Shown in pieces: positions 1 to 64,000 of a DNA stretch of 64,000 nt; position 1 is the stretch's first letter; each line of letters starts with the position of its first letter. Source of the stretch: Desulfotomaculum nigrificans DSM 574. Its GTDB lineage: Bacteria; Bacillota; Desulfotomaculia; Desulfotomaculales; Desulfotomaculaceae. The stretch spans positions 2,445,755 to 2,509,754 of the forward strand of contig NZ_KI912183.1 in the NCBI RefSeq assembly GCF_000189755.2. Direction: 5' to 3'. The translations under genes and the position numbers were made by a program. Below the pieces are notes generated by a model. That model searched no databases and was not told where the DNA came from. It saw only the letters and a program-made list of their open reading frames with translations.

Positions 1-2
1 GC

Positions 3-734
3 CCCTGCGACGTCAAATCCCTGGTACTATTGGACAACGTCTTTAAAAACGACCAATACCAAGACGTCTACTACCTGACCCGGCGGGCCAACACCCTGAT
101 TGTGGGTTTGGGCTGCAACGAACCGGCAGCCACCTGCTTCTGCAGCAACATGGCCTGCGGCCCGTTCGCAAAAGAAGGTAGTGATATCTTTCTGACCGAC
201 ATAGGCGAAGCCTACGTAGCAGAAGGCATCAGCGAAAAAGGTCAAGCACTTTTGGCAAAACTTGGCCTGGGCAGTGCCACCGCAGAACAAAAAGCCTTAG
301 CTAACCAACTACAAGCCGAAACAAAAGCAGACGGGGGCGTAAACATCGCAGGTATAGCCGAAAAACTGGGTGGCATGTTTGAACACCCCTTCTGGGACAG
401 CCTGCACGAAAAATGCCTGGGCTGTGCTGCCTGCACCTACCTGTGTCCCACCTGCCACTGCTTTGACATAGCGGACGAAGCTGCAGACTGCAACGGCTGC
501 CGGGTAAGAAACTGGGATGCCTGCATGTTCCCCTTATTTACCCTGCACGGCTCCGGGCACAACCCCAGACCAAACGGGAAAGCCCGCTGGAGACAAAGAC
601 TCATGCATAAATTCAACTACTTTGTAGACAGATACAACGCCACCGCCTGCGTTGGTTGCGGTAGGTGCATCAAAAACTGTCCTGTAAACCTGGATATCCG
701 CCAAGCACTGGCAGACATCCGGGCGTTGGACTAG
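3..734 (+). CDS. 4Fe-4S dicluster electron-transfer protein (HydB/AsrA-like), 5' truncated
   Basis: The frame is open from the left edge, so the N-terminus lies outside the window. The TTG at 30 is unlikely to be the real start, because the in-frame residues before it (PCDVKSLVLLDNVF) look like the internal 'RPCD' region of the family. The C-terminal third carries two ferredoxin-type clusters, CLGCAACTYLCPTCHC and CVGCGRCIKNCP. An earlier Cys-rich stretch (CNEPAATCFCSNMACGP) is also typical of sulfhydrogenase beta/anaerobic sulfite reductase A subunits. It probably passes electrons between the flavoprotein encoded 22 nt downstream and a redox partner encoded to the left. Which complex (AsrAB, HydBG or FlxBA-Hdr) cannot be told without the upstream genes. 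Family call is firm, exact role open. Confidence 0.85.
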   Translation, partial: PCDVKSLVLLDNVFKNDQYQDVYYLTRRANTLIVGLGCNEPAATCFCSNMACGPFAKEGSDIFLTDIGEAYVAEGISEKGQALLAKLGLGSATAEQKALANQLQAETKADGGVNIAGIAEKLGGMFEHPFWDSLHEKCLGCAACTYLCPTCHCFDIADEAADCNGCRVRNWDACMFPLFTLHGSGHNPRPNGKARWRQRLMHKFNYFVDRYNATACVGCGRCIKNCPVNLDIRQALADIRALD

Positions 735-756
735 CGGAAGCGAGGTTGGAAAAGAG

Positions 757-1590
757 ATGAGAAACCCTTATCTACCGCTGCCGATGAAACTGGTGAAAAA
801 CTTCACCGAGACATCAGACAAACTAATTCACACCTTCACATTAGAATTCCTAAACGAACAAGATGCCGAGAACTTCAAATATGAGCCCGGCCAATTTGCT
901 GAAGTAATGGTCTACGGCAAAGGCGAAGCCCCCTTTGGTATTGCCTCATCCCCCACGGAAAAAGGTATTCTGAAATTCTCAGTAGCCAAAGTAGGGGTAG
1001 TATCCACTGCCCTGCACATGCTGGAAGAAGGCTCAATAGTAGGGGTGCGGGGCCCGCTGGGTAACAGCTACCCCCTGGAACAACTGAAAGGCAAGAGTCT
1101 CACCATCATCGGCGGAGGCTTTGCCTTCACCACCCTGCGCTCCACCATCCAGTACATCCTGGATCCGGCCAACCGAGGGGACTATGGAGACCTAACCGTT
1201 ATCTACGGGGCCCGTAATCCCGGCCTGTTACTATACAAAGACGAACTGGCGGCCTGGGATGCCAGAAGCGACATCAACCTGGTAACCACCATTGACCGGG
1301 CGGTGGAAGGTTGGAACGGACGGGTAGGCTTTATCCCGGCAGTAACCAAAGAAGTGGCACCAAAGACCGACTATGCCATCATCTGCGGACCGCCGGTAAT
1401 GATTAAATTTACCCTGCCGGTACTGGAAGAATGCGGCTTCACCCCTGACCGGATCATCATGAGCTTAGAGAACAGAATGAAGTGTGGCATTGGCATGTGC
1501 GGTCGCTGCAACGTAGGCAGCAAATATGTCTGCAAGGACGGCCCGGTGTTCACCAAGGAGCAGCTGGATAAACTGCCCAATGAGTATTAA
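757..1590 (+). CDS. FAD/NAD(P)-binding electron-transfer subunit (HydG/AsrB/PyrK-like)
   Basis: A 277-residue protein of the ferredoxin-NADP reductase type. An N-terminal FAD-binding barrel contains the stretch GQFAEVMVYGKGEAPFGIAS, a central nucleotide-binding fold starts at GGGFAF, and a C-terminal Cys cluster GIGMCGRCNVGSKYVC (C-X4-C-X2-C-X7-C counting the preceding Cys) is the [2Fe-2S] site seen in PyrK and in gamma subunits of sulfhydrogenases. It follows the iron-sulfur protein by 22 nt, so the two are very likely cotranscribed and form a flavin/iron-sulfur module oxidising or reducing NAD(P)H. A purine-rich stretch ending at 756 lies directly before the ATG; a second ATG at 784 is possible. 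The physiological acceptor is not shown by the sequence. Confidence 0.85.
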   Translation: MRNPYLPLPMKLVKNFTETSDKLIHTFTLEFLNEQDAENFKYEPGQFAEVMVYGKGEAPFGIASSPTEKGILKFSVAKVGVVSTALHMLEEGSIVGVRGPLGNSYPLEQLKGKSLTIIGGGFAFTTLRSTIQYILDPANRGDYGDLTVIYGARNPGLLLYKDELAAWDARSDINLVTTIDRAVEGWNGRVGFIPAVTKEVAPKTDYAIICGPPVMIKFTLPVLEECGFTPDRIIMSLENRMKCGIGMCGRCNVGSKYVCKDGPVFTKEQLDKLPNEY

Positions 1591-1627
1591 AAAACAATCT
1601 GTTCGGATAGGATAAATATATCAATTG

Positions 1628-1666
1628 AAAGAGAAGCGGTGGTTTATGCCAATCGCTTCTCTTTTG
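1628..1666 (+). terminator. Intrinsic terminator after the electron-transfer pair
   Basis: An 11-bp stem (AAAGAGAAGCG pairing with CGCTTCTCTTT) encloses a loop of about 15 nt and runs into a short T-rich tail. It sits 38 nt after the stop codon of the flavoprotein gene and separates it from the thioesterase gene. Confidence 0.6.
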
Positions 1667-1781
1667 CTTCATACCACCATCCGGAGGGACCGGTTAGCCA
1701 AGTGCAACTAGGAAAAAGACCATAAAATAGATATAATTATATAAATAAATTATCATATAAGAGGAGAAGACTAAAAACAAA

Positions 1782-2189
1782 ATGAACCAAGAGATGCAGC
1801 AAATAATGGATTTCGCCAATGATAATCCTTTTGCCAGACTTTTAGACATTAACGTCATCAAATTAAACCCGGAGGGGGGAGAGGCCTGGCTGACCACCAC
1901 GGTCAATCCCAAACATTTAAATCCCCATGGCACTTTGCATGGTGGGGCATTATCAACCCTGGCTGATGTGGCCATGGGGGTTGCTGTCCGAACCCTGGGC
2001 ATAACCGGGGTAACAGCTAACCTAAACATCAATTTTCTGGCCCCGGGACATCTGGGTGATAAAGTCATTGCCAGAGGCAAAGTAGTACACCAGGGAAACA
2101 CCCTGATAGCCACCGAATGTGTTATTACCAGAGATGAAACAGTGTTGGCCAGGGCCACGGGTTTGTTTTTTGCCTATCGAAAAGATTAA
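1782..2189 (+). CDS. PaaI-type hotdog thioesterase
   Basis: A 135-residue single-domain hotdog protein. The central HGTLHGGALSTLADVAMG contains the HGG-X-hydrophobic helix motif of the PaaI/YbgC acyl-CoA thioesterases, including the acidic residue on the long helix (LADVAMG) thought to act in catalysis. AAGAGGAGA at 1758-1766 serves as ribosome binding site, 15 nt from the ATG. It lies just upstream of a sigma-54 activator gene but may be a separate unit. It would hydrolyse an acyl- or aryl-CoA; the substrate cannot be read from the sequence. Confidence 0.85.
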   Translation: MNQEMQQIMDFANDNPFARLLDINVIKLNPEGGEAWLTTTVNPKHLNPHGTLHGGALSTLADVAMGVAVRTLGITGVTANLNINFLAPGHLGDKVIARGKVVHQGNTLIATECVITRDETVLARATGLFFAYRKD

Positions 2190-2252
2190 ATTTTCCGGCT
2201 GCATAAGGGTAATTAAATTTATAATTATTGAATCCTTTGGAAAGGTGAAATC

Positions 2253-4001
2253 ATGAAAGTTAAACAGGTGATGCTGGAAAATCCCCACACCCTGCACCGC
2301 AGCAATACTTTGAAAGATGCCAGCGAACTATATAAGAAAAATAAGGTCAACTGCGCCCCGGTGGTGGATGATAATAAAAATGTGGTGGGTATCCTAACTG
2401 TTTTCCGGGTGTTGGAAGCACTGCAGTCAGGGGCTACCTTTGCCACCAGGGTGGACCAGGTCATGGACACCGACTTGCGTATCATTGATGAGGATACCCG
2501 GTTTAGCGATATTTGTCACCTGCCCATTGACCGGCTGCTTATTTTTAATAAACAAAAACAGCTAACCGGGGTGTTAACCAGAATCGGTTTAATTAATAAG
2601 GTTCACCGGGCTCTGGAAAATACCGAAAACAAGCTGGCCATCGCCTTTAAACTGAACAAAGAATTAAAGGGGATTATTGAAGCTGCCTATGACGGTATTA
2701 TGGTGGTAAACAATCAGGGATTGGTGCAAATGGTTAACAGCAGTTACTTCCGTATTCATAGCACTACCTATGACCCTGCGGGCCATCAGATAGACCGGCT
2801 TGACATCGAAGAACGGGAACAAATCTTACAAGTATTTCAAGAAGTATTGACCAAAGGGCAGGTGTCATCGACCCGCTACCAGGGTAAACAGCAGCGGGAG
2901 CTGGCCATTACCGCCAGTCCCATACTGGATGAAAACAATAACCTGACCCGGGTGTTAATCACCTTCCGGGACTTAACTGAATTAAATCAGTTGAAACTTC
3001 AATCGGCCCGGGCTATTCAGGAGCTAAAATCCCTGCGGGCCAGGGAGCAAAAAGATTTAGTTTACAACAGCCGGGCTATGGAGCGGGTAGTAAACGAGGC
3101 CCTGCGAGTATCCGGGGTTGATTCCACAGTACTCATCACCGGGGAATCCGGGGTGGGTAAAGAAGTTATCGCCCGGACCATTCACCGCAACAGCCAGCGG
3201 TCCGAGGGGCCCTTTATCCAAATCAACTGCGGGGCTATTCCGGATCATCTGCTGGAATCGGAGTTATTTGGCTATGAGAAGGGTGCCTTTACCGGGGCTA
3301 ACAAAGAGGGCAAACCCGGCATGATGGAACTAGCCAACGGCGGTACCATGTTACTGGACGAGGTGGGGGACCTGCCTTTAAACCTGCAGGTAAAGCTGCT
3401 GCGGGCTTTGCAGGAGCAAGAAATTTATCGTATCGGGGGCCAGGTGCCAATTAAACTGAATGTAAGAATACTGGCGGCCACCAACAAAGACCTGGAAAAA
3501 ATGGTCAAGGAAAAGAAATTTCGGGAAGATTTGTTTTACCGCCTCAATGTGGTACCCATCCATATACCGCCCCTGCGGGAACGCAAGAGTGATATTTTGC
3601 CCCTGGCCATGCATTTTCTGGACAAGTTTAATGATAAATATAAGATGAATAAACATTTTTCCTCTGAAGTATGTCATCTTTTGGAAGCATATCACTGGCC
3701 GGGCAACATCCGGGAATTGGCCAACCTGGTGGAAAGACTGGTTATTATGTCAAACCACGATATTATCAACACCGATGACTTGCCTGGCTATCTGTTAACA
3801 GGCAAACCCACCGTTCCCATACGGGTGGCCATTGATCAGATAGTACCGTTAAAAGATGCCCGGGAAGTGGTGGAGACAGAATTAATTATTAAAGCCTTAA
3901 GGGAGTACGGCAGTTTACGGCGGGCCGGCGATGCCCTGGGGATTGCTCACTCCACCTTGTTGCGCAAAGCCCGGTCACTGGGGATTTCGGTTACCGATTA
4001 A
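2253..4001 (+). CDS. Sigma-54-dependent activator with CBS pair, PAS, AAA+ and HTH domains
   Basis: A 582-residue enhancer-binding protein. Residues 1-120 form a CBS-domain pair (KVKQVMLENPHTL..., VVGILTVFRVLEAL), about 135-245 a PAS sensor (IIEAAYDGIMVVNNQG), and about 270-500 the AAA+ domain with Walker A GESGVGKE near residue 296, the sigma-54 contact loop GAFTGA near 344, and Walker B LLDEVGDL. The C-terminus has a Fis/TyrR-type helix-turn-helix (RRAGDALGIAHSTLLRKA). It opens sigma-54 holoenzyme promoters by ATP hydrolysis, and the CBS pair suggests adenine-nucleotide or similar ligand control. An exact -24/-12 promoter lies 166 bp past its stop, so the transporter unit downstream is the likely target. 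Terminated at 4098-4136. Confidence 0.93.
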   Translation: MKVKQVMLENPHTLHRSNTLKDASELYKKNKVNCAPVVDDNKNVVGILTVFRVLEALQSGATFATRVDQVMDTDLRIIDEDTRFSDICHLPIDRLLIFNKQKQLTGVLTRIGLINKVHRALENTENKLAIAFKLNKELKGIIEAAYDGIMVVNNQGLVQMVNSSYFRIHSTTYDPAGHQIDRLDIEEREQILQVFQEVLTKGQVSSTRYQGKQQRELAITASPILDENNNLTRVLITFRDLTELNQLKLQSARAIQELKSLRAREQKDLVYNSRAMERVVNEALRVSGVDSTVLITGESGVGKEVIARTIHRNSQRSEGPFIQINCGAIPDHLLESELFGYEKGAFTGANKEGKPGMMELANGGTMLLDEVGDLPLNLQVKLLRALQEQEIYRIGGQVPIKLNVRILAATNKDLEKMVKEKKFREDLFYRLNVVPIHIPPLRERKSDILPLAMHFLDKFNDKYKMNKHFSSEVCHLLEAYHWPGNIRELANLVERLVIMSNHDIINTDDLPGYLLTGKPTVPIRVAIDQIVPLKDAREVVETELIIKALREYGSLRRAGDALGIAHSTLLRKARSLGISVTD

Positions 4002-4006
4002 TGCGT

Positions 4007-4062
4007 GGTGCAAAATCGTACCAATGCGGTGCAAAACTGTAACAACCTTGTGAAAAACAGAT
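4007..4062 (+). promoter_or_regulatory. Three phased direct repeats, likely activator binding sites
   Basis: GGTGCAAAATCGTA at 4007 and GGTGCAAAACTGTA at 4028 are near-identical. A degenerate third copy (TGTGAAAAACAG) starts at 4049. All three start points are 21 bp apart, about two helical turns, so a protein would bind one face of the DNA. They lie 106-161 bp upstream of the -24 element at 4168, the usual distance for enhancer-binding proteins. Assignment to the activator encoded just upstream is inference. Confidence 0.6.
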
Positions 4063-4097
4063 TAAAGCGGGTTTCATATAAGTCGCCCCCACGACAT

Positions 4098-4136
4098 AAA
4101 AAAGGAATGGTGCAGGACAGCACCATTCCTTTTTTA
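4098..4136 (+). terminator. Intrinsic terminator of the activator gene
   Basis: The inverted repeat AAAAAGGAATGGTG / CACCATTCCTTTTT with a short loop is followed by a T-run. It ends the activator transcript and isolates it from the sigma-54 promoter 30 bp further on. Confidence 0.85.
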
Positions 4137-4166
4137 CGTTTTTAAGAAAATTAAAGGTTAAAGCGT

Positions 4167-4181
4167 TGGCATGGTGTTTGC
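4167..4181 (+). promoter_or_regulatory. Sigma-54 (-24/-12) promoter
   Basis: TGGCATGGTGTTTGC matches the TGGCAC-N5-TTGC consensus at every key base, with the GG and GC dinucleotides 12 bp apart. Transcription would start near 4193, giving a leader of roughly 95 nt before the transporter ATG at 4289. The linked activator gene and phased repeats upstream support the call. Confidence 0.85.
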
Positions 4182-4288
4182 AATAGTAATTACAAGAACA
4201 AGCACTATTAACTTGAGGCGGTGGTGGGTAGGAAGCTGATTAAATTTTAACCATGGGCAATAACTAATTTAAGTGAGGAGGGAAATTT

Positions 4289-5920
4289 ATGAACGCATAC
4301 GGTGCGTGGATTATTGGATTGGCAGTTTTTTATACCGCACTATTAATTGTTTTAGGCAACATCGTTAGAAGAAAAGCCACCAGTGGTGAGGGCTACTGGG
4401 TTGGCGGCCGTAATTTTAAGCCCTGGATGGTTTTTGTTTGCATTACCGGTCTCTTTTCCGGTTCATCCTTTATTTCCATTCTGGAATTATCCTATCTTAA
4501 AGGCATTTCCGCCGGCTGGTACGGCATAGCTGAAATGCTGCACGTATTAATCATTGCCCTGCTGTTAATTGGTACCTTCCGTAAACGGATGATGGTTACC
4601 GTCAGTGGGCTTATCGGTGACACCTTTGGTCGTATGGCCATGGGAGTGGCCGGTGCCATTACTGCCTTTACCTTCCCGATGTGGTCAGTGGCCACCGCCC
4701 TTTCCTTTGCTTCCGCAGTAAGTGTGTTTACTAATATTCCCATTACCCTTTCGGTCGCCTTTGCCGCTGTCCTGCTTTTAATTTACCTGCAGGCCGGCGG
4801 TATGTGGTCGGTGGTTACCACCCAGACTGCCAACACCATTATGTTTTTTGTGATGTTCATCATTGGTACCATTGCCTTTTTCATCAATCCCGGTATTGAC
4901 GGTATCAAACATCTGGCAGCGGCCAAACCAGCCATGTTTAGTGCCACTAATGTGGGGCTGCAGGTGATTATCTCCTGGTTTGCTACATTTCTTATTAACG
5001 TATTACTGGCTCAGGCTGCTTTCCAAATGGCCCTGTCCTGCCGTACTCCGGAAGAGGGCCGTAAAGGTATGATGATGGCCTTTGGCGCTAACATCTTCTT
5101 CGTCTTCTTTGGTGTACTCTTTGGTCTGGCTGCGGCAGCCGTAGTACCCGGCGGTACCCGTGGTATGGTAGAAGTGCCCAGATATCTGGCTACTGTTTTA
5201 CCCGCGCCGGTGGTTGGCTTGTTCTTCCTGGGCATTTGGGCCTGTGCCTTGGGCTGGGGGGCTTCTTGCCAGTTCTCCGGTGCCACCAGCTTAGGGCGTG
5301 ATGTTACCGGGGCCATAAACCCGGCTTTAACCGATAAGCAAAAGGTTACCTACACCAAGTGGTCCTTAGTTGTATTAACCGTAGAGATGATCATATTGGC
5401 CTTCCTGCGCAGCGAACAGGCTGCCTGGTGGAACGTGTTTGCCTGGACCCTGCGTAACGGTGCCACCTTTGCGCCGGTGGTAGCTGCTCTGTTCTGGCCG
5501 TTGGCCACCAAGCGGGCCACCGCTGTTTCCCTGGCCACCGGTTTCCTGGCCGGCTTAAGCTGGTATGCCATGGGTCACTGGGATCCGGTTAAATTCTTCC
5601 TGAATGTACACCCGGTATTCTTCGGCATGTCCGTTAATATGTTGACCATGCTGGCAGTTACTCTGACCGAAAAGGCTGGTAGTTACAAAGTGGGTGGTCA
5701 ATTGTCCGCTATCCGCAAAAACATTGCCATGGCCGTAACCCTCATGGGTGGCCTGTCCGTTGTAGCTATTGTCACTGGTTTTAACTGGCTGTTTACCAAA
5801 GGGTTACTGGGTCTGGCTGGATTCCTGGTGGTAGCTGCTATCTTTATCCTGACCATTTCTGTAACCACTCCGGTTGAGAATAAAAAAGATGTAAAATCAC
5901 TTAAGTTTCAAGAAGCTTAG
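4289..5920 (+). CDS. Sodium:solute symporter (SSF) family transporter
   Basis: A 543-residue integral membrane protein with about 13 hydrophobic segments. The N-terminus has the SSF pattern: TM1, then GEGYWVGGRNFKPWMVF (the 'yf.ggR' segment of the family), then GLFSGSSFISILELSYLKG. AGTGAGGAGGG at 4272-4282 is a strong ribosome binding site. It is the first gene after the sigma-54 promoter and is followed by OsmC and dihydrolipoyl dehydrogenase genes on the same strand with short gaps. The substrate is unknown; SSF members carry sugars, amino acids, carboxylates or vitamins with sodium. Uptake of a substrate sensed by the CBS-PAS activator is inference. Confidence 0.9.
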   Translation: MNAYGAWIIGLAVFYTALLIVLGNIVRRKATSGEGYWVGGRNFKPWMVFVCITGLFSGSSFISILELSYLKGISAGWYGIAEMLHVLIIALLLIGTFRKRMMVTVSGLIGDTFGRMAMGVAGAITAFTFPMWSVATALSFASAVSVFTNIPITLSVAFAAVLLLIYLQAGGMWSVVTTQTANTIMFFVMFIIGTIAFFINPGIDGIKHLAAAKPAMFSATNVGLQVIISWFATFLINVLLAQAAFQMALSCRTPEEGRKGMMMAFGANIFFVFFGVLFGLAAAAVVPGGTRGMVEVPRYLATVLPAPVVGLFFLGIWACALGWGASCQFSGATSLGRDVTGAINPALTDKQKVTYTKWSLVVLTVEMIILAFLRSEQAAWWNVFAWTLRNGATFAPVVAALFWPLATKRATAVSLATGFLAGLSWYAMGHWDPVKFFLNVHPVFFGMSVNMLTMLAVTLTEKAGSYKVGGQLSAIRKNIAMAVTLMGGLSVVAIVTGFNWLFTKGLLGLAGFLVVAAIFILTISVTTPVENKKDVKSLKFQEA

Positions 5921-5963
5921 GTTCCATCTTAAACAAAAACTTTTAGAATGGGGAGAGATGAAT

Positions 5964-6413
5964 ATGTCCAAGGTGCAAGTTTCTTGGGAAGGTAATATGA
6001 AATTTGTTGGGACCGATGAAACTGGCTTTAAAATTCCTATGGATGCTGCCGCTATTTACGGTGGTCAAAACCAGGGAGTCAGGCCTATGGAACTAATGCT
6101 GATGTCCCTGGGCGGCTGCACTGGTATTGAAGTGGGTCATATCCTGAACAAAATGAGAGTTAAATTTGACAGTTTAAATATTGAAGTCACTGGGGAAAGG
6201 GTAAATGACCACCCCAAGGTTTTCAGCACTATCCACGTAATTTACCGCTTCACCGGGGAGAACATCCCGGTGGAAAAGGTGATGAAGGCCCTCCAACTGG
6301 CCGAGCAGGTTTACTGTTCCGCAGCTAATATGTTGAACAAGGTGGCTAAAATCACCTATGCGGTGGATATTAACGGTACCACTTATGAGTATGCGCCAAA
6401 GCTGGCCAGCTAG
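5964..6413 (+). CDS. OsmC family thiol-dependent peroxidase-like protein
   Basis: About 149 residues in the OsmC/Ohr fold. The two family cysteines are visible: one in MSLGGCTGIEVGHIL on the central helix and one in QVYCSAANML. They form the peroxidatic/resolving pair in characterised members. An ATG at 5958 is also in frame, but GGGGAG at 5950-5955 is only 2 nt from it and 8 nt from the ATG at 5964, so 5964 is preferred. It lies between the transporter and dihydrolipoyl dehydrogenase genes. Ohr/OsmC proteins are known to be re-reduced by lipoyl proteins and dihydrolipoyl dehydrogenase, which fits the neighbour; the natural substrate is not known. Confidence 0.87.
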   Translation: MSKVQVSWEGNMKFVGTDETGFKIPMDAAAIYGGQNQGVRPMELMLMSLGGCTGIEVGHILNKMRVKFDSLNIEVTGERVNDHPKVFSTIHVIYRFTGENIPVEKVMKALQLAEQVYCSAANMLNKVAKITYAVDINGTTYEYAPKLAS

Positions 6414-6443
6414 TTCCGGAAGTAAGGAGGATGCACTAATTAA

Positions 6444-7832
6444 ATGAGTGATATGTTTGATATAGTAGTAATCGGTGGCGGTCCCGGCGGTTATACCGCC
6501 GCAGCCAAAGCCGCTTCCTTAGGTGGTCAAGTGGCTCTGGTGGAAAAGGCTAAATTGGGTGGTACCTGTTTGAACCAGGGCTGCATTCCCACCAAAACTC
6601 TGTTGAAATCCACCGAAGTATTAGAAACTGTAAAAAAATCCAAGGACTTTGGTATTGAAGTGGGGTCGCCCCAGGTATCACTGGTCAAACTGCTGGAGCG
6701 CAAACAAACGGTAATCAAACGCCTGAACACCGGTGTTGAATTCTTGATGAAAAACAATAAAGTAACGGTTTTGGCCGGAACCGGAAAGATTACCGGAGCC
6801 AATGAAGTAACGGTTGATACTGCCGAAGGACAACGGGTACTGCAAGCTAAGAAGATTATCATCGCTACCGGTTCTCAGCCGGCTTCTTTGCCGGGATTGG
6901 AAGTGGATGGGGAAAAAATTATCAACAGTAACCAGGCCCTGGAACTGGCTAAAATTCCGGCCCACCTGCTGATTATCGGCGGGGGAGCCATCGGTGTGGA
7001 GTTTGCCAGCATCTTTAACAAGTTGGGCAGCAAAGTTACGTTGGTGGAGGCATTTAACCGGATTTTACCCTTTGCCGATGAAGAAGCCAGCAATGCTTTA
7101 AAACAGCTGATGGGCCGGGAGAAAATCACCATCCTCACCGACACTAAAGTGACTGAGGTTACCACTGCTGCGGATGGCCTGGTGGTTAAGATGGAAACCC
7201 CCAAAGGCCAGAAAGAAGTGCAGGTGGATCAAATCCTGGTGGCCGTCGGACGGCGCCCCAACCTGGACAATATCATTGCCGCGGAAATGGAATTAGCCAC
7301 CGAGCGGGGCCGGGTTGTGGTTAACAGCAAAATGGAAACCAGCATTCCCGGAATATATGCCATTGGTGATGTTACCGGAGGCATTTTGCTGGCCCATGTG
7401 GCCTCGGCGGAAGGAATTGTAGCCGCCGTAAACGCCATGGGGGGGCACAAGGAAATAGACTATCGGGTGGTGCCCAGTTGTATCTACACCTCGCCGGAAT
7501 TAGCCTGTGTGGGGGTCACCGAAGAACAGGCCAAAAATCAAGGTATCGATGTAGTGGTAGGCAAATCCCAGTTTACCGGTAGCGGCAAAGCCCTGGCTAT
7601 GGGTGAAAACAAGGGCCTGGTGAAAATCATTGCCGAAGCCGCCACCGGTAAAATCCTCGGGGTGCATATAGTTGGCCCCCAGGCCACCAGCCTTATTGCC
7701 GAAGCCGCCCTGGCGATTAAATTGGGAGCCACAGTGGAGGATGTGGCGGAAACCATCCACGCTCACCCCTCGTTACCGGAAACAATAATGGAAGCCGCTG
7801 AACAGGCAGTGCAGTTAATGACAGCAAAATAA
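6444..7832 (+). CDS. lpdA: Dihydrolipoyl dehydrogenase
   Basis: A 462-residue FAD disulfide oxidoreductase. It starts with the FAD dinucleotide motif VVIGGGPGGYTAA. The redox-active disulfide is in GGTCLNQGCIPTK near residues 40-46, the NAD motif is IIGGGAIGVEFAS in the centre, the second FAD motif is IYAIGDVTGG, and the C-terminal HAHPSLPE carries the catalytic His-Glu. TAAGGAGG at 6422-6429 precedes the ATG. No E2 or H-protein gene is in the cluster, so it may serve the adjacent OsmC protein or an unlinked lipoyl complex. Third gene of the sigma-54-controlled unit and followed by a terminator. Confidence 0.92.
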   Translation: MSDMFDIVVIGGGPGGYTAAAKAASLGGQVALVEKAKLGGTCLNQGCIPTKTLLKSTEVLETVKKSKDFGIEVGSPQVSLVKLLERKQTVIKRLNTGVEFLMKNNKVTVLAGTGKITGANEVTVDTAEGQRVLQAKKIIIATGSQPASLPGLEVDGEKIINSNQALELAKIPAHLLIIGGGAIGVEFASIFNKLGSKVTLVEAFNRILPFADEEASNALKQLMGREKITILTDTKVTEVTTAADGLVVKMETPKGQKEVQVDQILVAVGRRPNLDNIIAAEMELATERGRVVVNSKMETSIPGIYAIGDVTGGILLAHVASAEGIVAAVNAMGGHKEIDYRVVPSCIYTSPELACVGVTEEQAKNQGIDVVVGKSQFTGSGKALAMGENKGLVKIIAEAATGKILGVHIVGPQATSLIAEAALAIKLGATVEDVAETIHAHPSLPETIMEAAEQAVQLMTAK

Positions 7833-7863
7833 ATAAATAAAAGAGATTGACGCTGCTAACTTT

Positions 7864-7894
7864 TCAAGCTGCATTTAATGGCAGCTTTTTTCTT
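7864..7894 (+). terminator. Intrinsic terminator after lpdA
   Basis: AAGCTGC / GCAGCTT stem with an 8-nt loop followed by TTTTTTCTTT. It closes the transporter-OsmC-lpdA unit. Confidence 0.8.
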
Positions 7895-7966
7895 TGCGTA
7901 AGCCAAGCACATGATTTTGTCCTTTTGGGAAAAAATTAAATAAAAGGCTTGCAAGGGGGGAAAATT

Positions 7967-8488
7967 GTGACTAAAGATGTAATTGAAGCCATAGAGCAAA
8001 GGCGCAGTGTGCGTTCCTTTACCCGTGAACCGGTTCCTGAAGCAACCATCGGCAGGCTGGTGGAAGCGGCCCTGGATGCTCCCAGCGCCGGTAACCTTCA
8101 ACCATGGCAGCTGGTAGTGGTCTTTAATGAGGAAACCCGCCGGGCCCTGGCCGGGGCTTGTCTGCACCAGCACTTTATTGCCGAGGCACCGGTAAACATT
8201 GTGGTTTGCCTGGAGCAAGGGAAATCGCAAAGGGTTTACGGCCGGCGAGGTGATTTCTACCAGCACCAGGATGTAGGCGCCGCCATCGAAAATATGCTCC
8301 TGGCCGCCACCGGCTATGGTTTGGGTACCTGCTGGGTAGGTGCCTTTGATGAAGATAAGGTTTCGCAAATCCTGGAATTGGGTGGTGACCTGCGGCCGGC
8401 AGCTATCATTGCCGTAGGCTACTCCAACGAGGAGCCCAGACCTATTCCCCGCCGTAATGCCAATGATGTGGTAAAAATAATAATATAA
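7967..8488 (+). CDS. Nitroreductase family protein
   Basis: A 173-residue FMN-dependent nitroreductase-like protein. The N-terminus IEQRRSVRSFTREPV has the RRSxRxF FMN-phosphate motif, followed by DAPSAGNLQPW, the SxxNxQPW motif, and the C-terminal half has GLGTCWVGAFDEDKV. GTG at 7967 is chosen because AAGGGGGG lies 6 nt before it; the in-frame TTG at 7949 precedes that ribosome binding site. Such proteins reduce nitro compounds, quinones or flavins with NAD(P)H, and this one's substrate is unknown. It stands alone between two terminators. Confidence 0.88.
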   Translation: MTKDVIEAIEQRRSVRSFTREPVPEATIGRLVEAALDAPSAGNLQPWQLVVVFNEETRRALAGACLHQHFIAEAPVNIVVCLEQGKSQRVYGRRGDFYQHQDVGAAIENMLLAATGYGLGTCWVGAFDEDKVSQILELGGDLRPAAIIAVGYSNEEPRPIPRRNANDVVKIII

Positions 8489-8491
8489 CAC

Positions 8492-8518
8492 CGCAGTCCC
8501 TTATGGGGCTGCTTTTTT
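8492..8518 (+). terminator. Intrinsic terminator after the nitroreductase
   Basis: GCAGTCCC / GGGGCTGC (one G-T pair) with a TTAT loop and a TTTTTT tail. Confidence 0.85.
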
Positions 8519-8610
8519 ACTTATAACTCTTTTGTTTTGTAAAAATTAGTCAGCTTTCCACAAAAATGATATACTAAATATGATTTCCACAGCTAGACAG
8601 GGGTGACAAG

Positions 8611-9810
8611 ATGGATATGCAAGTAAATGTCAGATTTATAGATAACTTAGAGCAGGCCAAAGCCGAAATTAGGGCGATTGGCAGTGATACCGCCGGTATT
8701 GGGCTAATGGCTCCCAAGGGGGTGCACCGGGTGTTAAAAATCTCCGGAGTTAATCCCAAGCAAGCTAATATAATTAAACAAGAAATGCTGTCCAAGGGTG
8801 GGGAAGCGGCCATCACCAGAGGGGCGGTGGACCATTCGGTGGAGACCACCGATGTGCTTTTGATGGCCACTCTCAAACAATACCGGGCCTTTATTGATAA
8901 ATTAAAAATGCAGCCCTTTGGCCTGGCTAAATTGGCGGCCAGCATTAGTGAGGCCCTGGACAATTTGGAAGGGCGAAAAGTCCGGGTACTGAACTGCCGG
9001 GGCAAAGAGCTGGAAATCGGCCGGCGTACGCTGGTGATGGGAATATTAAACGCCACCCCGGACTCCTTTTCGGACGGCGGCCGATTTATGGAACCGGCCG
9101 CCGCCCTGGAACAGGCCCACCGGATGGTGGAAGACGGGGCGGATATCATTGACCTGGGTGGGGTGTCTACCCGACCGGGATACTCGGAGATCAGTATAGA
9201 GGAAGAATTGAGCCGGGTGTTACCGGTGCTGGAAAGACTGGTGCAGGAAATAACTGTACCCATTAGTATTGATACCTGGCGGGCCGGTGTAGCTCAGGAG
9301 GCGCTGGCTGCCGGTGCCCACATCATCAACGACCAGTGGGCCCTTAGGGGTGACCCGGAGTTGGCCGGGGTAGTGGCCCGGTATCAAGCCCCCATTATGC
9401 TGATGCATAACGGCCAGGACAGCAATTACCGGGATATGATGGCAGAGATTGCCGGCTTTTTAAGGCAGAGTATAGAGATAGCCCGGCAGGCCGGTATTCC
9501 CCGGGAGCATATCATTATTGACCCGGGCATTGGTTTTGCCAAGACCTACGAGCAAAACCTGGAGGTCTTAAGAAGATTAAAGGAACTAACTGTTCTGGGC
9601 TGCCCCATCCTGTTAGGGACTTCCCGCAAGTCGGTGATTGGCAACACCTTACATTTACCGGTAAATGAGCGGGTGGAGGGAACCGGTGCCACCGTGGCCC
9701 TGGGCATTGCCTGCGGGGCCGATATTGTCCGGGTACATGATGTTAAGGAAATGGTACGGGTGGCCCGGATGGCTGATGCCATAGTCAGGGGGGGAGCCGG
9801 TGAAGGATAA
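8611..9810 (+). CDS. folP: Dihydropteroate synthase with N-terminal extension
   Basis: A 399-residue protein. The dihydropteroate synthase part starts near residue 142 (MGILNATPDSFSDGG), with the second family signature DGADIIDLGGVSTRPG and the C-terminal HDVKEM. It joins p-aminobenzoate to the pterin diphosphate in folate synthesis. About 140 residues precede the catalytic barrel. They include ARFIDN-like and KGVHRVLKISGVNPKQANIIKQ stretches not needed in the standard 270-residue enzyme. An extended -10 (TGATATACT, 8567-8575) lies 35 nt before the ATG. It overlaps folB by 11 bp, so translation is probably coupled. Confidence 0.93.
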   Translation: MDMQVNVRFIDNLEQAKAEIRAIGSDTAGIGLMAPKGVHRVLKISGVNPKQANIIKQEMLSKGGEAAITRGAVDHSVETTDVLLMATLKQYRAFIDKLKMQPFGLAKLAASISEALDNLEGRKVRVLNCRGKELEIGRRTLVMGILNATPDSFSDGGRFMEPAAALEQAHRMVEDGADIIDLGGVSTRPGYSEISIEEELSRVLPVLERLVQEITVPISIDTWRAGVAQEALAAGAHIINDQWALRGDPELAGVVARYQAPIMLMHNGQDSNYRDMMAEIAGFLRQSIEIARQAGIPREHIIIDPGIGFAKTYEQNLEVLRRLKELTVLGCPILLGTSRKSVIGNTLHLPVNERVEGTGATVALGIACGADIVRVHDVKEMVRVARMADAIVRGGAGEG

Positions 9811-10165
9811 AATTATTTTGTCCGGGATGAAGTTTTTTGGTTATCACGGTGTACTACCGGAGGAACAAAGGCTGGGTCAACGTTTTGAGGTGGACCTGGA
9901 ATTAAGTTTGGATTTGCGGCCTGCCGGGGAGGCGGATAACCCGGAGCTTACCGTTAGTTATGCCGATGTATTCACCACGGTGGAGCAAGTGGTGACCGGG
10001 CCGCCACAAAAATTACTGGAGTCAGTGGCAGAAACTATCAGCCGGCGCGTATTACAGCAATACCCGGCCATTGACGAAGTAAAAGTGACGCTAAAAAAAC
10101 CGGGTGCGCCTATCCGGGGTCAATTTGATTATATGGCTGTAACCATCCACAGGCAGCGGGGGTAA
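9800..10165 (+). CDS. folB: Dihydroneopterin aldolase
   Basis: A 121-residue FolB. The motif MKFFGYHGVLPEEQRLGQ is the family N-terminus, and KKPGAPIRGQFDYMAV near the end carries the catalytic Lys region. It cleaves dihydroneopterin to hydroxymethyl-dihydropterin and glycolaldehyde. GTG at 9800 overlaps the folP stop by 11 bp and has GGGGGGAG upstream inside folP. It is followed after 3 nt by folK, forming a compact folate operon. Confidence 0.95.
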   Translation: MKDKIILSGMKFFGYHGVLPEEQRLGQRFEVDLELSLDLRPAGEADNPELTVSYADVFTTVEQVVTGPPQKLLESVAETISRRVLQQYPAIDEVKVTLKKPGAPIRGQFDYMAVTIHRQRG

Positions 10166-10168
10166 TAT

Positions 10169-10654
10169 TTGGTGACGTTATGTTATATTGGTTTGGGCAG
10201 TAACATGGGGGACAGGCAGGGGTATATCCGCACCGCTTTACAACGGTTAGATCAACAACCGGAGATAAAACTGTTGCGGGTGGCTTCATTATATGAAACC
10301 GCCCCCTGGGGTAACACTAACCAGCAATGGTTTTTAAATACCGTGGCGGAACTGGACACAACGCTTTCACCCCAGGAATTACTGCAGGTATTACTGGCCA
10401 TAGAAAGTGAGCTGGGCCGGGTTAGGGTTGAGCACTGGGGTCCCCGGACCATAGACCTTGATTTACTGCTTTATGGCCAGGAAGAGATAAATTTGCCCCA
10501 GCTGGTAGTACCCCACCCCAGGATGACCGAAAGGGCCTTTGTGCTGGTACCTCTGGCGGAACTTTGTCCGGACATGGTATTAAGGGAGGGACAAAGTGTG
10601 CAATCCCTAGCTCGGCAAGTTGCCCTTGACCAGGAGATTAGGAGAATAAAATAA
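10169..10654 (+). CDS. folK: 2-amino-4-hydroxy-6-hydroxymethyldihydropteridine pyrophosphokinase
   Basis: A 161-residue HPPK with the N-terminal IGLGSNMGDR motif, YETAPWG, and WGPRTIDLDLLLYG, which holds the RxxDxDxL Mg/ATP-binding signature. It activates hydroxymethyl-dihydropterin for FolP. The start could be TTG 10169 or the next codon, GTG 10172; GCGGGGG at 10156-10162 suits either. It is the last gene of the fol operon and is followed directly by a strong terminator. Confidence 0.95.
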   Translation: MVTLCYIGLGSNMGDRQGYIRTALQRLDQQPEIKLLRVASLYETAPWGNTNQQWFLNTVAELDTTLSPQELLQVLLAIESELGRVRVEHWGPRTIDLDLLLYGQEEINLPQLVVPHPRMTERAFVLVPLAELCPDMVLREGQSVQSLARQVALDQEIRRIK

Positions 10655-10656
10655 CG

Positions 10657-10686
10657 AAGCCCAGGGATTTTACCCTGGGCTTTTTA
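10657..10686. terminator. Bidirectional terminator between folK and the minus-strand RNA
   Basis: A 10-bp perfect stem AAGCCCAGGG / CCCTGGGCTT with a 6-nt loop. On the + strand it runs into TTTTTAAAC and ends the fol operon. On the - strand it follows the structured RNA at 10690-10894 and is followed by a T-rich tract. Confidence 0.85.
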
Positions 10687-10689
10687 AAC

Positions 10690-10894
10690 GGGGAACGCCA
10701 TTGTTAAAACCAACAACAACAAACCTCCGCATTTCACTTAGACTTGATTTTTAACCATCGAACTTTTAAAGGGCACTTGACAAGGGAATCACTACCGGAC
10801 TTTTGGCTTACCAATCAGGTTCAAACATCCTCTTGGTTCGGTCTAACACAAAACGATGTTATCCTTTTAAGCTCCAAAACCTTTGGCGTTCCCC
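10690..10894 (-). ncRNA. ssrS: Structured RNA, probable 6S RNA
   Basis: A non-coding stretch of 205 nt begins and ends with perfectly complementary 11-nt ends: GGGGAACGCCA (minus-strand 5' end) and TGGCGTTCCCC (3' end). On the minus strand a consensus promoter, TTTACA-17-TATAAT (10930 to 10902), places the start at or within a nucleotide of the first G. The bidirectional terminator follows the 3' end. Length, closed-end helix, own promoter and AT-rich interior fit 6S RNA, the regulator that binds housekeeping RNA polymerase. The 6S identity is inference; the presence of a transcribed structured RNA is better supported. A mobile palindrome is less likely because no target duplication is visible. 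Confidence 0.6.
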
Positions 10895-10901
10895 TGATTT
10901 A

Positions 10902-10930
10902 ATTATATCTATTTAATAGTGAAATGTAAA
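10902..10930 (-). promoter_or_regulatory. Consensus promoter of the minus-strand RNA
   Basis: On the - strand, TTTACA (10930-10925), a 17-bp spacer and TATAAT (10907-10902). The hexamer ends 7 nt before the GGGG that opens the 10690-10894 RNA. Confidence 0.75.
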
Positions 10931-10962
10931 GTCTAATAAATTAGAATTTTCCCAATAAAAAA

Positions 10963-12381
10963 TTATTGTGGGGTAATATTTTTTAGTTCTGCTATAACCC
11001 ATTGTTTGGCTGAATGAAGGTCGGTAACGGCGCCGGTTATTTGCATTTCAGCCAGCCTTGCTAAAAATTTACCCACCAGGGGTCCCTCCGGTACACCCAG
11101 GGCAATTAAATCTTTCCCCGACAGTAACTTGGCCGGATGAAAAAACTCTGGCTCATGTTCATAGCGATGGATGAGTTTTAAAATATATTCCCGGTAGGCC
11201 GTTAACTCACTAAGCCTTTCACTTGCCGTGTAGGTGGCTGTCACGTCGGCCAGGGATAAGATAAGAATATCTAAAAAATTTCCTTCCAGCAACCGGAACA
11301 AGCGAAAAACATTCAAATCCGAATAACCTTTATTTAAAAAATAATGCAGGGGCTGCATATGATGCCGGATTAAAGTCACCAAATATTGCCTCTCCATACC
11401 AGACAATCTTAACCTATCGGCCAGGGCCTCGGCATAGGGTACCCCAGCCTGGGCATGGCCATAAAAGGATATGCGACCGTCGGGCCGAATCTTGGCCGTA
11501 TCCGGCTTACCCACATCATGCAGTAAGGCGGCTAATTTAAACACCGCCGGCCCGGTGGCGCCCCCGGCTAAATGATGATAAAACTGATATTTCTTCAAGA
11601 CTATCTCCAGGCAACCAAAGGTACGCAGACAGTGGCGCCAAACATTTTCCACATGATAATAGTTTTGTTCTGTTGCCTCCATGCGCAACCGCCCCGGTAG
11701 TAAGTATTGCCACAGGTTCAGCTCTCTGTCCATAAATTCTACCCAATGATGCACATGGGGCAGGGTTAAGGCTTGGCCAAGCTCCTGCCAGATACGTTCA
11801 CCGGCCACCTGCTCTATCCGGCGGGCCCCTTGCCTCATTAATACCACTGTCTCGGGAGTAATAGATAAATTAAATTGGGCTGCCAGACGTATCCCCCGGA
11901 TTACCCGTAAAGGGTCATCCAGTAAGGCCTCGTTGCCGGTGGCCTGCAGTAACCCCAGTTGCAAATCACGTTTGCCACCGGTGGGATCGACCAAAAAAGA
12001 CCGCCAGCCCTGATCTGCCGGAGAGGTACAGTTTTTTGATGAACATAAACTGTTTAAATGTAGCGCCATAGCATTGATGGTAAAGTCCCGGGCTCTTAGA
12101 TCCCCTTCGATGTGAGCTCCCTTAAAGGGAGAGAAATCCAATTGATAATCCTGCTTAAAAACCACCCGGGCCATTTGCCGCTGCTCATCCAGGACCACCA
12201 CTGTTCCCCGGTGGCGATCCGCCATGCGCCGGGCCAGGTCCAGCGCCCCGTTAGCTACGGCTAAATCCAAATCCCGGGGCCTAAGTCCCCAAAGCAGGTC
12301 GCGCACGGCGCCACCCACCAGATAAACATCCGTCCCCAGGTCGGCCGCCTGTTGCGCCACCATCTTAAGCAGATTCCACAT
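10963..12381 (-). CDS. cca: CCA tRNA nucleotidyltransferase / poly(A) polymerase family with HD domain
   Basis: A 472-residue class II nucleotidyltransferase. The head domain begins YLVGGAVRDLLWG and has the catalytic RPRDLDLAV (DxD), RDFTINAMA and the RGIRLAAQF neck motif. An HD phosphohydrolase domain follows with LAALLHDVGKPDT in the middle. It adds or repairs CCA at tRNA 3' ends; HD-containing members may also trim phosphates. It is transcribed against its neighbours. All tRNAs in this window already encode CCA except where noted, so a repair role is likely. On the minus strand, GGTGGTGG precedes the ATG at 12381. Confidence 0.92.
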   Translation of the reverse strand: MWNLLKMVAQQAADLGTDVYLVGGAVRDLLWGLRPRDLDLAVANGALDLARRMADRHRGTVVVLDEQRQMARVVFKQDYQLDFSPFKGAHIEGDLRARDFTINAMALHLNSLCSSKNCTSPADQGWRSFLVDPTGGKRDLQLGLLQATGNEALLDDPLRVIRGIRLAAQFNLSITPETVVLMRQGARRIEQVAGERIWQELGQALTLPHVHHWVEFMDRELNLWQYLLPGRLRMEATEQNYYHVENVWRHCLRTFGCLEIVLKKYQFYHHLAGGATGPAVFKLAALLHDVGKPDTAKIRPDGRISFYGHAQAGVPYAEALADRLRLSGMERQYLVTLIRHHMQPLHYFLNKGYSDLNVFRLFRLLEGNFLDILILSLADVTATYTASERLSELTAYREYILKLIHRYEHEPEFFHPAKLLSGKDLIALGVPEGPLVGKFLARLAEMQITGAVTDLHSAKQWVIAELKNITPQ

Positions 12382-12640
12382 AGAAAACCACCACCAAGAT
12401 AAGACCTTCCTATATTAGAAGGTATTGCTGTTATCCAGAGAGAACGATCAATCGAAGTGCCGATAAATCACATTCTATGATTGTTTACCAACCGGAAAAA
12501 CCTATACAATATTGTTTACATTATACCACCGGTTTAAAATTGTGTCTTAATTATGATATTATGAGTTTTCAAACATTGGTTTAAAAGGTTGTTTACGGCT
12601 TTAAATATGTGTTATTATTGTCTTCGGGTAGTATCCCTTT
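12382..12640. other. AT-rich intergenic region upstream of cca and of the pan leader
   Basis: No coding region is seen. It must hold the promoters of cca (-) and of the pan leader (+). Candidate elements such as TTTACA at 12515-12520 and TTTACG near 12593 occur, but none is convincing enough to call. Confidence 0.3.
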
Positions 12641-12698
12641 GAGGAACTACACCTGTTAGACGTATTTCGTGTTCGAAACAAGCAGCTGCATTTAACAG
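12626..12698 (+). promoter_or_regulatory. Two leader stem-loops with bulged A, possible pan RNA motif
   Basis: The first hairpin (12626-12653) pairs GTAGT with ACTAC, flanked by G-C pairs around a bulged A51, and closes on UCC/GGA. The second (12653-12698) pairs CTGTTA with TAACAG around an inner TTTCG/CGAAA hairpin. Both precede a DUF2520-panB-panC-panD operon. A conserved 'pan' RNA with bulged adenines in panB leaders of Firmicutes has been described; equivalence to it is an inference from position and general shape. Confidence 0.4.
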
Positions 12699-12743
12699 AC
12701 AATCTAATATAATTTATTTTCCGCTTGGAGCCGGGTGGACCGA

Positions 12744-12806
12744 GACGGGAGGTGTGTTTATGTTGAAAAAAACCTTTCGAGTCTGCGGGAGGTTTTTTGT
12801 GTTTTT
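12744..12806 (+). terminator. Attenuator: alternative antiterminator and terminator hairpins in the pan leader
   Basis: The terminator form pairs AAAAAACCT (12767-12775) with AGGTTTTTT (12790-12798) ahead of GTGTTTTTTT. The competing form pairs GACGGGAGGT (12744-12753) with ACCTTTC-GA-GTC (12772-12783), using the same ACCT. The two cannot coexist, as in transcription attenuation. The competing form also covers the ribosome binding site of the 16-codon leader ORF. Confidence 0.55.
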
Positions 12807-12810
12807 TTAG
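12760..12810 (+). CDS. Possible 16-residue leader peptide
   Basis: ATG at 12760 is preceded by GGGAGGTG at a normal distance and followed by 15 more sense codons (MLKKTFRVCGRFFVFF) and TAG. The frame runs through the attenuator hairpin, so ribosome movement could decide which hairpin forms. Phe is frequent (5 of 16), but the operon is pantothenate synthesis, so amino-acid sensing is not obvious. It may be a chance ORF over a terminator. Confidence 0.3.
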   Translation: MLKKTFRVCGRFFVFF

Positions 12811-12865
12811 GAATGATATTTAGCCCGTATTTAGCTCGTATATATAAACAATGGGGAGGATTTTG

Positions 12866-13897
12866 ATGAAACGTAAACCTTCCTTTGCTGTCATTGGGGC
12901 AGGTAAAGTAGGCAGTGCCCTGGGGCTGCTGTTAAAAGAACGGGGTTACCGGCCTGTGGGAGTGGCCAGCCGGTCTATGTCATCCGCCCAAAAACTGGCG
13001 GAACAATTAGAAACCAGAGCTTTTCATCAGCCGGCAGCAGCTGCCCGGGCTGCTGAATTGGTCTTCATTACCACCACTGACCGGGAAATTGGCCCCACTG
13101 CCAGCCTCATTGCCCGTCAGGGGGGATGCTACAGCGGCCAAATTGTGGTTCATACCAGTGGTGCTTTAGCCAGTAACATAATGGAACCGGTACGACAACA
13201 GGGGGCCTGGGCGGTGTCCGTTCATCCACTTCAGTCCTTTGCCAATGTGGCCGGCGCCAGAGAAAACTTACCCGGCTCCTGCTTTGCCTTGGAGGGGGAT
13301 GAGCAGGCCCTGCCGGTGGCCCAGGAAGTAGTTAAAGATCTTCAGGGACAATATTTTGTCATTAAAGCTGAAGATAAACCTCTGTATCATGCGGCAGCGG
13401 TGGTGGCTTCCAACTATCTGGTGTCTTTGATTCATCTAAGTTCCTCTATCTATCAAGAATTGGGTTTAAGTGAAAAGCAATCGCTGGATGCTTTGTTTCC
13501 CTTGATCCAGGGCACACTAAACAATATCGCCCGGGTTGGTACCACCGCTGCCCTTACCGGACCGGTGGCCCGGGGTGACGGGGCCACCTTGCTTAGACAT
13601 ATGCAAGCACTAAAAGGGATGGACTGGCGTACCCAGCAAGCCTACAGTCGGCTTGGCCTCTATACGGTCAAGGTGGCTATGGAAAACGGAAGTATTACTG
13701 CCAACGAGGGCGCAGCCCTTAGTAATATATTTATGGAGGTAGACCAAATTGAACAAAAGGGTAACCACTGCCGACTTCCGGCGTATGAAACAGGAAGGAC
13801 AGCCGATAGCCATGTTAACCGCTTACGATTATCCCATGGCCACATTGGTCGATGCTTCAGGTATAGACGCCATCCTGGTGGGGGACTCCCTCGGTAA
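12866..13897 (+). CDS. Rossmann-like and DUF2520 domain protein (ketopantoate-reductase-like)
   Basis: The N-terminus FAVIGAGKVGSALGLLLKERG is a NAD(P)-binding Rossmann motif, followed by VFITTTDREIG and HTSGALAS and the DUF2520 helical half (KPLYHAAAVVASNYLVSL). ATG 12866 is chosen because the upstream in-frame ATG (12851) sits before the GGGGAGGA ribosome binding site. The family normally ends at about 290-300 residues, whereas this frame has 343 and its last 149 nt overlap panB in another frame. Its place at the head of panBCD suggests a role in pantoate supply, possibly as ketopantoate reductase; that role is unproven. Confidence 0.85.
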   Translation: MKRKPSFAVIGAGKVGSALGLLLKERGYRPVGVASRSMSSAQKLAEQLETRAFHQPAAAARAAELVFITTTDREIGPTASLIARQGGCYSGQIVVHTSGALASNIMEPVRQQGAWAVSVHPLQSFANVAGARENLPGSCFALEGDEQALPVAQEVVKDLQGQYFVIKAEDKPLYHAAAVVASNYLVSLIHLSSSIYQELGLSEKQSLDALFPLIQGTLNNIARVGTTAALTGPVARGDGATLLRHMQALKGMDWRTQQAYSRLGLYTVKVAMENGSITANEGAALSNIFMEVDQIEQKGNHCRLPAYETGRTADSHVNRLRLSHGHIGRCFRYRRHPGGGLPR

Positions 13898-14582
13898 TGC
13901 GGTACTGGGCTATGATTCCACTGTACCGGTGACCATGGATGACATGATTCACCACCTGCGGGCTGTCTCCCGGGGAGTAAAAAGAGCCATGGTGATAGGA
14001 GATATGCCCTTTTTATCCTATCATGTTTCACGGGAGGAAAGTGTCCGCAATGCGGGCCGCCTGATGCAGGAGGGATTAGCTCAGGCCGTTAAATTGGAGG
14101 GCGGCAGGGAAGTGGTGGATACCGTGAAGGCTATTACCGCCGCCGGTATTCCGGTGATGGGCCATTTAGGTCTAACCCCCCAATCAGTGCACCAACTGGG
14201 CGGTTTTAAAGTACAAGGCAAAGACCGGGAGGCGGCCGAGCGGTTACTCACTGATGCCAAGCTGTTGGAAGAGGCCGGTGCATTTGCCATTGTACTGGAA
14301 TGCATTCCCCAACAACTGGCCAAGGTGATCACTGAGTCAGTAAGTATACCCACCATTGGTATCGGAGCGGGTGTACACTGTGACGGCCAGGTCCTGGTGG
14401 TTAATGATTTATTAGGTATGTTCTCAAACTTTACCCCCAAGTTTGTTAAAAAATATGCCAATTTAAAGGAACAGATTGTGCAGGCTTGCAGTAGTTACCG
14501 GGAAGAAGTTAAAAACAGAGTATTTCCCGGCCCAGAGCATGTATTTAACATGGCCGAAGAAGAATTAAAAAAGATTTATTAG
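13749..14582 (+). CDS. panB: 3-methyl-2-oxobutanoate hydroxymethyltransferase
   Basis: A 277-residue ketopantoate hydroxymethyltransferase. TTADFRRMKQEGQPIAMLTA is the family N-terminus, followed by the Mg site VGDSLGNAVLGYDSTVPVT, GHLGLTPQSVHQLGG, and IGIGAGVHCDGQVLV. It transfers a hydroxymethyl group from methylene-tetrahydrofolate to 2-oxoisovalerate, linking it to the fol genes in the window. TTG 13749 is the likely start, with GGAGG at 13735-13739. Its first 149 nt overlap the DUF2520 gene. Confidence 0.96.
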   Translation: MNKRVTTADFRRMKQEGQPIAMLTAYDYPMATLVDASGIDAILVGDSLGNAVLGYDSTVPVTMDDMIHHLRAVSRGVKRAMVIGDMPFLSYHVSREESVRNAGRLMQEGLAQAVKLEGGREVVDTVKAITAAGIPVMGHLGLTPQSVHQLGGFKVQGKDREAAERLLTDAKLLEEAGAFAIVLECIPQQLAKVITESVSIPTIGIGAGVHCDGQVLVVNDLLGMFSNFTPKFVKKYANLKEQIVQACSSYREEVKNRVFPGPEHVFNMAEEELKKIY

Positions 14583-14594
14583 GTGGGTGCCTGA

Positions 14595-15440
14595 ATGCGA
14601 TTATGTAAAACCATTCCAGAACTTCGTTCTTTATTAAAAGCCGTGCGGGCCGAGGGAAAATCTATCGGGTTGGTGCCAACTATGGGTTATCTGCACCAGG
14701 GTCACCTGTCCCTGATTCGGGAAGCCAGACAACGTTGTGATGTGGTGGTGGTCAGTATCTTTGTCAACCCCACCCAGTTTGGCCCCCAGGAGGATTTTGC
14801 CCGGTATCCCAGGGATTTAGAGCGTGATGCGGCGCTGGTGGCCGAAATCGGCGGTGATGTCATTTTTGCCCCCGAGGCCACCGAAATGTACCCCCCGGGA
14901 TATAGTACCTATGTGGAGGTTGGCGGGGTCAGCGAACCCCTTTGCGGGGCATCCCGACCGGGTCACTTCAGAGGGGTGGCTACGGTGGTATGCAAGCTCT
15001 TTAATATTGTGCGGCCGGATATTGCTTTCTTTGGCCAAAAGGACTTTCAACAGGTTTTAGTTATTCGCCGCATGGTGCAGGATTTAAATATGGATGTGGA
15101 AATCGTGGATGTGCCAATCGTTCGGGAACCGGACGGTCTGGCCCTGAGCTCCCGCAATGTATATCTATCACCTGAGGAAAGAAAGGCGGCCCTGGTATTG
15201 TCCCGCAGCTTAAATTTGGCCCGGGAGCAGGTGGCCCAGGGCCAGCGGGACATCAGCCAATTGAAAGAGTTAGTGATTAGCCGGATAAAAGCAGAACCTC
15301 TGGCTAATATTGATTATGTGGAAATACTTAGTATTCCCGATCTCAAACCGCTGGACAAGCTGCAAGATAAAGCGCTACTGGCCCTGGCAGTCAAGTTTGG
15401 ACAAACCAGGTTAATTGATAACACGGTCTTGGAGGCTTAA
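14595..15440 (+). CDS. panC: Pantothenate synthetase
   Basis: A 281-residue Pan[16 protein letters not shown] contains the ATP-binding HxGH motif, followed by [24 protein letters not shown] and [13 protein letters not shown]. It condenses pantoate with beta-alanine using ATP. It starts 12 nt after panB and is followed within 5 nt by panD, so the three are one operon. Confidence 0.97.
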
Positions 15441-15445
15441 GAACT

Positions 15446-15829
15446 TTGCTGTTATTTATGTTTAAATCTAAAATACATCGGGCCACGGTAACCGAGGCCA
15501 ATTTAAACTATATGGGCAGCATCACTATTGATAAGGAATTAATGGATGCGGCAGGCATTTTACCCCATGAAAAGGTGCAGGTGGTTAATAACAATAACGG
15601 TGCCCGCCTGGAAACCTATGTCATCGAAGGGGAACCCGGGTCCGGCGTCATTTGCCTGAATGGCGCGGCGGCCCGGCAGGCCCAACCCGGGGACACCGTA
15701 ATTATTATTGCTTATACCATGCTAACTGAGGAAGAGGCCAGGCATTTTAAACCAAAGGTGGTTATGGTGGACGAAAACAATAAAATAAGCCAGGTTATCA
15801 ATAACGAGCTGCCAGGTGTCTGCGGATAG
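15446..15829 (+). CDS. panD: Aspartate 1-decarboxylase
   Basis: A 127-residue pyruvoyl enzyme that makes beta-alanine from aspartate. Self-cleavage occurs at Gly24-Ser25 in NYMGSIT. Using TTG 15446 as start puts this pair at exactly the canonical positions 24/25 and leaves GGAGG (15431-15435) 10 nt upstream. The ATG at 15458 would be too far from it. [13 protein letters not shown] and [12 protein letters not shown] are further family motifs. Last gene of the pan operon. Confidence 0.96.
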
Positions 15830-15839
15830 TCTTAGTGTA

Positions 15840-15869
15840 TTGACAATTTTCAAACTACTGGAGTAGAAT
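15840..15869 (+). promoter_or_regulatory. Promoter of the nad operon, with possible operator downstream
   Basis: TTGACA (15840-15845), 18-bp spacer, TAGAAT (15864-15869). Downstream, TGTC at 15899 and GACA at 15914 form an inverted repeat next to the nadA ribosome binding site. This resembles the TGTC/GACA half-sites of niacin-responsive repressors (NiaR/YrxA), but the match is short. Confidence 0.6.
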
Positions 15870-15934
15870 TGCTACAAGACTTTAGCTTTTTAATGTGTTG
15901 TCATATGTTTTAAGACAGAGGAGCTGAAATATCA

Positions 15935-16858
15935 ATGTTCCTGGAAGAAAAGACTATCCGGTTAACGGAAGAAATTAAACGACTAAAAAAAGAACGCAAT
16001 GCCATAATTTTAGCCCATGTTTATCAACGCCCGGAGGTGCAGGAGGTGGCTGATATTATCGGGGACTCCCTAGAGTTGTCCCGTAAAGCCGCCGCCACCG
16101 ATGCGGACGTTATTGTTTTCTGTGGGGTTCATTTTATGGCTGAAAGTGCAGCCATTTTATCTCCGGATAAAATTGTTCTGTTACCGGAAGAAACCGCCGG
16201 CTGTCCCATGGCTGATATGGTTACGGCGGAACAATTGCGGGCAAAGAAAAAAGAGATGCCGGATGCCGTGGTGGTGGCCTATGTTAATACTTCAGCGGAG
16301 GTAAAGGCGGAAAGTGATATTTGTTGTACTTCCGCCAATGCTGTAAAAATTGTGCAATCTATCCCGGCCGACAAACGGATTATATTCATCCCGGATAAGA
16401 ATTTAGGCATGTATGTGGCCAACCGGACCGGACGGCCGATGACCCTGTGGGAGGGTTGGTGCAACACCCACGATTGGGTTACCCCCGAAGAAGTGGCCAG
16501 GGCTAAAGAGGAACACCCGGAAGCTCTGGTGCTGATTCACCCCGAGTGTCGGCCGGAGGTTACGGCCATGGCCGATTATGTCTCCAGTACCACGGGTCTC
16601 ATTAGATTTGCTAAAGAGAGTGACGCCAAAGAATTCATTGTCGGTACAGAATCAGGCATTTTGCACCAACTGTATAAACAATGCCCCGGCAAGGAATTTT
16701 ATCTGGCCACCAGGCGGTTGGTTTGTCCCAATATGAAAGCCACCAACCTGGAAAAGGTCAGACAGGCGCTGGCCACCATGCAACCGCAAATTACCGTTGC
16801 TCCGGACATCAGGGAAAAGGCCCTGGCCTGTTTGGAAAGGATGTTAGCCGTTAAATAA
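15935..16858 (+). CDS. nadA: Quinolinate synthase
   Basis: A 307-residue NadA that condenses iminoaspartate with dihydroxyacetone phosphate. Three conserved cysteines that hold the [4Fe-4S] cluster can be placed: FCGVHFMAESAAI, GWCNTHDW and LVCPNMKATNLEKV. AGAGGAG precedes the ATG. First gene of nadABC, with its own promoter. The oxygen-sensitive cluster fits an anaerobe. Confidence 0.96.
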   Translation: MFLEEKTIRLTEEIKRLKKERNAIILAHVYQRPEVQEVADIIGDSLELSRKAAATDADVIVFCGVHFMAESAAILSPDKIVLLPEETAGCPMADMVTAEQLRAKKKEMPDAVVVAYVNTSAEVKAESDICCTSANAVKIVQSIPADKRIIFIPDKNLGMYVANRTGRPMTLWEGWCNTHDWVTPEEVARAKEEHPEALVLIHPECRPEVTAMADYVSSTTGLIRFAKESDAKEFIVGTESGILHQLYKQCPGKEFYLATRRLVCPNMKATNLEKVRQALATMQPQITVAPDIREKALACLERMLAVK

Positions 16859-16917
16859 TTAAGGTAAAATTTTTATGGTGGGATGACATCTCGCCTCTCA
16901 AATAGGAGGTAATTGTT

Positions 16918-18501
16918 GTGGCCGGCAAATATCTGGTAAACTTTAATGCCAGTGCATTACCTCAGGTAGAAGCAGAATATCTTATCATCGGTGGTGGAAT
17001 TGCCGGGCTGTTTACGGCCTGGGCGGCAGCTCAAGCGGGAGCGCAGGTAACTCTGTTGACCAAGCGCAGCATTGTCGAAAGTAACACTGACCGGGCCCAG
17101 GGAGGTATCGCGGCGGCCCTGGGACAGCACGACTCACCGGAATTACATATGCAAGACACCTTGGTGGCCGGCGCCGGGCTGTGCGATGAAGACGCTGTAC
17201 GTATCCTGGTTACCGAAGGACCGGACAGAGTCAGGGAGTTAATTGACATGGGAGCCTGCTTTGACCGTACCGGTGACCATCTTTGCCTCACCCGGGAGGG
17301 TTGCCACAGTCAACACCGGATTCTTCATGCCCAGGGAGACGCCACCGGGGCGGAAATACTACGGACTTTATACGAAAAGGTAGTGGCGTTACCCAGCGTT
17401 GAAATTTTAGAAGACCAGTATGTGGTGGATTTGCTGGTAAAAGGCAATATCTGCTACGGGGTGCTGGCTTTAGACCAGATTAGCGGGGAATTTCGTGTAT
17501 TTTGGGGCCAGGTGGTGATTTTAGCCACCGGCGGTTCCGGCCGGTTATATAATTACACCACTAACCCCGAAGTGGCCACAGCCGATGGGATAGCCCTGGC
17601 TTACCGGGCCGGCGCGGAAGTGATGGACATGGAATTTATTCAATTCCACCCCACTTCTTTGGTTTTACCGGATGCTCCTCGCTTTTTAATATCGGAGGCG
17701 GTACGGGGTGAAGGGGCGCTGCTGCGTAATGCCCGGGGTGAAAGATTTATGCCCCAGTATCATGGCATGGCCGAATTGGCCCCCAGGGATATCGTATCCC
17801 GGGCAATTCTCAGTGAGATGGCAAAAACCGGGGCTAACTCTGTGTTTCTGGATCTAACCCATTTGGATGCGGACAAAATAAAAGAACGTTTTCCCACCAT
17901 CACCTTAACCTGTTCCCAATATGGTTTAGATATAACCAAAGATTTGATTCCTGTTGCTCCCGCTGCCCATTATATGATGGGTGGGGTCAAAACCGATCTG
18001 TGGGGACAAACTAGTATTGAACGATTATTTTCCTGCGGGGAAGCTAGTTGCTTGGCAGTTCACGGGGCTAACCGCCTGGCCAGCAATTCCTTGCTGGATG
18101 GCCTGGTATTTGGGGGTAGGATTGTGCAAAAGGCCACCGCAATATTAAAAAATAGGATAACTAACAGGCCGGAATTTGGCTGCCAGGAATTACTTTCCGA
18201 TCCTGATGTTGACTTTATAAGTTTGCGTACACAACTGCAGCAAATTATGGGTGAAAAAGTGGGCCCCCTGCGTACAGCTCAACGTTTGGCCGAAGCCCTG
18301 GCCTTTTTTGACCGATGGGCCTATTTAAAAAATTATGAAGTCAAAGAAACTTTTCAAATGGAAGTGCGCAATATGCTGGAGGTGGGCGAATTAATTACTG
18401 AAGCTGCCATGATGCGCACAGAGAGCCGGGGCGGACACTTCCGGTTAGACTATCCTGAGACATCGGAACGCTGGCGCAAACATATTTTACTGAGACGGTA
18501 A
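16918..18501 (+). CDS. nadB: L-aspartate oxidase
   Basis: A 527-residue flavoprotein of the succinate dehydrogenase/fumarate reductase fold. The FAD motif is LIIGGGIAGLFTAWAAA, followed by NTDRAQGGIAAAL, the substrate-binding HRILHAQGDATG, EFIQFHPTSLVL and the C-terminal GANRLASNSLLDGLVFG. It oxidises L-aspartate to iminoaspartate, using fumarate as acceptor in anaerobes. GTG 16918 follows AGGAGGT. It lies between nadA and nadC. Confidence 0.96.
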   Translation: MAGKYLVNFNASALPQVEAEYLIIGGGIAGLFTAWAAAQAGAQVTLLTKRSIVESNTDRAQGGIAAALGQHDSPELHMQDTLVAGAGLCDEDAVRILVTEGPDRVRELIDMGACFDRTGDHLCLTREGCHSQHRILHAQGDATGAEILRTLYEKVVALPSVEILEDQYVVDLLVKGNICYGVLALDQISGEFRVFWGQVVILATGGSGRLYNYTTNPEVATADGIALAYRAGAEVMDMEFIQFHPTSLVLPDAPRFLISEAVRGEGALLRNARGERFMPQYHGMAELAPRDIVSRAILSEMAKTGANSVFLDLTHLDADKIKERFPTITLTCSQYGLDITKDLIPVAPAAHYMMGGVKTDLWGQTSIERLFSCGEASCLAVHGANRLASNSLLDGLVFGGRIVQKATAILKNRITNRPEFGCQELLSDPDVDFISLRTQLQQIMGEKVGPLRTAQRLAEALAFFDRWAYLKNYEVKETFQMEVRNMLEVGELITEAAMMRTESRGGHFRLDYPETSERWRKHILLRR

Positions 18502-18518
18502 AGACGGGGGGTTCTCAA

Positions 18519-19370
18519 GTGGAACTGAATATGATTGAGCTTAAAAAGCTAATAGAGAGCAGCCTGGCAGAGGACATCGGTACCGGGGACATTACCACCA
18601 ACAGCATTGTCCCGGAAGGTTCCACAGCCAAGGGAATCATTTACGTTAAAGAACCGGGAGTGGTGGCCGGGATACCCGTGGCCGAAGCCGTTTTCCGCTT
18701 CCTGGCACCGGAGATTGAAATTAACCGGCGTTCTACGGACGGGGCCTGGGTGGAGCCAGGTACGGTCCTGATGGAGGTAGCGGGGGATGCCCGGGCTATC
18801 TTAACCGGAGAGCGTTTGGCTTTGAATTTTCTACAGCGGATGAGCGGTATCGCCACCCGCACCGCCGCCCTGGTGGAAAAGGTTAAGCTTTACCCGGTGC
18901 GGGTGGTGGACACCAGAAAGACCACACCGGGATTGCGCATGTTAGAAAAATATGCCGTGCGGGTGGGCGGGGGATTTAACCACCGTTATGGTCTGTATGA
19001 TGCTGTATTAATTAAGGATAATCACATAAAAGTGGCCGGGGGAATCACCCAGGCCATTCTGGCCGCCCGACAGAATGTGCCTCACACCGTTAAGATTGAA
19101 GTGGAAGTGGAGGATCTGGCCGGGGTTAGCGAAGCACTGGAGGCTAGGGCCGATGTTATTATGCTGGACAACATGGATCCGGCCACCATGCGGGAAGCAG
19201 TTAAGCTGGTGGATGGTAAGGCGCTGGTGGAAGCATCCGGCGGCATCAGTGAAGAAACCATAACCGCTGTAGCTAAAACCGGGGTGGATCTGATTTCCGT
19301 CGGTGCCCTCACCCACTCCGTCAAAGCCCTGGATATTAGCCTTGATATTGGAGAAATCAAAGGACTTTAG
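18519..19370 (+). CDS. nadC: Nicotinate-nucleotide pyrophosphorylase (quinolinate phosphoribosyltransferase)
   Basis: A 283-residue NadC with LAEDIGTGDITT at the N-terminus, VVDTRKTTPGLRMLEKYAV and GGGFNHRYGLYDAVLIKDNH (phosphoribosyl-diphosphate and quinolinate binding), and VEASGGISEETI near the end. It produces nicotinate mononucleotide, completing the nadABC route. GTG 18519 has GGGGGG 7 nt upstream. Confidence 0.97.
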   Translation: MELNMIELKKLIESSLAEDIGTGDITTNSIVPEGSTAKGIIYVKEPGVVAGIPVAEAVFRFLAPEIEINRRSTDGAWVEPGTVLMEVAGDARAILTGERLALNFLQRMSGIATRTAALVEKVKLYPVRVVDTRKTTPGLRMLEKYAVRVGGGFNHRYGLYDAVLIKDNHIKVAGGITQAILAARQNVPHTVKIEVEVEDLAGVSEALEARADVIMLDNMDPATMREAVKLVDGKALVEASGGISEETITAVAKTGVDLISVGALTHSVKALDISLDIGEIKGL

Positions 19371-19405
19371 TCCTGTCAAAAGGGACCCTGGGAACTATTA
19401 AAGAA

Positions 19406-19450
19406 ACCCCCCCAAAGTACTATGATGTTAATTAAAGACTAGTGGGGGGT
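19406..19450 (+). promoter_or_regulatory. Hairpin able to mask the ribosome binding site of the next gene
   Basis: ACCCCCC (19406-19412) is perfectly complementary to GGGGGGT (19444-19450), which contains the ribosome binding site of the gene starting at 19457. The 31-nt loop is AT-rich. This would lower translation unless the helix is opened. Confidence 0.4.
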
Positions 19451-19456
19451 GTTGTC

Positions 19457-19849
19457 ATGAGAAAGTGTCCCCATGCCGAAGGATTATATAGATGCCGGGC
19501 CCTGGTTGATAATGGTTTTGCCCAAAATACTTTAACCATTCCCGAAAGTTGGTGGCAAAAGTTTTGCCTGGGGGCCAAGTATCACCAGTGCTCCAACTTG
19601 AAAGCCGCCGTCAGTATGAAACAGGAGAAAAGTAAAAAGACCGGTCCGGGTACCTACATTGATAAAGGTGCCGGCACCGGTATGAGCGGCAATTGGGCCA
19701 AGAAACAGAAGAAAAACGATAAAAAAATAAATGCAGTACATGCCCATGGTGGCAAGACCCCGCATTTCTGTGAAAAACCCTGGCGCTCTGCTGATTTAAG
19801 GTTCAGGGTGGTAAATTCCGAATTTTATACCCGGCCATGGTTACCATAG
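19457..19849 (+). CDS. Uncharacterised small Cys-containing protein
   Basis: A 130-residue protein with no family I recognise. The N-terminal part has four cysteines in a C-X8-C ... C-X7-C type arrangement (CPHAEGLYRC, CLGAKYHQC), which could bind a metal. The middle is Lys- and Gly-rich (KKTGPGTYIDKGAGTGMSG, AKKQKKNDKK) and probably flexible. A fifth Cys is near the end. ATG 19457 has GGGGGGT 6 nt upstream; the in-frame GTG at 19442 lies before it. It sits between nadC and birA, two cofactor regions, but no functional link can be read. Confidence 0.6.
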   Translation: MRKCPHAEGLYRCRALVDNGFAQNTLTIPESWWQKFCLGAKYHQCSNLKAAVSMKQEKSKKTGPGTYIDKGAGTGMSGNWAKKQKKNDKKINAVHAHGGKTPHFCEKPWRSADLRFRVVNSEFYTRPWLP

Positions 19850-19921
19850 TTTATTTAAGGGCAACTTTTCATAGGGGGTGTTCTTTTATATTATTTTTGT
19901 TAACCGGAATTAATTATTTGG

Positions 19922-19950
19922 TTGACAAAAGTGCCATACTGGGTTAAAAT
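19922..19950 (+). promoter_or_regulatory. Promoter of birA
   Basis: TTGACA (19922-19927), 17-bp spacer, TAAAAT (19945-19950). Transcription would start near 19957. A longer birA frame beginning with the TTG inside the -35 would therefore not be transcribed, which fixes the start at 19967. Confidence 0.8.
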
Positions 19951-19966
19951 GCCGGCAGGTGATAAA

Positions 19967-20959
19967 ATGCTTGATGCTAAGTACAGGATATTAGAATTAC
20001 TCAAATCCGAAGGATCCGATTTTCTATCCGGGGAGTTTATTTGCCAACAACTCCAGGTATCCAGGACTGCTATTTGGAAAAATATTAAAGCCCTACGCCG
20101 GGACGGTTACCAGATTGAAGCCAGACCCAGGGCAGGTTACCGATTGGTATCAGCACCGGATAGTTTACTGCCGACGGAATGGCAACCGGGCTTGGCATCT
20201 CAATTAATTGGCCGGCAAGCCCGGTATTTTAAAGCCACCGGTTCTACCAACGATGTGGCTAAGGATTTGGCTCGGCAGGGGGCCGCCGAAGGAACGGTGG
20301 TGGTAGCTGAGGAACAAACCACTGGCCGGGGCAGGTTGGGCCGGGTGTGGCAAAGTCCTGCCCAGGCGGGTCTTTACTTTTCAGTTATCCTGTACCCCAT
20401 GGTTAGCCCTATGGAAGTTACCCAGGTGACTCTATTGGCGGCGGTGGCGGTGGTCCGGGCCCTGGCCAGGGAGCTGGGGGTAACAGCCCGGGTTAAATGG
20501 CCCAATGATGTTTATCTAAATGGGTGCAAAATCTGTGGTATTTTAGCCGAAATGGCTGCCGAGGCAGACCGGGTGAAATACCTGGTAGTGGGCATCGGGG
20601 TAAATGTCAACCAGGGGCAGGAGGATTTTGCGGCCTTAGGCAGTACCGCCAGCTCCCTCAAGTTACAAGTGGGCTATCGGGTCAACCGGGCTGCCATATT
20701 AAGGGCCATACTGGAAGAATTGGATCAATTATATGCCCTTTGGCAAACGGAGGGATTTGCTTCTCTAAGGTCTTTGTGGAAGGATGTGGCCCTGTGGTTG
20801 GGCTACTCGGTGCTGGTAAGTGGTGGCCAAAGGAATTGGCAGGGTACGATGGAGGATATTGATGAGAGCGGGGCTCTGGTCCTGCGCATGCCGGATGGCA
20901 CCATTAAAAAGTTTTATTCCGGAGAGGTTTCCCTGCGGCTAAAGACGCAGCAAGTTTAG
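19967..20959 (+). CDS. birA: Bifunctional biotin ligase / biotin repressor
   Basis: About 330 residues. An N-terminal winged helix-turn-helix (SGEFICQQLQVSRTAIWKNI) precedes the biotin-protein ligase core with GRGRLGRVWQSP (biotinyl-AMP loop), VKWPNDVYLNGCKICGIL and VVGIGVNVNQ, and a C-terminal SH3-like cap. It biotinylates acceptor proteins and, as biotinyl-AMP complex, represses transport or synthesis genes. ATG 19967 has GGCAGGTG upstream and lies just after the mapped promoter. A matching operator occurs before bioY, 94 nt after the stop. Confidence 0.95.
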   Translation: MLDAKYRILELLKSEGSDFLSGEFICQQLQVSRTAIWKNIKALRRDGYQIEARPRAGYRLVSAPDSLLPTEWQPGLASQLIGRQARYFKATGSTNDVAKDLARQGAAEGTVVVAEEQTTGRGRLGRVWQSPAQAGLYFSVILYPMVSPMEVTQVTLLAAVAVVRALARELGVTARVKWPNDVYLNGCKICGILAEMAAEADRVKYLVVGIGVNVNQGQEDFAALGSTASSLKLQVGYRVNRAAILRAILEELDQLYALWQTEGFASLRSLWKDVALWLGYSVLVSGGQRNWQGTMEDIDESGALVLRMPDGTIKKFYSGEVSLRLKTQQV

Positions 20960-20998
20960 CATAAAACAAGTCAAGCCTTCGCAGAAAACCTAAAATAA

Positions 20999-21036
20999 GA
21001 CCGGCGGGTGAATATATAATTACATAGAGGCCGGTC
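20999..21036 (+). terminator. Inverted repeat after birA
   Basis: GACCGGC (20999-21005) pairs with GCCGGTC (21030-21036) around a 24-nt AT-rich loop, with further AATA/TATT complementarity outside. It may end birA transcription, but there is no T-run. Confidence 0.35.
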
Positions 21037-21052
21037 ATTATTAATAGATTTA

Positions 21053-21084
21053 TTGTTAACCATATTTATCAATCCGGTTTACGA
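21053..21084 (+). promoter_or_regulatory. BirA operator upstream of bioY
   Basis: TTGTTAACC (21053-21061), 14-bp spacer, GGTTTACGA (21076-21084). This matches the known BirA site TTGTAAACC-N14/16-GGTTTACAA with one mismatch in each arm. It lies 15 nt before the bioY ATG, where bound BirA would block transcription. The adjacent birA gene supports the call. Confidence 0.85.
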
Positions 21085-21098
21085 AGGGATGGGATTAG

Positions 21099-21677
21099 AT
21101 GAAATTATCAACCCGGGAAATAGTGCTGGCTGGACTGATGGCGGCGGTGATGGTGGTGGTTACGGTTATTACCAGGATACCCTTTGTACATAGTGTGGTT
21201 CCCTTTAGTATGCAACCGTTAATAGCCTTATTAGCCGGGATTCTACTGGGACCCAGAATAGGGGCGTTGAGTATGATCGTTTACCTGGCTTTGGGTTTAG
21301 TGGGGGTACAGGTTTTCGCCACCGAACCCTTTGGTGGACCCGGTTATATTCTTAAACCAAGCTTTGGCTTTTTGCTGAGTTATCCCTTGGTGGCCTACAT
21401 CACCGGAAAGATCCTGGGGTACCAACAGAATCCTAAAATTGGAAATTATTTGCTGGCCGCCGGGGTCGGCGTGGTTATTATTTATCTAATAGGTCTACCC
21501 TATGTCTATATGATTCTTAATTTTTACCTGGGTAAAGTTACCTCAGTGGCTACCGTAATAAAATTGTTTTTCCTGCCCTTTATTCTATGGGATCTACTAA
21601 AGGCGGTGGCGGTAGCCGCTCTGGCCCGGGCCATTCACCGGCGCTTGCCGGAATTTTCACCCTCTGTAGAAAAGTAA
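21099..21677 (+). CDS. bioY: Biotin transporter substrate-binding component BioY
   Basis: A 192-residue S-component with about six membrane helices, and the family motifs VPFSMQPLIALLAGILLGPR near residue 40 and GGPGYILKPSFGFLLSYP near 80. It captures biotin and works with the ECF energising module, which is not in this window. A BirA operator lies directly upstream, so expression should fall when biotin is plentiful. No biotin synthesis genes are seen here. Confidence 0.95.
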   Translation: MKLSTREIVLAGLMAAVMVVVTVITRIPFVHSVVPFSMQPLIALLAGILLGPRIGALSMIVYLALGLVGVQVFATEPFGGPGYILKPSFGFLLSYPLVAYITGKILGYQQNPKIGNYLLAAGVGVVIIYLIGLPYVYMILNFYLGKVTSVATVIKLFFLPFILWDLLKAVAVAALARAIHRRLPEFSPSVEK

Positions 21678-21707
21678 AGGCTGTCGGAAATGACCGACAG
21701 CCTTTAC
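21674..21707. terminator. Bidirectional terminator between bioY and the converging gene
   Basis: A 14-bp perfect stem GTAAAGGCTGTCGG / CCGACAGCCTTTAC with a 6-nt loop, overlapping the bioY stop and ending 2 nt before the stop of the minus-strand gene. It serves both converging genes. Confidence 0.85.
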
Positions 21708-21708
21708 T

Positions 21709-22365
21709 TTAAGCCAGGGCAACTTTTTTAATTTCCTCCAGCCCGACTCGCTCCACAAATTTAAACATCCGCTCGCCGTTTTTAGCATTTTCTTTATAGA
21801 AGTTGATGAGCTTGGTGGCTACGGCAACCACCTCATCGATGGTTAAGTCTTCGGCCAATAACTGGCCAATGTGCGGCACTGAGCCGGAGTTACCCCCAAT
21901 TACCACCGTAAAGCCGTTAGGCTTACCAAAGGCCCCAAAGTCCCTCATCCAGGCTTCACAGCAATTCAAGGGGCAGCCGGAGATACCCATTTTTAACTTG
22001 TTGGGCATGGCCATGCCGCTGAATAACTTATCTAGCTTGTCGGCCAGGGCCAGGGAATCCTGTTTACCGTACTTACAGAAAGTGGTACCGGGGCAGGCCT
22101 GAACGCTTCTTACGCACAGACCGGTGGCCGGAGCCGGTTCCATGCCCAAGTCCGCCCATACTTTGTCCACATCCTCACCCTTAATGCCCACTAAAGCAAT
22201 GCGCTGGGAGGCGGTAAGTTTAACCACCGGAATTTGGTATTTTTCTACTGCATCCGCCAGTTTTCGTAATATCTCCGCATTGAGCAAACCCGCCGTGATT
22301 TTGGGTACGATGGCATAGGTTTGATTATCCCTTTGTAAAATCGCGCCTTTTGGATTATCAGCCAT
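21709..22365 (-). CDS. Small nitrite/sulfite reductase-like siroheme-[4Fe-4S] protein
   Basis: A 218-residue protein that corresponds to one half of a sulfite/nitrite reductase. A ferredoxin-like half domain (ASQRIALVGIKGEDVDKVWA) is followed by the siroheme/[4Fe-4S] ligands CPGTTFCKYG and GISGCPLNCCEAW (C-X5-C ... C-X3-C). AAGGAGGAG lies before ATG 22365. The frame runs open further upstream to 22533, but that part precedes the ribosome binding site and is dismissed. Full enzymes have two such halves; single-domain ones occur in sulfate reducers and methanogens and often have no proven activity. It stands alone, convergent with bioY. Confidence 0.85.
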   Translation of the reverse strand: MADNPKGAILQRDNQTYAIVPKITAGLLNAEILRKLADAVEKYQIPVVKLTASQRIALVGIKGEDVDKVWADLGMEPAPATGLCVRSVQACPGTTFCKYGKQDSLALADKLDKLFSGMAMPNKLKMGISGCPLNCCEAWMRDFGAFGKPNGFTVVIGGNSGSVPHIGQLLAEDLTIDEVVAVATKLINFYKENAKNGERMFKFVERVGLEEIKKVALA

Positions 22366-22478
22366 TTTCCACTCCTCCTTAAAAAACAACATATAAACCA
22401 AAAACCTTGACTTAAATTCTACATGTATGGTTATATTACCTGCCTCCAAGGTAAAAATTGGGACAAAAAGTGCTTTTA

Positions 22479-22508
22479 TTGTACTTTTAAAGATAAATTT
22501 GGTAGAAT
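22479..22508 (+). promoter_or_regulatory. Candidate promoter of coaX
   Basis: TTGTAC (22479-22484), 18-bp spacer, TAGAAT (22503-22508), about 57 nt before the coaX start and inside the region between the divergent genes. Confidence 0.45.
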
Positions 22509-22564
22509 TGCTTTTGAGTAATCTGAGAATCATTTACTTTGTACCAGGAAAGGCAGGGAGTATA

Positions 22565-23359
22565 TTGTTACTGGCCATTGATATCGGTAATACCAACATC
22601 GTTTTCGGGGTGTTTTCTGATAAATCATTGGTGGCGGATTGGCGGCTGGCCACGGATCGCAACCGGACGGCCGATGAGTACGGTGTGTTATTAAAGGAAC
22701 TCTTTAACTTATCGGGAATTAACATGAAGTCTGTGGAAGCAATTGTTATCTCTTCGGTGGTGCCACCGGTAAATGCTTTAATAGAATCCATGGCTAAAAA
22801 GTTTTTTCATCTTAACCCTATTTTAGTAGGCCCCGGTATAAAAACCGGCATATCCATTAAGGCCGATAACCCCAGGGAGGTGGGGGCAGACCGTATCGTT
22901 AATGCGGTGGCGGCTTACTCTCTTTATGGTGGACCGCTGATCATCGTTGACTTTGGTACGGCCACCACCTTTTGTTGTGTTACAGCCCGGGGGGAATACC
23001 TGGGCGGGGCCATTGCCCCGGGTATTGGTATCTCCACTGAGGCTTTGTTTTCCAGGGCTGCGAAACTACCCCGGGTGGAATTAATAAAACCCCCTTCGGT
23101 GATTGGCAAAAATACTGTTACCGCCATGCAGTCCGGTATTATTTACGGCTTTGCCGGGCAGGTGGAAATGTTGGTTAAACGCATGAAAGAGGAACTGGGA
23201 GAAGAGGCTAAGGTCATTGCCACCGGGGGATTGGCCAGGGTCATGGCCCAGGAGGTAGCGGTAATTGATAAGATAGAGCCTAACCTGACCTTGATCGGAT
23301 TAAGAATAATTTATGAGCGAAACCGGGCGGCTGTTCATGGAGGTCAACCATGCAGATAG
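22565..23359 (+). CDS. coaX: Type III pantothenate kinase
   Basis: About 264 residues. The ATP-binding motif [16 protein letters not shown] is at the very start, followed by [12 protein letters not shown] and [13 protein letters not shown] of the ASKHA fold. It phosphorylates pantothenate, the product of the pan operon in this window, as the first step to CoA. TTG 22565 follows CAGGGAG at a normal distance; the open frame back to 22427 has no ribosome binding site and exceeds the family length. It overlaps dusB by 10 bp. Confidence 0.94.
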
Positions 23360-24321
23360 GTTCTGTGAAGCTGGCTAACCCGGTGGTAGCAGCACCTATG
23401 GCCGGTGTAACGGATCGAGCCTACCGCATCCTGGCCCGGGAGCAGGGATGTGGACTGGTGGTGACGGAAATGGTCAGCGATTTGGCTTTAATTTATGCTA
23501 ACCCCCGTACTTACCGCATGTTGGACTTCCGGGGCGAAGCACCGCCCTTAAGTGTACAAATATTTGGTTCTAATCCGGAAACCATGGGCCAGGCCGCAGC
23601 CATTGTAGTTGAGCGAGGGGCCAATATTGTGGACATCAATATGGGTTGCCCCACACCTAAAATCGTTAAAAACGGTGAGGGCAGTGCACTCATGAAAAAC
23701 CCCGGCTTGGCGGCCAGAATTGTAGCCGCGGTGGTGGCGGCTGTGCCAGGCGTACCGGTAACGGTAAAAATGCGTAAGGGCTGGGACGAAACTTCTGTCA
23801 ACGCAGTGGAGTTGGCCCAGGCCGTTGTCGAGGCTGGTGCAGCAGCGGTGGCTGTGCATGGACGAACCCGCAATCAGTTTTACAGCGGTAAAGCTGATTG
23901 GGATATTATCAGACAGGTTAAAGAAGCGGTTAAAGTACCGGTGATTGGCAACGGAGATATTTGGCATGCCCGGGATGCCGCCCGCATGATGGCGGAGACA
24001 GGCTGCGATGGTGTGATGATCGGTCGGGCGGCCATGGGTAATCCCTGGATATTCCGGGATATTATCCATTACCTGGCCAATGGTGAGGAACTGCCGCCGC
24101 CTACACCGGCGGAAAGAATTGCTACCGCCCTCAGGCATCTGGATTTAATGATCGAATCTAAAGGAGAACAGGTGGCAGTTTTTGAAATGCGCAAGCATGC
24201 CGCCTGGTATACTAAAGGCATTCGCGGGGCGGCCCGGGTCAGGGAATTCATTAACAAAGCCAACACCCGGGAAGAAATAGAACATATTTTGCGAAGTCTT
24301 CTTGAACACCGAAAGCACTAG
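23350..24321 (+). CDS. dusB: tRNA-dihydrouridine synthase B
   Basis: A 323-residue FMN enzyme that reduces uridines in tRNA D-loops. Motifs are [35 protein letters not shown] with the catalytic Cys, [15 protein letters not shown] and [21 protein letters not shown] precedes ATG 23350, and the 10-bp overlap with coaX implies coupled translation. Confidence 0.95.
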
Positions 24322-24333
24322 GACTCACTCCGG

Positions 24334-24415
24334 GCAAAAACTGGTCGCCCTCCACGCGCCTTCCTGTCGCGAGCGGGCTAACGCGCACTTCCTGTGCGCG
24401 TTCCCAGTTTTTTGT
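24334..24415. repeat. Long composite palindrome, probable dispersed repeat
   Basis: CAAAAACTGG (from about 24335) pairs with CCAGTTTTTTG (ending near 24415). Inside are two smaller hairpins, one a perfect AACGCGCAC-TTCCT-GTGCGCGTT. Both inner hairpins carry TTCCTGT. The base composition is GC-rich and unlike the flanks. The minus-strand frame through it is low-complexity in character and not believed to be a gene. The rest of 24322-24635 holds AT-rich sequence without a clear promoter. Confidence 0.5.
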
Positions 24416-24635
24416 CCTCCGTTCGTCAAGTGCTTTTTGCGGTGCTCCGATAGGGTTCGCTCTTGGATAACAGAAGTCCCTGCTTTTTTGCTTTTTAATT
24501 TTTAAGCTGGTTACTCTAACCATTAACGATTAACCGTGGCAAACCTTTGGGTCAGCCTTTTAATTTTTTGGTATGCTTCCCCTTTTCGGGCATATGATTT
24601 TAAAGTAATACCCATCAGGGAAAGGGGGAAGCTAT

Positions 24636-25709
24636 ATGAACAAATTTGCCTTTGTTATTCATCCTTTGGATTGCAGTGATGTGGCCAGAAAGTTTAACTT
24701 TACCAAATATATGCCTGATGCCTTGGTGGAACGGGCATTGAAATTGCTGCCCCCTATCAAGATATCTTCCATAACCGGAATTCAATCGCCCAGCGCAAAG
24801 GCGGAAGGATTTTTTGTATCTTGTCTATTAACCGCCAGACAAATGATGTCTCTGCCTCGACTTTTTGTACTCAACAAAATTATTCAAGCCGTCCGGTTGG
24901 CTGAAAAAATGGGTGCTCAGGTAGTTGGTCTGGGGGCCTTTACCAAAGTAGTTGGGGATGCTGGCATTACCATTGCCAAGCATGTAAATATACCGGTGAC
25001 CACGGGTAATAGTTATACCGTGGCCACGGCGTTGGCAGGGGCGAAAAAAGCAGCTACCCTTATGGGTCACAACCTAAAAAAAGCCAGGGTTACGGTGGTG
25101 GGGGCAACCGGTTCCATAGGCAGTGTTTGTGCCTTGTCCCTGGCCAAGGATGTTAATAATCTGACACTGGTGGGCAGAAATGAGGCCAAGCTACACATTT
25201 TAGCTGACCGGATTTTGTACGAAACCGGATTGGCCGCCGAGGTAACTTGTAATGTTAAAGCAGCTTTAAGGAAATCCGACTTGGTGGTTACTGTAACCAG
25301 TGCCATGGATACCATTATTGAGCCGGAGGACCTAAAACCGGGAGCGGTGGTATGTGATGTGGCCAGACCCAGAGATGTATCCCGGCGGGTGGTGGAGGAA
25401 CGTGATGACGTGCTGGTTATTGAAGGAGGCATTGTTGAGGTACCCGGGGATGTAAACTTTAATTTTAACTTCGGTTTCCCCCCCAAAACTGCCTATGCCT
25501 GTATGGCGGAAACCATGATTCTGGCTTTGGAGGGAAGATTGGAAAGCTATACCCTGGGCAGGGACTTAACCCTAAAACAAGTGGAGGAAATGTATAGACT
25601 TGGTCAAAAGCACGGGTTTAAATTAGCAGGTTTTCGCAGTTTTGAAAAACCGATTACAGAGGAAGAGATTAATTTGATTAAACAGAGGGCAATAATAAAA
25701 GTGTCCTAA
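24636..25709 (+). CDS. Acyl-ACP reductase (AAR)-like Rossmann protein
   Basis: A 357-residue protein. It resembles the cyanobacterial long-chain fatty acyl-[acyl carrier protein] reductase over its whole length: an N-terminal half with PPIKISSITG and VVGLGAFTKVV, then TTGNSYTVATA, the NADPH motif VVGATGSIGSVCALSLA, VIEGGIVEVPGD and the C-terminal YACMAETMILALEG. Cys289 in that last segment aligns with the Cys that forms the acyl-enzyme in the cyanobacterial enzyme. No aldehyde-deformylating oxygenase is nearby. Automated tools may call it a shikimate dehydrogenase-like protein. It stands alone before the greA promoter with AGGGAAAGGGGG upstream. Confidence 0.75.
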   Translation: MNKFAFVIHPLDCSDVARKFNFTKYMPDALVERALKLLPPIKISSITGIQSPSAKAEGFFVSCLLTARQMMSLPRLFVLNKIIQAVRLAEKMGAQVVGLGAFTKVVGDAGITIAKHVNIPVTTGNSYTVATALAGAKKAATLMGHNLKKARVTVVGATGSIGSVCALSLAKDVNNLTLVGRNEAKLHILADRILYETGLAAEVTCNVKAALRKSDLVVTVTSAMDTIIEPEDLKPGAVVCDVARPRDVSRRVVEERDDVLVIEGGIVEVPGDVNFNFNFGFPPKTAYACMAETMILALEGRLESYTLGRDLTLKQVEEMYRLGQKHGFKLAGFRSFEKPITEEEINLIKQRAIIKVS

Positions 25710-25738
25710 TAACACCTGTTCATCTATCAAATGTGTCC

Positions 25739-25767
25739 TTGACAAATAATACCGGGGTTCTTATAAT
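25739..25767 (+). promoter_or_regulatory. Consensus promoter of greA-lysS
   Basis: TTGACA (25739-25744), 17-bp spacer, TATAAT (25762-25767): a perfect 12 of 12 match. It gives a leader of about 130 nt before greA. Confidence 0.85.
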
Positions 25768-25793
25768 GTACAGGAACAGACGGTAAAGTTGGC

Positions 25794-25863
25794 AAGCACT
25801 GCAAATTGGTTTAAGCCCTTTTGCAGTGCTTTAAATGTAGTTAAGGCTTTTTGCTAAAGCACT
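25794..25863 (+). promoter_or_regulatory. Mutually exclusive hairpins in the greA leader
   Basis: AAGCACTGCAAA (25794-25805) pairs perfectly with TTTGCAGTGCTT (25820-25831). AGTGCTTTA (25825-25833) can instead pair perfectly with TAAAGCACT (25855-25863). The shared AGTGCTT means only one can form. Neither is followed by a T-run, so this is not a plain terminator. Confidence 0.45.
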
Positions 25864-25903
25864 AAATTAAGAAAATATAGATATTAGATAAGGAGAAATT
25901 CAG

Positions 25904-26380
25904 ATGAAAGAAAAAGATGTTATGTTAACGGTGACTGGATTAAAACAGTTGGAGGAAGAACTGGAGCAGCTAAAAACGGTAAAAAGACGCCAGGTGGCCG
26001 AGAGAATCAAACAGGCCATTGAGTTTGGTGATATCAGTGAGAACTCCGAGTATGAAGATGCTAAAAACGAGCAGGCCTTCATTGAGGGTAGAATACTAAC
26101 TCTGGAAAAAATGCTGCGCAACGCCAAAATTATTGATGACGAGAACCTGGGCAATGAAGTGGTATCCCTTGGTTCAAAGGTGCGGCTTAAGGATCTGGAG
26201 TTCGGGGATGAATTTGAATATACCATAGTGGGTTCTGTAGAGGCAGACCCGGATAAAAATAAGATTTCCAATGAGTCACCGGTGGGTAAAGCTATTTTAG
26301 GACAGCCTAAAGGCAGTATAGTGGAGGTATCCGTTCCAGCCGGTGTCCTTAAATATGAGATATTAGATATCATTAAGTAG
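25904..26380 (+). CDS. greA: Transcription elongation factor GreA
   Basis: A 158-residue GreA. The N-terminal coiled coil ends in the acidic tip [19 protein letters not shown], which enters the RNA polymerase channel. The C-terminal FKBP-like domain has [18 protein letters not shown]. It rescues backtracked polymerase by stimulating transcript cleavage. AAGGAG precedes the ATG, and lysS follows after 25 nt. Confidence 0.97.
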
Positions 26381-26405
26381 ATAGTGTCTGGAGGTTTTGA
26401 AGTTC

Positions 26406-27935
26406 ATGGCAGACATGCAGGAAAAGAAACAAGTTCAGCCGGCTCCGCCTGAAGCGGAAGCCGGCCAAAACAATGTAGAGGACCTTAACGAACTTATGAA
26501 GGTCCGCAGAGAAAAACTCAATGAACTTATTAGTCAAGGGATAGACCCCTACGGGCAGAAGTTTGAGCGTACTCATCTAACGGCTGATATTATAAATAAT
26601 TTTGCAGCCATGGAAGGACAAACTGTGGTGATTGCCGGCCGGATCATGGCCAAAAGGGTGATGGGCAAGGCCAGTTTTGCCAATTTGCAAGACAGTGCCG
26701 GCAATATCCAAATCTATGCCCGGTTAGATGATTTAGGAGCAGAAGAATACAGCCGGTTTGAAAAATTGGATATCGGCGACATCATTGGCTGTTCCGGCAA
26801 GGTCTTTAAAACCCGTAAAGGTGAAATTACCGTACATATTGAAAAATATACCATGTTGGCCAAGTCATTACGTCCTCTCCCTGAGAAGTGGCATGGTCTT
26901 AAAGATGTTGACCTGCGCTACCGTCAACGGTACGTGGATTTAATTGTCAATCCGGAGGTTAAACAGACCTTTGTCATTAGAAGTAGAATTGTCAGGGCCA
27001 TTCGTAACTACCTGGATCAAAGGGGTTTTCTGGAAGTAGAAACCCCCATGATGCATCCCATTGCCGGTGGAGCCAGTGCCCGGCCCTTTATTACCCACCA
27101 TAATGCCCTGGACATGAATCTCTACATGAGAATTGCTCCGGAACTTTATCTCAAGCGCTTGCTGGTGGGTGGCTTCGATAAGGTTTATGAAATTAACCGA
27201 AACTTCCGTAATGAGGGGATTTCCACCAAACACAACCCCGAGTTCACCTCCCTTGAATTGTATCAAGCCTATGGTGACTACCATGACATGATGGATCTTA
27301 CCGAAGATCTCATTTCCCATGTGGCCCGGGAAGTGCTGGGTACAACCACTTTAGAGTATGAAGGAGTAGAAATTAGTTTAGCCAAACCATGGCGCAGGGT
27401 CCCTATGCTGGAAATCGTTAAAGAACACTCTGGTCTGGATTTTACCCAGCTCAAGGATGATCAGGCAGCTTACGATGCCGCCAAGGGGTTGGGTCTGGAA
27501 ATTGAACCCGGTGCTAAATGGGGAGATATCCTAAATACTGTGTTCGAGGAAATGGTTGAGGAAAAGCTTATTCAACCGACTTTCGTTATTGATTATCCGG
27601 TTGAAATTTCCCCTCTGGCTAAACGTCATAAGGAACACCCGGAATTAACCTACCGTTTTGAACTGTTTATTTACGGACGAGAAATGGCCAATGCCTTCTC
27701 CGAGCTTAATGACCCTATAGACCAAAAGGGCCGGTTTCTGGCTCAGGTAGAAAAGCGTGAGGCCGGAGATGACGAGGCTCAGATGTATGATGAAGATTTC
27801 GTACAAGCTCTGGAGTATGGTATGCCACCGGCCGGCGGCCTGGGTATCGGTATTGACCGTTTAGTCATGTTGTTGACTAACTCTTCTTCTATTAGAGACG
27901 TTATTTTGTTCCCGTTAATGAGGCCGAGGGATTAA
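26406..27935 (+). CDS. lysS: Lysine-tRNA ligase (class II)
   Basis: About 509 residues. An OB-fold anticodon domain ([19 protein letters not shown]) precedes the class II core with [18 protein letters not shown] (motif 1), [17 protein letters not shown] (motif 2) and [14 protein letters not shown] (motif 3). ATG 26406 is preferred over the in-frame TTG 26397, which is only 2 nt from CTGGAGG. Cotranscribed with greA and directly upstream of the rRNA operon, as in Bacillus. Confidence 0.96.
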
Positions 27936-27961
27936 CAGAATATATTGGTTTAAAATACCTT

Positions 27962-27990
27962 TTGACATAAACCGCCGGGAATGCTATTAT
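27962..27990 (+). promoter_or_regulatory. rRNA operon promoter P1
   Basis: TTGACA (27962-27967), 17-bp spacer, TATTAT (27985-27990). A 10-bp perfect inverted repeat, AACCGCCGGG (27970-27979) and CCCGGCGGTT (28001-28010), lies across its spacer and start region. It may be the lysS terminator or an operator. Confidence 0.75.
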
Positions 27991-28044
27991 CTATTTCGCG
28001 CCCGGCGGTTATAATGGCCGGGATAAATTGTAATAAATTAACAC

Positions 28045-28074
28045 TAGACAAAGTAGAATTAGATTTGTTATAAT
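28045..28074 (+). promoter_or_regulatory. rRNA operon promoter P2
   Basis: TAGACA (28045-28050), 18-bp spacer, TATAAT (28069-28074). Confidence 0.65.
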
Positions 28075-28129
28075 CTAATTCTGGTGAAAATTACAAAATC
28101 TGTTCTTAAAAAACAATTTAAAATGAAAC

Positions 28130-28158
28130 TTGACAGAGATTTTCTGATATGCTAATAT
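28130..28158 (+). promoter_or_regulatory. rRNA operon promoter P3
   Basis: TTGACA (28130-28135), 17-bp spacer, TAATAT (28153-28158). It lies nearest the 16S gene, leaving a leader of nearly 290 nt. Confidence 0.75.
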
Positions 28159-28245
28159 TCTTAACCGAGGGCATCTGATTGGCCCTGCAGAAGAAAAGAA
28201 TTATTCGACTCGTTGAAACAGCCAGTTTTTTACGAGGCGAATTTT

Positions 28246-28275
28246 GGTCTTTGAAAACTAAACAGTGGATGATGG
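28246..28275 (+). other. Pre-16S processing stem, 5' arm
   Basis: GGTCTTTGAAAACTAAACAG and the ten bases after it are complementary to 30084-30114 downstream of 16S, with a 12-nt perfect core (AAAACTAAACAG). The pair would form the long helix cut by RNase III to release pre-16S RNA. Confidence 0.75.
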
Positions 28276-28452
28276 ATGTGCAGCACGGTCAAGTCACAAG
28301 TCAGCGCCCCCTAAAGGGGACAAGTAAAGCTGATACTATGACGACCACATCCTCGTCAAGCGTGAAAGCGCTAGCGAGTAATTCCTGGAAAAGTAAACTA
28401 AAGAGCCGAAGAACTCTTTAAGATATTGAACACCCTAAAGGGTGCGAGAAAT

Positions 28453-30073
<1,621 letters not shown>

Positions 30074-30083
30074 GGTCGATCGT

Positions 30084-30114
30084 CCATCATCAAACTGTTT
30101 AGTTTTGAGAGACC
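30084..30114 (+). other. Pre-16S processing stem, 3' arm
   Basis: CTGTTTAGTTTTGAGAGACC and flanking bases pair with 28246-28275 upstream of 16S. A local hairpin follows (AATCAACC 30116-30123 with GGTTGATT 30134-30141). Confidence 0.75.
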
Positions 30115-30186
30115 AAATCAACCAGAAACATCCGGTTGATTAAAGAAGTCTCTTGAAATAAAATAAAAAACCCTGGCTGATTGCTG

Positions 30187-30236
30187 AGCCAAAAGCGAAT
30201 AGCGAAAGGCGAAAAGCGAACAGCCGGACCCAAAAG
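30187..30236 (+). repeat. Heptad-repeat element upstream of tRNA-Ile
   Basis: AGCGAAT-AGCGAAA-GGCGAAA-AGCGAAC units end in CAGCCGGACCCAAAAG. That tail matches the CAGCTGACCCCAAAG tail of copies elsewhere in the window. Confidence 0.65.
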
Positions 30237-30257
30237 AAAAACCTATAAGTAACTCAC

Positions 30258-30334
30258 GGGACTATAGCTCAGCCGGTCAGAGCGCACGCCTGATAAGCGT
30301 GAGGTCGGTGGTTCGAGTCCACCTAGTCCCACCA
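30258..30334 (+). tRNA. tRNA-Ile (GAU)
   Basis: A 77-nt cloverleaf with anticodon GAT in CTGATAAG, acceptor GGGACTA/TAGTCCC, GGTTCGAGTCC T-arm and encoded CCA. It is in the usual 16S-23S spacer position. Confidence 0.97.
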
Positions 30335-30371
30335 ATAAGAGATGTGAGAAACCCTCACATCTCAAATATGT

Positions 30372-30447
30372 GGGGGTATAGCTCAGCTGGGAGAGCACCT
30401 GCCTTGCAAGCAGGGGGTCAGCGGTTCGAGCCCGCTTACCTCCACCA
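30372..30447 (+). tRNA. tRNA-Ala (UGC)
   Basis: A 76-nt cloverleaf with anticodon TGC in CTTGCAAG, acceptor GGGGGTA/TACCTCC (one G-T pair), and encoded CCA. It is the second spacer tRNA. Confidence 0.97.
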
Positions 30448-30449
30448 AC

Positions 30450-30488
30450 CGTTCCTTGAAAACTGAACAGCAAACAAGTAAAGCGTCG
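30450..30488 (+). other. Pre-23S processing stem, 5' arm
   Basis: CGTTCCTTGAAAACTGAACA and following bases are complementary to 33591-33628 after 23S. The core AAAACTGAAC is perfect and the CAAGTAAA-CGTCG end also pairs. The arm resembles the pre-16S stem in sequence. Confidence 0.75.
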
Positions 30489-30548
30489 CAGACAAACACT
30501 GCAGGATACAGCAAAGTAACCGAGCAAAAGGGGAAACTGCTTAAAAGG

Positions 30549-30608
30549 AAAGCTGAAAAGCTAATGGCCAAAAGCCAAAAGCCAACAGCTGACCCAAGAG
30601 CACTACCC
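30549..30608 (+). repeat. Heptad-repeat element before 23S
   Basis: Degenerate GCCAAAA/GCCAACA units (30565-30585) end in AGCTGACCCAAGAGCACTACCC. Bases 33563-33580 after 23S (TTGGCTGTTGGCC) are complementary to the repeat, so it could lengthen the pre-23S helix. Confidence 0.65.
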
Positions 30609-30624
30609 GAAAGGCAAACAGCAT

Positions 30625-33560
<2,936 letters not shown>

Positions 33561-33590
33561 TATTGGCTGTTGGCCAGGTTACAAAGAATA

Positions 33591-33628
33591 CGACGATTTA
33601 CTTGAAGGTTGTTCAGTTTTGAGGGAAT
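33591..33628 (+). other. Pre-23S processing stem, 3' arm
   Basis: CGACGATTTACTTGAAGGTT and the bases to GGGAATG pair with 30450-30488 upstream of 23S. Confidence 0.75.
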
Positions 33629-33635
33629 GAAATTA

Positions 33636-33832
33636 GTTGTTAGCCTAAAGGGTATTCCTTAAGGGTCATGTTGCTGGACTATGGGGCATTTCTAACGGGT
33701 CCTGTTACTAAAAACAAGACCATAAAGGAATGCAGTATTAGTCCAACAACAGGACCAAAGAGGAATGCAGAATAAGTCCAACAGCTGACGGCCAAAAGCC
33801 AAAAGCTGACCCCAAAGCACTGCCCACAAGTT
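33636..33832 (+). repeat. Composite heptad/inverted-repeat element between 23S and 5S
   Basis: The left side has GGGTATTCCTTAAGGGTCA and GTTGCTGGACTAT; the right side has TTAGTCCAACAAC, ACAGGACC and GCCAAAAGCCAAAAGCTGACC with the tail CCAAAGCACTGCCC. The arms are imperfectly complementary. A related copy lies before the second 5S gene. Confidence 0.65.
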
Positions 33833-33840
33833 AACAATTT

Positions 33841-33957
33841 TCTGGTGGCGATACCGGAGGGGGTACACCTGTTCCCATCCCGAACACAGCAGTTAAGCCC
33901 TCCAGGGCCGATGGTACTTGGGGCTCACGCCCCTGGGAGAGTAGGTCGCTGCCAGAA
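33841..33957 (+). rRNA. rrf: 5S ribosomal RNA, copy 1
   Basis: About 117 nt. TCTGGTGGCG at the 5' end pairs with CGCTGCCAGA at the 3' end, with internal CCCATCCCGAACACAGCAGT and GGGAGAGTAGGTCGC. It is identical to the copy at 35104. Confidence 0.97.
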
Positions 33958-33969
33958 TAAATATATTAA

Positions 33970-34044
33970 TCCTCGATAGCTCAACGGTAGAGCAACCGGC
34001 TGTTAACCGGTAGGTTGTAGGTTCGAATCCTACTCGGGGAGCCA
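33970..34044 (+). tRNA. tRNA-Asn (GUU), copy 1
   Basis: A 75-nt cloverleaf with anticodon GTT in CTGTTAAC, acceptor TCCTCGA/TCGGGGA, and encoded CCA. It is the last gene of the main rRNA operon. Confidence 0.97.
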
Positions 34045-34046
34045 GT

Positions 34047-34078
34047 AAAAAACCCTTTGCTTATGCAAAGGGTTTTTG
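34047..34078 (+). terminator. rRNA operon terminator
   Basis: AAAAACCCTTTGC / GCAAAGGGTTTTT with a TTAT loop, directly after tRNA-Asn. Confidence 0.9.
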
Positions 34079-34149
34079 ACGTTGCTAAGAAAACAAAATA
34101 CCCTTGGAGGCAAATACTCCAGGGACTTGTCAACAACTTATTCACATCC

Positions 34150-34776
34150 CTACCTACCTGGTAGAGCTTTAGTTTGTTTAGCCTTAAAAAAATGCCATCT
34201 AAATTTAATAGCTAAGAGGCGTAGAACAATAATAAATCCGGCAGTGACTAGCATCACTGTATTATGATTTACGTTGAGTCTATAGAGTGTGACATAAAGT
34301 ATGCCCCCGGCCACACAGGTCATGGCATAAAAATGTTTAGTCAGGACAGTTGGTACTTCGCCGGCCAGCATGTCCCTAATAATACCGCCCACCACCCCGG
34401 TAATAACGCCTAGTATGACTGCGCCGGTAAGGGAGATGTTAGCCGCTAATCCCCGGGAGACGCCAATACAAACAAAGGTGCCTAGACCCAGGGCATCAGC
34501 AATCATAATAACTGAATGAATTCTAAAAAATGCATTTGCAAAAAGGAAAGTTAAAATAGCAGCCGAAAGGGAGACGTAAATATATACTGGCTCAGTTAAG
34601 GCAAAAACAGGGGTGTTGCCTAAAAGAAGGTCCCTGGTGGTTCCCCCGCCAATGGCGGTGACCAGAGCCAGTACCATAACACCAAATAAGTCCATTTCCT
34701 TTTTAATGGCAATAAGGGCCCCAGAGACAGCAAAGGCAAAGGTGCCAAACAAATCAAAAAAATAAAGGACAGTCAT
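34150..34776 (-). CDS. TRIC-type cation channel family membrane protein
   Basis: A 208-residue protein with about seven hydrophobic helices and two repeated halves (UPF0126). The first half has AFAVSGALIAIKKEMDLFG and AIGGGTTRDLLLG; the second has VILGVITGVVGGIIRDMLAG. The GGG-R-D glycine kinks on two helices are the family hallmark. Bacterial TRIC proteins conduct K+/Na+; this one's role is not known. On the minus strand AAGGAGA precedes the ATG at 34776. It lies between two copies of the 5S-tRNA-Asn unit and is transcribed against them. Confidence 0.88.
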   Translation of the reverse strand: MTVLYFFDLFGTFAFAVSGALIAIKKEMDLFGVMVLALVTAIGGGTTRDLLLGNTPVFALTEPVYIYVSLSAAILTFLFANAFFRIHSVIMIADALGLGTFVCIGVSRGLAANISLTGAVILGVITGVVGGIIRDMLAGEVPTVLTKHFYAMTCVAGGILYVTLYRLNVNHNTVMLVTAGFIIVLRLLAIKFRWHFFKAKQTKALPGR

Positions 34777-34816
34777 ATTTGTATCTCCTTAAATGTAATC
34801 TAAAAACTACTTTAAC

Positions 34817-34844
34817 ATTTTAACAATACCTAGTGTATTTTCAA
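34817..34844 (-). promoter_or_regulatory. Candidate promoter of the TRIC gene
   Basis: On the - strand, TTGAAA (34844-34839), 16-bp spacer, TAAAAT (34822-34817), about 40 nt before the start codon. Confidence 0.5.
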
Positions 34845-34889
34845 GCATTAAGGGGCAATAATTTCTGGTCGGGGTAATTAGACTAACAG

Positions 34890-35097
34890 GTATTGCTTAC
34901 TGGTCCTGTTGCTGGACTATAGAGCGCGGATTAAAATACCTTATCATAAACAGTTGACATAAGGCATGGACAGAGTTATAATATCATTCGTAAGAAACGA
35001 GTTAACCAATAACAAGACCAAAGAGTAATACAGTATAAGTCTAATAGCTAATGGCTAACAGCCAAAAGCCAGACCCCAAAGAATTACCCAACAGCAT
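34890..35097 (+). repeat. Second composite repeat element, carrying a promoter
   Basis: GGTCCTGTTGCTGGACTAT on the left and AACAAGACCAAAGAG... ATAAGTC, GCTAATAGCTAATGGCTAAC and AGCCAGACCCCAAAGAATTACCC on the right match parts of the element at 33636-33832. The middle differs and contains a consensus promoter. Confidence 0.65.
34954..34982 (+). promoter_or_regulatory. Consensus promoter for the second 5S-tRNA-Asn unit
   Basis: TTGACA (34954-34959), 17-bp spacer, TATAAT (34977-34982): a perfect match, 120 bp upstream of the second 5S gene. Confidence 0.8.
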
Positions 35098-35103
35098 AAA
35101 TTT

Positions 35104-35220
35104 TCTGGTGGCGATACCGGAGGGGGTACACCTGTTCCCATCCCGAACACAGCAGTTAAGCCCTCCAGGGCCGATGGTACTTGGGGCTCACGCCCCTGGG
35201 AGAGTAGGTCGCTGCCAGAA
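35104..35220 (+). rRNA. rrf: 5S ribosomal RNA, copy 2
   Basis: No difference from copy 1 (offset 1,263 bp) was found by eye. It has its own promoter rather than lying in the main rRNA transcript, since a terminator and an opposing gene intervene. Confidence 0.97.
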
Positions 35221-35232
35221 TAAATATATTGA

Positions 35233-35307
35233 TCCTCGATAGCTCAACGGTAGAGCAACCGGCTGTTAACCGGTAGGTTGTAGGTTCGAATCCTACTCGG
35301 GGAGCCA
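35233..35307 (+). tRNA. tRNA-Asn (GUU), copy 2
   Basis: Identical cloverleaf to copy 1. The 5S-tRNA spacer differs by one base (ATTGAT against ATTAAT), showing a recent or gene-converted duplication. Confidence 0.97.
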
Positions 35308-35310
35308 GTA

Positions 35311-35344
35311 AAAAAAGGCCTCTGCATATGCAGAGGCCTTTTTT
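35311..35344 (+). terminator. Terminator after the second tRNA-Asn
   Basis: AAAAAAGGCCTCTGC / GCAGAGGCCTTTTTT with an ATAT loop. Unlike the duplicated genes, it shares no sequence with the first terminator. Confidence 0.9.
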
Positions 35345-35428
35345 AATCTCAGTGGGAAAGAATCATTAAAAAAGAGATTGTGGAAATAAATAAAAGATAT
35401 TTACAATAAATGCTACATCAGATGCTTA

Positions 35429-35445
35429 TTTGACCTTGACTGACC
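35429..35445 (+). promoter_or_regulatory. CtsR-type operator upstream of clpB
   Basis: TTTGACC-TTG-ACTGACC is the heptad-3-heptad form of the CtsR site (reverse of GGTCAAANNNGGTCAAA), with two mismatches in the second heptad. Another AGGTCAAA stands at 35493-35500. ctsR itself is the next + strand gene after clpB. No clear -35/-10 pair could be fixed. Confidence 0.6.
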
Positions 35446-35550
35446 ATTGTAACCAAGGTCAATTATATTTACAATATAGTCAAGGTAAGTTAAGGTCAAA
35501 TAATTAAAAGTTTAGCAGCAGGTAACAATATACCCTGGGAGGGTAAAGAT

Positions 35551-38148
35551 ATGGAATTTAATCGCTATACCCAAAAATCACGGGAAGCTGTGGCAGCAGC
35601 GCAGAATTTAGCTGCCCAGTGGCACCATCAAGAAATAAACGGGAAACATTTACTGATGGCTTTGTTAACCCAGGAAGGTGGCTTAACTCCTCGTTTTCTG
35701 GAACACGCCGGGGTAAATGTGGGTGTCCTGCAAAATCTGGTGCAGGGGTTGTTAAGAAAGGCACCCGCGGTCCATGGATATGAAGGTGCCTTACGGTTGG
35801 GCACTGGTTTAGCCAGGGTCTTTACCCGGGCGGAAAAAGAGGCCGGGGATATGAAAGACCAGTATATCAGTGTGGAGCATCTGTTACTGGCCCTGCTGGA
35901 AGAAGGGGAGAATGAGCTTAAGGAAGTCTTCCGTCAGGTGGGCTTGAGCCGGGAAACCCTGCTCAATTCACTACGGGCCATTCGAGGCAACCAGCAGGTA
36001 ACCAGCGAAAATCCCGAAGAAACTTACGAAGCCCTGGAGAAGTACGGGCGAGATTTAACCAGACTGGCGAAGGAAGGTAAATTAGACCCGGTCATTGGTC
36101 GGGATGATGAAATCCGCCGCACGGTAGAAATTTTGTCCCGCCGCACCAAGAACAACCCTGTTTTGATTGGCGAACCCGGTGTGGGGAAAACCGCCATTGT
36201 AGAAGGTTTAGCCCGGCGTATTGTGGCCGGGGATATACCGGAAGGCCTAAAAAACAAACGGGTGATTGCCCTGGATATGGGGGCCCTGATTGCCGGGGCC
36301 AAATACCGGGGAGAATTTGAAGAACGACTTAAGGCAGTGTTAAAAGAGGTTCAACGGTCCAACGGAGGTATTATCCTCTTTATAGATGAGTTGCATACGG
36401 TGGTGGGGGCCGGGGCTGCCGAAGGAGCCATGGATGCGGGTAATTTATTAAAACCCATGCTGGCCCGGGGCGAACTGCGAGCCATTGGTGCCACCACCCT
36501 GGATGAATATCGCAAGCATGTAGAAAAGGATGCCGCCCTGGAGAGACGATTTCAGCCGGTAATGGTCAACCCGCCTACGGTGGAAGATACCATCTCAATT
36601 TTAAGAGGCTTAAAGGAACGGTACGAGATACACCACGGGGTGCGGATTAAGGACAGTGCCCTGGTGGCGGCCGCCACCCTGTCTGACCGCTATATCTCCG
36701 ACCGGTTTTTACCGGACAAGGCCATTGACCTGATGGATGAGGCCGCGGCCCGACTGCGTACGGAGATAGATAGTATGCCTACTGCCTTAGATGAAATTAC
36801 CCGCCGGATCATGCGGCTGGAGATTGAAGAGGCGGCCCTAAAAAAAGAAAAGGACCCTATTTCCCAGGAACGATTAGAAAAATTACAAGAACAATTGGCC
36901 AACCTGCGGAGTGAAGCAGATGTTATGCGAACCCAATGGGAAGTAGAAAAACAAGCCATTTCCCGGGTCCGCCAACTGAAAAAGGAGATTGAAGAAACCA
37001 AGCTGGCCATTGAAAGGGCGGAAAGGGAATACGACCTTAACCGAATGGCCGAGTTAACCTATGGCAAGTTACCTGAGCTGGAGAAAAAGTTAAAGTCGGA
37101 AGAAGAGTTACTGGCGGGTAAAGAAAAGCACCATCGTTTGTTAAAAGAAGAAGTCGATGAGGAAGACATTGCCCGGGTGGTCAGCCGGTGGACCGGCATC
37201 CCCTTAGAAAAATTAATGGAGGGGGAAAAGGAAAAACTCATTCACTTAGATGAATTACTGCACCGGCGGGTAATTGGCCAGCATGAGGCGGTACAGGCGG
37301 TGGCTGATGCGGTACTAAGGGCCCGGGCCGGTATTAAAGATCCCAACCGTCCCATCGGTAGTTTTATTTTCCTGGGGCCCACCGGAGTAGGTAAAACTGA
37401 ACTGGCCAGGGCTTTGGCGCAAGCATTGTTTGATGATGAACGCAACATGATCCGTATTGATATGTCCGAATATATGGAGAAGCATACCGTGGCCCGGCTG
37501 ATCGGCGCCCCACCTGGTTATGTAGGTTACGATGAGGGAGGCCAGCTTACCGAAGCGGTACGCCGTAAACCTTACTCAGTCATTCTTTTTGATGAAATTG
37601 AAAAGGCCCATCACGATGTATTTAACATCATGTTACAGATTCTAGATGATGGAAGGTTAACAGACGGCCAGGGTCGCACCATTGACTTTAAAAACACCGT
37701 AATTATTATGACTTCCAATATTGGCAGCCATGAGATCCTGGAATTCCAAAGAAAAGGTGACGGGGACTACCGGCAGATGAAAAAGGCGGTAACCGATTTG
37801 CTGCAACGGCATTTTCGGCCGGAGTTTCTCAACCGGGTGGATGAAACAGTGGTATTCCACGCCCTGGAGCCAAAACATATGCAACAAATCACTACGTTAA
37901 TGCTGGAACGACTGGCCCGGCGTATTAAAGATACGGCTCGTATTGAGTTAACCTGGTCCGATAGTGCTGTGGTCTACCTGGCCCGTAAGGGATATGAACC
38001 CAGCTTTGGAGCCCGTCCCTTAAAGCGGCTTATTCAGCAGGAAGTAGAAACACCGCTGAGCCGTATGATGGTGAAAGGAGATGTTATCCCCGGTAATACC
38101 GTTCATATTGAGGCCAGCGGGGAACAGCTTGATTTGACAATAAAATAA
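35551..38148 (+). CDS. clpB: ATP-dependent disaggregase ClpB
   Basis: An 865-residue Hsp100 protein. An N-terminal Clp repeat domain is followed by the first AAA+ domain (GEPGVGKT near residue 206) and a coiled-coil M domain of about 120 residues (roughly 410-530, rich in Lys/Glu heptads). The second AAA+ domain has GPTGVGKT near 608 and the sensor region [10 protein letters not shown]. The long M domain marks ClpB rather than ClpC. It rescues aggregated protein with DnaK. GGGAGGG precedes the ATG. A CtsR-type site upstream suggests stress control shared with the ctsR operon. Confidence 0.95.
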
Positions 38149-38171
38149 AGGGTGCACCTACATGCACCCTT
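38148..38171 (+). terminator. Hairpin after clpB
   Basis: AAGGGTGCA / TGCACCCTT with a 6-nt loop, overlapping the last base of the stop codon; it lacks a clear T-run. Confidence 0.5.
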
Positions 38172-38220
38172 AAACCCTGACTGCTTCTCAAAATTATCAA
38201 GAGAAAATGAATTCCAACTG

Positions 38221-38248
38221 TTTAAAATGTACAAAACACTGTTATACT
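38221..38248 (+). promoter_or_regulatory. Candidate promoter of the ctsR operon
   Basis: TTTAAA (38221-38226), 16-bp spacer, TATACT (38243-38248). GGTTAGGCAAAGTCAAA (38255-38271) just downstream contains one good CtsR heptad (AGTCAAA), consistent with autoregulation, but the second heptad is poor. Confidence 0.5.
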
Positions 38249-38312
38249 AATGTTAAGGTTAGGCAAAGTCAAAGATGTTACCAGAATGCAAGTCGAGGTG
38301 GTGCATGGGCAT

Positions 38313-38777
38313 ATGCCGAATATATCGGAGCTAATTGAAAATTACATTAAAAGCTTACTCCAGTCCAGTCCCTACAATTACGTTGAATTGCAACGCAATG
38401 AGTTGGCGGCCAAGTTTAACTGTGTGCCATCACAAATAAATTACGTGCTGTCCACCAGATTTACCGCCGATAACGGGTATGTGGTGGAGAGCCGCCGGGG
38501 TGGAGGCGGTTTTATTAGGATAGTAAAGGTGCCTTTAGATAGTCATGATGACCCGGCAGTACAGATCTATCGTTTAGTAGGTGATGATATTAGCCAGTCC
38601 CAGGCGGAAAAGATTATCAAACGATTAACCGAAGAGGGGTTTATCACTCCCAGGGAGGCGCGTATCTTCAAGGCTGTGGTGGACCGCAATACTATTCGGA
38701 TAGATTTACCATGGCGGGACAATCTGCGGGCGGAATTATTACGAGCTATGTTAATGGCAGTTTTTAGAGATAACTAA
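38313..38777 (+). CDS. ctsR: Transcriptional repressor CtsR
   Basis: About 154 residues. The winged helix-turn-helix NELAAKFNCVPSQINYVLST and the wing SRRGGGGFIRI, whose Gly-rich loop senses heat in Bacillus, are intact. It represses clp genes until stress. ATG 38313 (MPNISELIENYI) fits the family N-terminus and has GAGGTGG upstream; an open frame from 38250 is not needed. First gene of ctsR-mcsA-mcsB-clpC. Confidence 0.95.
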   Translation: MPNISELIENYIKSLLQSSPYNYVELQRNELAAKFNCVPSQINYVLSTRFTADNGYVVESRRGGGGFIRIVKVPLDSHDDPAVQIYRLVGDDISQSQAEKIIKRLTEEGFITPREARIFKAVVDRNTIRIDLPWRDNLRAELLRAMLMAVFRDN

Positions 38778-38796
38778 CTTAAAGGAGGTTTTTACC

Positions 38797-39309
38797 ATGT
38801 TATGTGACCGGTGTCAAAAAAGACCGGCCCAGGTTCACCTGACCCAAATCGTAAATAATATTAAAAAACAAATGAACCTGTGTCCCACCTGTGCCGCAGA
38901 ACTGCAAGCCGAAAGTTTTGGTTTTGCGCCTCAGGTCAATTTACATGAATTCTTGGCAGGCTTGATTAACCATCATTTTACCGGTGCCCATCTTCACCAG
39001 CCGGCAGTGTCTACGGTTCGGTGTGAAAAATGCGGGACCACCGAAACCCAGGTGGCTAAAACCGGGCTTTTTGGTTGTGCTGATTGTTATAAGCAGTTTG
39101 GTGGCCAGGTACAACCGGTACTTAAGCGGATTCACGGCAGTAATACCCATACCGGAAAAGTACCCAAACGAACCGGGGGCAAGGCCCTCATTAGTAAAGA
39201 GATTAGAAAACTAAAAATTGAGCTCCAGGATGCGGTTAGCCGGGAAGAGTTTGAAAGGGCTGCTTCCCTGCGGGACCGGATCAAAGAACTGGAGCAGCAA
39301 TTGCAATAG
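38797..39309 (+). CDS. mcsA: McsA: zinc-finger and UVR-motif activator of the arginine kinase
   Basis: A 170-residue protein with CDRCQKRPAQVHLT and CPTCAAEL, then CEKCGTTETQVAKTG and CADC, giving two Cys4 metal sites. A C-terminal UVR motif (REEFERAASLRDRIKELEQQ) follows. It activates McsB and helps deliver substrates to ClpC. AAAGGAGG precedes the ATG. It is followed 13 nt later by mcsB. Confidence 0.95.
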   Translation: MLCDRCQKRPAQVHLTQIVNNIKKQMNLCPTCAAELQAESFGFAPQVNLHEFLAGLINHHFTGAHLHQPAVSTVRCEKCGTTETQVAKTGLFGCADCYKQFGGQVQPVLKRIHGSNTHTGKVPKRTGGKALISKEIRKLKIELQDAVSREEFERAASLRDRIKELEQQLQ

Positions 39310-39322
39310 GGGGGTGATTGCC

Positions 39323-40387
39323 ATGTCCATCAAAGATACCGTCAGTAGTTCCTATAGTAAATGGTTAGATGCTTCCGGACCGGAAAGCGATATTGTTATC
39401 AGCAGTCGGGTGCGTTTAGCCAGAAATTTAGTTGATACGCCGTTTCCTCATCTGCTGGGCCATGAAAATGCAGATAAAGTTATTTACGCAGTGCAGACAG
39501 CCATAGGCAACGAAAAGATCAAGGCAGACATCGGGGAGTTGGAATTATCCCGGATGACAGAATTAACCCCCACCGAAAGGCAAATACTAGTGGAGAAACA
39601 TTTAATCAGCCCGGATTTACTGGAACATCCGGAAAAGAAAGCGGTGGTTCTACGAAATGATGAAGTAGTCAGCATTATGGTCAACGAAGAAGATCACCTG
39701 CGGATTCAATGTTTATTGCCGGGCTTACAATTGAAAGAATGCTGGGATTTAGCCAATAAAGTAGATGACGGATTAGAACATATTTTGGACTACGCCTTCA
39801 GTGAACAGGTGGGTTATCTAACCGCTTGCCCCACCAACGTAGGTACCGGGTTACGGGCCTCGGTGATGCTGCATCTACCGGCTATGGTCATGACCCAGCA
39901 AATAAACGGGGTACTGACCACCTTATCTAAGCTTGGTTTAACTGTACGGGGCTTATATGGTGAAGGAACCCAGGCCTCAGGCAACCTGTTTCAGGTTTCT
40001 AATCAGGTTACCCTGGGACTTACAGAGGAAGAAATTGTTGATAATCTGATTATGGTCACCATGCAATTGGTGAGTCAGGAAAGGGCCGCGCGCCTGGCGC
40101 TGTACAAAGAACAACAATATCAAATTGAGGATCGGGTTTGGCGGGCCTTTGGTCTTTTAAAATATGCCCGGACCATGACCTCCAACGACGCCATGGGCCT
40201 GTTGTCGGATCTCAGGCTGGGAGTAGATTTGGGTATTGTGCCCAACATCCCGCCGGGATTGATTATGGAATTAATCATCATGACCAGGCCGGCCTTTTTA
40301 AACAAATTGAAGGGTAAAGAAATGAATCCGTACCAAAGGGATATTTACCGGGCAGAATTAATTCGCCAGAGACTTAACTCTTTTTAG
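39323..40387 (+). CDS. mcsB: Protein arginine kinase McsB
   Basis: A 354-residue phosphagen-kinase relative. IVISSRVRLARNL is the ATP-binding start, followed by HLRIQCLLPGLQL, CPTNVGTGLRAS with the active-site Cys, and RGLYGEGTQASGN. It phosphorylates arginines to mark proteins for ClpCP and inactivates CtsR. ATG 39323 has GGGGGTGA upstream; a longer frame from 39218 would run through the end of mcsA. Confidence 0.96.
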   Translation: MSIKDTVSSSYSKWLDASGPESDIVISSRVRLARNLVDTPFPHLLGHENADKVIYAVQTAIGNEKIKADIGELELSRMTELTPTERQILVEKHLISPDLLEHPEKKAVVLRNDEVVSIMVNEEDHLRIQCLLPGLQLKECWDLANKVDDGLEHILDYAFSEQVGYLTACPTNVGTGLRASVMLHLPAMVMTQQINGVLTTLSKLGLTVRGLYGEGTQASGNLFQVSNQVTLGLTEEEIVDNLIMVTMQLVSQERAARLALYKEQQYQIEDRVWRAFGLLKYARTMTSNDAMGLLSDLRLGVDLGIVPNIPPGLIMELIIMTRPAFLNKLKGKEMNPYQRDIYRAELIRQRLNSF

Positions 40388-40411
40388 TGGATAAATAGGA
40401 GGTTGATCCTT

Positions 40412-42868
40412 ATGTTCCAAAGGTTTACTGAAAGAGCCAAGCATGTGTTGGTATTAGCTCAAGAAGAAGCACGCAGGTTAAGATACCCTAACATTGGTAC
40501 CGAACATATCCTGCTGGGGTTAATTAAACAAGGGGATAGCTTTGCCGCCAAAGCCCTGGAACAATTGGGTATTACCGCAGATAAAGTATCTGCCGTTTTA
40601 GAGCAAATGGTGGAGAAAGGAACCCAACCGATACTTGGCGATATTCCACCCACCCCCCGGGCTAAAAGGGTTTTGGAACTGGCTGTGGAAGAATCCCGCA
40701 TGTTAGGCCACAATTATGTGGGTACAGAACACCTGCTATTGGGCCTGATTCGTGAAGGTGAGGGGGTAGCGGCCCAGGTACTGAAATCTTTAGGGGCGGA
40801 TCTGGACCGGGTACGCCAGCAAATTATCAATATGCTGGGCGGTGCTCCGGGCGGCGCAGCCCCCGGTGGCCAGGGCCAAAGTTGCCCCGCCGGTGGATGT
40901 AAAACCGTCAGCCTGGATCAGTTTGGTCGGGATTTAACCGGATTGGCTAAAGAGGGGAAACTTGACCCGGTGGTGGGCCGGGCTAAAGAAATTGAGCGGG
41001 TAATTCAAGTGCTATCCCGCCGCACTAAAAATAACCCTGTCCTCATAGGGGAACCTGGTGTTGGTAAAACAGCCATTGCCGAGGGATTGGCCCAGCGCAT
41101 TGTGGAAGGCAATGTGCCTGAGATTTTGCTTAATCGCCGGGTGGTTACTCTGGATCTGGCCGGTATGGTGGCTGGCACCAAGTACCGGGGAGAATTTGAG
41201 GACCGGTTAAAGAAGATTATGGAAGAAATTCGGCAGGCAGGTAATGTTATATTATTCATCGATGAGCTGCATACCTTGATCGGCGCCGGCGCCGCTGAAG
41301 GGGCCATTGATGCCGCCAACATTCTAAAACCTGCCCTGGCCCGGGGAGAAATTCAAACCATTGGTGCCACCACCCTGGATGAATACCGTAAGTACATTGA
41401 AAAGGACCCGGCCCTGGAACGCCGTTTCCAACCAATTCAAGTGGATGAACCAACTGTTGAAGAAACCATCCAAATTTTACAGGGAATTCGGGATAAATAC
41501 GAAGCCCACCACCGGGTACGGATTACTGATGAGGCCATTACCGCCGCTGCCCGGTTATCAGACCGCTATATTACCGACCGCTTCCTGCCGGATAAGGCCA
41601 TTGACCTAATTGATGAGGCTGCCTCCCGGGTACGCATTAAGGCCTTTACTGCTCCCCCGGACTTGAAGGACAAGGAAAAGGAACTGGAGGCCCTGCGTAA
41701 GGAGAAGGAAGCGGCCATAAACAACCAGGAGTTTGAAAAGGCTGCCGAACTGCGTGACCGGGAACAAGTCCTCATGTCAGAGTTAAACCAGGCCCGGGAA
41801 TCCTGGAATCAAGCCAAGGGTGGCGATGGTCTGGTGGTAACCGAAGAGGATATTGCCGGCATTGTCTCCAGTTGGACCGGGGTACCGGTGCAAAAATTGG
41901 CCCAGGAAGAATCGGAAAAATTGCTTAACCTGGAGGAAGTGTTGCATCAGCGGGTGGTTGGCCAGGATGACGCGGTTAAAGCAGTATCCAGGGCTGTCCG
42001 CAGGGCCCGGGCCGGTCTGAAAGATCCTAAACGACCGGTAGGTTCCTTCATCTTCCTCGGCCCCACCGGTGTTGGTAAAACCGAATTAGCCAGGGCACTG
42101 GCTGAGGCTTTGTTTGGTGATGAGGATGCCCTGGTCAGAATTGATATGTCCGAATACATGGAGAAACATGCCGTTTCCCGCCTGGTGGGAGCGCCTCCTG
42201 GCTATGTAGGTTATGATGAGGGGGGCCAGCTGACCGAAGCTGTCAGAAGGAAACCCTATTCGGTGGTGCTGCTGGATGAAATAGAAAAGGCCCATCCGGA
42301 TGTATTTAACATTCTGCTGCAGGTATTGGAGGATGGCCGCCTGACGGACGCCAAAGGCCGCACGGTGGATTTCCGTAATACTGTTATCATCATGACCTCT
42401 AACGTTGGACTTTCCACCATCAAATCAGTGGGCAGGGTTGGTTTTGCCGCCCAGGCCGATCAAAACGAGGCGGAGTATGAAAAGATGAAGGAGCGGGTGG
42501 AAGAAGCTCTGAAACGTACCTTCCGCCCGGAATTCCTGAACCGTATAGATGAAACCATTGTATTCCACCCCTTGAATCGCGAGCACATCAAGCAGATTGT
42601 CGGTCTGATGCTGAAAGAAGTGGCTAAGCGCATGGAAGAGCATGAAGTATATGTAGAGTTTACCGAGGCAGCAAAAGAAAAACTGGCCGAGATCGGTTAT
42701 AGCGAGGAATACGGTGCCCGCCCGCTGCGGCGAGAAATTCAACGTAAGGTGGAGGACCGTTTATCCGAAGAATTAATCAAGGGTACCTTTAAAAAGGGCG
42801 ACAAAGTGGTTATCGACGTGGAGAACGGGGAATTTACCGTTCGCCAGGCCAGCCTGGCCACAGTGTAA
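40412..42868 (+). CDS. clpC: ATP-dependent unfoldase ClpC
   Basis: An 818-residue Hsp100. Two N-terminal Clp repeats ([20 protein letters not shown]) are followed by AAA+ 1 with GEPGVGKT near residue 212. A short M domain contains a UVR motif ([17 protein letters not shown]), and AAA+ 2 has GPTGVGKT near 549. The short M domain separates it from ClpB. It unfolds arginine-phosphorylated or adaptor-bound substrates for ClpP. ATG 40412 has AGGAGG 9 nt upstream. Last gene of the ctsR operon. Confidence 0.96.
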
Positions 42869-42877
42869 ACATAAAAC

Positions 42878-42911
42878 CTTAAGGGGTAGTTGATGCAAGC
42901 TACCCCTTAAG
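42878..42911 (+). terminator. Hairpin after clpC
   Basis: CTTAAGGGGTAG / CTACCCCTTAAG, a perfect 12-bp stem with a 10-nt loop, but no strong T-run, so it may act partly as an RNA-stabilising structure. Confidence 0.55.
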
Positions 42912-43049
42912 TTATGTAAAACAGTCTTTTACATTTTACGAGATAATCTTGCTCTTAGGGAGAAGGAAATATCATATTCTCTAGCGTATTTTAGCATTTT
43001 AGGGAAATTCGTGTTTGCTGTTGAGAATAAGTAGTGGAGGTACGTTTGG

Positions 43050-44402
43050 TTGCGCAAAAAGACAATCTATACCTGTCAACAATGTGGGCATAAAACCGCC
43101 CGCTGGATGGGACGGTGTCCCGGTTGTGGGGAATGGAACTGTCTGGTTGAAGAAAAACCCGCCCCCCGGGGCCAAATAAGTCCGGGGATATCGGGATCCG
43201 GTCCGGTGCCGGTAACGGATGTTTTGACCATAGATGAGGAAAGGTATACCACCGGCCTGGGTGAATTGGACAGGGTGCTGGGTGGCGGAGTGGTGCCGGG
43301 ATCGCTGGTGTTGGTTGGGGGTGACCCGGGTATCGGCAAATCCACCCTGTTGCTGCAGGCCGCTTTCTCCATTGCGGCGCAGGTGGGTGTGGTGCTCTAT
43401 GTGTCGGGAGAAGAGTCAGCCCGGCAAATTAAAATGAGAGCCCGGCGTTTACAGGCGTTGCACCCCAATTTATTATTGATGGCGGAAACCGACATGTCCG
43501 TGGTGGAGCGGTGTATTCAAGAGATTAACCCGGTTGCCGTGATACTGGATTCCATTCAGACCGTATTTCATCCCGATGTGACATCTTCTCCCGGCAGTGT
43601 AGCCCAGGTGCGGGAATGTACCGGCATCCTGATGAAGGTGGCCAAAAGCACCTCCATCCCTATTTTTGTGGTTGGTCACGTCACCAAAGAGGGGACATTG
43701 GCGGGTCCCCGGGTTTTAGAACATATGGTAGATACGGTGCTGTACTTTGAAGGAGAACGGCACCAATCATTTCGTATTTTACGGGCGGTTAAAAACCGTT
43801 TTGGCTCCAGTCATGAGTTGGGTATTTTTGAGATGGGTAACTCCGGATTGGCGGAGGTAAGTAACCCTTCAGCGTTATTTATGGCCCAACGACCGACAGC
43901 AGTTGCTGGCTCGGCCATTGTCCCCAGTCTGGAAGGTACCCGTCCGCTGCTGGTGGAAATTCAGGCCCTGGTATGTCCTACCGGCTTTGGCATGCCCAGA
44001 CGCATGACTTCCGGGGTGGATTATAACCGGGTAGCCCTGATTATGGCCGTTTTGGAACGCCGGGTGGGCTTAAGGCTGGCCAATCACGATGCTTATGTCA
44101 GTGCCGTAGGCGGAGTAAAATTAGATGAACCGGCGGTGGATTTGGCCATTGCCCTGGCCGTCGCTTCCAGCTTTAAAGAAAAACCCCTGGCCAGCGGGTT
44201 GGTGGTTTTGGGGGAAGTGGGCTTAACCGGTGAGATAAGAGCGGTATCAGGTATGGATAAACGGCTGCAAGAGGCAGCTAAGTTAGGTTTTACCCGTTGT
44301 ATTGGCCCCCAAAGGGAACAGCAGAGTACATTATTGGGTATAATAGATTATACAGGTATTCAATCCCTGGCAGAGGCGTTGGAGGCCGCCATGGACCGGT
44401 AA
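43050..44402 (+). CDS. radA: DNA repair protein RadA
   Basis: A 450-residue protein. It has the N-terminal zinc finger CQQCGHKTARWMGRCPGCGEW, a RecA-type ATPase with GGDPGIGKST near residue 90, the RadA-specific KNRFGSS motif, and a C-terminal Lon-like domain (YVSAVGGVKLDEPAVDLAIA). It helps branch migration in recombination. TTG 43050 is the only start consistent with the family N-terminus, and TGGAGG lies upstream. It is followed within 12 nt by disA, as in Bacillus. Confidence 0.96.
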   Translation: MRKKTIYTCQQCGHKTARWMGRCPGCGEWNCLVEEKPAPRGQISPGISGSGPVPVTDVLTIDEERYTTGLGELDRVLGGGVVPGSLVLVGGDPGIGKSTLLLQAAFSIAAQVGVVLYVSGEESARQIKMRARRLQALHPNLLLMAETDMSVVERCIQEINPVAVILDSIQTVFHPDVTSSPGSVAQVRECTGILMKVAKSTSIPIFVVGHVTKEGTLAGPRVLEHMVDTVLYFEGERHQSFRILRAVKNRFGSSHELGIFEMGNSGLAEVSNPSALFMAQRPTAVAGSAIVPSLEGTRPLLVEIQALVCPTGFGMPRRMTSGVDYNRVALIMAVLERRVGLRLANHDAYVSAVGGVKLDEPAVDLAIALAVASSFKEKPLASGLVVLGEVGLTGEIRAVSGMDKRLQEAAKLGFTRCIGPQREQQSTLLGIIDYTGIQSLAEALEAAMDR

Positions 44403-44414
44403 GAGGTGAATAAT

Positions 44415-45500
44415 TTGGTTAAAGACGAAAAAATTGAGGATCAATTTCTAAAGTTATTAAGACTGGTGGCGCCGGGCACACCCCTGCGGGAGGGGTTGGA
44501 AAATATTTTACGGGCCAAGACCGGTGCTTTAATTGTAGTTGGCGATAGCCCGGAGGTAATGGAATTGGCCGAAGGCGGCTTTGCTATTAATGCCGATTTT
44601 ACACCGGCCGGGCTCTATGAACTGGCTAAGATGGACGGTGCTATTATTTTGAGTGAAGATGCCCGTAAAATTATTGCCGCTAATACTCAACTCATTCCTG
44701 ATTTAATTATTCCCTCCAGTGAAACTGGTATTCGTCACCGGACCGCCGAGCGGGTGGCTAAACAGTGCAACGTTCCGGTGATTTCTATTTCTCAACGCCG
44801 GGGTGTCATTACCGTCTACAAGGGCACTTTAAAATACTTTTTAAGGGATATTGGAGTAATTCTGGCCAAGGCTAATCAGGCGGTGCAAACATTAGAAAAA
44901 TATCGGGCAGTCTCGGATAAGGTGATTAATGAACTATCCACTATGGAATTACAAGAAGTTGTCACCCTGTACGATGTTGCCAGGGCCATCCAAAGGATAG
45001 AGATGGTTTTGCGGGTAAAGAAAGAGATTGATCGTTACATCAGCGAGCTGGGGGTGGAGGGCCGCCTTATTGCCATGCAAATGGAGGAACTGGTGGTTAA
45101 TGTGGAAGAAGAAGGGCTGCAAATCATCCAGGACTATGCCACCACACTGGCTGAAAAATCCCCGGAAAGTATTTTGAAGGTGATTGGCAGTTGGCCGGCT
45201 GAGGATTTGCTGGACCTGGTACTTATTGCCAGGGCATTAGGGTACCCCGGCAGTGCCAGTATATTGGATCAAGGGGTCAATCCCAGGGGCTACCGGGTAT
45301 TAAAGAAAATACCCCGTTTGCCACTGCCGGTGATTGAAAATCTGGTGGCTACCTTTGGCGATCTAAGAACAATTCTGGCTGCTTCCATTCAAGAATTGGA
45401 TGAAGTAGAGGGAATTGGCGAGGCCCGGGCCCGTTCCATTAAAGAAGGGTTAATGCGGTATCGGGATATGTTATTGCAAGACAGGTATATCAACCAATAA
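44415..45500 (+). CDS. disA: DNA integrity scanning protein, diadenylate cyclase
   Basis: About 361 residues. The DAC domain carries the DGA (MDGAIILSEDARKI) and RHR (ETGIRHRTAERVAKQ) motifs for c-di-AMP synthesis. A helical linker and a C-terminal helix-hairpin-helix DNA-binding part (LDEVEGIGEARARSI) follow. TTG 44415 lies 8 nt after AGAGG; the GTG at 44406 overlaps that site and is less likely. Coupled to radA, whose product modulates DisA in Bacillus. Confidence 0.96.
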   Translation: MVKDEKIEDQFLKLLRLVAPGTPLREGLENILRAKTGALIVVGDSPEVMELAEGGFAINADFTPAGLYELAKMDGAIILSEDARKIIAANTQLIPDLIIPSSETGIRHRTAERVAKQCNVPVISISQRRGVITVYKGTLKYFLRDIGVILAKANQAVQTLEKYRAVSDKVINELSTMELQEVVTLYDVARAIQRIEMVLRVKKEIDRYISELGVEGRLIAMQMEELVVNVEEEGLQIIQDYATTLAEKSPESILKVIGSWPAEDLLDLVLIARALGYPGSASILDQGVNPRGYRVLKKIPRLPLPVIENLVATFGDLRTILAASIQELDEVEGIGEARARSIKEGLMRYRDMLLQDRYINQ

Positions 45501-45530
45501 ATAAGGCGTAGCTTTTTAGCCACGCCTTAT
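45501..45530 (+). terminator. Hairpin after disA
   Basis: ATAAGGCGT / ACGCCTTAT with an inner AGC/GCT extension and a T5 in the loop; no T-run follows. It begins directly after the stop codon. Confidence 0.5.
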
Positions 45531-45605
45531 AACGTTTAGACCGGAAACTCTTTGAAATTTTTTAAAAGAATTAGTTATAAGCAAGAAGATTTTGAACATT
45601 AAAAA

Positions 45606-46001
45606 TTAAGTAAGGTTATATCCCCGTAAAATTTCCAGGTGTTTATGCTCCTTGATAAAGATGTCATACAAATTGAGGTCAAGTAAGTTACAGAGTGCAG
45701 TCATGTAAAATAACGAACGGCCGATCTCATTTTCAATATTATCCCGGCAATTTTCACACAATTTGCCGGAAATATGAGAATCCAAAAGGTTTTTTAAATC
45801 CACCAGAGTGGCATTGCTTGGTAATGATTTTTTATTGGCGTTAATTTTTTGGCAACCACAAGAAGTTACTGATTGCACAACGGAACGCTGCACCCTTGCT
45901 CCGGATTCCTGTAACTTAGCTAAAACATCTAAAATACTCCGATGGTAAAGCATCGTCTCAGCAACGGTATGTTGAAACTGATCGCAAAGCAAGTCTTTCA
46001 T
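45606..46001 (-). CDS. Conserved hypothetical protein with Cys pairs
   Basis: About 131 residues, function not recognised. The N-terminal half is helical (CDQFQHTVAETMLYHRSILDVLAKL by position 6-30). Two Cys pairs, SCGCQ and CENCR, could bind a metal or form disulfides. The C-terminus has EIGRSLFYMTALCNLLDLNL, reminiscent of the helical MazG-like fold, but the match is too short to assign. Minus-strand AGGAG precedes ATG 46001; an open frame to 46076 lies before it. Its promoter diverges from the carD promoters. Confidence 0.65.
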   Translation of the reverse strand: MKDLLCDQFQHTVAETMLYHRSILDVLAKLQESGARVQRSVVQSVTSCGCQKINANKKSLPSNATLVDLKNLLDSHISGKLCENCRDNIENEIGRSLFYMTALCNLLDLNLYDIFIKEHKHLEILRGYNLT

Positions 46002-46037
46002 TCTGCCCGACCACTCCTTTAACTCTCCGTTAAAGCA

Positions 46038-46067
46038 ATTATAGCCAGCCCGGAGGGTCTTTGTCAA
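46038..46067 (-). promoter_or_regulatory. Promoter of the minus-strand hypothetical gene
   Basis: On the - strand, TTGACA (46067-46062), 18-bp spacer, TATAAT (46043-46038). Both hexamers are perfect. Confidence 0.75.
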
Positions 46068-46094
46068 ACGGCCCATTATGTCATAAAATGGTTA

Positions 46095-46123
46095 TTGACA
46101 CCGGTATAAGCCTATGCTATAAT
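46095..46123 (+). promoter_or_regulatory. carD promoter P1
   Basis: TTGACA (46095-46100), 17-bp spacer, TATAAT (46118-46123): perfect consensus. Confidence 0.85.
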
Positions 46124-46131
46124 GACCATTT

Positions 46132-46160
46132 TTGACAATTAATACTTTTTGTGCTATAAT
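46132..46160 (+). promoter_or_regulatory. carD promoter P2
   Basis: TTGACA (46132-46137), 17-bp spacer, TATAAT (46155-46160): perfect consensus, 37 bp downstream of P1. Confidence 0.85.
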
Positions 46161-46192
46161 AACGGTAACTATAGTCTTGGGAGGGATTGGCC

Positions 46193-46669
46193 TTGTTCAA
46201 AATAGGCGACAAAGTCGTGTACCCCATGCATGGAGCCGGAGTCATCGAGGCCATAGAGGAAAAAGAGGTCCTGGGCGAGAAACGAAAATACTATATTTTG
46301 CGCCTACCTATTGGTGATATGAAGGTAATGATACCCATCAACAATAGTGAAGAGGTTGGTTTGCGAGAGATTATTGCTCCGGACGAAGTGAAGCAGGTTA
46401 TGGGTGTATTACAGGGCAAAACCTCCGTCATGTCCACCAATTGGAATCGCCGGTATCGGGCCAATTTAGAAAAAATTAAGAGTGGCGATATTTACGAAGT
46501 GGCAGAGGTTGTGCGCAATTTGTTAACCAGGGACAAAGAAAAGGGTTTGTCCTCGGGAGAGCGAAAGATGTTGGAAAATGCACGGCAAATTTTAATCAGC
46601 GAGCTGGTGCTGGCCACTGAATTGGAGGAGGATAAGGCCCGGTCCATGATAGACGGGGTCTTTGCTTAG
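46193..46669 (+). CDS. carD: CarD family transcriptional regulator
   Basis: About 158 residues. The N-terminal RNA-polymerase interaction domain begins FKIGDKVVYPMHGAGVIEAI, with YYILRLPIGDMKVMIP; the C-terminal part is helical and binds DNA near promoters (GLSSGERKMLENARQILISEL). It stabilises open complexes and often tunes rRNA promoters. TTG 46193 follows GGGAGG by 8 nt; the TTG at 46187 is too close to it. Driven by two perfect-consensus promoters. Confidence 0.93.
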   Translation: MFKIGDKVVYPMHGAGVIEAIEEKEVLGEKRKYYILRLPIGDMKVMIPINNSEEVGLREIIAPDEVKQVMGVLQGKTSVMSTNWNRRYRANLEKIKSGDIYEVAEVVRNLLTRDKEKGLSSGERKMLENARQILISELVLATELEEDKARSMIDGVFA

Positions 46670-46674
46670 ATAAT

Positions 46675-46703
46675 TGCGTCAGTCAGACTGGCGCAGTTTT
46701 TTA
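46675..46703 (+). terminator. Intrinsic terminator after carD
   Basis: TGCGTCAGT / ACTGGCGCA (one G-T pair) with a CAG loop and a TTTTTT tail. Confidence 0.8.
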
Positions 46704-46737
46704 GTTCGGGTTTCGCAAAATTCGCCCTTTTTTGTTG

Positions 46738-46766
46738 TTGAACCTAAAAGTAGGTTAACATATAAT
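46738..46766 (+). promoter_or_regulatory. Promoter of the PIN-TRAM/ispDF unit
   Basis: TTGAAC (46738-46743), 17-bp spacer, TATAAT (46761-46766), 42 nt before the start codon. Confidence 0.75.
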
Positions 46767-46807
46767 TACAGTACTGGCAAAATGGTGAGAAAAGGAGGTG
46801 AAGAAAG

Positions 46808-47944
46808 ATGATCAGAAAAACTGTCTATGGGCTTATCGTTTTGTTTTTAGGCAGCATGGGATTTTGGTTGGGCACTTATATTTTGACCAACAATATAGTG
46901 CCAACCACACAGCAAGAATTAAGATTTGGCATCATTGCGCTGGGAACCCTGGTGGGGCTGTTGGCGGGGGTGTTAACTGCTCCTTGGCTGATTAAGGGAG
47001 GGTTAGCCATAACTTCAATTGTTGATCAATACCTGGCTAAAACCCCGACCAATGATTTATTAATGGGTTCCGCAGGACTTATTGTTGGACTTATAATTGC
47101 AAATTTATTGGGCTCCATATTATCTTCCATTGGTTGGATAGGAAAAATTATTTGGCTCTTGGGCACAATTTTATTGGGCTACCTGGGCTTATCAGTGGCG
47201 GTTAAAAAGAGGGAAGAAATTCTTTCACTCTTTGCCAGCCTGCCTCGCTTCGGCAGGGATAAACTGGTAAAAGGCGAGGGGAAAGGTAACTTAATCAAGA
47301 TTCTAGACACCAGTGTAATCATTGACGGGCGTATTGCGGAGCTTTGTCAGAGTGGCTTTATTGAAGGGGTCTTGTTGGTACCTATTTTTGTGGTAGACGA
47401 GCTCAGGCATATTGCCGATTCCTCGGACTTGTTAAAAAGAAACAGGGGTCGCCGGGGACTGGATATTCTTAATGCTATGAAGAAGTCCCCGGACGTAAAG
47501 GTGCAGATTTACGAAAATACCAAAGGGCTGGATGACATTCCGGAGGTTGACGCTAAGTTAGTTAAGCTGGGCCAAAAACTTGGGGCCAAAATCCTTACCA
47601 ACGACTATAACCTGAATAAGGTGGCCGAATTACAAGGCGTCAAAGTACTGAACATCAATGAACTGGCCAACGCCATCAAACCGGTGGTCTTACCGGGTGA
47701 AGAAATGGTGGTTACGGTGGTAAAGGATGGTAAAGAAATGGGCCAGGGTGTAGCTTACTTAGATGACGGTACCATGATCGTGGTTGACGGGGGTAAGCGT
47801 TACATCGGCCAAACCATCAGTGTGCTGGTTACCAGTGTTTTGCAAACTGCGGCCGGACGGATGATTTTTGCCAAACCTAAAAACCCGGATAAGCGTACTG
47901 AAGCAGCCGGTCATGTGGTGAGTGGAGTGAATGTGATTGGGTAA
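46808..47944 (+). CDS. Membrane-anchored PIN and TRAM domain protein (YacL-like)
   Basis: A 378-residue protein with about four N-terminal membrane helices (to residue 140). A PIN nuclease domain follows, with acidic residues in ILDTSVIIDGRIAEL, VVDELRHIAD and ILTNDYNLNKVAEL, then a C-terminal TRAM RNA-binding domain (QGVAYLDDGTMIVVDGG). The layout matches Bacillus YacL, which has a conserved place between disA and ispD. RNase activity is expected for PIN domains but its target is unknown. AAAGGAGGTG precedes the ATG. It overlaps ispD by 8 bp. Confidence 0.92.
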   Translation: MIRKTVYGLIVLFLGSMGFWLGTYILTNNIVPTTQQELRFGIIALGTLVGLLAGVLTAPWLIKGGLAITSIVDQYLAKTPTNDLLMGSAGLIVGLIIANLLGSILSSIGWIGKIIWLLGTILLGYLGLSVAVKKREEILSLFASLPRFGRDKLVKGEGKGNLIKILDTSVIIDGRIAELCQSGFIEGVLLVPIFVVDELRHIADSSDLLKRNRGRRGLDILNAMKKSPDVKVQIYENTKGLDDIPEVDAKLVKLGQKLGAKILTNDYNLNKVAELQGVKVLNINELANAIKPVVLPGEEMVVTVVKDGKEMGQGVAYLDDGTMIVVDGGKRYIGQTISVLVTSVLQTAAGRMIFAKPKNPDKRTEAAGHVVSGVNVIG

Positions 47945-48641
47945 CGTTATAGCGGTGATTCCGGCTGCCGGAGTCGGTAGTCGAATGAGAGCAAATATTA
48001 ATAAACAATATCTTTTACTAGAGGGAACGCCCATTATAACAAGAACTATTAAAGCTTTGGAGAGTTGCCCGGAAATTAGCAATGTGGTTTTAGTAGTGGG
48101 CCCCGGGGAAGAGGAGTTCTGCCGGAGCCGCATTCTTGAAGGTAATGGTTTTACCAAGGTAATGGCGGTGGTGCCCGGCGGCGACCACCGCCAATCTTCT
48201 GTCTATAATGGGCTTTGTGCCCTGCCCCAGGATACAGAAATGGTGGTAATTCACGATGGGGCCAGACCTTTGGTCCAGCCTGGGGAAATTAGCCGAGTGG
48301 TGCAGGCTGCCGGAGAAATAGGGGCAGCGGCCCTGGCGGTACCGGTGAAGGATACCATTAAGGTGGTGGATGAACAGGGTAAAGTGGTCAGTACACCTCC
48401 CCGGGAGAGGTTGTGGGCTGTGCAAACCCCTCAGGTTTTTCGTTATGAGCTAATTATGCAGGCCCACCGGATGGCCCGAGCCGCCGGCGTATTGGCCACT
48501 GATGATTGTGCTCTGGTGGAAGCCCTGGGTCATCCCGTTAAGCTGGTGGTGGGCAGCTATGAAAACTTAAAGATTACTACTCCGGAGGATCTGGTTTTGG
48601 CCGCGGCTCTGTTAAGAAGGAGGTATAACCGGTGCGAATAG
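47937..48641 (+). CDS. ispD: 2-C-methyl-D-erythritol 4-phosphate cytidylyltransferase
   Basis: A 234-residue IspD with [20 protein letters not shown] (CTP binding), [12 protein letters not shown] and [13 protein letters not shown]. It makes CDP-methylerythritol in the non-mevalonate isoprenoid route. TTG 47937 overlaps the upstream stop by 8 bp with GTGGAGTG before it; no other start fits the family N-terminus. It overlaps ispF by 10 bp. Confidence 0.96.
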
Positions 48642-49108
48642 GCATAGGATATGACGTACATAAGTTGGTGCCGGAACGGGAGCTGATTTTAGGTGGCGTA
48701 AAAATCCCTTACCAACAGGGATTATTGGGCCATTCGGATGCTGATGTGCTGGTGCATGCAGTGATGGATGCCCTGTTGGGGGCAGCGGCCATGGGGGATA
48801 TCGGGCAGCATTTCCCAGACCATGACCCTGCTTATAAAGGTATTGATAGTTTAAAACTGTTAGCCCAAGTAAGGGACAAGCTTATCGGGGATGGTTATAT
48901 GGTTAACAACATTGATGCGGTGGTAGTGGCCCAGGCCCCCAAGTTAGCTCCCTACATCCCAGCCATGCGGGAAAACCTGGCCCGGGTGTTAGGCATGGAA
49001 ACCGGTGAGGTCAATGTAAAGGCCACCACCACCGAGTACCTGGGCTTTGCCGGACGGGGCGAAGGTATCGGGGCTTATGCCGTATGTACTATAAGAAGGG
49101 ATATTTAA
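48632..49108 (+). CDS. ispF: 2-C-methyl-D-erythritol 2,4-cyclodiphosphate synthase
   Basis: A 158-residue Isp[20 protein letters not shown] has the metal-binding DxH, with [20 protein letters not shown] and [20 protein letters not shown] near the end. It cyclises CDP-ME 2-phosphate. GTG 48632 follows AAGGAGGT and overlaps ispD. Confidence 0.97.
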
Positions 49109-49174
49109 GAGGATTTTTGGTTAATATGTTGAAATATGGAACGTTATGACTTTTGAAAGAAGAGGAGTCAAGCT

Positions 49175-50854
49175 ATGGATACGGAAAAATCTATTCTGTC
49201 TTCTAATTTTATTCAAACTATAATAAATGAAGATTTAAAAACCGGTAAATATAATGGCAGGGTGCATACCAGATTTCCACCCGAGCCAAATGGCTACCTA
49301 CATATTGGACATGCTAAGTCTATCTGTCTAAATTTTGGTCTGGCTCTGGAATATGGGGGACTTTGCAATTTAAGATTTGATGACACCAATCCCAGCAAAG
49401 AAGATGTGGAATATGTGGAATCCATTAAAGAGGATGTCCGCTGGTTGGGCTTTGATTGGGGCGACCGGATGTATTATGCTTCAGATTACTTTGATCAGTT
49501 GTACGAATATGCTGTACAGCTGATTAAAGCGGGACTGGCCTATGTTTGTGATTTAAGTGCCGATGAAATCAGAGAATACCGTGGCACCTTGACCCAACCG
49601 GGTAAGGAAAGCCCTTATCGTAACCGGTCGGTGGAAGAAAACCTGGACTTGTTTGAACGGATGAAAGCAGGGGAATTTCCGGAAGGGTCCCGGGTTCTGC
49701 GGGCCAAAATTGATATGGCTTCCCCCAATTTAAACCTGCGTGATCCGGTACTTTATCGTATTCAGCGAACCAGCCATCACCGTACCGGGGACAAATGGTG
49801 TATCTACCCCATGTACGATTATGCCCATCCTATTTCCGATGCCATTGAGGGAATTACCCATTCCATTTGTACCTGTGAATTTGAAGATCACCGTCCGTTG
49901 TATGACTGGGTTCTGGCAGCATTAAATTTTAACCCCCGACCGCAGCAAATTGAATTTGCCCGGTTAAATCTCAGTTATACCGTGATGAGTAAGCGTAAAC
50001 TGCGGGAACTGGTGGAGCAAGGGTATGTCAACGGTTGGGATGATCCCCGCATGCCCACTATCTCCGGTCTTAGGCGGCGGGGGTATACTCCGGAGTCCAT
50101 TCGTAATTTTTGCGAACGCATCGGGGTGGCCAAGGCCAATAGTATGGTTGATATAGCGATGCTGGAACATTGTATCCGGGAGGATTTAAACTTTAAAGCC
50201 CCGCGGGTAATGACTGTATTGCGGCCCCTGAAGGTGGTTATTGATAATTACCCGGAGGATCAAGTGGAATGGTTGGATGCTGAATATAATTCGGAAAACC
50301 CCGAGCTCGGATCCCGCCGGGTGCCTTTTTCCCGGGTGGTGTATATTGAACGGGAGGACTTTATGGAAGACCCGCCGAAAAAATTCTTCCGGTTAGCCCC
50401 CGGTCGTGAGGTGCGTTTGAAACACGCCTACATTATCAAATGTGAGCGAGTAGTCAAGGATGAAAAAACCGGTGAGATCATTGAGTTGCACTGCACCTAC
50501 GATCCTGCCACCCGCAGCGGCATGTCCGGGGATGTGCGGAAGGTTAAGGGTACACTGCATTGGGTCTCCGCATCCCATGCGGTGCCGGTGGAAGTTCGTT
50601 TATATGATCGCCTGTTCCTAAAGGAAAACCCGGAAGAGGACGCCGACTTTAAAGCTAATATCAATCCCCGTTCCTTAGAAAAATTAACTTCCTGCTGGGC
50701 TGAACCAAGTTTGGCTGAAGCAGTGCCGGGGAATCGTTACCAGTTCCTGAGACAGGGATATTTCTGCGTTGATCCTGATTCAGCAGGTGGCAAGCTGGTG
50801 TTTAACCGGATTGTTCCCCTGAAGGACTCATGGGCTAAGATACAAAAGGGCTAA
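49175..50854 (+). CDS. glnS: Glutamine-tRNA ligase
   Basis: A 559-residue class I synthetase. The HIGH motif is in [19 protein letters not shown] and the KMSKS equivalent is VMSKRK; the GlnRS-specific DNPTSKED-like [14 protein letters not shown] and the two-barrel C-terminal anticodon domain are present. It charges tRNA-Gln directly. Many Firmicutes lack it and use GluRS plus GatCAB, so its presence beside a GluRS gene is notable. AAGAGGAG precedes the ATG. Confidence 0.95.
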
Positions 50855-50901
50855 GATTTAAAGATGCTTTTGTTACCCGTTAAATTGGCTTGATCAAGAT
50901 T

Positions 50902-50937
50902 AAACCCCTTTCCGTGGCGAAAGGGGTTTGAGTTTTA
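50902..50937 (+). terminator. Terminator after glnS
   Basis: AAACCCCTTTC / GAAAGGGGTTT with a 6-nt loop and GAGTTTT tail, 3 nt from the stop of the converging minus-strand gene. Confidence 0.75.
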
Positions 50938-50939
50938 AA

Positions 50940-51272
50940 CTAAAAATTTTCACAGCAACCCGGGGTAACAGCCCAGCACAACTCACAATGATCCGGTCCC
51001 CAACTTAAAAACAGGTGGGTATCATAAATAGGCTGGAAAGAATTCAAATCTAACCTGGAATAATAAGTTTTGTCACCTGTTTTATAGGTGAAAACTATCT
51101 CAAAGTCAGGGTTGCGAACAAGTGAAAAATATGACTGGCCCACGGTTTTCTCGCAAAAAACCACTTCCGGAGTAGTTTTATCAAACAACTTTTTAGGATC
51201 CAGTTTGTAAGTGATGGAGCCCTTAATATGATTGTATTCATCAATCAGATCAGCTAATTTGGGCATCGCCAT
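50940..51272 (-). CDS. Uncharacterised small protein with C-terminal cysteines
   Basis: About 110 residues (MAMPKLADLIDEYNHIKGSI...). No family was recognised. The C-terminus is unusual: CELCWAVTPGCCENF has four Cys in 14 residues, and there is another Cys in VVFCEKT. It is predicted soluble and beta-rich. The start is chosen where GGGAG lies 8 nt upstream on the minus strand; the frame runs open to 51380 but that part is hydrophobic and lies before the ribosome binding site. Confidence 0.6.
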   Translation of the reverse strand: MAMPKLADLIDEYNHIKGSITYKLDPKKLFDKTTPEVVFCEKTVGQSYFSLVRNPDFEIVFTYKTGDKTYYSRLDLNSFQPIYDTHLFLSWGPDHCELCWAVTPGCCENF

Positions 51273-51428
51273 GGTTAAAATCTCCCTTCTTAAATAGGTA
51301 GCCAAAGGACAAAATACAAAACCAAGGATTGATAAAAAATTCACAAACCCTAGTAATATCATTATACTACGAAAAATCAAAAAATGTGAGTGGAAAATAT
51401 GGGTAGATATATGTTAATTTGCAAAAAG

Positions 51429-51458
51429 TTGTGTGCCTTTACCCAAAAATGGTATAAT
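51429..51458 (+). promoter_or_regulatory. Promoter of gltX
   Basis: TTGTGT (51429-51434), 18-bp spacer, TATAAT (51453-51458), about 65 nt before the start codon. Confidence 0.65.
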
Positions 51459-51523
51459 ATCCACGTTAAATTTGAGCTGGGTTAAAGCAACGGTTAAGAA
51501 AAAATCTATTGGAGGGAAGTTTC

Positions 51524-52981
51524 TTGTCTGTACGGGTACGTTTTGCCCCCAGTCCTACGGGGCCTTTACATATTGGAGGAGCCAGGTCGGCGTTGTTTAA
51601 CTGGTTGTTGGCCCGCCGTTACGGCGGCCAATTTTTGGTTAGGATTGAAGATACTGATCTCGAAAGATCATCCAGAGAATCAGAAGAAAATATTTTAAAT
51701 GCCCTGCGCTGGTTGGGCATAGACTGGGACGAGGGGATTGCCGTAGGAGGACCCAATGGACCCTATCGCCAAACAGAACGGTTAGAAAAGTACCGCCAGG
51801 TCGCCCGGCAACTGTTGGAGCAGGGCCATGCTTATCATTGCTACTGCACTGAAGAGGAATTGGCTGCCGAACGGGAAGCTCTCATGGCCAAAGGGGAATT
51901 GCCCCGCTACACCGGCCGTTGTCGGAACCTCTGTGCCGAGGATAAGGCCAGATTGGAGGCCGCAGGCAGAAAACCGGTATTAAGATTTAAGGTACCGGCT
52001 GACCGGATTATTACCATTGATGATCATGTGCGGGGTCATGTGGAATTTGAGTCCAACGGTATTGGGGACTTTATTATTATGAAATCAGACAACATACCCA
52101 CCTATAATTTCGCGGTGGTGGTGGATGATCATGATATGAACATTACCCATGTGGTTCGCGCCGAGGAACATCTCTCCAATACCCCAAGACAAATTTTACT
52201 TTATGATGCCCTGGGCTGGCAAAAGCCGGAGTTTGCCCACATTTCATTAATCTTGGGTAAAGACCGGGCCAAGATGAGTAAGCGTCACGGGGCCACTTCC
52301 ATTGAACAATATCAGAAACTGGGCTACCTACCCGAGGCACTGGTGAACTTCCTGGCCTTACTGGGTTGGTCCCCGGGTGGGGAAGAGGAAATTCTCACCC
52401 TGGAAGAAATTAAGCGGCAGTTTTCTCTGGATCGGGTGGCTAAAAACCCGGCCGTATTTGATATTGATAAATTAAACTGGCTTAATGGCCATTACATTCG
52501 CCAATGCTCCATAGAACGGTTAACCAAGCTGGCCATTCCTTATTTACAGGAAGCCGGATATTTGGAGCAGGAGGTAAGCCCGGAGAAATTTGCCTGGCTG
52601 GAAAAATTGGTGGCACTGACCCAACCTTATTTGTCCTATATGGCGGAAATAACCAGCCATGTGGAGCCTTTCTTCCGGGAGCAGGTTGCCCCGGTGGATG
52701 AAGAGGCCCGGCAAATCCTGGCCGGTGAACAGGTGCCGCTGGTGATGAATACAGCCATTGAATTAATATCAGCTGCCGAGGAATTAACCGAAGAATCAAT
52801 TAAACCCTTATTAAAGGCAGTGGGCAAGCAAACCGGTCTAAAGGGTAAATTTGTCTTCATGCCCCTAAGGGTAGCCTTAATTGGCAAACCCCATGGCCCG
52901 GAGTTACATCAAATCATTGCTGTTCTGGGTAAAGAACGCACCATTGCCAGGTTAAAGGCTGTGGCAAATGCTAATGAGTAA
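51524..52981 (+). CDS. gltX: Glutamate-tRNA ligase
   Basis: About 485 residues. [20 protein letters not shown] holds the HIGH motif; [18 protein letters not shown] holds KMSKS. The Cys-rich YHCYCTEEE segment is the zinc-binding region of bacterial GluRS, here followed by [11 protein letters not shown] 51524 matches the family N-terminus and has GGAGG upstream; the frame from 51509 starts before that site. The gltX-cysE-cysS order is as in Bacillus, but here a repeat element separates gltX from cysE. Confidence 0.95.
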
Positions 52982-52984
52982 GTT

Positions 52985-53098
52985 TCTCGGGTCGGCTATT
53001 GGCTATTAGCATTTAGCTATTAGCTATCTTATGTGCCACAGCAAAAAGCCAACAGCTAACAGCCACCAGCTGGACCCGAAAGAAATACCCCAAAGCGA
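52985..53098. repeat. Palindromic heptad-repeat element between gltX and cysE
   Basis: The left arm begins CTCGGGTC and continues with GGCTATT-GGCTATT-AGCATTT-AGCTATT-AGCTATC. The right arm has AGCCAACAGCTAACAGCCAC and ends CAGCTGGACCCGAAAGAAATACCCC. The arms are imperfectly complementary, and both ends match other copies of the family in inverse orientation. Confidence 0.75.
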
Positions 53099-53113
53099 GA
53101 AGGAGGGCCTTGC

Positions 53114-53809
53114 GTGTTCAGTCGGATTAAAAAGGAAATTAATGCCATATTTGAACGGGACCCAGCTGCTAAAAGCGTCTTAGAGGTATTATTATGTTAT
53201 CCGAGTCTGCACGCTATCCTGTTTCACCGGTTGGCCCATGCATTGTACAAAAGGAAATTCTTTGTAATCGCCCGTTTTATTTCTCAGGTGGCCCGGTTTT
53301 TAACCGGTATTGAAATTCACCCGGGGGCTAAGATCGGTGAGGGGTTGTTCATTGACCACGGTTCTGGAGTAGTTATTGGCGAAACAGCAGAAATCGGCGA
53401 CAATGTAACCATTTATCAAGGGGTAACCCTGGGGGGCACGGGCAAAGAAAAGGGCAAACGTCACCCTACCATTGGCAACAATGTGGTTATCGGTTCCGGA
53501 GCTAAGGTCCTGGGCCCCTTTACCGTTGGTGACAATGTTAAGATCGGTGCTGGTTCAGTGGTGCTAAAACCGGTGCCTTCCAACTGTACTGTAGTGGGGG
53601 TACCGGGGAGAATCGTGGTGCGTGACGGACAAAAAATAGAACCCGTGGATTTACGCCATGACCAATTACCTGACCCCATCGCCGATATGTTGTTACAAAT
53701 GCAAACTCAGATAGAGAATCTGGAGAAGAAACTTAAAGAAGTAGAAGCAGAGTGCTGTCAATTGCGAGAAAAGAGTGGAAGGGGCCAAGAAAGTAATGGA
53801 GATCTATAA
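53114..53809 (+). CDS. cysE: Serine O-acetyltransferase
   Basis: A 231-residue left-handed parallel beta-helix acetyltransferase. Motifs are [20 protein letters not shown] with the catalytic His, [18 protein letters not shown], and [14 protein letters not shown], followed by hexapeptide repeats. It makes O-acetylserine for cysteine synthesis. A coiled-coil tail ([20 protein letters not shown]) is unusual in length. GTG 53114 has AGGAGGG upstream. It overlaps cysS by 14 bp. Confidence 0.95.
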
Positions 53810-55256
53810 TACTCTGACCAAGACTAAGGAAGAGTTTATTCCTAGAGATAAGGGCCATGTTAGTATGTATGTTTGTGGGCCGACCACTTATAACTTTATT
53901 CATCTGGGAAATGCCCGGCCACTGGTTTTCTTTGATACTGTCAGGCGTTATTTTTTATACAAGGGTTTTAAGGTTAAATATGTTCAAAACTTTACCGATG
54001 TAGACGATAAGATTATTAACCGGGCTAAAGAAGAGGGAATGGACCCTTTGGCCCTGGCGAACAAATATATCAATGAATATTTTGTTGATGCCGATGCTTT
54101 AAATGTACTGAGAGCAGATGTCCACCCCAAAGTGTCAGAGCATATCAAGGAAATTATTGACCTAATTAAGCTTTTAGAGCAGCGGGGCCACGCCTATGCA
54201 GTTGACGGGGACGTTTATTTTGCTGTGCGGAGCTTTCCGGAGTACGGCAAGCTATCGGGGCGGAACCTGGAGGATATGCAGGCTGGGGCCAGGGTAGAGG
54301 TGGATGTGCGGAAAAAAGACCCCATGGACTTTGCCCTGTGGAAAGCTGCCAAACCAGGTGAACCCAGTTGGGAAAGCCCCTGGGGGCCCGGCAGACCGGG
54401 CTGGCACATCGAGTGTTCGGCCATGGCCCAAAAGTATTTAGGATATAGCTTTGATATTCATGGGGGTGGCTTTGACCTTATTTTCCCGCATCACGAAAAT
54501 GAGATAGCCCAATCCGAGGCGTCCTGCGGGAAGCCCTTTGCCCGTTACTGGATGCACAATGGGTTTATTACCATTAATCAAGAGAAGATGTCCAAATCAC
54601 TGGGGAATTTCTTTTTGGTGCGAGAAATCCTGGACAAATTCCCGCCGGATGTGGTCAGGTGGTTTTTATTGTCCACCCATTATCGCAGTCCCCTGGATTT
54701 TGATGATGAAAAACTGCAGGTGGCCGGACGGGGCTTGGAGCGGATCAAAACTGCCGTTCGGCTGTTGTATGAGGCTTTGGACAGACCGGACAGCGCCGGG
54801 AAGGAAGCCCTGGATGCGGCCCGGTTTAAGGGAAAATTAGCTGCTTTACGATCAGAATTTGAGCAGGCCATGGATGACGATTTTAATACTGCCCTGGCCA
54901 TTTCAGTGTTTTTTGAATTAAGCAAGGAAATAAATATACTGGTTGGCAATTTAGGTGGCGTGGTTACCCCCGCCGCCAGGCAACTGTTGGCAGATGCCCA
55001 TGCTTTGGTTAAGGATTTTAACTATGTGCTGGGTATCCTCAAGGAAGACCAGACATCCGGCAGGTTATTGTTAGAGGCCCCGGCTAAGGACGACAAACTG
55101 GTGGATGCTTTGGTGCAACTTATAATTAAAATCCGGCAGGAGGCCCGTGGTAAAAAAGATTGGGCCACCGCTGATGCCATCCGGGATGGACTGAAGGAAC
55201 TGGGTATAATACTGGAGGATACCCCCCAGGGAGTTCGTTGGAAAAAGCAGGGATAA
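53796..55256 (+). CDS. cysS: Cysteine-tRNA ligase
   Basis: A 486-residue class I synthetase. [20 protein letters not shown] has the zinc-binding Cys and HIGH-like motif, [14 protein letters not shown] the second zinc ligand, and [10 protein letters not shown] the KMSKS motif. ATG 53796 is preferred over the frame from 53775. The 14-bp overlap with cysE couples cysteine supply to its charging. Confidence 0.97.
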
Positions 55257-55258
55257 TT

Positions 55259-55663
55259 TTGTTAGATAATATTTCAGGCAAACCAACTGTTAAAGCGGAA
55301 GAATTGCCCAGCCTGGTACTGGCTTATATTGGGGATGCCGTTTATGAGTTAGCCATTAGGGATTTCCTGGTGGCGCAGGGTCTATGTAAGGTTAATCAAC
55401 TCCATCGCACAGCAGTTAAATATGTAAGGGCGGGTGCCCAGGCCAGGGCGTTATTTGCCCTGGAGGGCAAATTGTCCGAAACTGAAATGGCCGTGGTGCG
55501 CAGGGGCAGGAATGCCAAATCGGGTACCGTCCCCAAGGGAGCGGATGTGCTGGAATACCGGCACGCTACCGCTCTGGAGGCTTTAATTGGCTATTTATAT
55601 TTGCAAGGCCAGCACCAGCGACTGCAAGAGATAATTAAGCTGGCTATAGAAGAGATTACGTAG
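55259..55663 (+). CDS. mrnC: Mini-ribonuclease 3
   Basis: A 134-residue RNase III-like nuclease without a dsRNA-binding domain. LAYIGDAVYELAIRDFLV carries the catalytic Asp, and ATALEALIGYLYLQGQ the second acidic site. In Bacillus it matures 23S rRNA ends, which fits the long pre-23S helix in this genome. TTG 55259 follows GCAGGG by 5 nt, 2 nt after cysS. Confidence 0.93.
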   Translation: MLDNISGKPTVKAEELPSLVLAYIGDAVYELAIRDFLVAQGLCKVNQLHRTAVKYVRAGAQARALFALEGKLSETEMAVVRRGRNAKSGTVPKGADVLEYRHATALEALIGYLYLQGQHQRLQEIIKLAIEEIT

Positions 55664-55667
55664 CTTA

Positions 55668-55860
55668 AGGGTATTCCTTTGGGGGGCTGGCTTTTAGCTA
55701 TTGGCCTTTAGCCATTAGCCAAAGATTCTAAACTGATGGCCGGTAGCTGAAAGGCAGCTTAGAAAAAATACTAGAAAGGTATTTTAAGGATATTTCCCTG
55801 GGAGTTAGCCGGCAGTCTAGTGGCTGATAGCCAATAGCCAACAGCTGACCCCAAAGAATG
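55668..55860. repeat. Palindromic heptad-repeat element between mrnC and thyX
   Basis: The left arm GGGTATTCCTTTGGGG is followed by GGCTTTTAGCTATTGGCCTT and TAGCCATTAGCC. The right arm has GATAGCCAATAGCCAACAGC and ends TGACCCCAAAGAATGCG. The left end is the reverse complement of the right-end tails of other copies (CCCCAAAG-A-TACCC). About 190 bp in all, the clearest full-length copy. Confidence 0.75.
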
Positions 55861-55875
55861 CGAGGGGAGAGATAC

Positions 55876-56613
55876 ATGGGTCAAACTGCCTTAAAAGTAA
55901 GATTGCTGGAACACACCCCTGAACCGGAAAAACTTGTGGCCACGGCAGCCAGATTGTGTTACTCACCGGCCAACATAGACCAGTTGGCCGAAAGTGTTGC
56001 TGTTTCTGATCAACAGGGTTTTATCAAAAAACTAATGGATATGGGACACCACACCCCTTTAGAACATATCTCCTTTACCTTTGGTATTGAGGGGGTATCC
56101 CGCAGTTTACTGGCCCAAATAACCAGGCACCGCATTGCCAGCTTCAGTGTGCAGTCCCAGCGGTATGTAGGGGAAACCAGACAGCAAAATAACCAGGGTA
56201 TATTTGATTATGTGATTCCGCCTGCCATCGTTGACCTGGGTCCGGCAGCAGTGGCAGAATATGAGCGACAAATGGCCCAGATGCAGGAATGGTACGATGG
56301 CTGGGTAGAAAAACTTGGCGGCGGCAGAGGATCCTACGAAGATGCCAGGTTCGTATTACCTAATGCAGCGGAAACCAAGCTGGTGGTTACCATGAACGCC
56401 AGGGAGCTGAGGCATTTTTTCAGTCTTCGTTGCTGCCAGCGGGCCCAGTGGGAGATCCGCCGGTTGGCGGAAGAGATGCTGAGTTTAGTTAAACAGGTGG
56501 CGCCGGTGATTTTTGCCGATGCCGGCCCCGGCTGCTTGGTGGGGCCCTGCCCTGAAGGTAAACTAAGCTGTGGGCAAATGGTTACAGTAAGGAAAAGATA
56601 TGGGGTAAATTAA
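55876..56613 (+). CDS. thyX: Flavin-dependent thymidylate synthase
   Basis: About 245 residues. The ThyX signature RHRxxSxxxxSxR is in ITRHRIASFSVQSQRYV near residue 84, with GHHTPLEHISFTFGIEGV before it and NARELRHFFSLRCCQRAQWE after. It methylates dUMP using methylene-tetrahydrofolate and FAD. ATG 55876 follows GAGGGGAG; the ATG at 55858 lies before that site. Insertion of thyX between mrnC and rlmB differs from the Bacillus order. Confidence 0.95.
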   Translation: MGQTALKVRLLEHTPEPEKLVATAARLCYSPANIDQLAESVAVSDQQGFIKKLMDMGHHTPLEHISFTFGIEGVSRSLLAQITRHRIASFSVQSQRYVGETRQQNNQGIFDYVIPPAIVDLGPAAVAEYERQMAQMQEWYDGWVEKLGGGRGSYEDARFVLPNAAETKLVVTMNARELRHFFSLRCCQRAQWEIRRLAEEMLSLVKQVAPVIFADAGPGCLVGPCPEGKLSCGQMVTVRKRYGVN

Positions 56614-56631
56614 TTTCCGGGATGTGAAAAT

Positions 56632-56799
56632 ATGAAAACAATTCCTCTGGTTATTATAGCTTTATGGGGAATTGCCTTAACATTAGGGGTGCTGGGAGTG
56701 GTTGCCCGCCGCCGGATTTTATTTGTTTTTGCTTTGGTGGCAGCCCTGGGCGGAGTAGGTCTTACCTTTTGGCTTAAAAATTTGCTGCAGCACATGTAG
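56632..56799 (+). CDS. Small two-helix membrane protein
   Basis: A 55-residue ORF (MKTIPLVIIALWGIALTLGV...). Two hydrophobic helices, about residues 4-22 and 27-45, are joined by ARRR, with a short charged tail (LKNLLQHM). GGGATGTG lies 8 nt before ATG 56632, and the gene fills the thyX-rlmB gap, its stop overlapping an in-frame GTG of rlmB. Codon use looks coding. The function is unknown; Arg in the turn suggests a hairpin with the loop in the cytoplasm. Confidence 0.6.
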   Translation: MKTIPLVIIALWGIALTLGVLGVVARRRILFVFALVAALGGVGLTFWLKNLLQHM

Positions 56800-56825
56800 T
56801 GGCAGCCGAAAACGGAGGAGATTTG

Positions 56826-57557
56826 GTGAGCGAAATCATTGCCGGGCGGAACCCGGTGCGGGAAGCGCTGCGGGCGGGACGTCCAATTAACAAGCTGGTC
56901 ATGGCCAAGGGAACAGCTGCGGGACCCTTATCTGAGATTATTAAATTAGCCCGGGAAAAAAATATTCCTATCCAAACGGTGGATAAAACTCACCTGGACA
57001 AACTGGTGGCCGGCACGCCACACCAGGGTATTATAGCCTATGCTGCTCCCAAGGGATATGTTGATATAGAAGATATTTTATCTGTGGCCAAAGAAAGAGG
57101 TCAGGATCCTTTTATTGTTATGCTGGATGAAATAAATGACCCCCATAACCTGGGGGCCATTATTAGAACCGTTGATGCCGCCGGTGCCCACGGCATTATT
57201 ATTCCCCGGCGGCGGGCGGTGGCCCTGACAGCAACGGTGGCCAGGGCTTCGGCCGGGGCGGTGGAGTATGTGCCTGTGGCCAGGGTTACTAATTTAGACC
57301 AGACCATCCGGCAATTAAAAGAGTTGGGTTTATGGGTTGTCGGAGCCGACATGGATGGGCCGGAAGTATATTGGGATGCCAAGTTAACCGGTCCCTTACT
57401 GCTGGTTATCGGTGGAGAAGGCAAAGGGCTTGGCCGACTCATCAAGGAACGATGTGATATGCTGGTACGATTGCCCATGGCAGGGCACGTGGGATCATTA
57501 AATGCCTCGGTGGCAGCTGCATTATTGGTGTATGAGGTGATACGCCAGAGAAGGTAG
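56826..57557 (+). CDS. rlmB: 23S rRNA (guanosine-2'-O-) methyltransferase RlmB
   Basis: About 243 residues. An N-terminal ribosomal-L30e-like domain (EIIAGRNPVREALRAGRPIN) is followed by the SPOUT methyltransferase knot with LDEINDPHNLGAIIRTVDAA, VIGGEGKGL and LPMAGHVGSLNASVAAALL. GTG 56826 is chosen because GGAGG lies 7 nt before it. It is followed within 10 nt by the NYN-domain gene, as in Bacillus yacO-yacP. Confidence 0.94.
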   Translation: MSEIIAGRNPVREALRAGRPINKLVMAKGTAAGPLSEIIKLAREKNIPIQTVDKTHLDKLVAGTPHQGIIAYAAPKGYVDIEDILSVAKERGQDPFIVMLDEINDPHNLGAIIRTVDAAGAHGIIIPRRRAVALTATVARASAGAVEYVPVARVTNLDQTIRQLKELGLWVVGADMDGPEVYWDAKLTGPLLLVIGGEGKGLGRLIKERCDMLVRLPMAGHVGSLNASVAAALLVYEVIRQRR

Positions 57558-57566
57558 GATTTGTCC

Positions 57567-58079
57567 ATGCAAGAATTTTACGTGGTGGACGGATATAATG
57601 TTATCCATGCCTGGCCGGAATTTGATGAGCTAAAAGATAATGGCCTGGATCACTGCAGAGATAAACTGGTGGATATTTTAAGCAATTTTGCTGCCTTTAG
57701 CGGCAGTCAAGTGAAGGTGGTTTTTGATGCCCACCTGGTGAAAAAAGGAATAGAACGGTGGGAAATTATTAATGGCATAGAAGTATTTTATTCCCAAGAG
57801 GGAGAAACTGCTGACTCTTTAATTGAGAGAATTGTGGGGGATTTGAGTAAGTTAGGTACCGTTTATGTAGTGACTTTCGATTGGGATGAACAGAGAATTA
57901 TATTTGGCCGGGGGGCTTACCGGATCACACCAAAGGAATTTCTGGCGCAAGTCCGCAAGACCAACAAAGACGGGCAAAAGAATTTTAACAAGCAGGATCC
58001 CACAGAAGGATATTTAGAAGATAAACTGCCCCCCAATATTAGACAAATACTCGAAAAATGGCGTCGTGGAAAGAACTAA
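57567..58079 (+). CDS. NYN (PIN-like) ribonuclease, YacP/Rae1-like
   Basis: A 170-residue NYN-domain protein with catalytic-type acidic residues in YVVDGYNVIHAWPEF, VKVVFDAHLV, EGETADSLIERIV and VVTFDWDEQR. Bacillus Rae1 cleaves mRNA in the ribosomal A site; the conserved place between rlmB and sigH supports orthology. ATG 57567 or TTG 57561 could start it. A terminator follows directly. Confidence 0.9.
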   Translation: MQEFYVVDGYNVIHAWPEFDELKDNGLDHCRDKLVDILSNFAAFSGSQVKVVFDAHLVKKGIERWEIINGIEVFYSQEGETADSLIERIVGDLSKLGTVYVVTFDWDEQRIIFGRGAYRITPKEFLAQVRKTNKDGQKNFNKQDPTEGYLEDKLPPNIRQILEKWRRGKN

Positions 58080-58123
58080 AGCCCGTCATGGTTGGACTTT
58101 TTTTTACCTTGACGAGGCTTTTT
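58078..58123 (+). terminator. Terminator after the NYN gene
   Basis: AAAGCC-CGTCA pairs with TGACG-A-GGCTTT around a T-rich loop and ends in TTTTTAAC. It begins in the stop codon. Confidence 0.7.
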
Positions 58124-58284
58124 AACATAAGCTATAATTATTCATGAACTTTAAGTTGTGCGTGTTTAATAATTAATTACTTAATTAATTAATGGGTGAA
58201 CCATAACCCCGGATATCATCAAAGACTTTATGGTCTTTTTCTCTTTTTGGGTTGCTGAAGGATAAAGAAGCGGGGGCGATAATT

Positions 58285-58929
58285 TTGAGTTTAAATGCAC
58301 AAAGGGAAGTTTCCGGCGGATATCATTTCATGGTTGATGAAGATGTGGTAGAGTTTGCGCGTGAAGGTGATGATGCAGCGCTGGAATACTTGATTAATAA
58401 ATACAAAAACTTTGTGCGTGCCAAGGCTCGCTCATACTTCCTTATCGGAGCAGATAGAGAAGATATCATCCAAGAGGGTATGATTGGATTATATAAAGCC
58501 ATTCGGGACTTCCGAATGGACAAGCTCTCTTCTTTCCGGGCTTTTGCTGAGCTGTGTATTACCCGGCAGATTATTACAGCCATTAAAACCGCCACCAGAC
58601 AAAAACATATCCCGTTAAACTCTTACGTGTCATTAAATAAACCCATTTATGACGAAGATTCCGACCGTACCCTGTTGGATGTCATCTCCGGCTCTAAAAT
58701 CACCGACCCGGAGGAATTGATCATCAGTCGTGAAGAATTTGATGATATTGAAGAAAAAATGGGTGAAATATTAAGCTCTCTGGAATGGAAGGTTTTAATG
58801 TCTTATTTAGAAGGCAAGTCCTATCAGGAAATTGCCGAAGATCTAAAACGACATGTCAAGTCCATTGATAACGCTCTGCAAAGAGTAAAACGCAAGTTGG
58901 AAAGATATTTGGAAAAACGCGAAGCCTAA
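58285..58929 (+). CDS. sigH: RNA polymerase sigma-H factor (sporulation/stationary phase)
   Basis: About 214 residues. Region 2 has LEYLINKYKNFVRAKARSYF and GADREDIIQEGMIGLYKAIR; region 4 has LEGKSYQEIAEDLKRHVKSI, the -35-binding helix-turn-helix. It directs early sporulation genes in endospore formers. TTG 58285 follows GCGGGGGCG and matches the Bacillus N-terminus (MSLNAQ-like); the frame from 58252 lacks a site. The gene order before secE-nusG is conserved. Confidence 0.95.
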   Translation: MSLNAQREVSGGYHFMVDEDVVEFAREGDDAALEYLINKYKNFVRAKARSYFLIGADREDIIQEGMIGLYKAIRDFRMDKLSSFRAFAELCITRQIITAIKTATRQKHIPLNSYVSLNKPIYDEDSDRTLLDVISGSKITDPEELIISREEFDDIEEKMGEILSSLEWKVLMSYLEGKSYQEIAEDLKRHVKSIDNALQRVKRKLERYLEKREA

Positions 58930-59073
58930 TTTTTCTACCCTGGGGTAACCTGGGGTTATTTAATTTAATTAATAGATTAGATTCTACAGTTTATGGTTCT
59001 TTACCTTTATTTGATCGAAAAAAATATCAGTTAAAAATATCTATTGTTTCCAAACAATACTGGTTATAAGGTG

Positions 59074-59102
59074 TTGACAGTCCACGCTATATTTGCTATT
59101 AT
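59074..59102 (+). promoter_or_regulatory. Promoter of the tRNA cluster
   Basis: TTGACA (59074-59079), 17-bp spacer, TATTAT (59097-59102), 30 nt before the first tRNA. Confidence 0.8.
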
Positions 59103-59132
59103 AACTCTTGCGCAGTGAGTGATACCCTGCGG

Positions 59133-59208
59133 GCCGACGTAGCTCAATTGGTAGAGCAGCTGACTTGTAATCAGCAGGTTGCGGGTTCGAGTCCCATCGT
59201 CGGCTCCA
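59133..59208 (+). tRNA. tRNA-Thr (UGU)
   Basis: A 76-nt cloverleaf, acceptor GCCGACG/CGTCGGC, anticodon TGT in CTTGTAAT, GGTTCGAGTCC T-arm, encoded CCA. Confidence 0.96.
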
Positions 59209-59219
59209 GATTTAAATAT

Positions 59220-59305
<86 letters not shown>

Positions 59306-59338
59306 GCTAACCCCACAGGCATTGCCAAAAATTACAAG

Positions 59339-59368
59339 TTGATTTGTAGTGGATGCCTGTGATATAAT
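59339..59368 (+). promoter_or_regulatory. Internal promoter before the initiator tRNA
   Basis: TTGATT (59339-59344), 18-bp spacer, TATAAT (59363-59368), 12 nt before tRNA-fMet. The spacer also forms the right arm of a CACAGGCA/TGCCTGTG inverted repeat that may end the upstream tRNA pair. Confidence 0.6.
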
Positions 59369-59380
59369 ATAAAATGTTGA

Positions 59381-59456
<76 letters not shown>

Positions 59457-59459
59457 GAT

Positions 59460-59535
59460 GCTGCTATAGCTCAGTAGGTAGAGCGTATCCTTGGTAAGGA
59501 TAAGGTCACCGGTTCAATCCCGGTTAGCAGCTCCA
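59460..59535 (+). tRNA. tRNA-Thr (GGU)
   Basis: A 76-nt cloverleaf, acceptor GCTGCTA/TAGCAGC, anticodon GGT in TTGGTAA, encoded CCA. Only 3 nt separate it from tRNA-fMet. Confidence 0.96.
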
Positions 59536-59544
59536 AATGCATAT

Positions 59545-59621
59545 GGCGGTGTAGCTCAGTTGGTCAGAGCACACGGTTCATACCCGTGGTGTCACTGGTT
59601 CGAATCCAGTCACCGCTACCA
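59545..59621 (+). tRNA. tRNA-Met (CAU), elongator type
   Basis: A 77-nt cloverleaf, acceptor GGCGGTG/CACCGCT, with CAT in TTCATAC and encoded CCA. The paired first base and anticodon stem are not of the initiator kind. A lysidine-modified tRNA-Ile cannot be fully excluded from sequence by eye. Confidence 0.88.
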
Positions 59622-59660
59622 GTAAATAGCCGGTCTGCTTGGACTGGCTTTAATTTTTAC

Positions 59661-59699
59661 AAACCGGTCCAATGGGCTGGTTTTTGCTTTTTTATTGCC
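59661..59699 (+). terminator. Terminator of the tRNA cluster
   Basis: AAACCGGTCC / GGGCTGGTTT (10 pairs, two G-T) with a 3-nt loop and TTTTTGCTTTTTT tail. The stretch 59700-59846 before tuf holds no clear promoter hexamers. Confidence 0.8.
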
Positions 59700-59846
59700 T
59701 AAAAAAGAAGGATTTTTTCTCTTCTTATCGAATCGTACCAAAAGATTTGCAGATGTATAAGAGTGACAGAATTGTGGGAATAACTTAACAGATGAAAGAA
59801 ATTTTTGGTTAAAAATCCTGAATTATGGAGGAGGAAAAAGTAACCC

Positions 59847-61049
59847 ATGGCTAAGGCTAAATTCGAACGTACTAAACCCCACGTAAACATTGGTACCATT
59901 GGTCACGTTGACCACGGTAAAACCACTTTGACCGCTGCTATTACCGTAGTTCTGTCCACCACCGGTGGTGCTACCGTTAAGCGTTATGACGAGATTGATA
60001 ACGCTCCCGAAGAACGTGAGCGCGGTATTACCATTAACACCGCCCACGTAGAATACGAAACCGCCAACCGTCACTATGCTCACGTTGACTGCCCCGGACA
60101 CGCTGACTATGTTAAAAACATGATCACCGGTGCTGCTCAAATGGATGGAGCCATTCTGGTTGTATCCGCTGCTGACGGCCCCATGCCGCAGACCCGTGAG
60201 CACATCCTGCTGTCCCGTCAGGTAGGTGTTCCTTACATCATCGTATTCCTGAACAAAGCAGATATGGTTGACGATCCTGAGCTGCTTGAACTGGTGGAAA
60301 TGGAAGTTCGTGAACTGCTGAGCTCCTATGAATTCCCCGGCGATGACACCCCCATCGTAGCCGGTTCCGCCCTGAAAGCACTGGAGTGCGGCTGCGGTAA
60401 GCGTGAGTGCGAATGGTGCGGTAAGATTTGGGAACTGATGGACAATGTAGACTCCTACATTCCTACTCCCGAGCGTGCCATAGATAAGCCGTTCCTGATG
60501 CCGGTAGAAGACGTATTCTCCATCACCGGTCGTGGTACCGTAGCCACCGGTCGTGTAGAACGCGGTCAAGTTAAAGTACAAGACGAAGTAGAGATCGTAG
60601 GTCTGGCTGACAAACCGCGTAAGACTGTAGTAACCGGTGTAGAAATGTTCCGTAAGCTGTTAGACTTTGCCCAAGCCGGTGACAACATCGGAACCCTGCT
60701 GCGCGGTGTAGACCGTAAAGAAATCGAGCGTGGTCAAGTACTGGCTAAGCCCGGCAGCATTCATCCGCACACCAAATTTGATGCTGAAGTATACGTACTG
60801 ACCAAAGAAGAAGGAGGACGTCACACTCCGTTCTTTAACGGCTATCGTCCCCAATTCTACTTCCGTACCACCGACGTAACCGGTGTTATCCACCTGCCGG
60901 AAGGCGTAGAAATGGTTATGCCTGGTGACAACATTAAGATTTCCATCGACCTGATTACCCCCATCGCCATTGAGGAAGGCTTACGCTTTGCTATTCGTGA
61001 AGGTGGCCGTACCGTTGGTGCTGGTGTGGTAACCAGTATCCGCGAATAA
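59847..61049 (+). CDS. tuf: Elongation factor Tu with a four-cysteine insertion
   Basis: A 400-residue EF-Tu. G motifs are [17 protein letters not shown] and NKADMVDD; switch I holds [15 protein letters not shown]. It carries aminoacyl-tRNA to the ribosome. In domain 1, where most EF-Tu have a short acidic stretch, this one has Cys181, 183, 188 and 191 ([20 protein letters not shown]), a CxC-x4-CxxC group able to bind zinc. It is placed with tRNAs and rpmG-secE-nusG rather than with fusA. GGAGGAGG precedes the ATG. Codons are those of a highly expressed gene. Confidence 0.97.
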
Positions 61050-61073
61050 TACTGGGTTCCATCGTAAAAAGCT

Positions 61074-61105
61074 AGGGAGTGGGTTAAATCCCCACTCCCT
61101 TTTTT
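61074..61105 (+). terminator. Terminator after tuf
   Basis: AGGGAGTGGG / CCCACTCCCT with a 7-nt loop and TTTTTT tail. Confidence 0.9.
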
Positions 61106-61206
61106 AAGTAAATCCCATAGCGAACAACAAAAATTGACATCCGGAATGGTATAATAATCCATTTTGTGTGATACAATACTATTATGGTTTGTTGCCGCAG
61201 TTAGTA

Positions 61207-61235
61207 TTGACATACAACAATACTTATGATAAATT
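61207..61235 (+). promoter_or_regulatory. Promoter of rpmG-secE-nusG
   Basis: TTGACA (61207-61212), 17-bp spacer, TAAATT (61230-61235). An extended -10 (TGGTATAAT, ending at 61155) further up may be a second start. Confidence 0.65.
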
Positions 61236-61299
61236 TGTTAAGGTATATTACTAGACATCCTCGGTTCAAGTCTTTTTTCGTTTTAGGGAGGTGGCAACA

Positions 61300-61449
61300 G
61301 TGCGAGTAGGCGTAATTCTGGCTTGCACCGAATGCAAACGGCGCAACTACACCACTACCAAGAATAAGAAAAACGATCCTAACCGGATTGAGCTTAAGAA
61401 ATATTGCAAGTGGTGTCATACACACACTGTACACAAAGAAACCAGATAG
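61300..61449 (+). CDS. rpmG: 50S ribosomal protein L33
   Basis: A 49-residue L33 ([20 protein letters not shown]...). It is the zinc-binding form, with CTEC and CKWC pairs, and ends in HKETR. GTG 61300 follows GGGAGGTG. It precedes secE-nusG as in Bacillus. Confidence 0.96.
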
Positions 61450-61557
61450 TTTTAGCCGGCTAACCCCGGGCGTTTGAGTTGCGAGCCGCATTCCGTAAAG
61501 GGGTTGTATTCAAGGTGCTACTGGATTAATAGAAAAAGCTTAAGGATGTGGCATTTC

Positions 61558-61911
61558 ATGGCTGTGCAGAGGAAACAAATAAAAAAGGTCGGCGCTGCCA
61601 AGGAAATAGCGGCAACCAGAGATACCAGCGGGGCTGAGAATAAAAAGGATGCGGCCCCTAAGGATGCTGCTAAAGCTCAGGTGAAAAAGGAGTCGCCCAA
61701 GGTACCAAAGGCTTCTTTCTCAGATCGTGCCGGTAGCGTAAGAAGATACCTTCGTGGTGTTCAGAATGAGTTAAAGAAAGTTCACTGGCCCACCCGTAAG
61801 GAAGTTGTCACCTACACTGCAGTGGTATTGGTTTCTGTTGCTGCGGTTGCTGCTGTCATCTGGGTGCTTGATTCGCTTCTCAGTTTAGGCGTTTCGGCCA
61901 TAGTATCCTAA
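61558..61911 (+). CDS. secE: Preprotein translocase subunit SecE
   Basis: About 117 residues. A single C-terminal membrane helix (TAVVLVSVAAVAAVIWVLDSLL) follows the amphipathic segment RRYLRGVQNELKKVHWPTRK, the conserved SecE core. The N-terminal 60 residues are a Lys/Ala-rich, probably disordered extension. ATG 61558 is chosen since AAGGA at 61541-61545 is too close to the ATG at 61546. Confidence 0.95.
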   Translation: MAVQRKQIKKVGAAKEIAATRDTSGAENKKDAAPKDAAKAQVKKESPKVPKASFSDRAGSVRRYLRGVQNELKKVHWPTRKEVVTYTAVVLVSVAAVAAVIWVLDSLLSLGVSAIVS

Positions 61912-61929
61912 TTACTGGTGAGGGGGTGG

Positions 61930-61955
61930 GGGACCCGCTGCAAACAAGGGGTCCC
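61930..61955 (+). promoter_or_regulatory. Hairpin over the nusG ribosome binding site
   Basis: GGGACCC (61930-61936) pairs with GGGTCCC (61949-61955). The AAGGGG used by nusG (61946-61951) lies in the loop-proximal strand, so the helix would limit nusG translation. Confidence 0.4.
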
Positions 61956-61963
61956 TTCTGTTG

Positions 61964-62491
61964 ATGAGTAAACAGTGGTATGTTGTACATACCTACTCCG
62001 GGTACGAGAACAAGGTTAAGGCCAATTTGGAGAGGCGTATTGAATCAATGAATATGGAGGATAAAATCTTCCGTATTCTTGTGCCCATGGAAGATGAGGT
62101 AGAAATAAAAAACGGCAAGAAAAAAGTCTCGAAGAAAAAGGTCTTTCCCGGTTATGTATTGGTGGAAATGATTATGACGGATGATTCCTGGTATGTTGTG
62201 CGCAACACACCGGGTGTTACCGGGTTTGTTGGCTCTGGGACCAAGCCTATTCCCCTGAATGAGGATGAAGCCAAGGCTATTATCAAACAGATGGGCATGG
62301 AAGAGCCCAGGACCAGGGTTGATTACAGCTTGGGTGAGAACGTCAGAGTCACTGACGGGCCCTTCGAGAACTTTGTTGGTGTGATAGAAGAAATTTACCC
62401 TGACAAGGGTAAAGTTAAAGTTATGGTATCAATGTTTGGACGTGAAACTCCCATCGAACTTGATTTTACGCAAATTGAAAAGATGAGCTAA
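61964..62491 (+). CDS. nusG: Transcription termination/antitermination protein NusG
   Basis: A 175-residue NusG. The NGN domain begins KQWYVVHTYSGYENKVKANL and includes FPGYVLVEMIM and VRNTPGVTGFVG. A KOW domain follows (VRVTDGPFENFVGVIEEIYP). It binds RNA polymerase and links it to Rho or the ribosome. ATG 61964 or the preceding TTG 61961 could start it. Confidence 0.96.
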   Translation: MSKQWYVVHTYSGYENKVKANLERRIESMNMEDKIFRILVPMEDEVEIKNGKKKVSKKKVFPGYVLVEMIMTDDSWYVVRNTPGVTGFVGSGTKPIPLNEDEAKAIIKQMGMEEPRTRVDYSLGENVRVTDGPFENFVGVIEEIYPDKGKVKVMVSMFGRETPIELDFTQIEKMS

Positions 62492-62522
62492 AGCTTGTAG
62501 GTTGTAAGGAGGTGGACTGGAT

Positions 62523-62951
62523 ATGGCCAAAAAGGTAGCTGCCATTATCAAACTTCAAATTCCGGCCGGTAAAGCCACCCCGGCACCCCCGGTAGGTCCT
62601 GCCCTGGGTCAACACGGGGTTAACATCATGGCTTTTGTTAAACAATATAATGAAGCCACTGCTGCTCAAGCTGGCTTGATTATTCCGGTTGAAATTACCG
62701 TATATGAAGACCGGTCCTTTACCTTTGTTACCAAAACTCCGCCTGCAGCAGTCCTGCTGAAAAAGGCGGCTGGTATTGAGACCGCTTCTGGCGAACCTAA
62801 CAAGAAGAAAGTGGCTAAAGTGCCGCGTTCTAAAGTTAAGGAAATTGCCGAACTGAAAATGCCTGATCTCAACGCTGCCAGCGTAGAAGCTGCTATGCGT
62901 ATGATTGAAGGAACCGCCCGTAGTATGGGCATTGAGATTGTAGAAGGTTAA
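62523..62951 (+). CDS. rplK: 50S ribosomal protein L11
   Basis: A 142-residue L11 with [20 protein letters not shown] and the C-terminal 23S-binding [20 protein letters not shown]. It forms the GTPase-associated centre with the L10-L7/L12 stalk. AAGGAGG lies upstream. The L11-L1 order is standard. Confidence 0.97.
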
Positions 62952-63002
62952 CTCATCCGGTGGGAGGATGTAGTCCGCTAGTACCACAAAGGAGGAAAGG
63001 TC

Positions 63003-63692
63003 ATGCCAAAAGTAGGCAAGAAGTTTCAGGAAGCCCTGAAGCAATTCGACAGAAACACTCTCTATGATCCTGCTGAGGCAATGGAGTTGGTTAAGAAGAC
63101 TGCTCCGGCCAAATTTGATGAGACTGTTGAAGTTGCGTTTCGTCTAGGTGTTGACCCCCGGCATGCTGACCAGCAGCTGAGAGGTGCTGTTGTGCTTCCT
63201 CATGGCACTGGTAAAAGCAAAACTGTTTTGGTTTTTGCTAAAGGGGAAAAAGCTAAAGAAGCTGAAGCTGCCGGCGCAGATTTTGTTGGCGCTGAGGATC
63301 TGGTGGAGAAGATTCAGGGTGGCTGGACTGGTTTTGACGTAGCCATTGCTACCCCTGATATGATGGGTATGGTTGGTAGGCTGGGACGTATTCTTGGTCC
63401 CCGTGGTTTAATGCCCAACCCCAAAACCGGTACTGTGACCTTTGAAGTTGGTGCCGCAGTAAAAGATGCCAAGGGTGGTAAGATTACTTATCGTACTGAT
63501 AAGGCAGGTATTGTCCACGCCCCCATCGGTAAGGTTTCCTTTGAAGCTCAAAAATTAACAGAGAACTTCAAAACCCTTGCCGATACTTTGCTGCGGGCTA
63601 AACCAGCCAGCGCTAAGGGTCAATATATGAAGAGTATAACTGTTTCTTCAACTATGGGCCCGGGAATTAAAATTAATCCGGCTAAGATCTAG
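63003..63692 (+). CDS. rplA: 50S ribosomal protein L1
   Basis: A 229-residue L1 with [39 protein letters not shown] and the C-terminal [10 protein letters not shown]. It builds the stalk that guides exiting tRNA. AAAGGAGG lies 5 nt before the ATG. Confidence 0.97.
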
Positions 63693-63699
63693 TGCCATC

Positions 63700-63856
63700 A
63701 TCCGGTGTCTACAAGTGAATATATTTTTCCTGCTGTAGACAGTTGGTGTCGTTAAGGCATAATGGCAGATGCCGCCAACCGAGGCCGGAGGTAAGAACTT
63801 GCAAGCTAAAAATTGCGGGGCCTCTGCGTGTGTCTACACAGAGGTCCCGCTTTTAT
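63700..63856 (+). promoter_or_regulatory. L10-type ribosomal protein leader with attenuator, ahead of rplJ
   Basis: The region after rplA has the build of the Firmicute L10 leader: a stem TGTCTACA (63706-63713) with TGTAGACA (63734-63741), a central domain ending CCGGAGGTAAGAACTT, and a terminator GCGGGGCCTCTG (63815-63826) with CAGAGGTCCCGC (63839-63850) followed by TTTTATTT. L10(L12)4 binding to such leaders reduces rplJL expression. Confidence 0.8.
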
Positions 63857-64000
63857 TTGGTATATCGGAAAGCATAAACTTTCCGATATGCACAAGGGCA
63901 ACTAGGGCTGCCGCCGGCTTGTGCCCCTTGTGGGTACGCCCAAGGGCTTGGCGCCAGCCAAGTTTACTTTGTAGTTTTCTATCCCATGGAAGGGGGGTGT
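63857..64000 (+). other. Structured stretch between the attenuator and rplJ
   Basis: No gene. ATATCGGAAAG (63862-63872) pairs perfectly with CTTTCCGATAT (63879-63889). CACAAGGGCA (63891-63900) can pair with the TGCCCCTTGTG that follows about 20 nt later. The window ends on AAGGGGGGTGT, the likely ribosome binding site of rplJ, whose start codon lies outside. Confidence 0.55.

Follow-up and report, generated by a model that had tools for sequence, protein, structure and literature searches.

A predicted acyl-thioester reductase of the AAR/PigE type at a conserved locus of anaerobic Firmicutes and its putative link to an aminotransferase

Results

Organization and conservation of the locus

The window, which is the whole stretch of 64,000 nucleotides analyzed here, carries at 24636..25709 (+) a gene assigned to a stand-alone acyl-thioester reductase of the AAR/PigE type on the basis of the ORF list and profile and structure matches. 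We refer to this gene and its product as AARL. The reading frame is real; it starts with ATG, encodes 357 amino acids, and ends with a stop codon. A purine-rich, ribosome-binding-like AGGGGGA was read from the sequence 7–13 bases before the ATG (24623..24629, +). AARL is 83–89% identical to its orthologues of the same genus, and orthologues with 89% identity were found in another genome of this genus (G001) and in Desulforamulus putei. These relatives bear out the description of the host as an anaerobic Firmicute in the first-pass annotation.

A neighborhood comparison identified dusB (23350..24321, +) as the conserved upstream neighbor of AARL, and greA (25904..26380, +) and lysS (26397..27935, +) as its conserved downstream neighbors. 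The gap between dusB and AARL contains one terminator-like hairpin (24380..24402, +), against 2.6 expected by chance. A promoter-like sequence, TTGACA-17-TATAAT, precedes greA (25739..25767, +). Since it matches at 12 of 12 positions, we suggest that AARL need not share a transcript with greA-lysS in this genome.

Several other features were noted in the window. A direct repeat with 91% identity (33743–34077 and 35006–35343) carries a 5S rRNA and a tRNA-Asn in each copy and flanks a membrane-protein gene (34150–34776, −). The segments 36379–37628, inside a ClpC-like gene, and 41255–42312 share approximately 78% of their nucleotides, and this similarity points to the second as a putative paralogous gene downstream. 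The Rfam 'pan' motif (RF01749) is located at 12625–12752, upstream of the pantothenate gene region. A near-perfect palindrome of 40 bases (21671–21710), between bioY and a convergent sulfite-reductase-like gene, is probably a two-way terminator.

AARL was present in 58 of 60 near relatives, including all 54 of the good genomes among them, and is near-universal in its order. Across 398 genomes drawn from the phylum, 246 had a match (E 1e-20; fusions are included in this count), and relatives were also found on contigs of Armatimonadota, Abditibacteriota, and Chloroflexota. The surroundings are stable, with coaX-dusB upstream and greA-lysS downstream. In many Firmicutes, the gap between dusB and AARL holds two additional genes encoding an HTH protein of approximately 180 amino acids and a protein of approximately 305 amino acids, which we call the partner; most relatives encode the partner and the HTH regulator beside AARL, and the conserved order is dusB-[HTH-partner]-AARL-greA-lysS. 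Both genes are missing from this gap in the window, and no member of the HTH family was found in the genome to which the window belongs. A literature search on AAR homologues of Firmicutes gave nothing relevant. AARL, with a function so far only predicted, thus has a fixed chromosomal place and is found almost throughout a large group of Firmicutes that are anaerobic.

Family, fold, and active-site residues of AARL

The top match of AARL among PDB sequences was PigE (E 5e-31, residues 36–349), followed by the AAR of S. elongatus (phmmer E 3e-27, residues 13–329 of AARL). The AlphaFold model, built with a 34-row alignment as input, had a pLDDT of 89.5. It matched AAR with a Foldseek E-value of 5e-22 and a VIA-align Z of 34 (326 residues aligned, 24% identity), and the carmabin TAD domain with a Z of 31.8; the next fold class reached a Z of 14. 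Homology with AAR over the whole length, as claimed in the first-pass annotation, is therefore confirmed by sequence and by structure. The enzyme class it proposed stands, and its choice of AAR as the nearest relative needs revision, because AARL scored 212.6 bits against the NCBIfam model of PigE (NF053554) and 122.5 bits against that of AcACP_reductase (TIGR04058). Since both scores are far below the curated cut-offs (850 and 449.7, respectively), we place AARL in the superfamily and in neither of the named families. A different characterized enzyme, whose similarity the first-pass annotation did not mention, is therefore closer than AAR. This is in part the outcome that the annotation had named as a refutation, yet the chemistry of PigE is the same.

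All of the motifs quoted in the first-pass annotation are present. GNSYT (residues 124–128; 25005..25019, +) is the counterpart of GNTHT in AAR, and the dinucleotide loop GATGSIG (residues 156–162; 25101..25121, +) that of 162-GATGDIG-168. The block PGDVNFNFNFG (residues 270–280; 25443..25475, +) is near-invariant among stand-alone members bearing the cysteine. The cysteine within YACMAETMILALEG is exactly residue 289 of AARL (codon 25500..25502, +), and this predicted acyl-enzyme cysteine occupies the position of Cys294 in AAR. Cys289 was retained in 33 of the 34 rows of alignment A1, and the acyl-binding half shows no degeneration. The NADPH phosphate is bound in AAR by R189, R193, and R314 (PMC7089970). 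Their counterparts by alignment are R181 and K185 (25176..25190, +) and R309 (25560..25562, +). In 34, 28, and 30 of the 34 rows, respectively, the residue is R or K, which suggests NADPH as the cofactor of AARL. With these correspondences to AAR intact, the reductase half of AARL is also intact.

AARL thus shares with the AAR/PigE/TamH superfamily the three-domain fold over its whole length, the nucleotide loop, and the position of the acyl-enzyme cysteine. Given the conserved AAR fold, cysteine, dinucleotide loop, and phosphate positions, and an acyl-binding half without degeneration, the best class for AARL is that of a thioester-to-aldehyde reductase, and it probably has this activity, as predicted by homology. 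Other classes were rejected. The shikimate/quinate dehydrogenase model PF01488 matched the nucleotide-binding part only (residues 143–254, 45.3 bits), the match to ornithine cyclodeaminase was restricted to the same part, and the glutamyl-tRNA reductase model TIGR01035 scored 48.1 bits against a cut-off of 209.6 bits, at residues 103–253 only. In the tree, cyanobacterial AAR and PigE were both on long branches, and 6 of 28 inner branches were well supported. The tree shows only the nearness of AARL rows to transaminase fusions, and we rejected the placement of AAR and PigE as evidence.

Fusions and the aminotransferase

In 12 of the 60 near relatives, a protein of approximately 880–950 amino acids matched AARL at its C-terminal end. 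One of these (genome G021) is an aminotransferase-reductase fusion of 888 amino acids in the TamH order. Its gene lies at the ffh-mtaD locus beside a second aminotransferase and a member of the HTH family described above, and both aminotransferases of G021 score best against PigE. The genome of the window has no aminotransferase-reductase fusion. It encodes, at the syntenic ffh-mtaD place, a class III aminotransferase of the PigE type (G000:C1:878103-879524), which is the orthologue of the second aminotransferase of G021 (64% identity). Its best model was PigE (505.7 bits), and putrescine aminotransferase models reached 416 bits.

With a cut-off of E 1e-130 or better, the PigE-type aminotransferase was detected in 129 of the 398 genomes, and AARL accompanies it in 127 of these (odds ratio 80, p 3e-31, uncorrected for ancestry). 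The two genes are 7–19 kb apart in eight genomes and far apart in most, with a distance of 1.6 Mb in the genome of the window; G332 has the aminotransferase directly beside the fusion. About half of the genomes with AARL have no aminotransferase at this cut-off, and many of these also lack the fusion. No conserved neighbors that may serve as a clue to the substrate were found across 27 aminotransferase loci. In the genome of the window, the aminotransferase lies beside a methylthioadenosine/adenosylhomocysteine salvage cluster consisting of mtaD, a class II aldolase-like gene, ahcY, mtnA, and mtnP (L182 8104–16074). Fusions of transaminase and reductase in the TamH order were also observed on plasmids of Rhodobacterales, outside prodigiosin and tambjamine clusters (L193 1663–4251 and L194 1450–4155).

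The reductase domain of PigE makes the aldehyde for its transaminase domain (PMC8341465), and TamH converts acyl-ACP to a fatty amine via the aldehyde (PMC9594044). It is chiefly because of this chemistry, together with the fusion, co-occurrence, and synteny, that we expect the product to be an amine. The genomic evidence suggests a transaminase as the next step for the aldehyde, a possible fate absent from the first-pass annotation. The same genes may also be read in the catabolic direction, in which the aminotransferase would deaminate an amine, e.g., a polyamine, to an aldehyde that AARL oxidizes to acyl-CoA. The high score against the putrescine aminotransferase models and the position beside ahcY, mtnA, and mtnP are consistent with this direction. 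We consider it quite improbable, as the PigE model scores higher (506 bits), PigE and TamH both run towards the amine, and AAR uses NADPH, which fits a reductive enzyme (PMC7089970).

A partner protein with the AAR fold

Of the 398 genomes, 291 carry the partner, among them 242 of the 246 with AARL (Fisher p 2e-51, uncorrected for ancestry), and 49 genomes keep the partner without a detectable AARL. In one Desulfobacterales contig (L082), partner and reductase form a single fused chain. No partner was found on plasmids. The genome of the window has two copies away from AARL (2912553–2913473 and 1774536–1775435), with 58 and 46% identity, respectively, to the partner of locus L045. The second partner copy of this genome is located beside a gene for a patatin-like phospholipase on the same strand (L086 9025–9936 and 10003–10917).

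No match worth naming was obtained for the partner in Pfam or NCBIfam, and none in PDB sequences. In databases, the partner probably bears the annotation 'quinate 5-dehydrogenase', and a Thermus/Deinococcus family with this annotation is a candidate match. An uncharacterized family of Deinococcus-Thermus (deino9.00587) has been described as 'annotated as quinate 5-dehydrogenase' (PMC9425974).

The model of the partner had a pLDDT of 91. Its top Foldseek match was AAR (rank 1, E 1.5e-6), and VIA-align gave a Z of 13.9 for AAR, 13.5 for TAD, and 10.5 for glutamate dehydrogenase. Paralogy with AARL at the sequence level found no support in profiles; hhalign gave no similarity when the fused L082 row was omitted, the profile comparison remained without a significant score after secondary structure was added, and the fold alone supports kinship. 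Helix 262–273 of the partner, TNVMEGVLVALL, has the same length as helix 288–299 of AARL, which starts with A288-C289. This equal length places the invariant Asn263 of the partner at the position of Cys289, and the invariant Glu266 at that of Glu292. A global alignment with secondary structure gave the same register of Cys289 and Asn263, which rests on the matched secondary structure. In place of the GxxGxxG loop, the partner has a DRFG motif. Judging from its model, the partner looks like an AAR-fold protein without the cysteine, and hence without thioester chemistry. The conserved polar residues R33, K97, E101, D128, R129, D147, D210, N263, and E266 argue against a mere relic. If the route to amines discussed below is right, a family without a Pfam or NCBIfam model would thereby gain a fold, an associated enzyme, and a role open to testing.

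In some genomes, the slot behind the partner is occupied by proteins of 289–344 amino acids (L147 9476–10510, L097 2451–3338, and L102 2423–3292), and those of L147 and L097 precede greA. None of these proteins, which come from G151, G368, and G194 (344, 295, and 289 amino acids, respectively), had a profile match to AARL. They may be further-decayed copies of AARL.

Loss of the catalytic cysteine

Thirteen genomes contain both a fusion and a stand-alone AARL. In 10 of these, the stand-alone copy has W, S, L, F, G, or D instead of Cys at position 289, and L, F, and S all occur within one genus. Every fusion examined keeps the cysteine. The number of loss events is smaller than these counts, because nine of the 13 genomes belong to only two families, f29 and f5. 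Among genomes without a fusion, Cys289 was retained in all of 60 further stand-alone copies, a set that was not random, as half was taken from the higher-scoring matches; approximately ten divergent stand-alone copies without the cysteine were observed in genomes without a detected fusion. The copies lacking the cysteine are mostly open frames of 320–390 amino acids, commonly located between the partner and greA, and that of G060 has 511 amino acids. The fusion adjoins the partner and AARL, or AARL, in G247 and G162.

The simplest reading is that the fusion took over catalysis and that the old copy may have been kept for another role, perhaps binding the partner. The active enzyme, the fused enzyme, and the retained copies without the cysteine would form a natural series for the study of pseudoenzymes. 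Several families retain AARL genes without the cysteine in the usual chromosomal place, which also accords with a chiefly regulatory or structural locus. In this view, the HTH protein, the partner, and AARL would jointly sense a ligand, either an acyl group or a nucleotide, and catalysis would be dispensable. The operon includes an HTH gene, and the partner persists in the 49 genomes mentioned above. However, almost every non-divergent copy retains the cysteine and the nucleotide loop, no HTH family member occurs in the genome of the window, and the cysteine was mostly lost after the gain of an active fusion. We regard a chiefly regulatory or structural role as very unlikely.

Discussion

From the computed fold, residues, gene order, co-occurrence, and fusions, we infer an activity, a direction, a cofactor, a substrate, a link to the aminotransferase, and a role for the partner. 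An acyl group would be transferred from ACP or CoA to Cys289 as an enzyme thioester, as in the homologous enzymes. Hydride from NADPH, the cofactor predicted from R181, K185, and R309, would then release the aldehyde. The class III aminotransferase of the PigE type would most likely convert this aldehyde to a primary amine, a step suggested by the fusion, co-occurrence, and synteny. The partner may take part in this process, with a second subunit or an acceptor of the aldehyde as its most likely role. We moderately favor this split version of the TamH/PigE route from acyl thioester to aldehyde to amine. If true, these bacteria would have in common a core route at present known only from specialized pigment clusters.

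The aldehyde may have other fates. Alkane synthesis was ruled out because the genome has no aldehyde-deformylating oxygenase; PF11266 gave no match at E-values up to 10 in the 3.05-Mb genome, and the Synechococcus control was positive, in line with the absence noted in the first-pass annotation. AARL may instead act as a fatty acyl-ACP reductase in lipid metabolism, with alcohols, ether lipids, or plasmalogens as end products and without a transaminase step. The similarity to AAR over the whole length is in keeping with such a role. In G064, G106, and G142, a DUF2229, HGD-D, and BadF-type trio, with the domains of the plasmalogen/ether-lipid reductase, directly precedes dusB/HTH-partner-AARL on the upstream side (L183 9861–12896, L184 9688–12726, and L187 8350–11398). 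In these three genomes, a PgpA-like gene is also found beside the aminotransferase, and one partner copy of the genome of the window neighbors the patatin-like phospholipase gene. However, the trio is linked to the locus in few genomes only, and the association with the aminotransferase is far stronger. Moreover, anaerobes form plasmalogens by the direct reduction of diacyl lipids (PMC9702350), which makes the plasmalogen fate proposed in the first-pass annotation unlikely. We consider the feeding of lipids without transamination to be unlikely overall.

The split route to amines may be extended. AARL and the partner may be the two subunits of one complex, where the ancient partner without the cysteine would receive, channel, or chemically change the aldehyde. 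With the aminotransferase, they would constitute a widespread, so far unseen pathway by which anaerobic Firmicutes turn acyl thioesters into amines or lipids that contain amines, and AARL pseudoenzymes would have evolved repeatedly after the takeover by fusions. We offer this extended scheme as speculation that is rather unlikely as a whole.

New in the present study are the AAR-fold partner, the association with the aminotransferase, and the recurrent loss of Cys289, and the other features may be compared with known systems. Cyanobacterial AAR (PDB 6jzq/6jzu/6jzy) has the fold of AARL, and its Cys294, GxxGxxG loop, and R189/R193/R314 have counterparts in AARL. In contrast, AAR is accompanied by ADO, which is absent here, and has other gene partners; the segment before GNSYT is shorter in AARL than in AAR, as it is in PigE. 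The carmabin TAD domain (PDB 9e4s family) also has the fold of AARL and binds NAD(H), and its cysteine was captured as a disulfide with dephospho-CoA (PDB 9e56). However, TAD is a domain of a large assembly-line protein and is 20% identical to AARL. The thioester-reductase domain of PigE, from prodigiosin biosynthesis (PDB 4ppm), shares the cysteine and the CDVxxPRD-like and GGxVE-like blocks with AARL. PigE combines reductase and transaminase in one chain of about 840–860 residues, whereas AARL comprises the reductase only, with 357 amino acids, and is encoded outside a pigment cluster. TamH, from the tambjamine pathway, has the same two activities, and the Firmicute fusions share its domain order. 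TamH uses NADH, whereas AARL has phosphate-binding positions like those of AAR; and the two activities that are fused in TamH are, by our assignment, split over two genes in the genome of the window.
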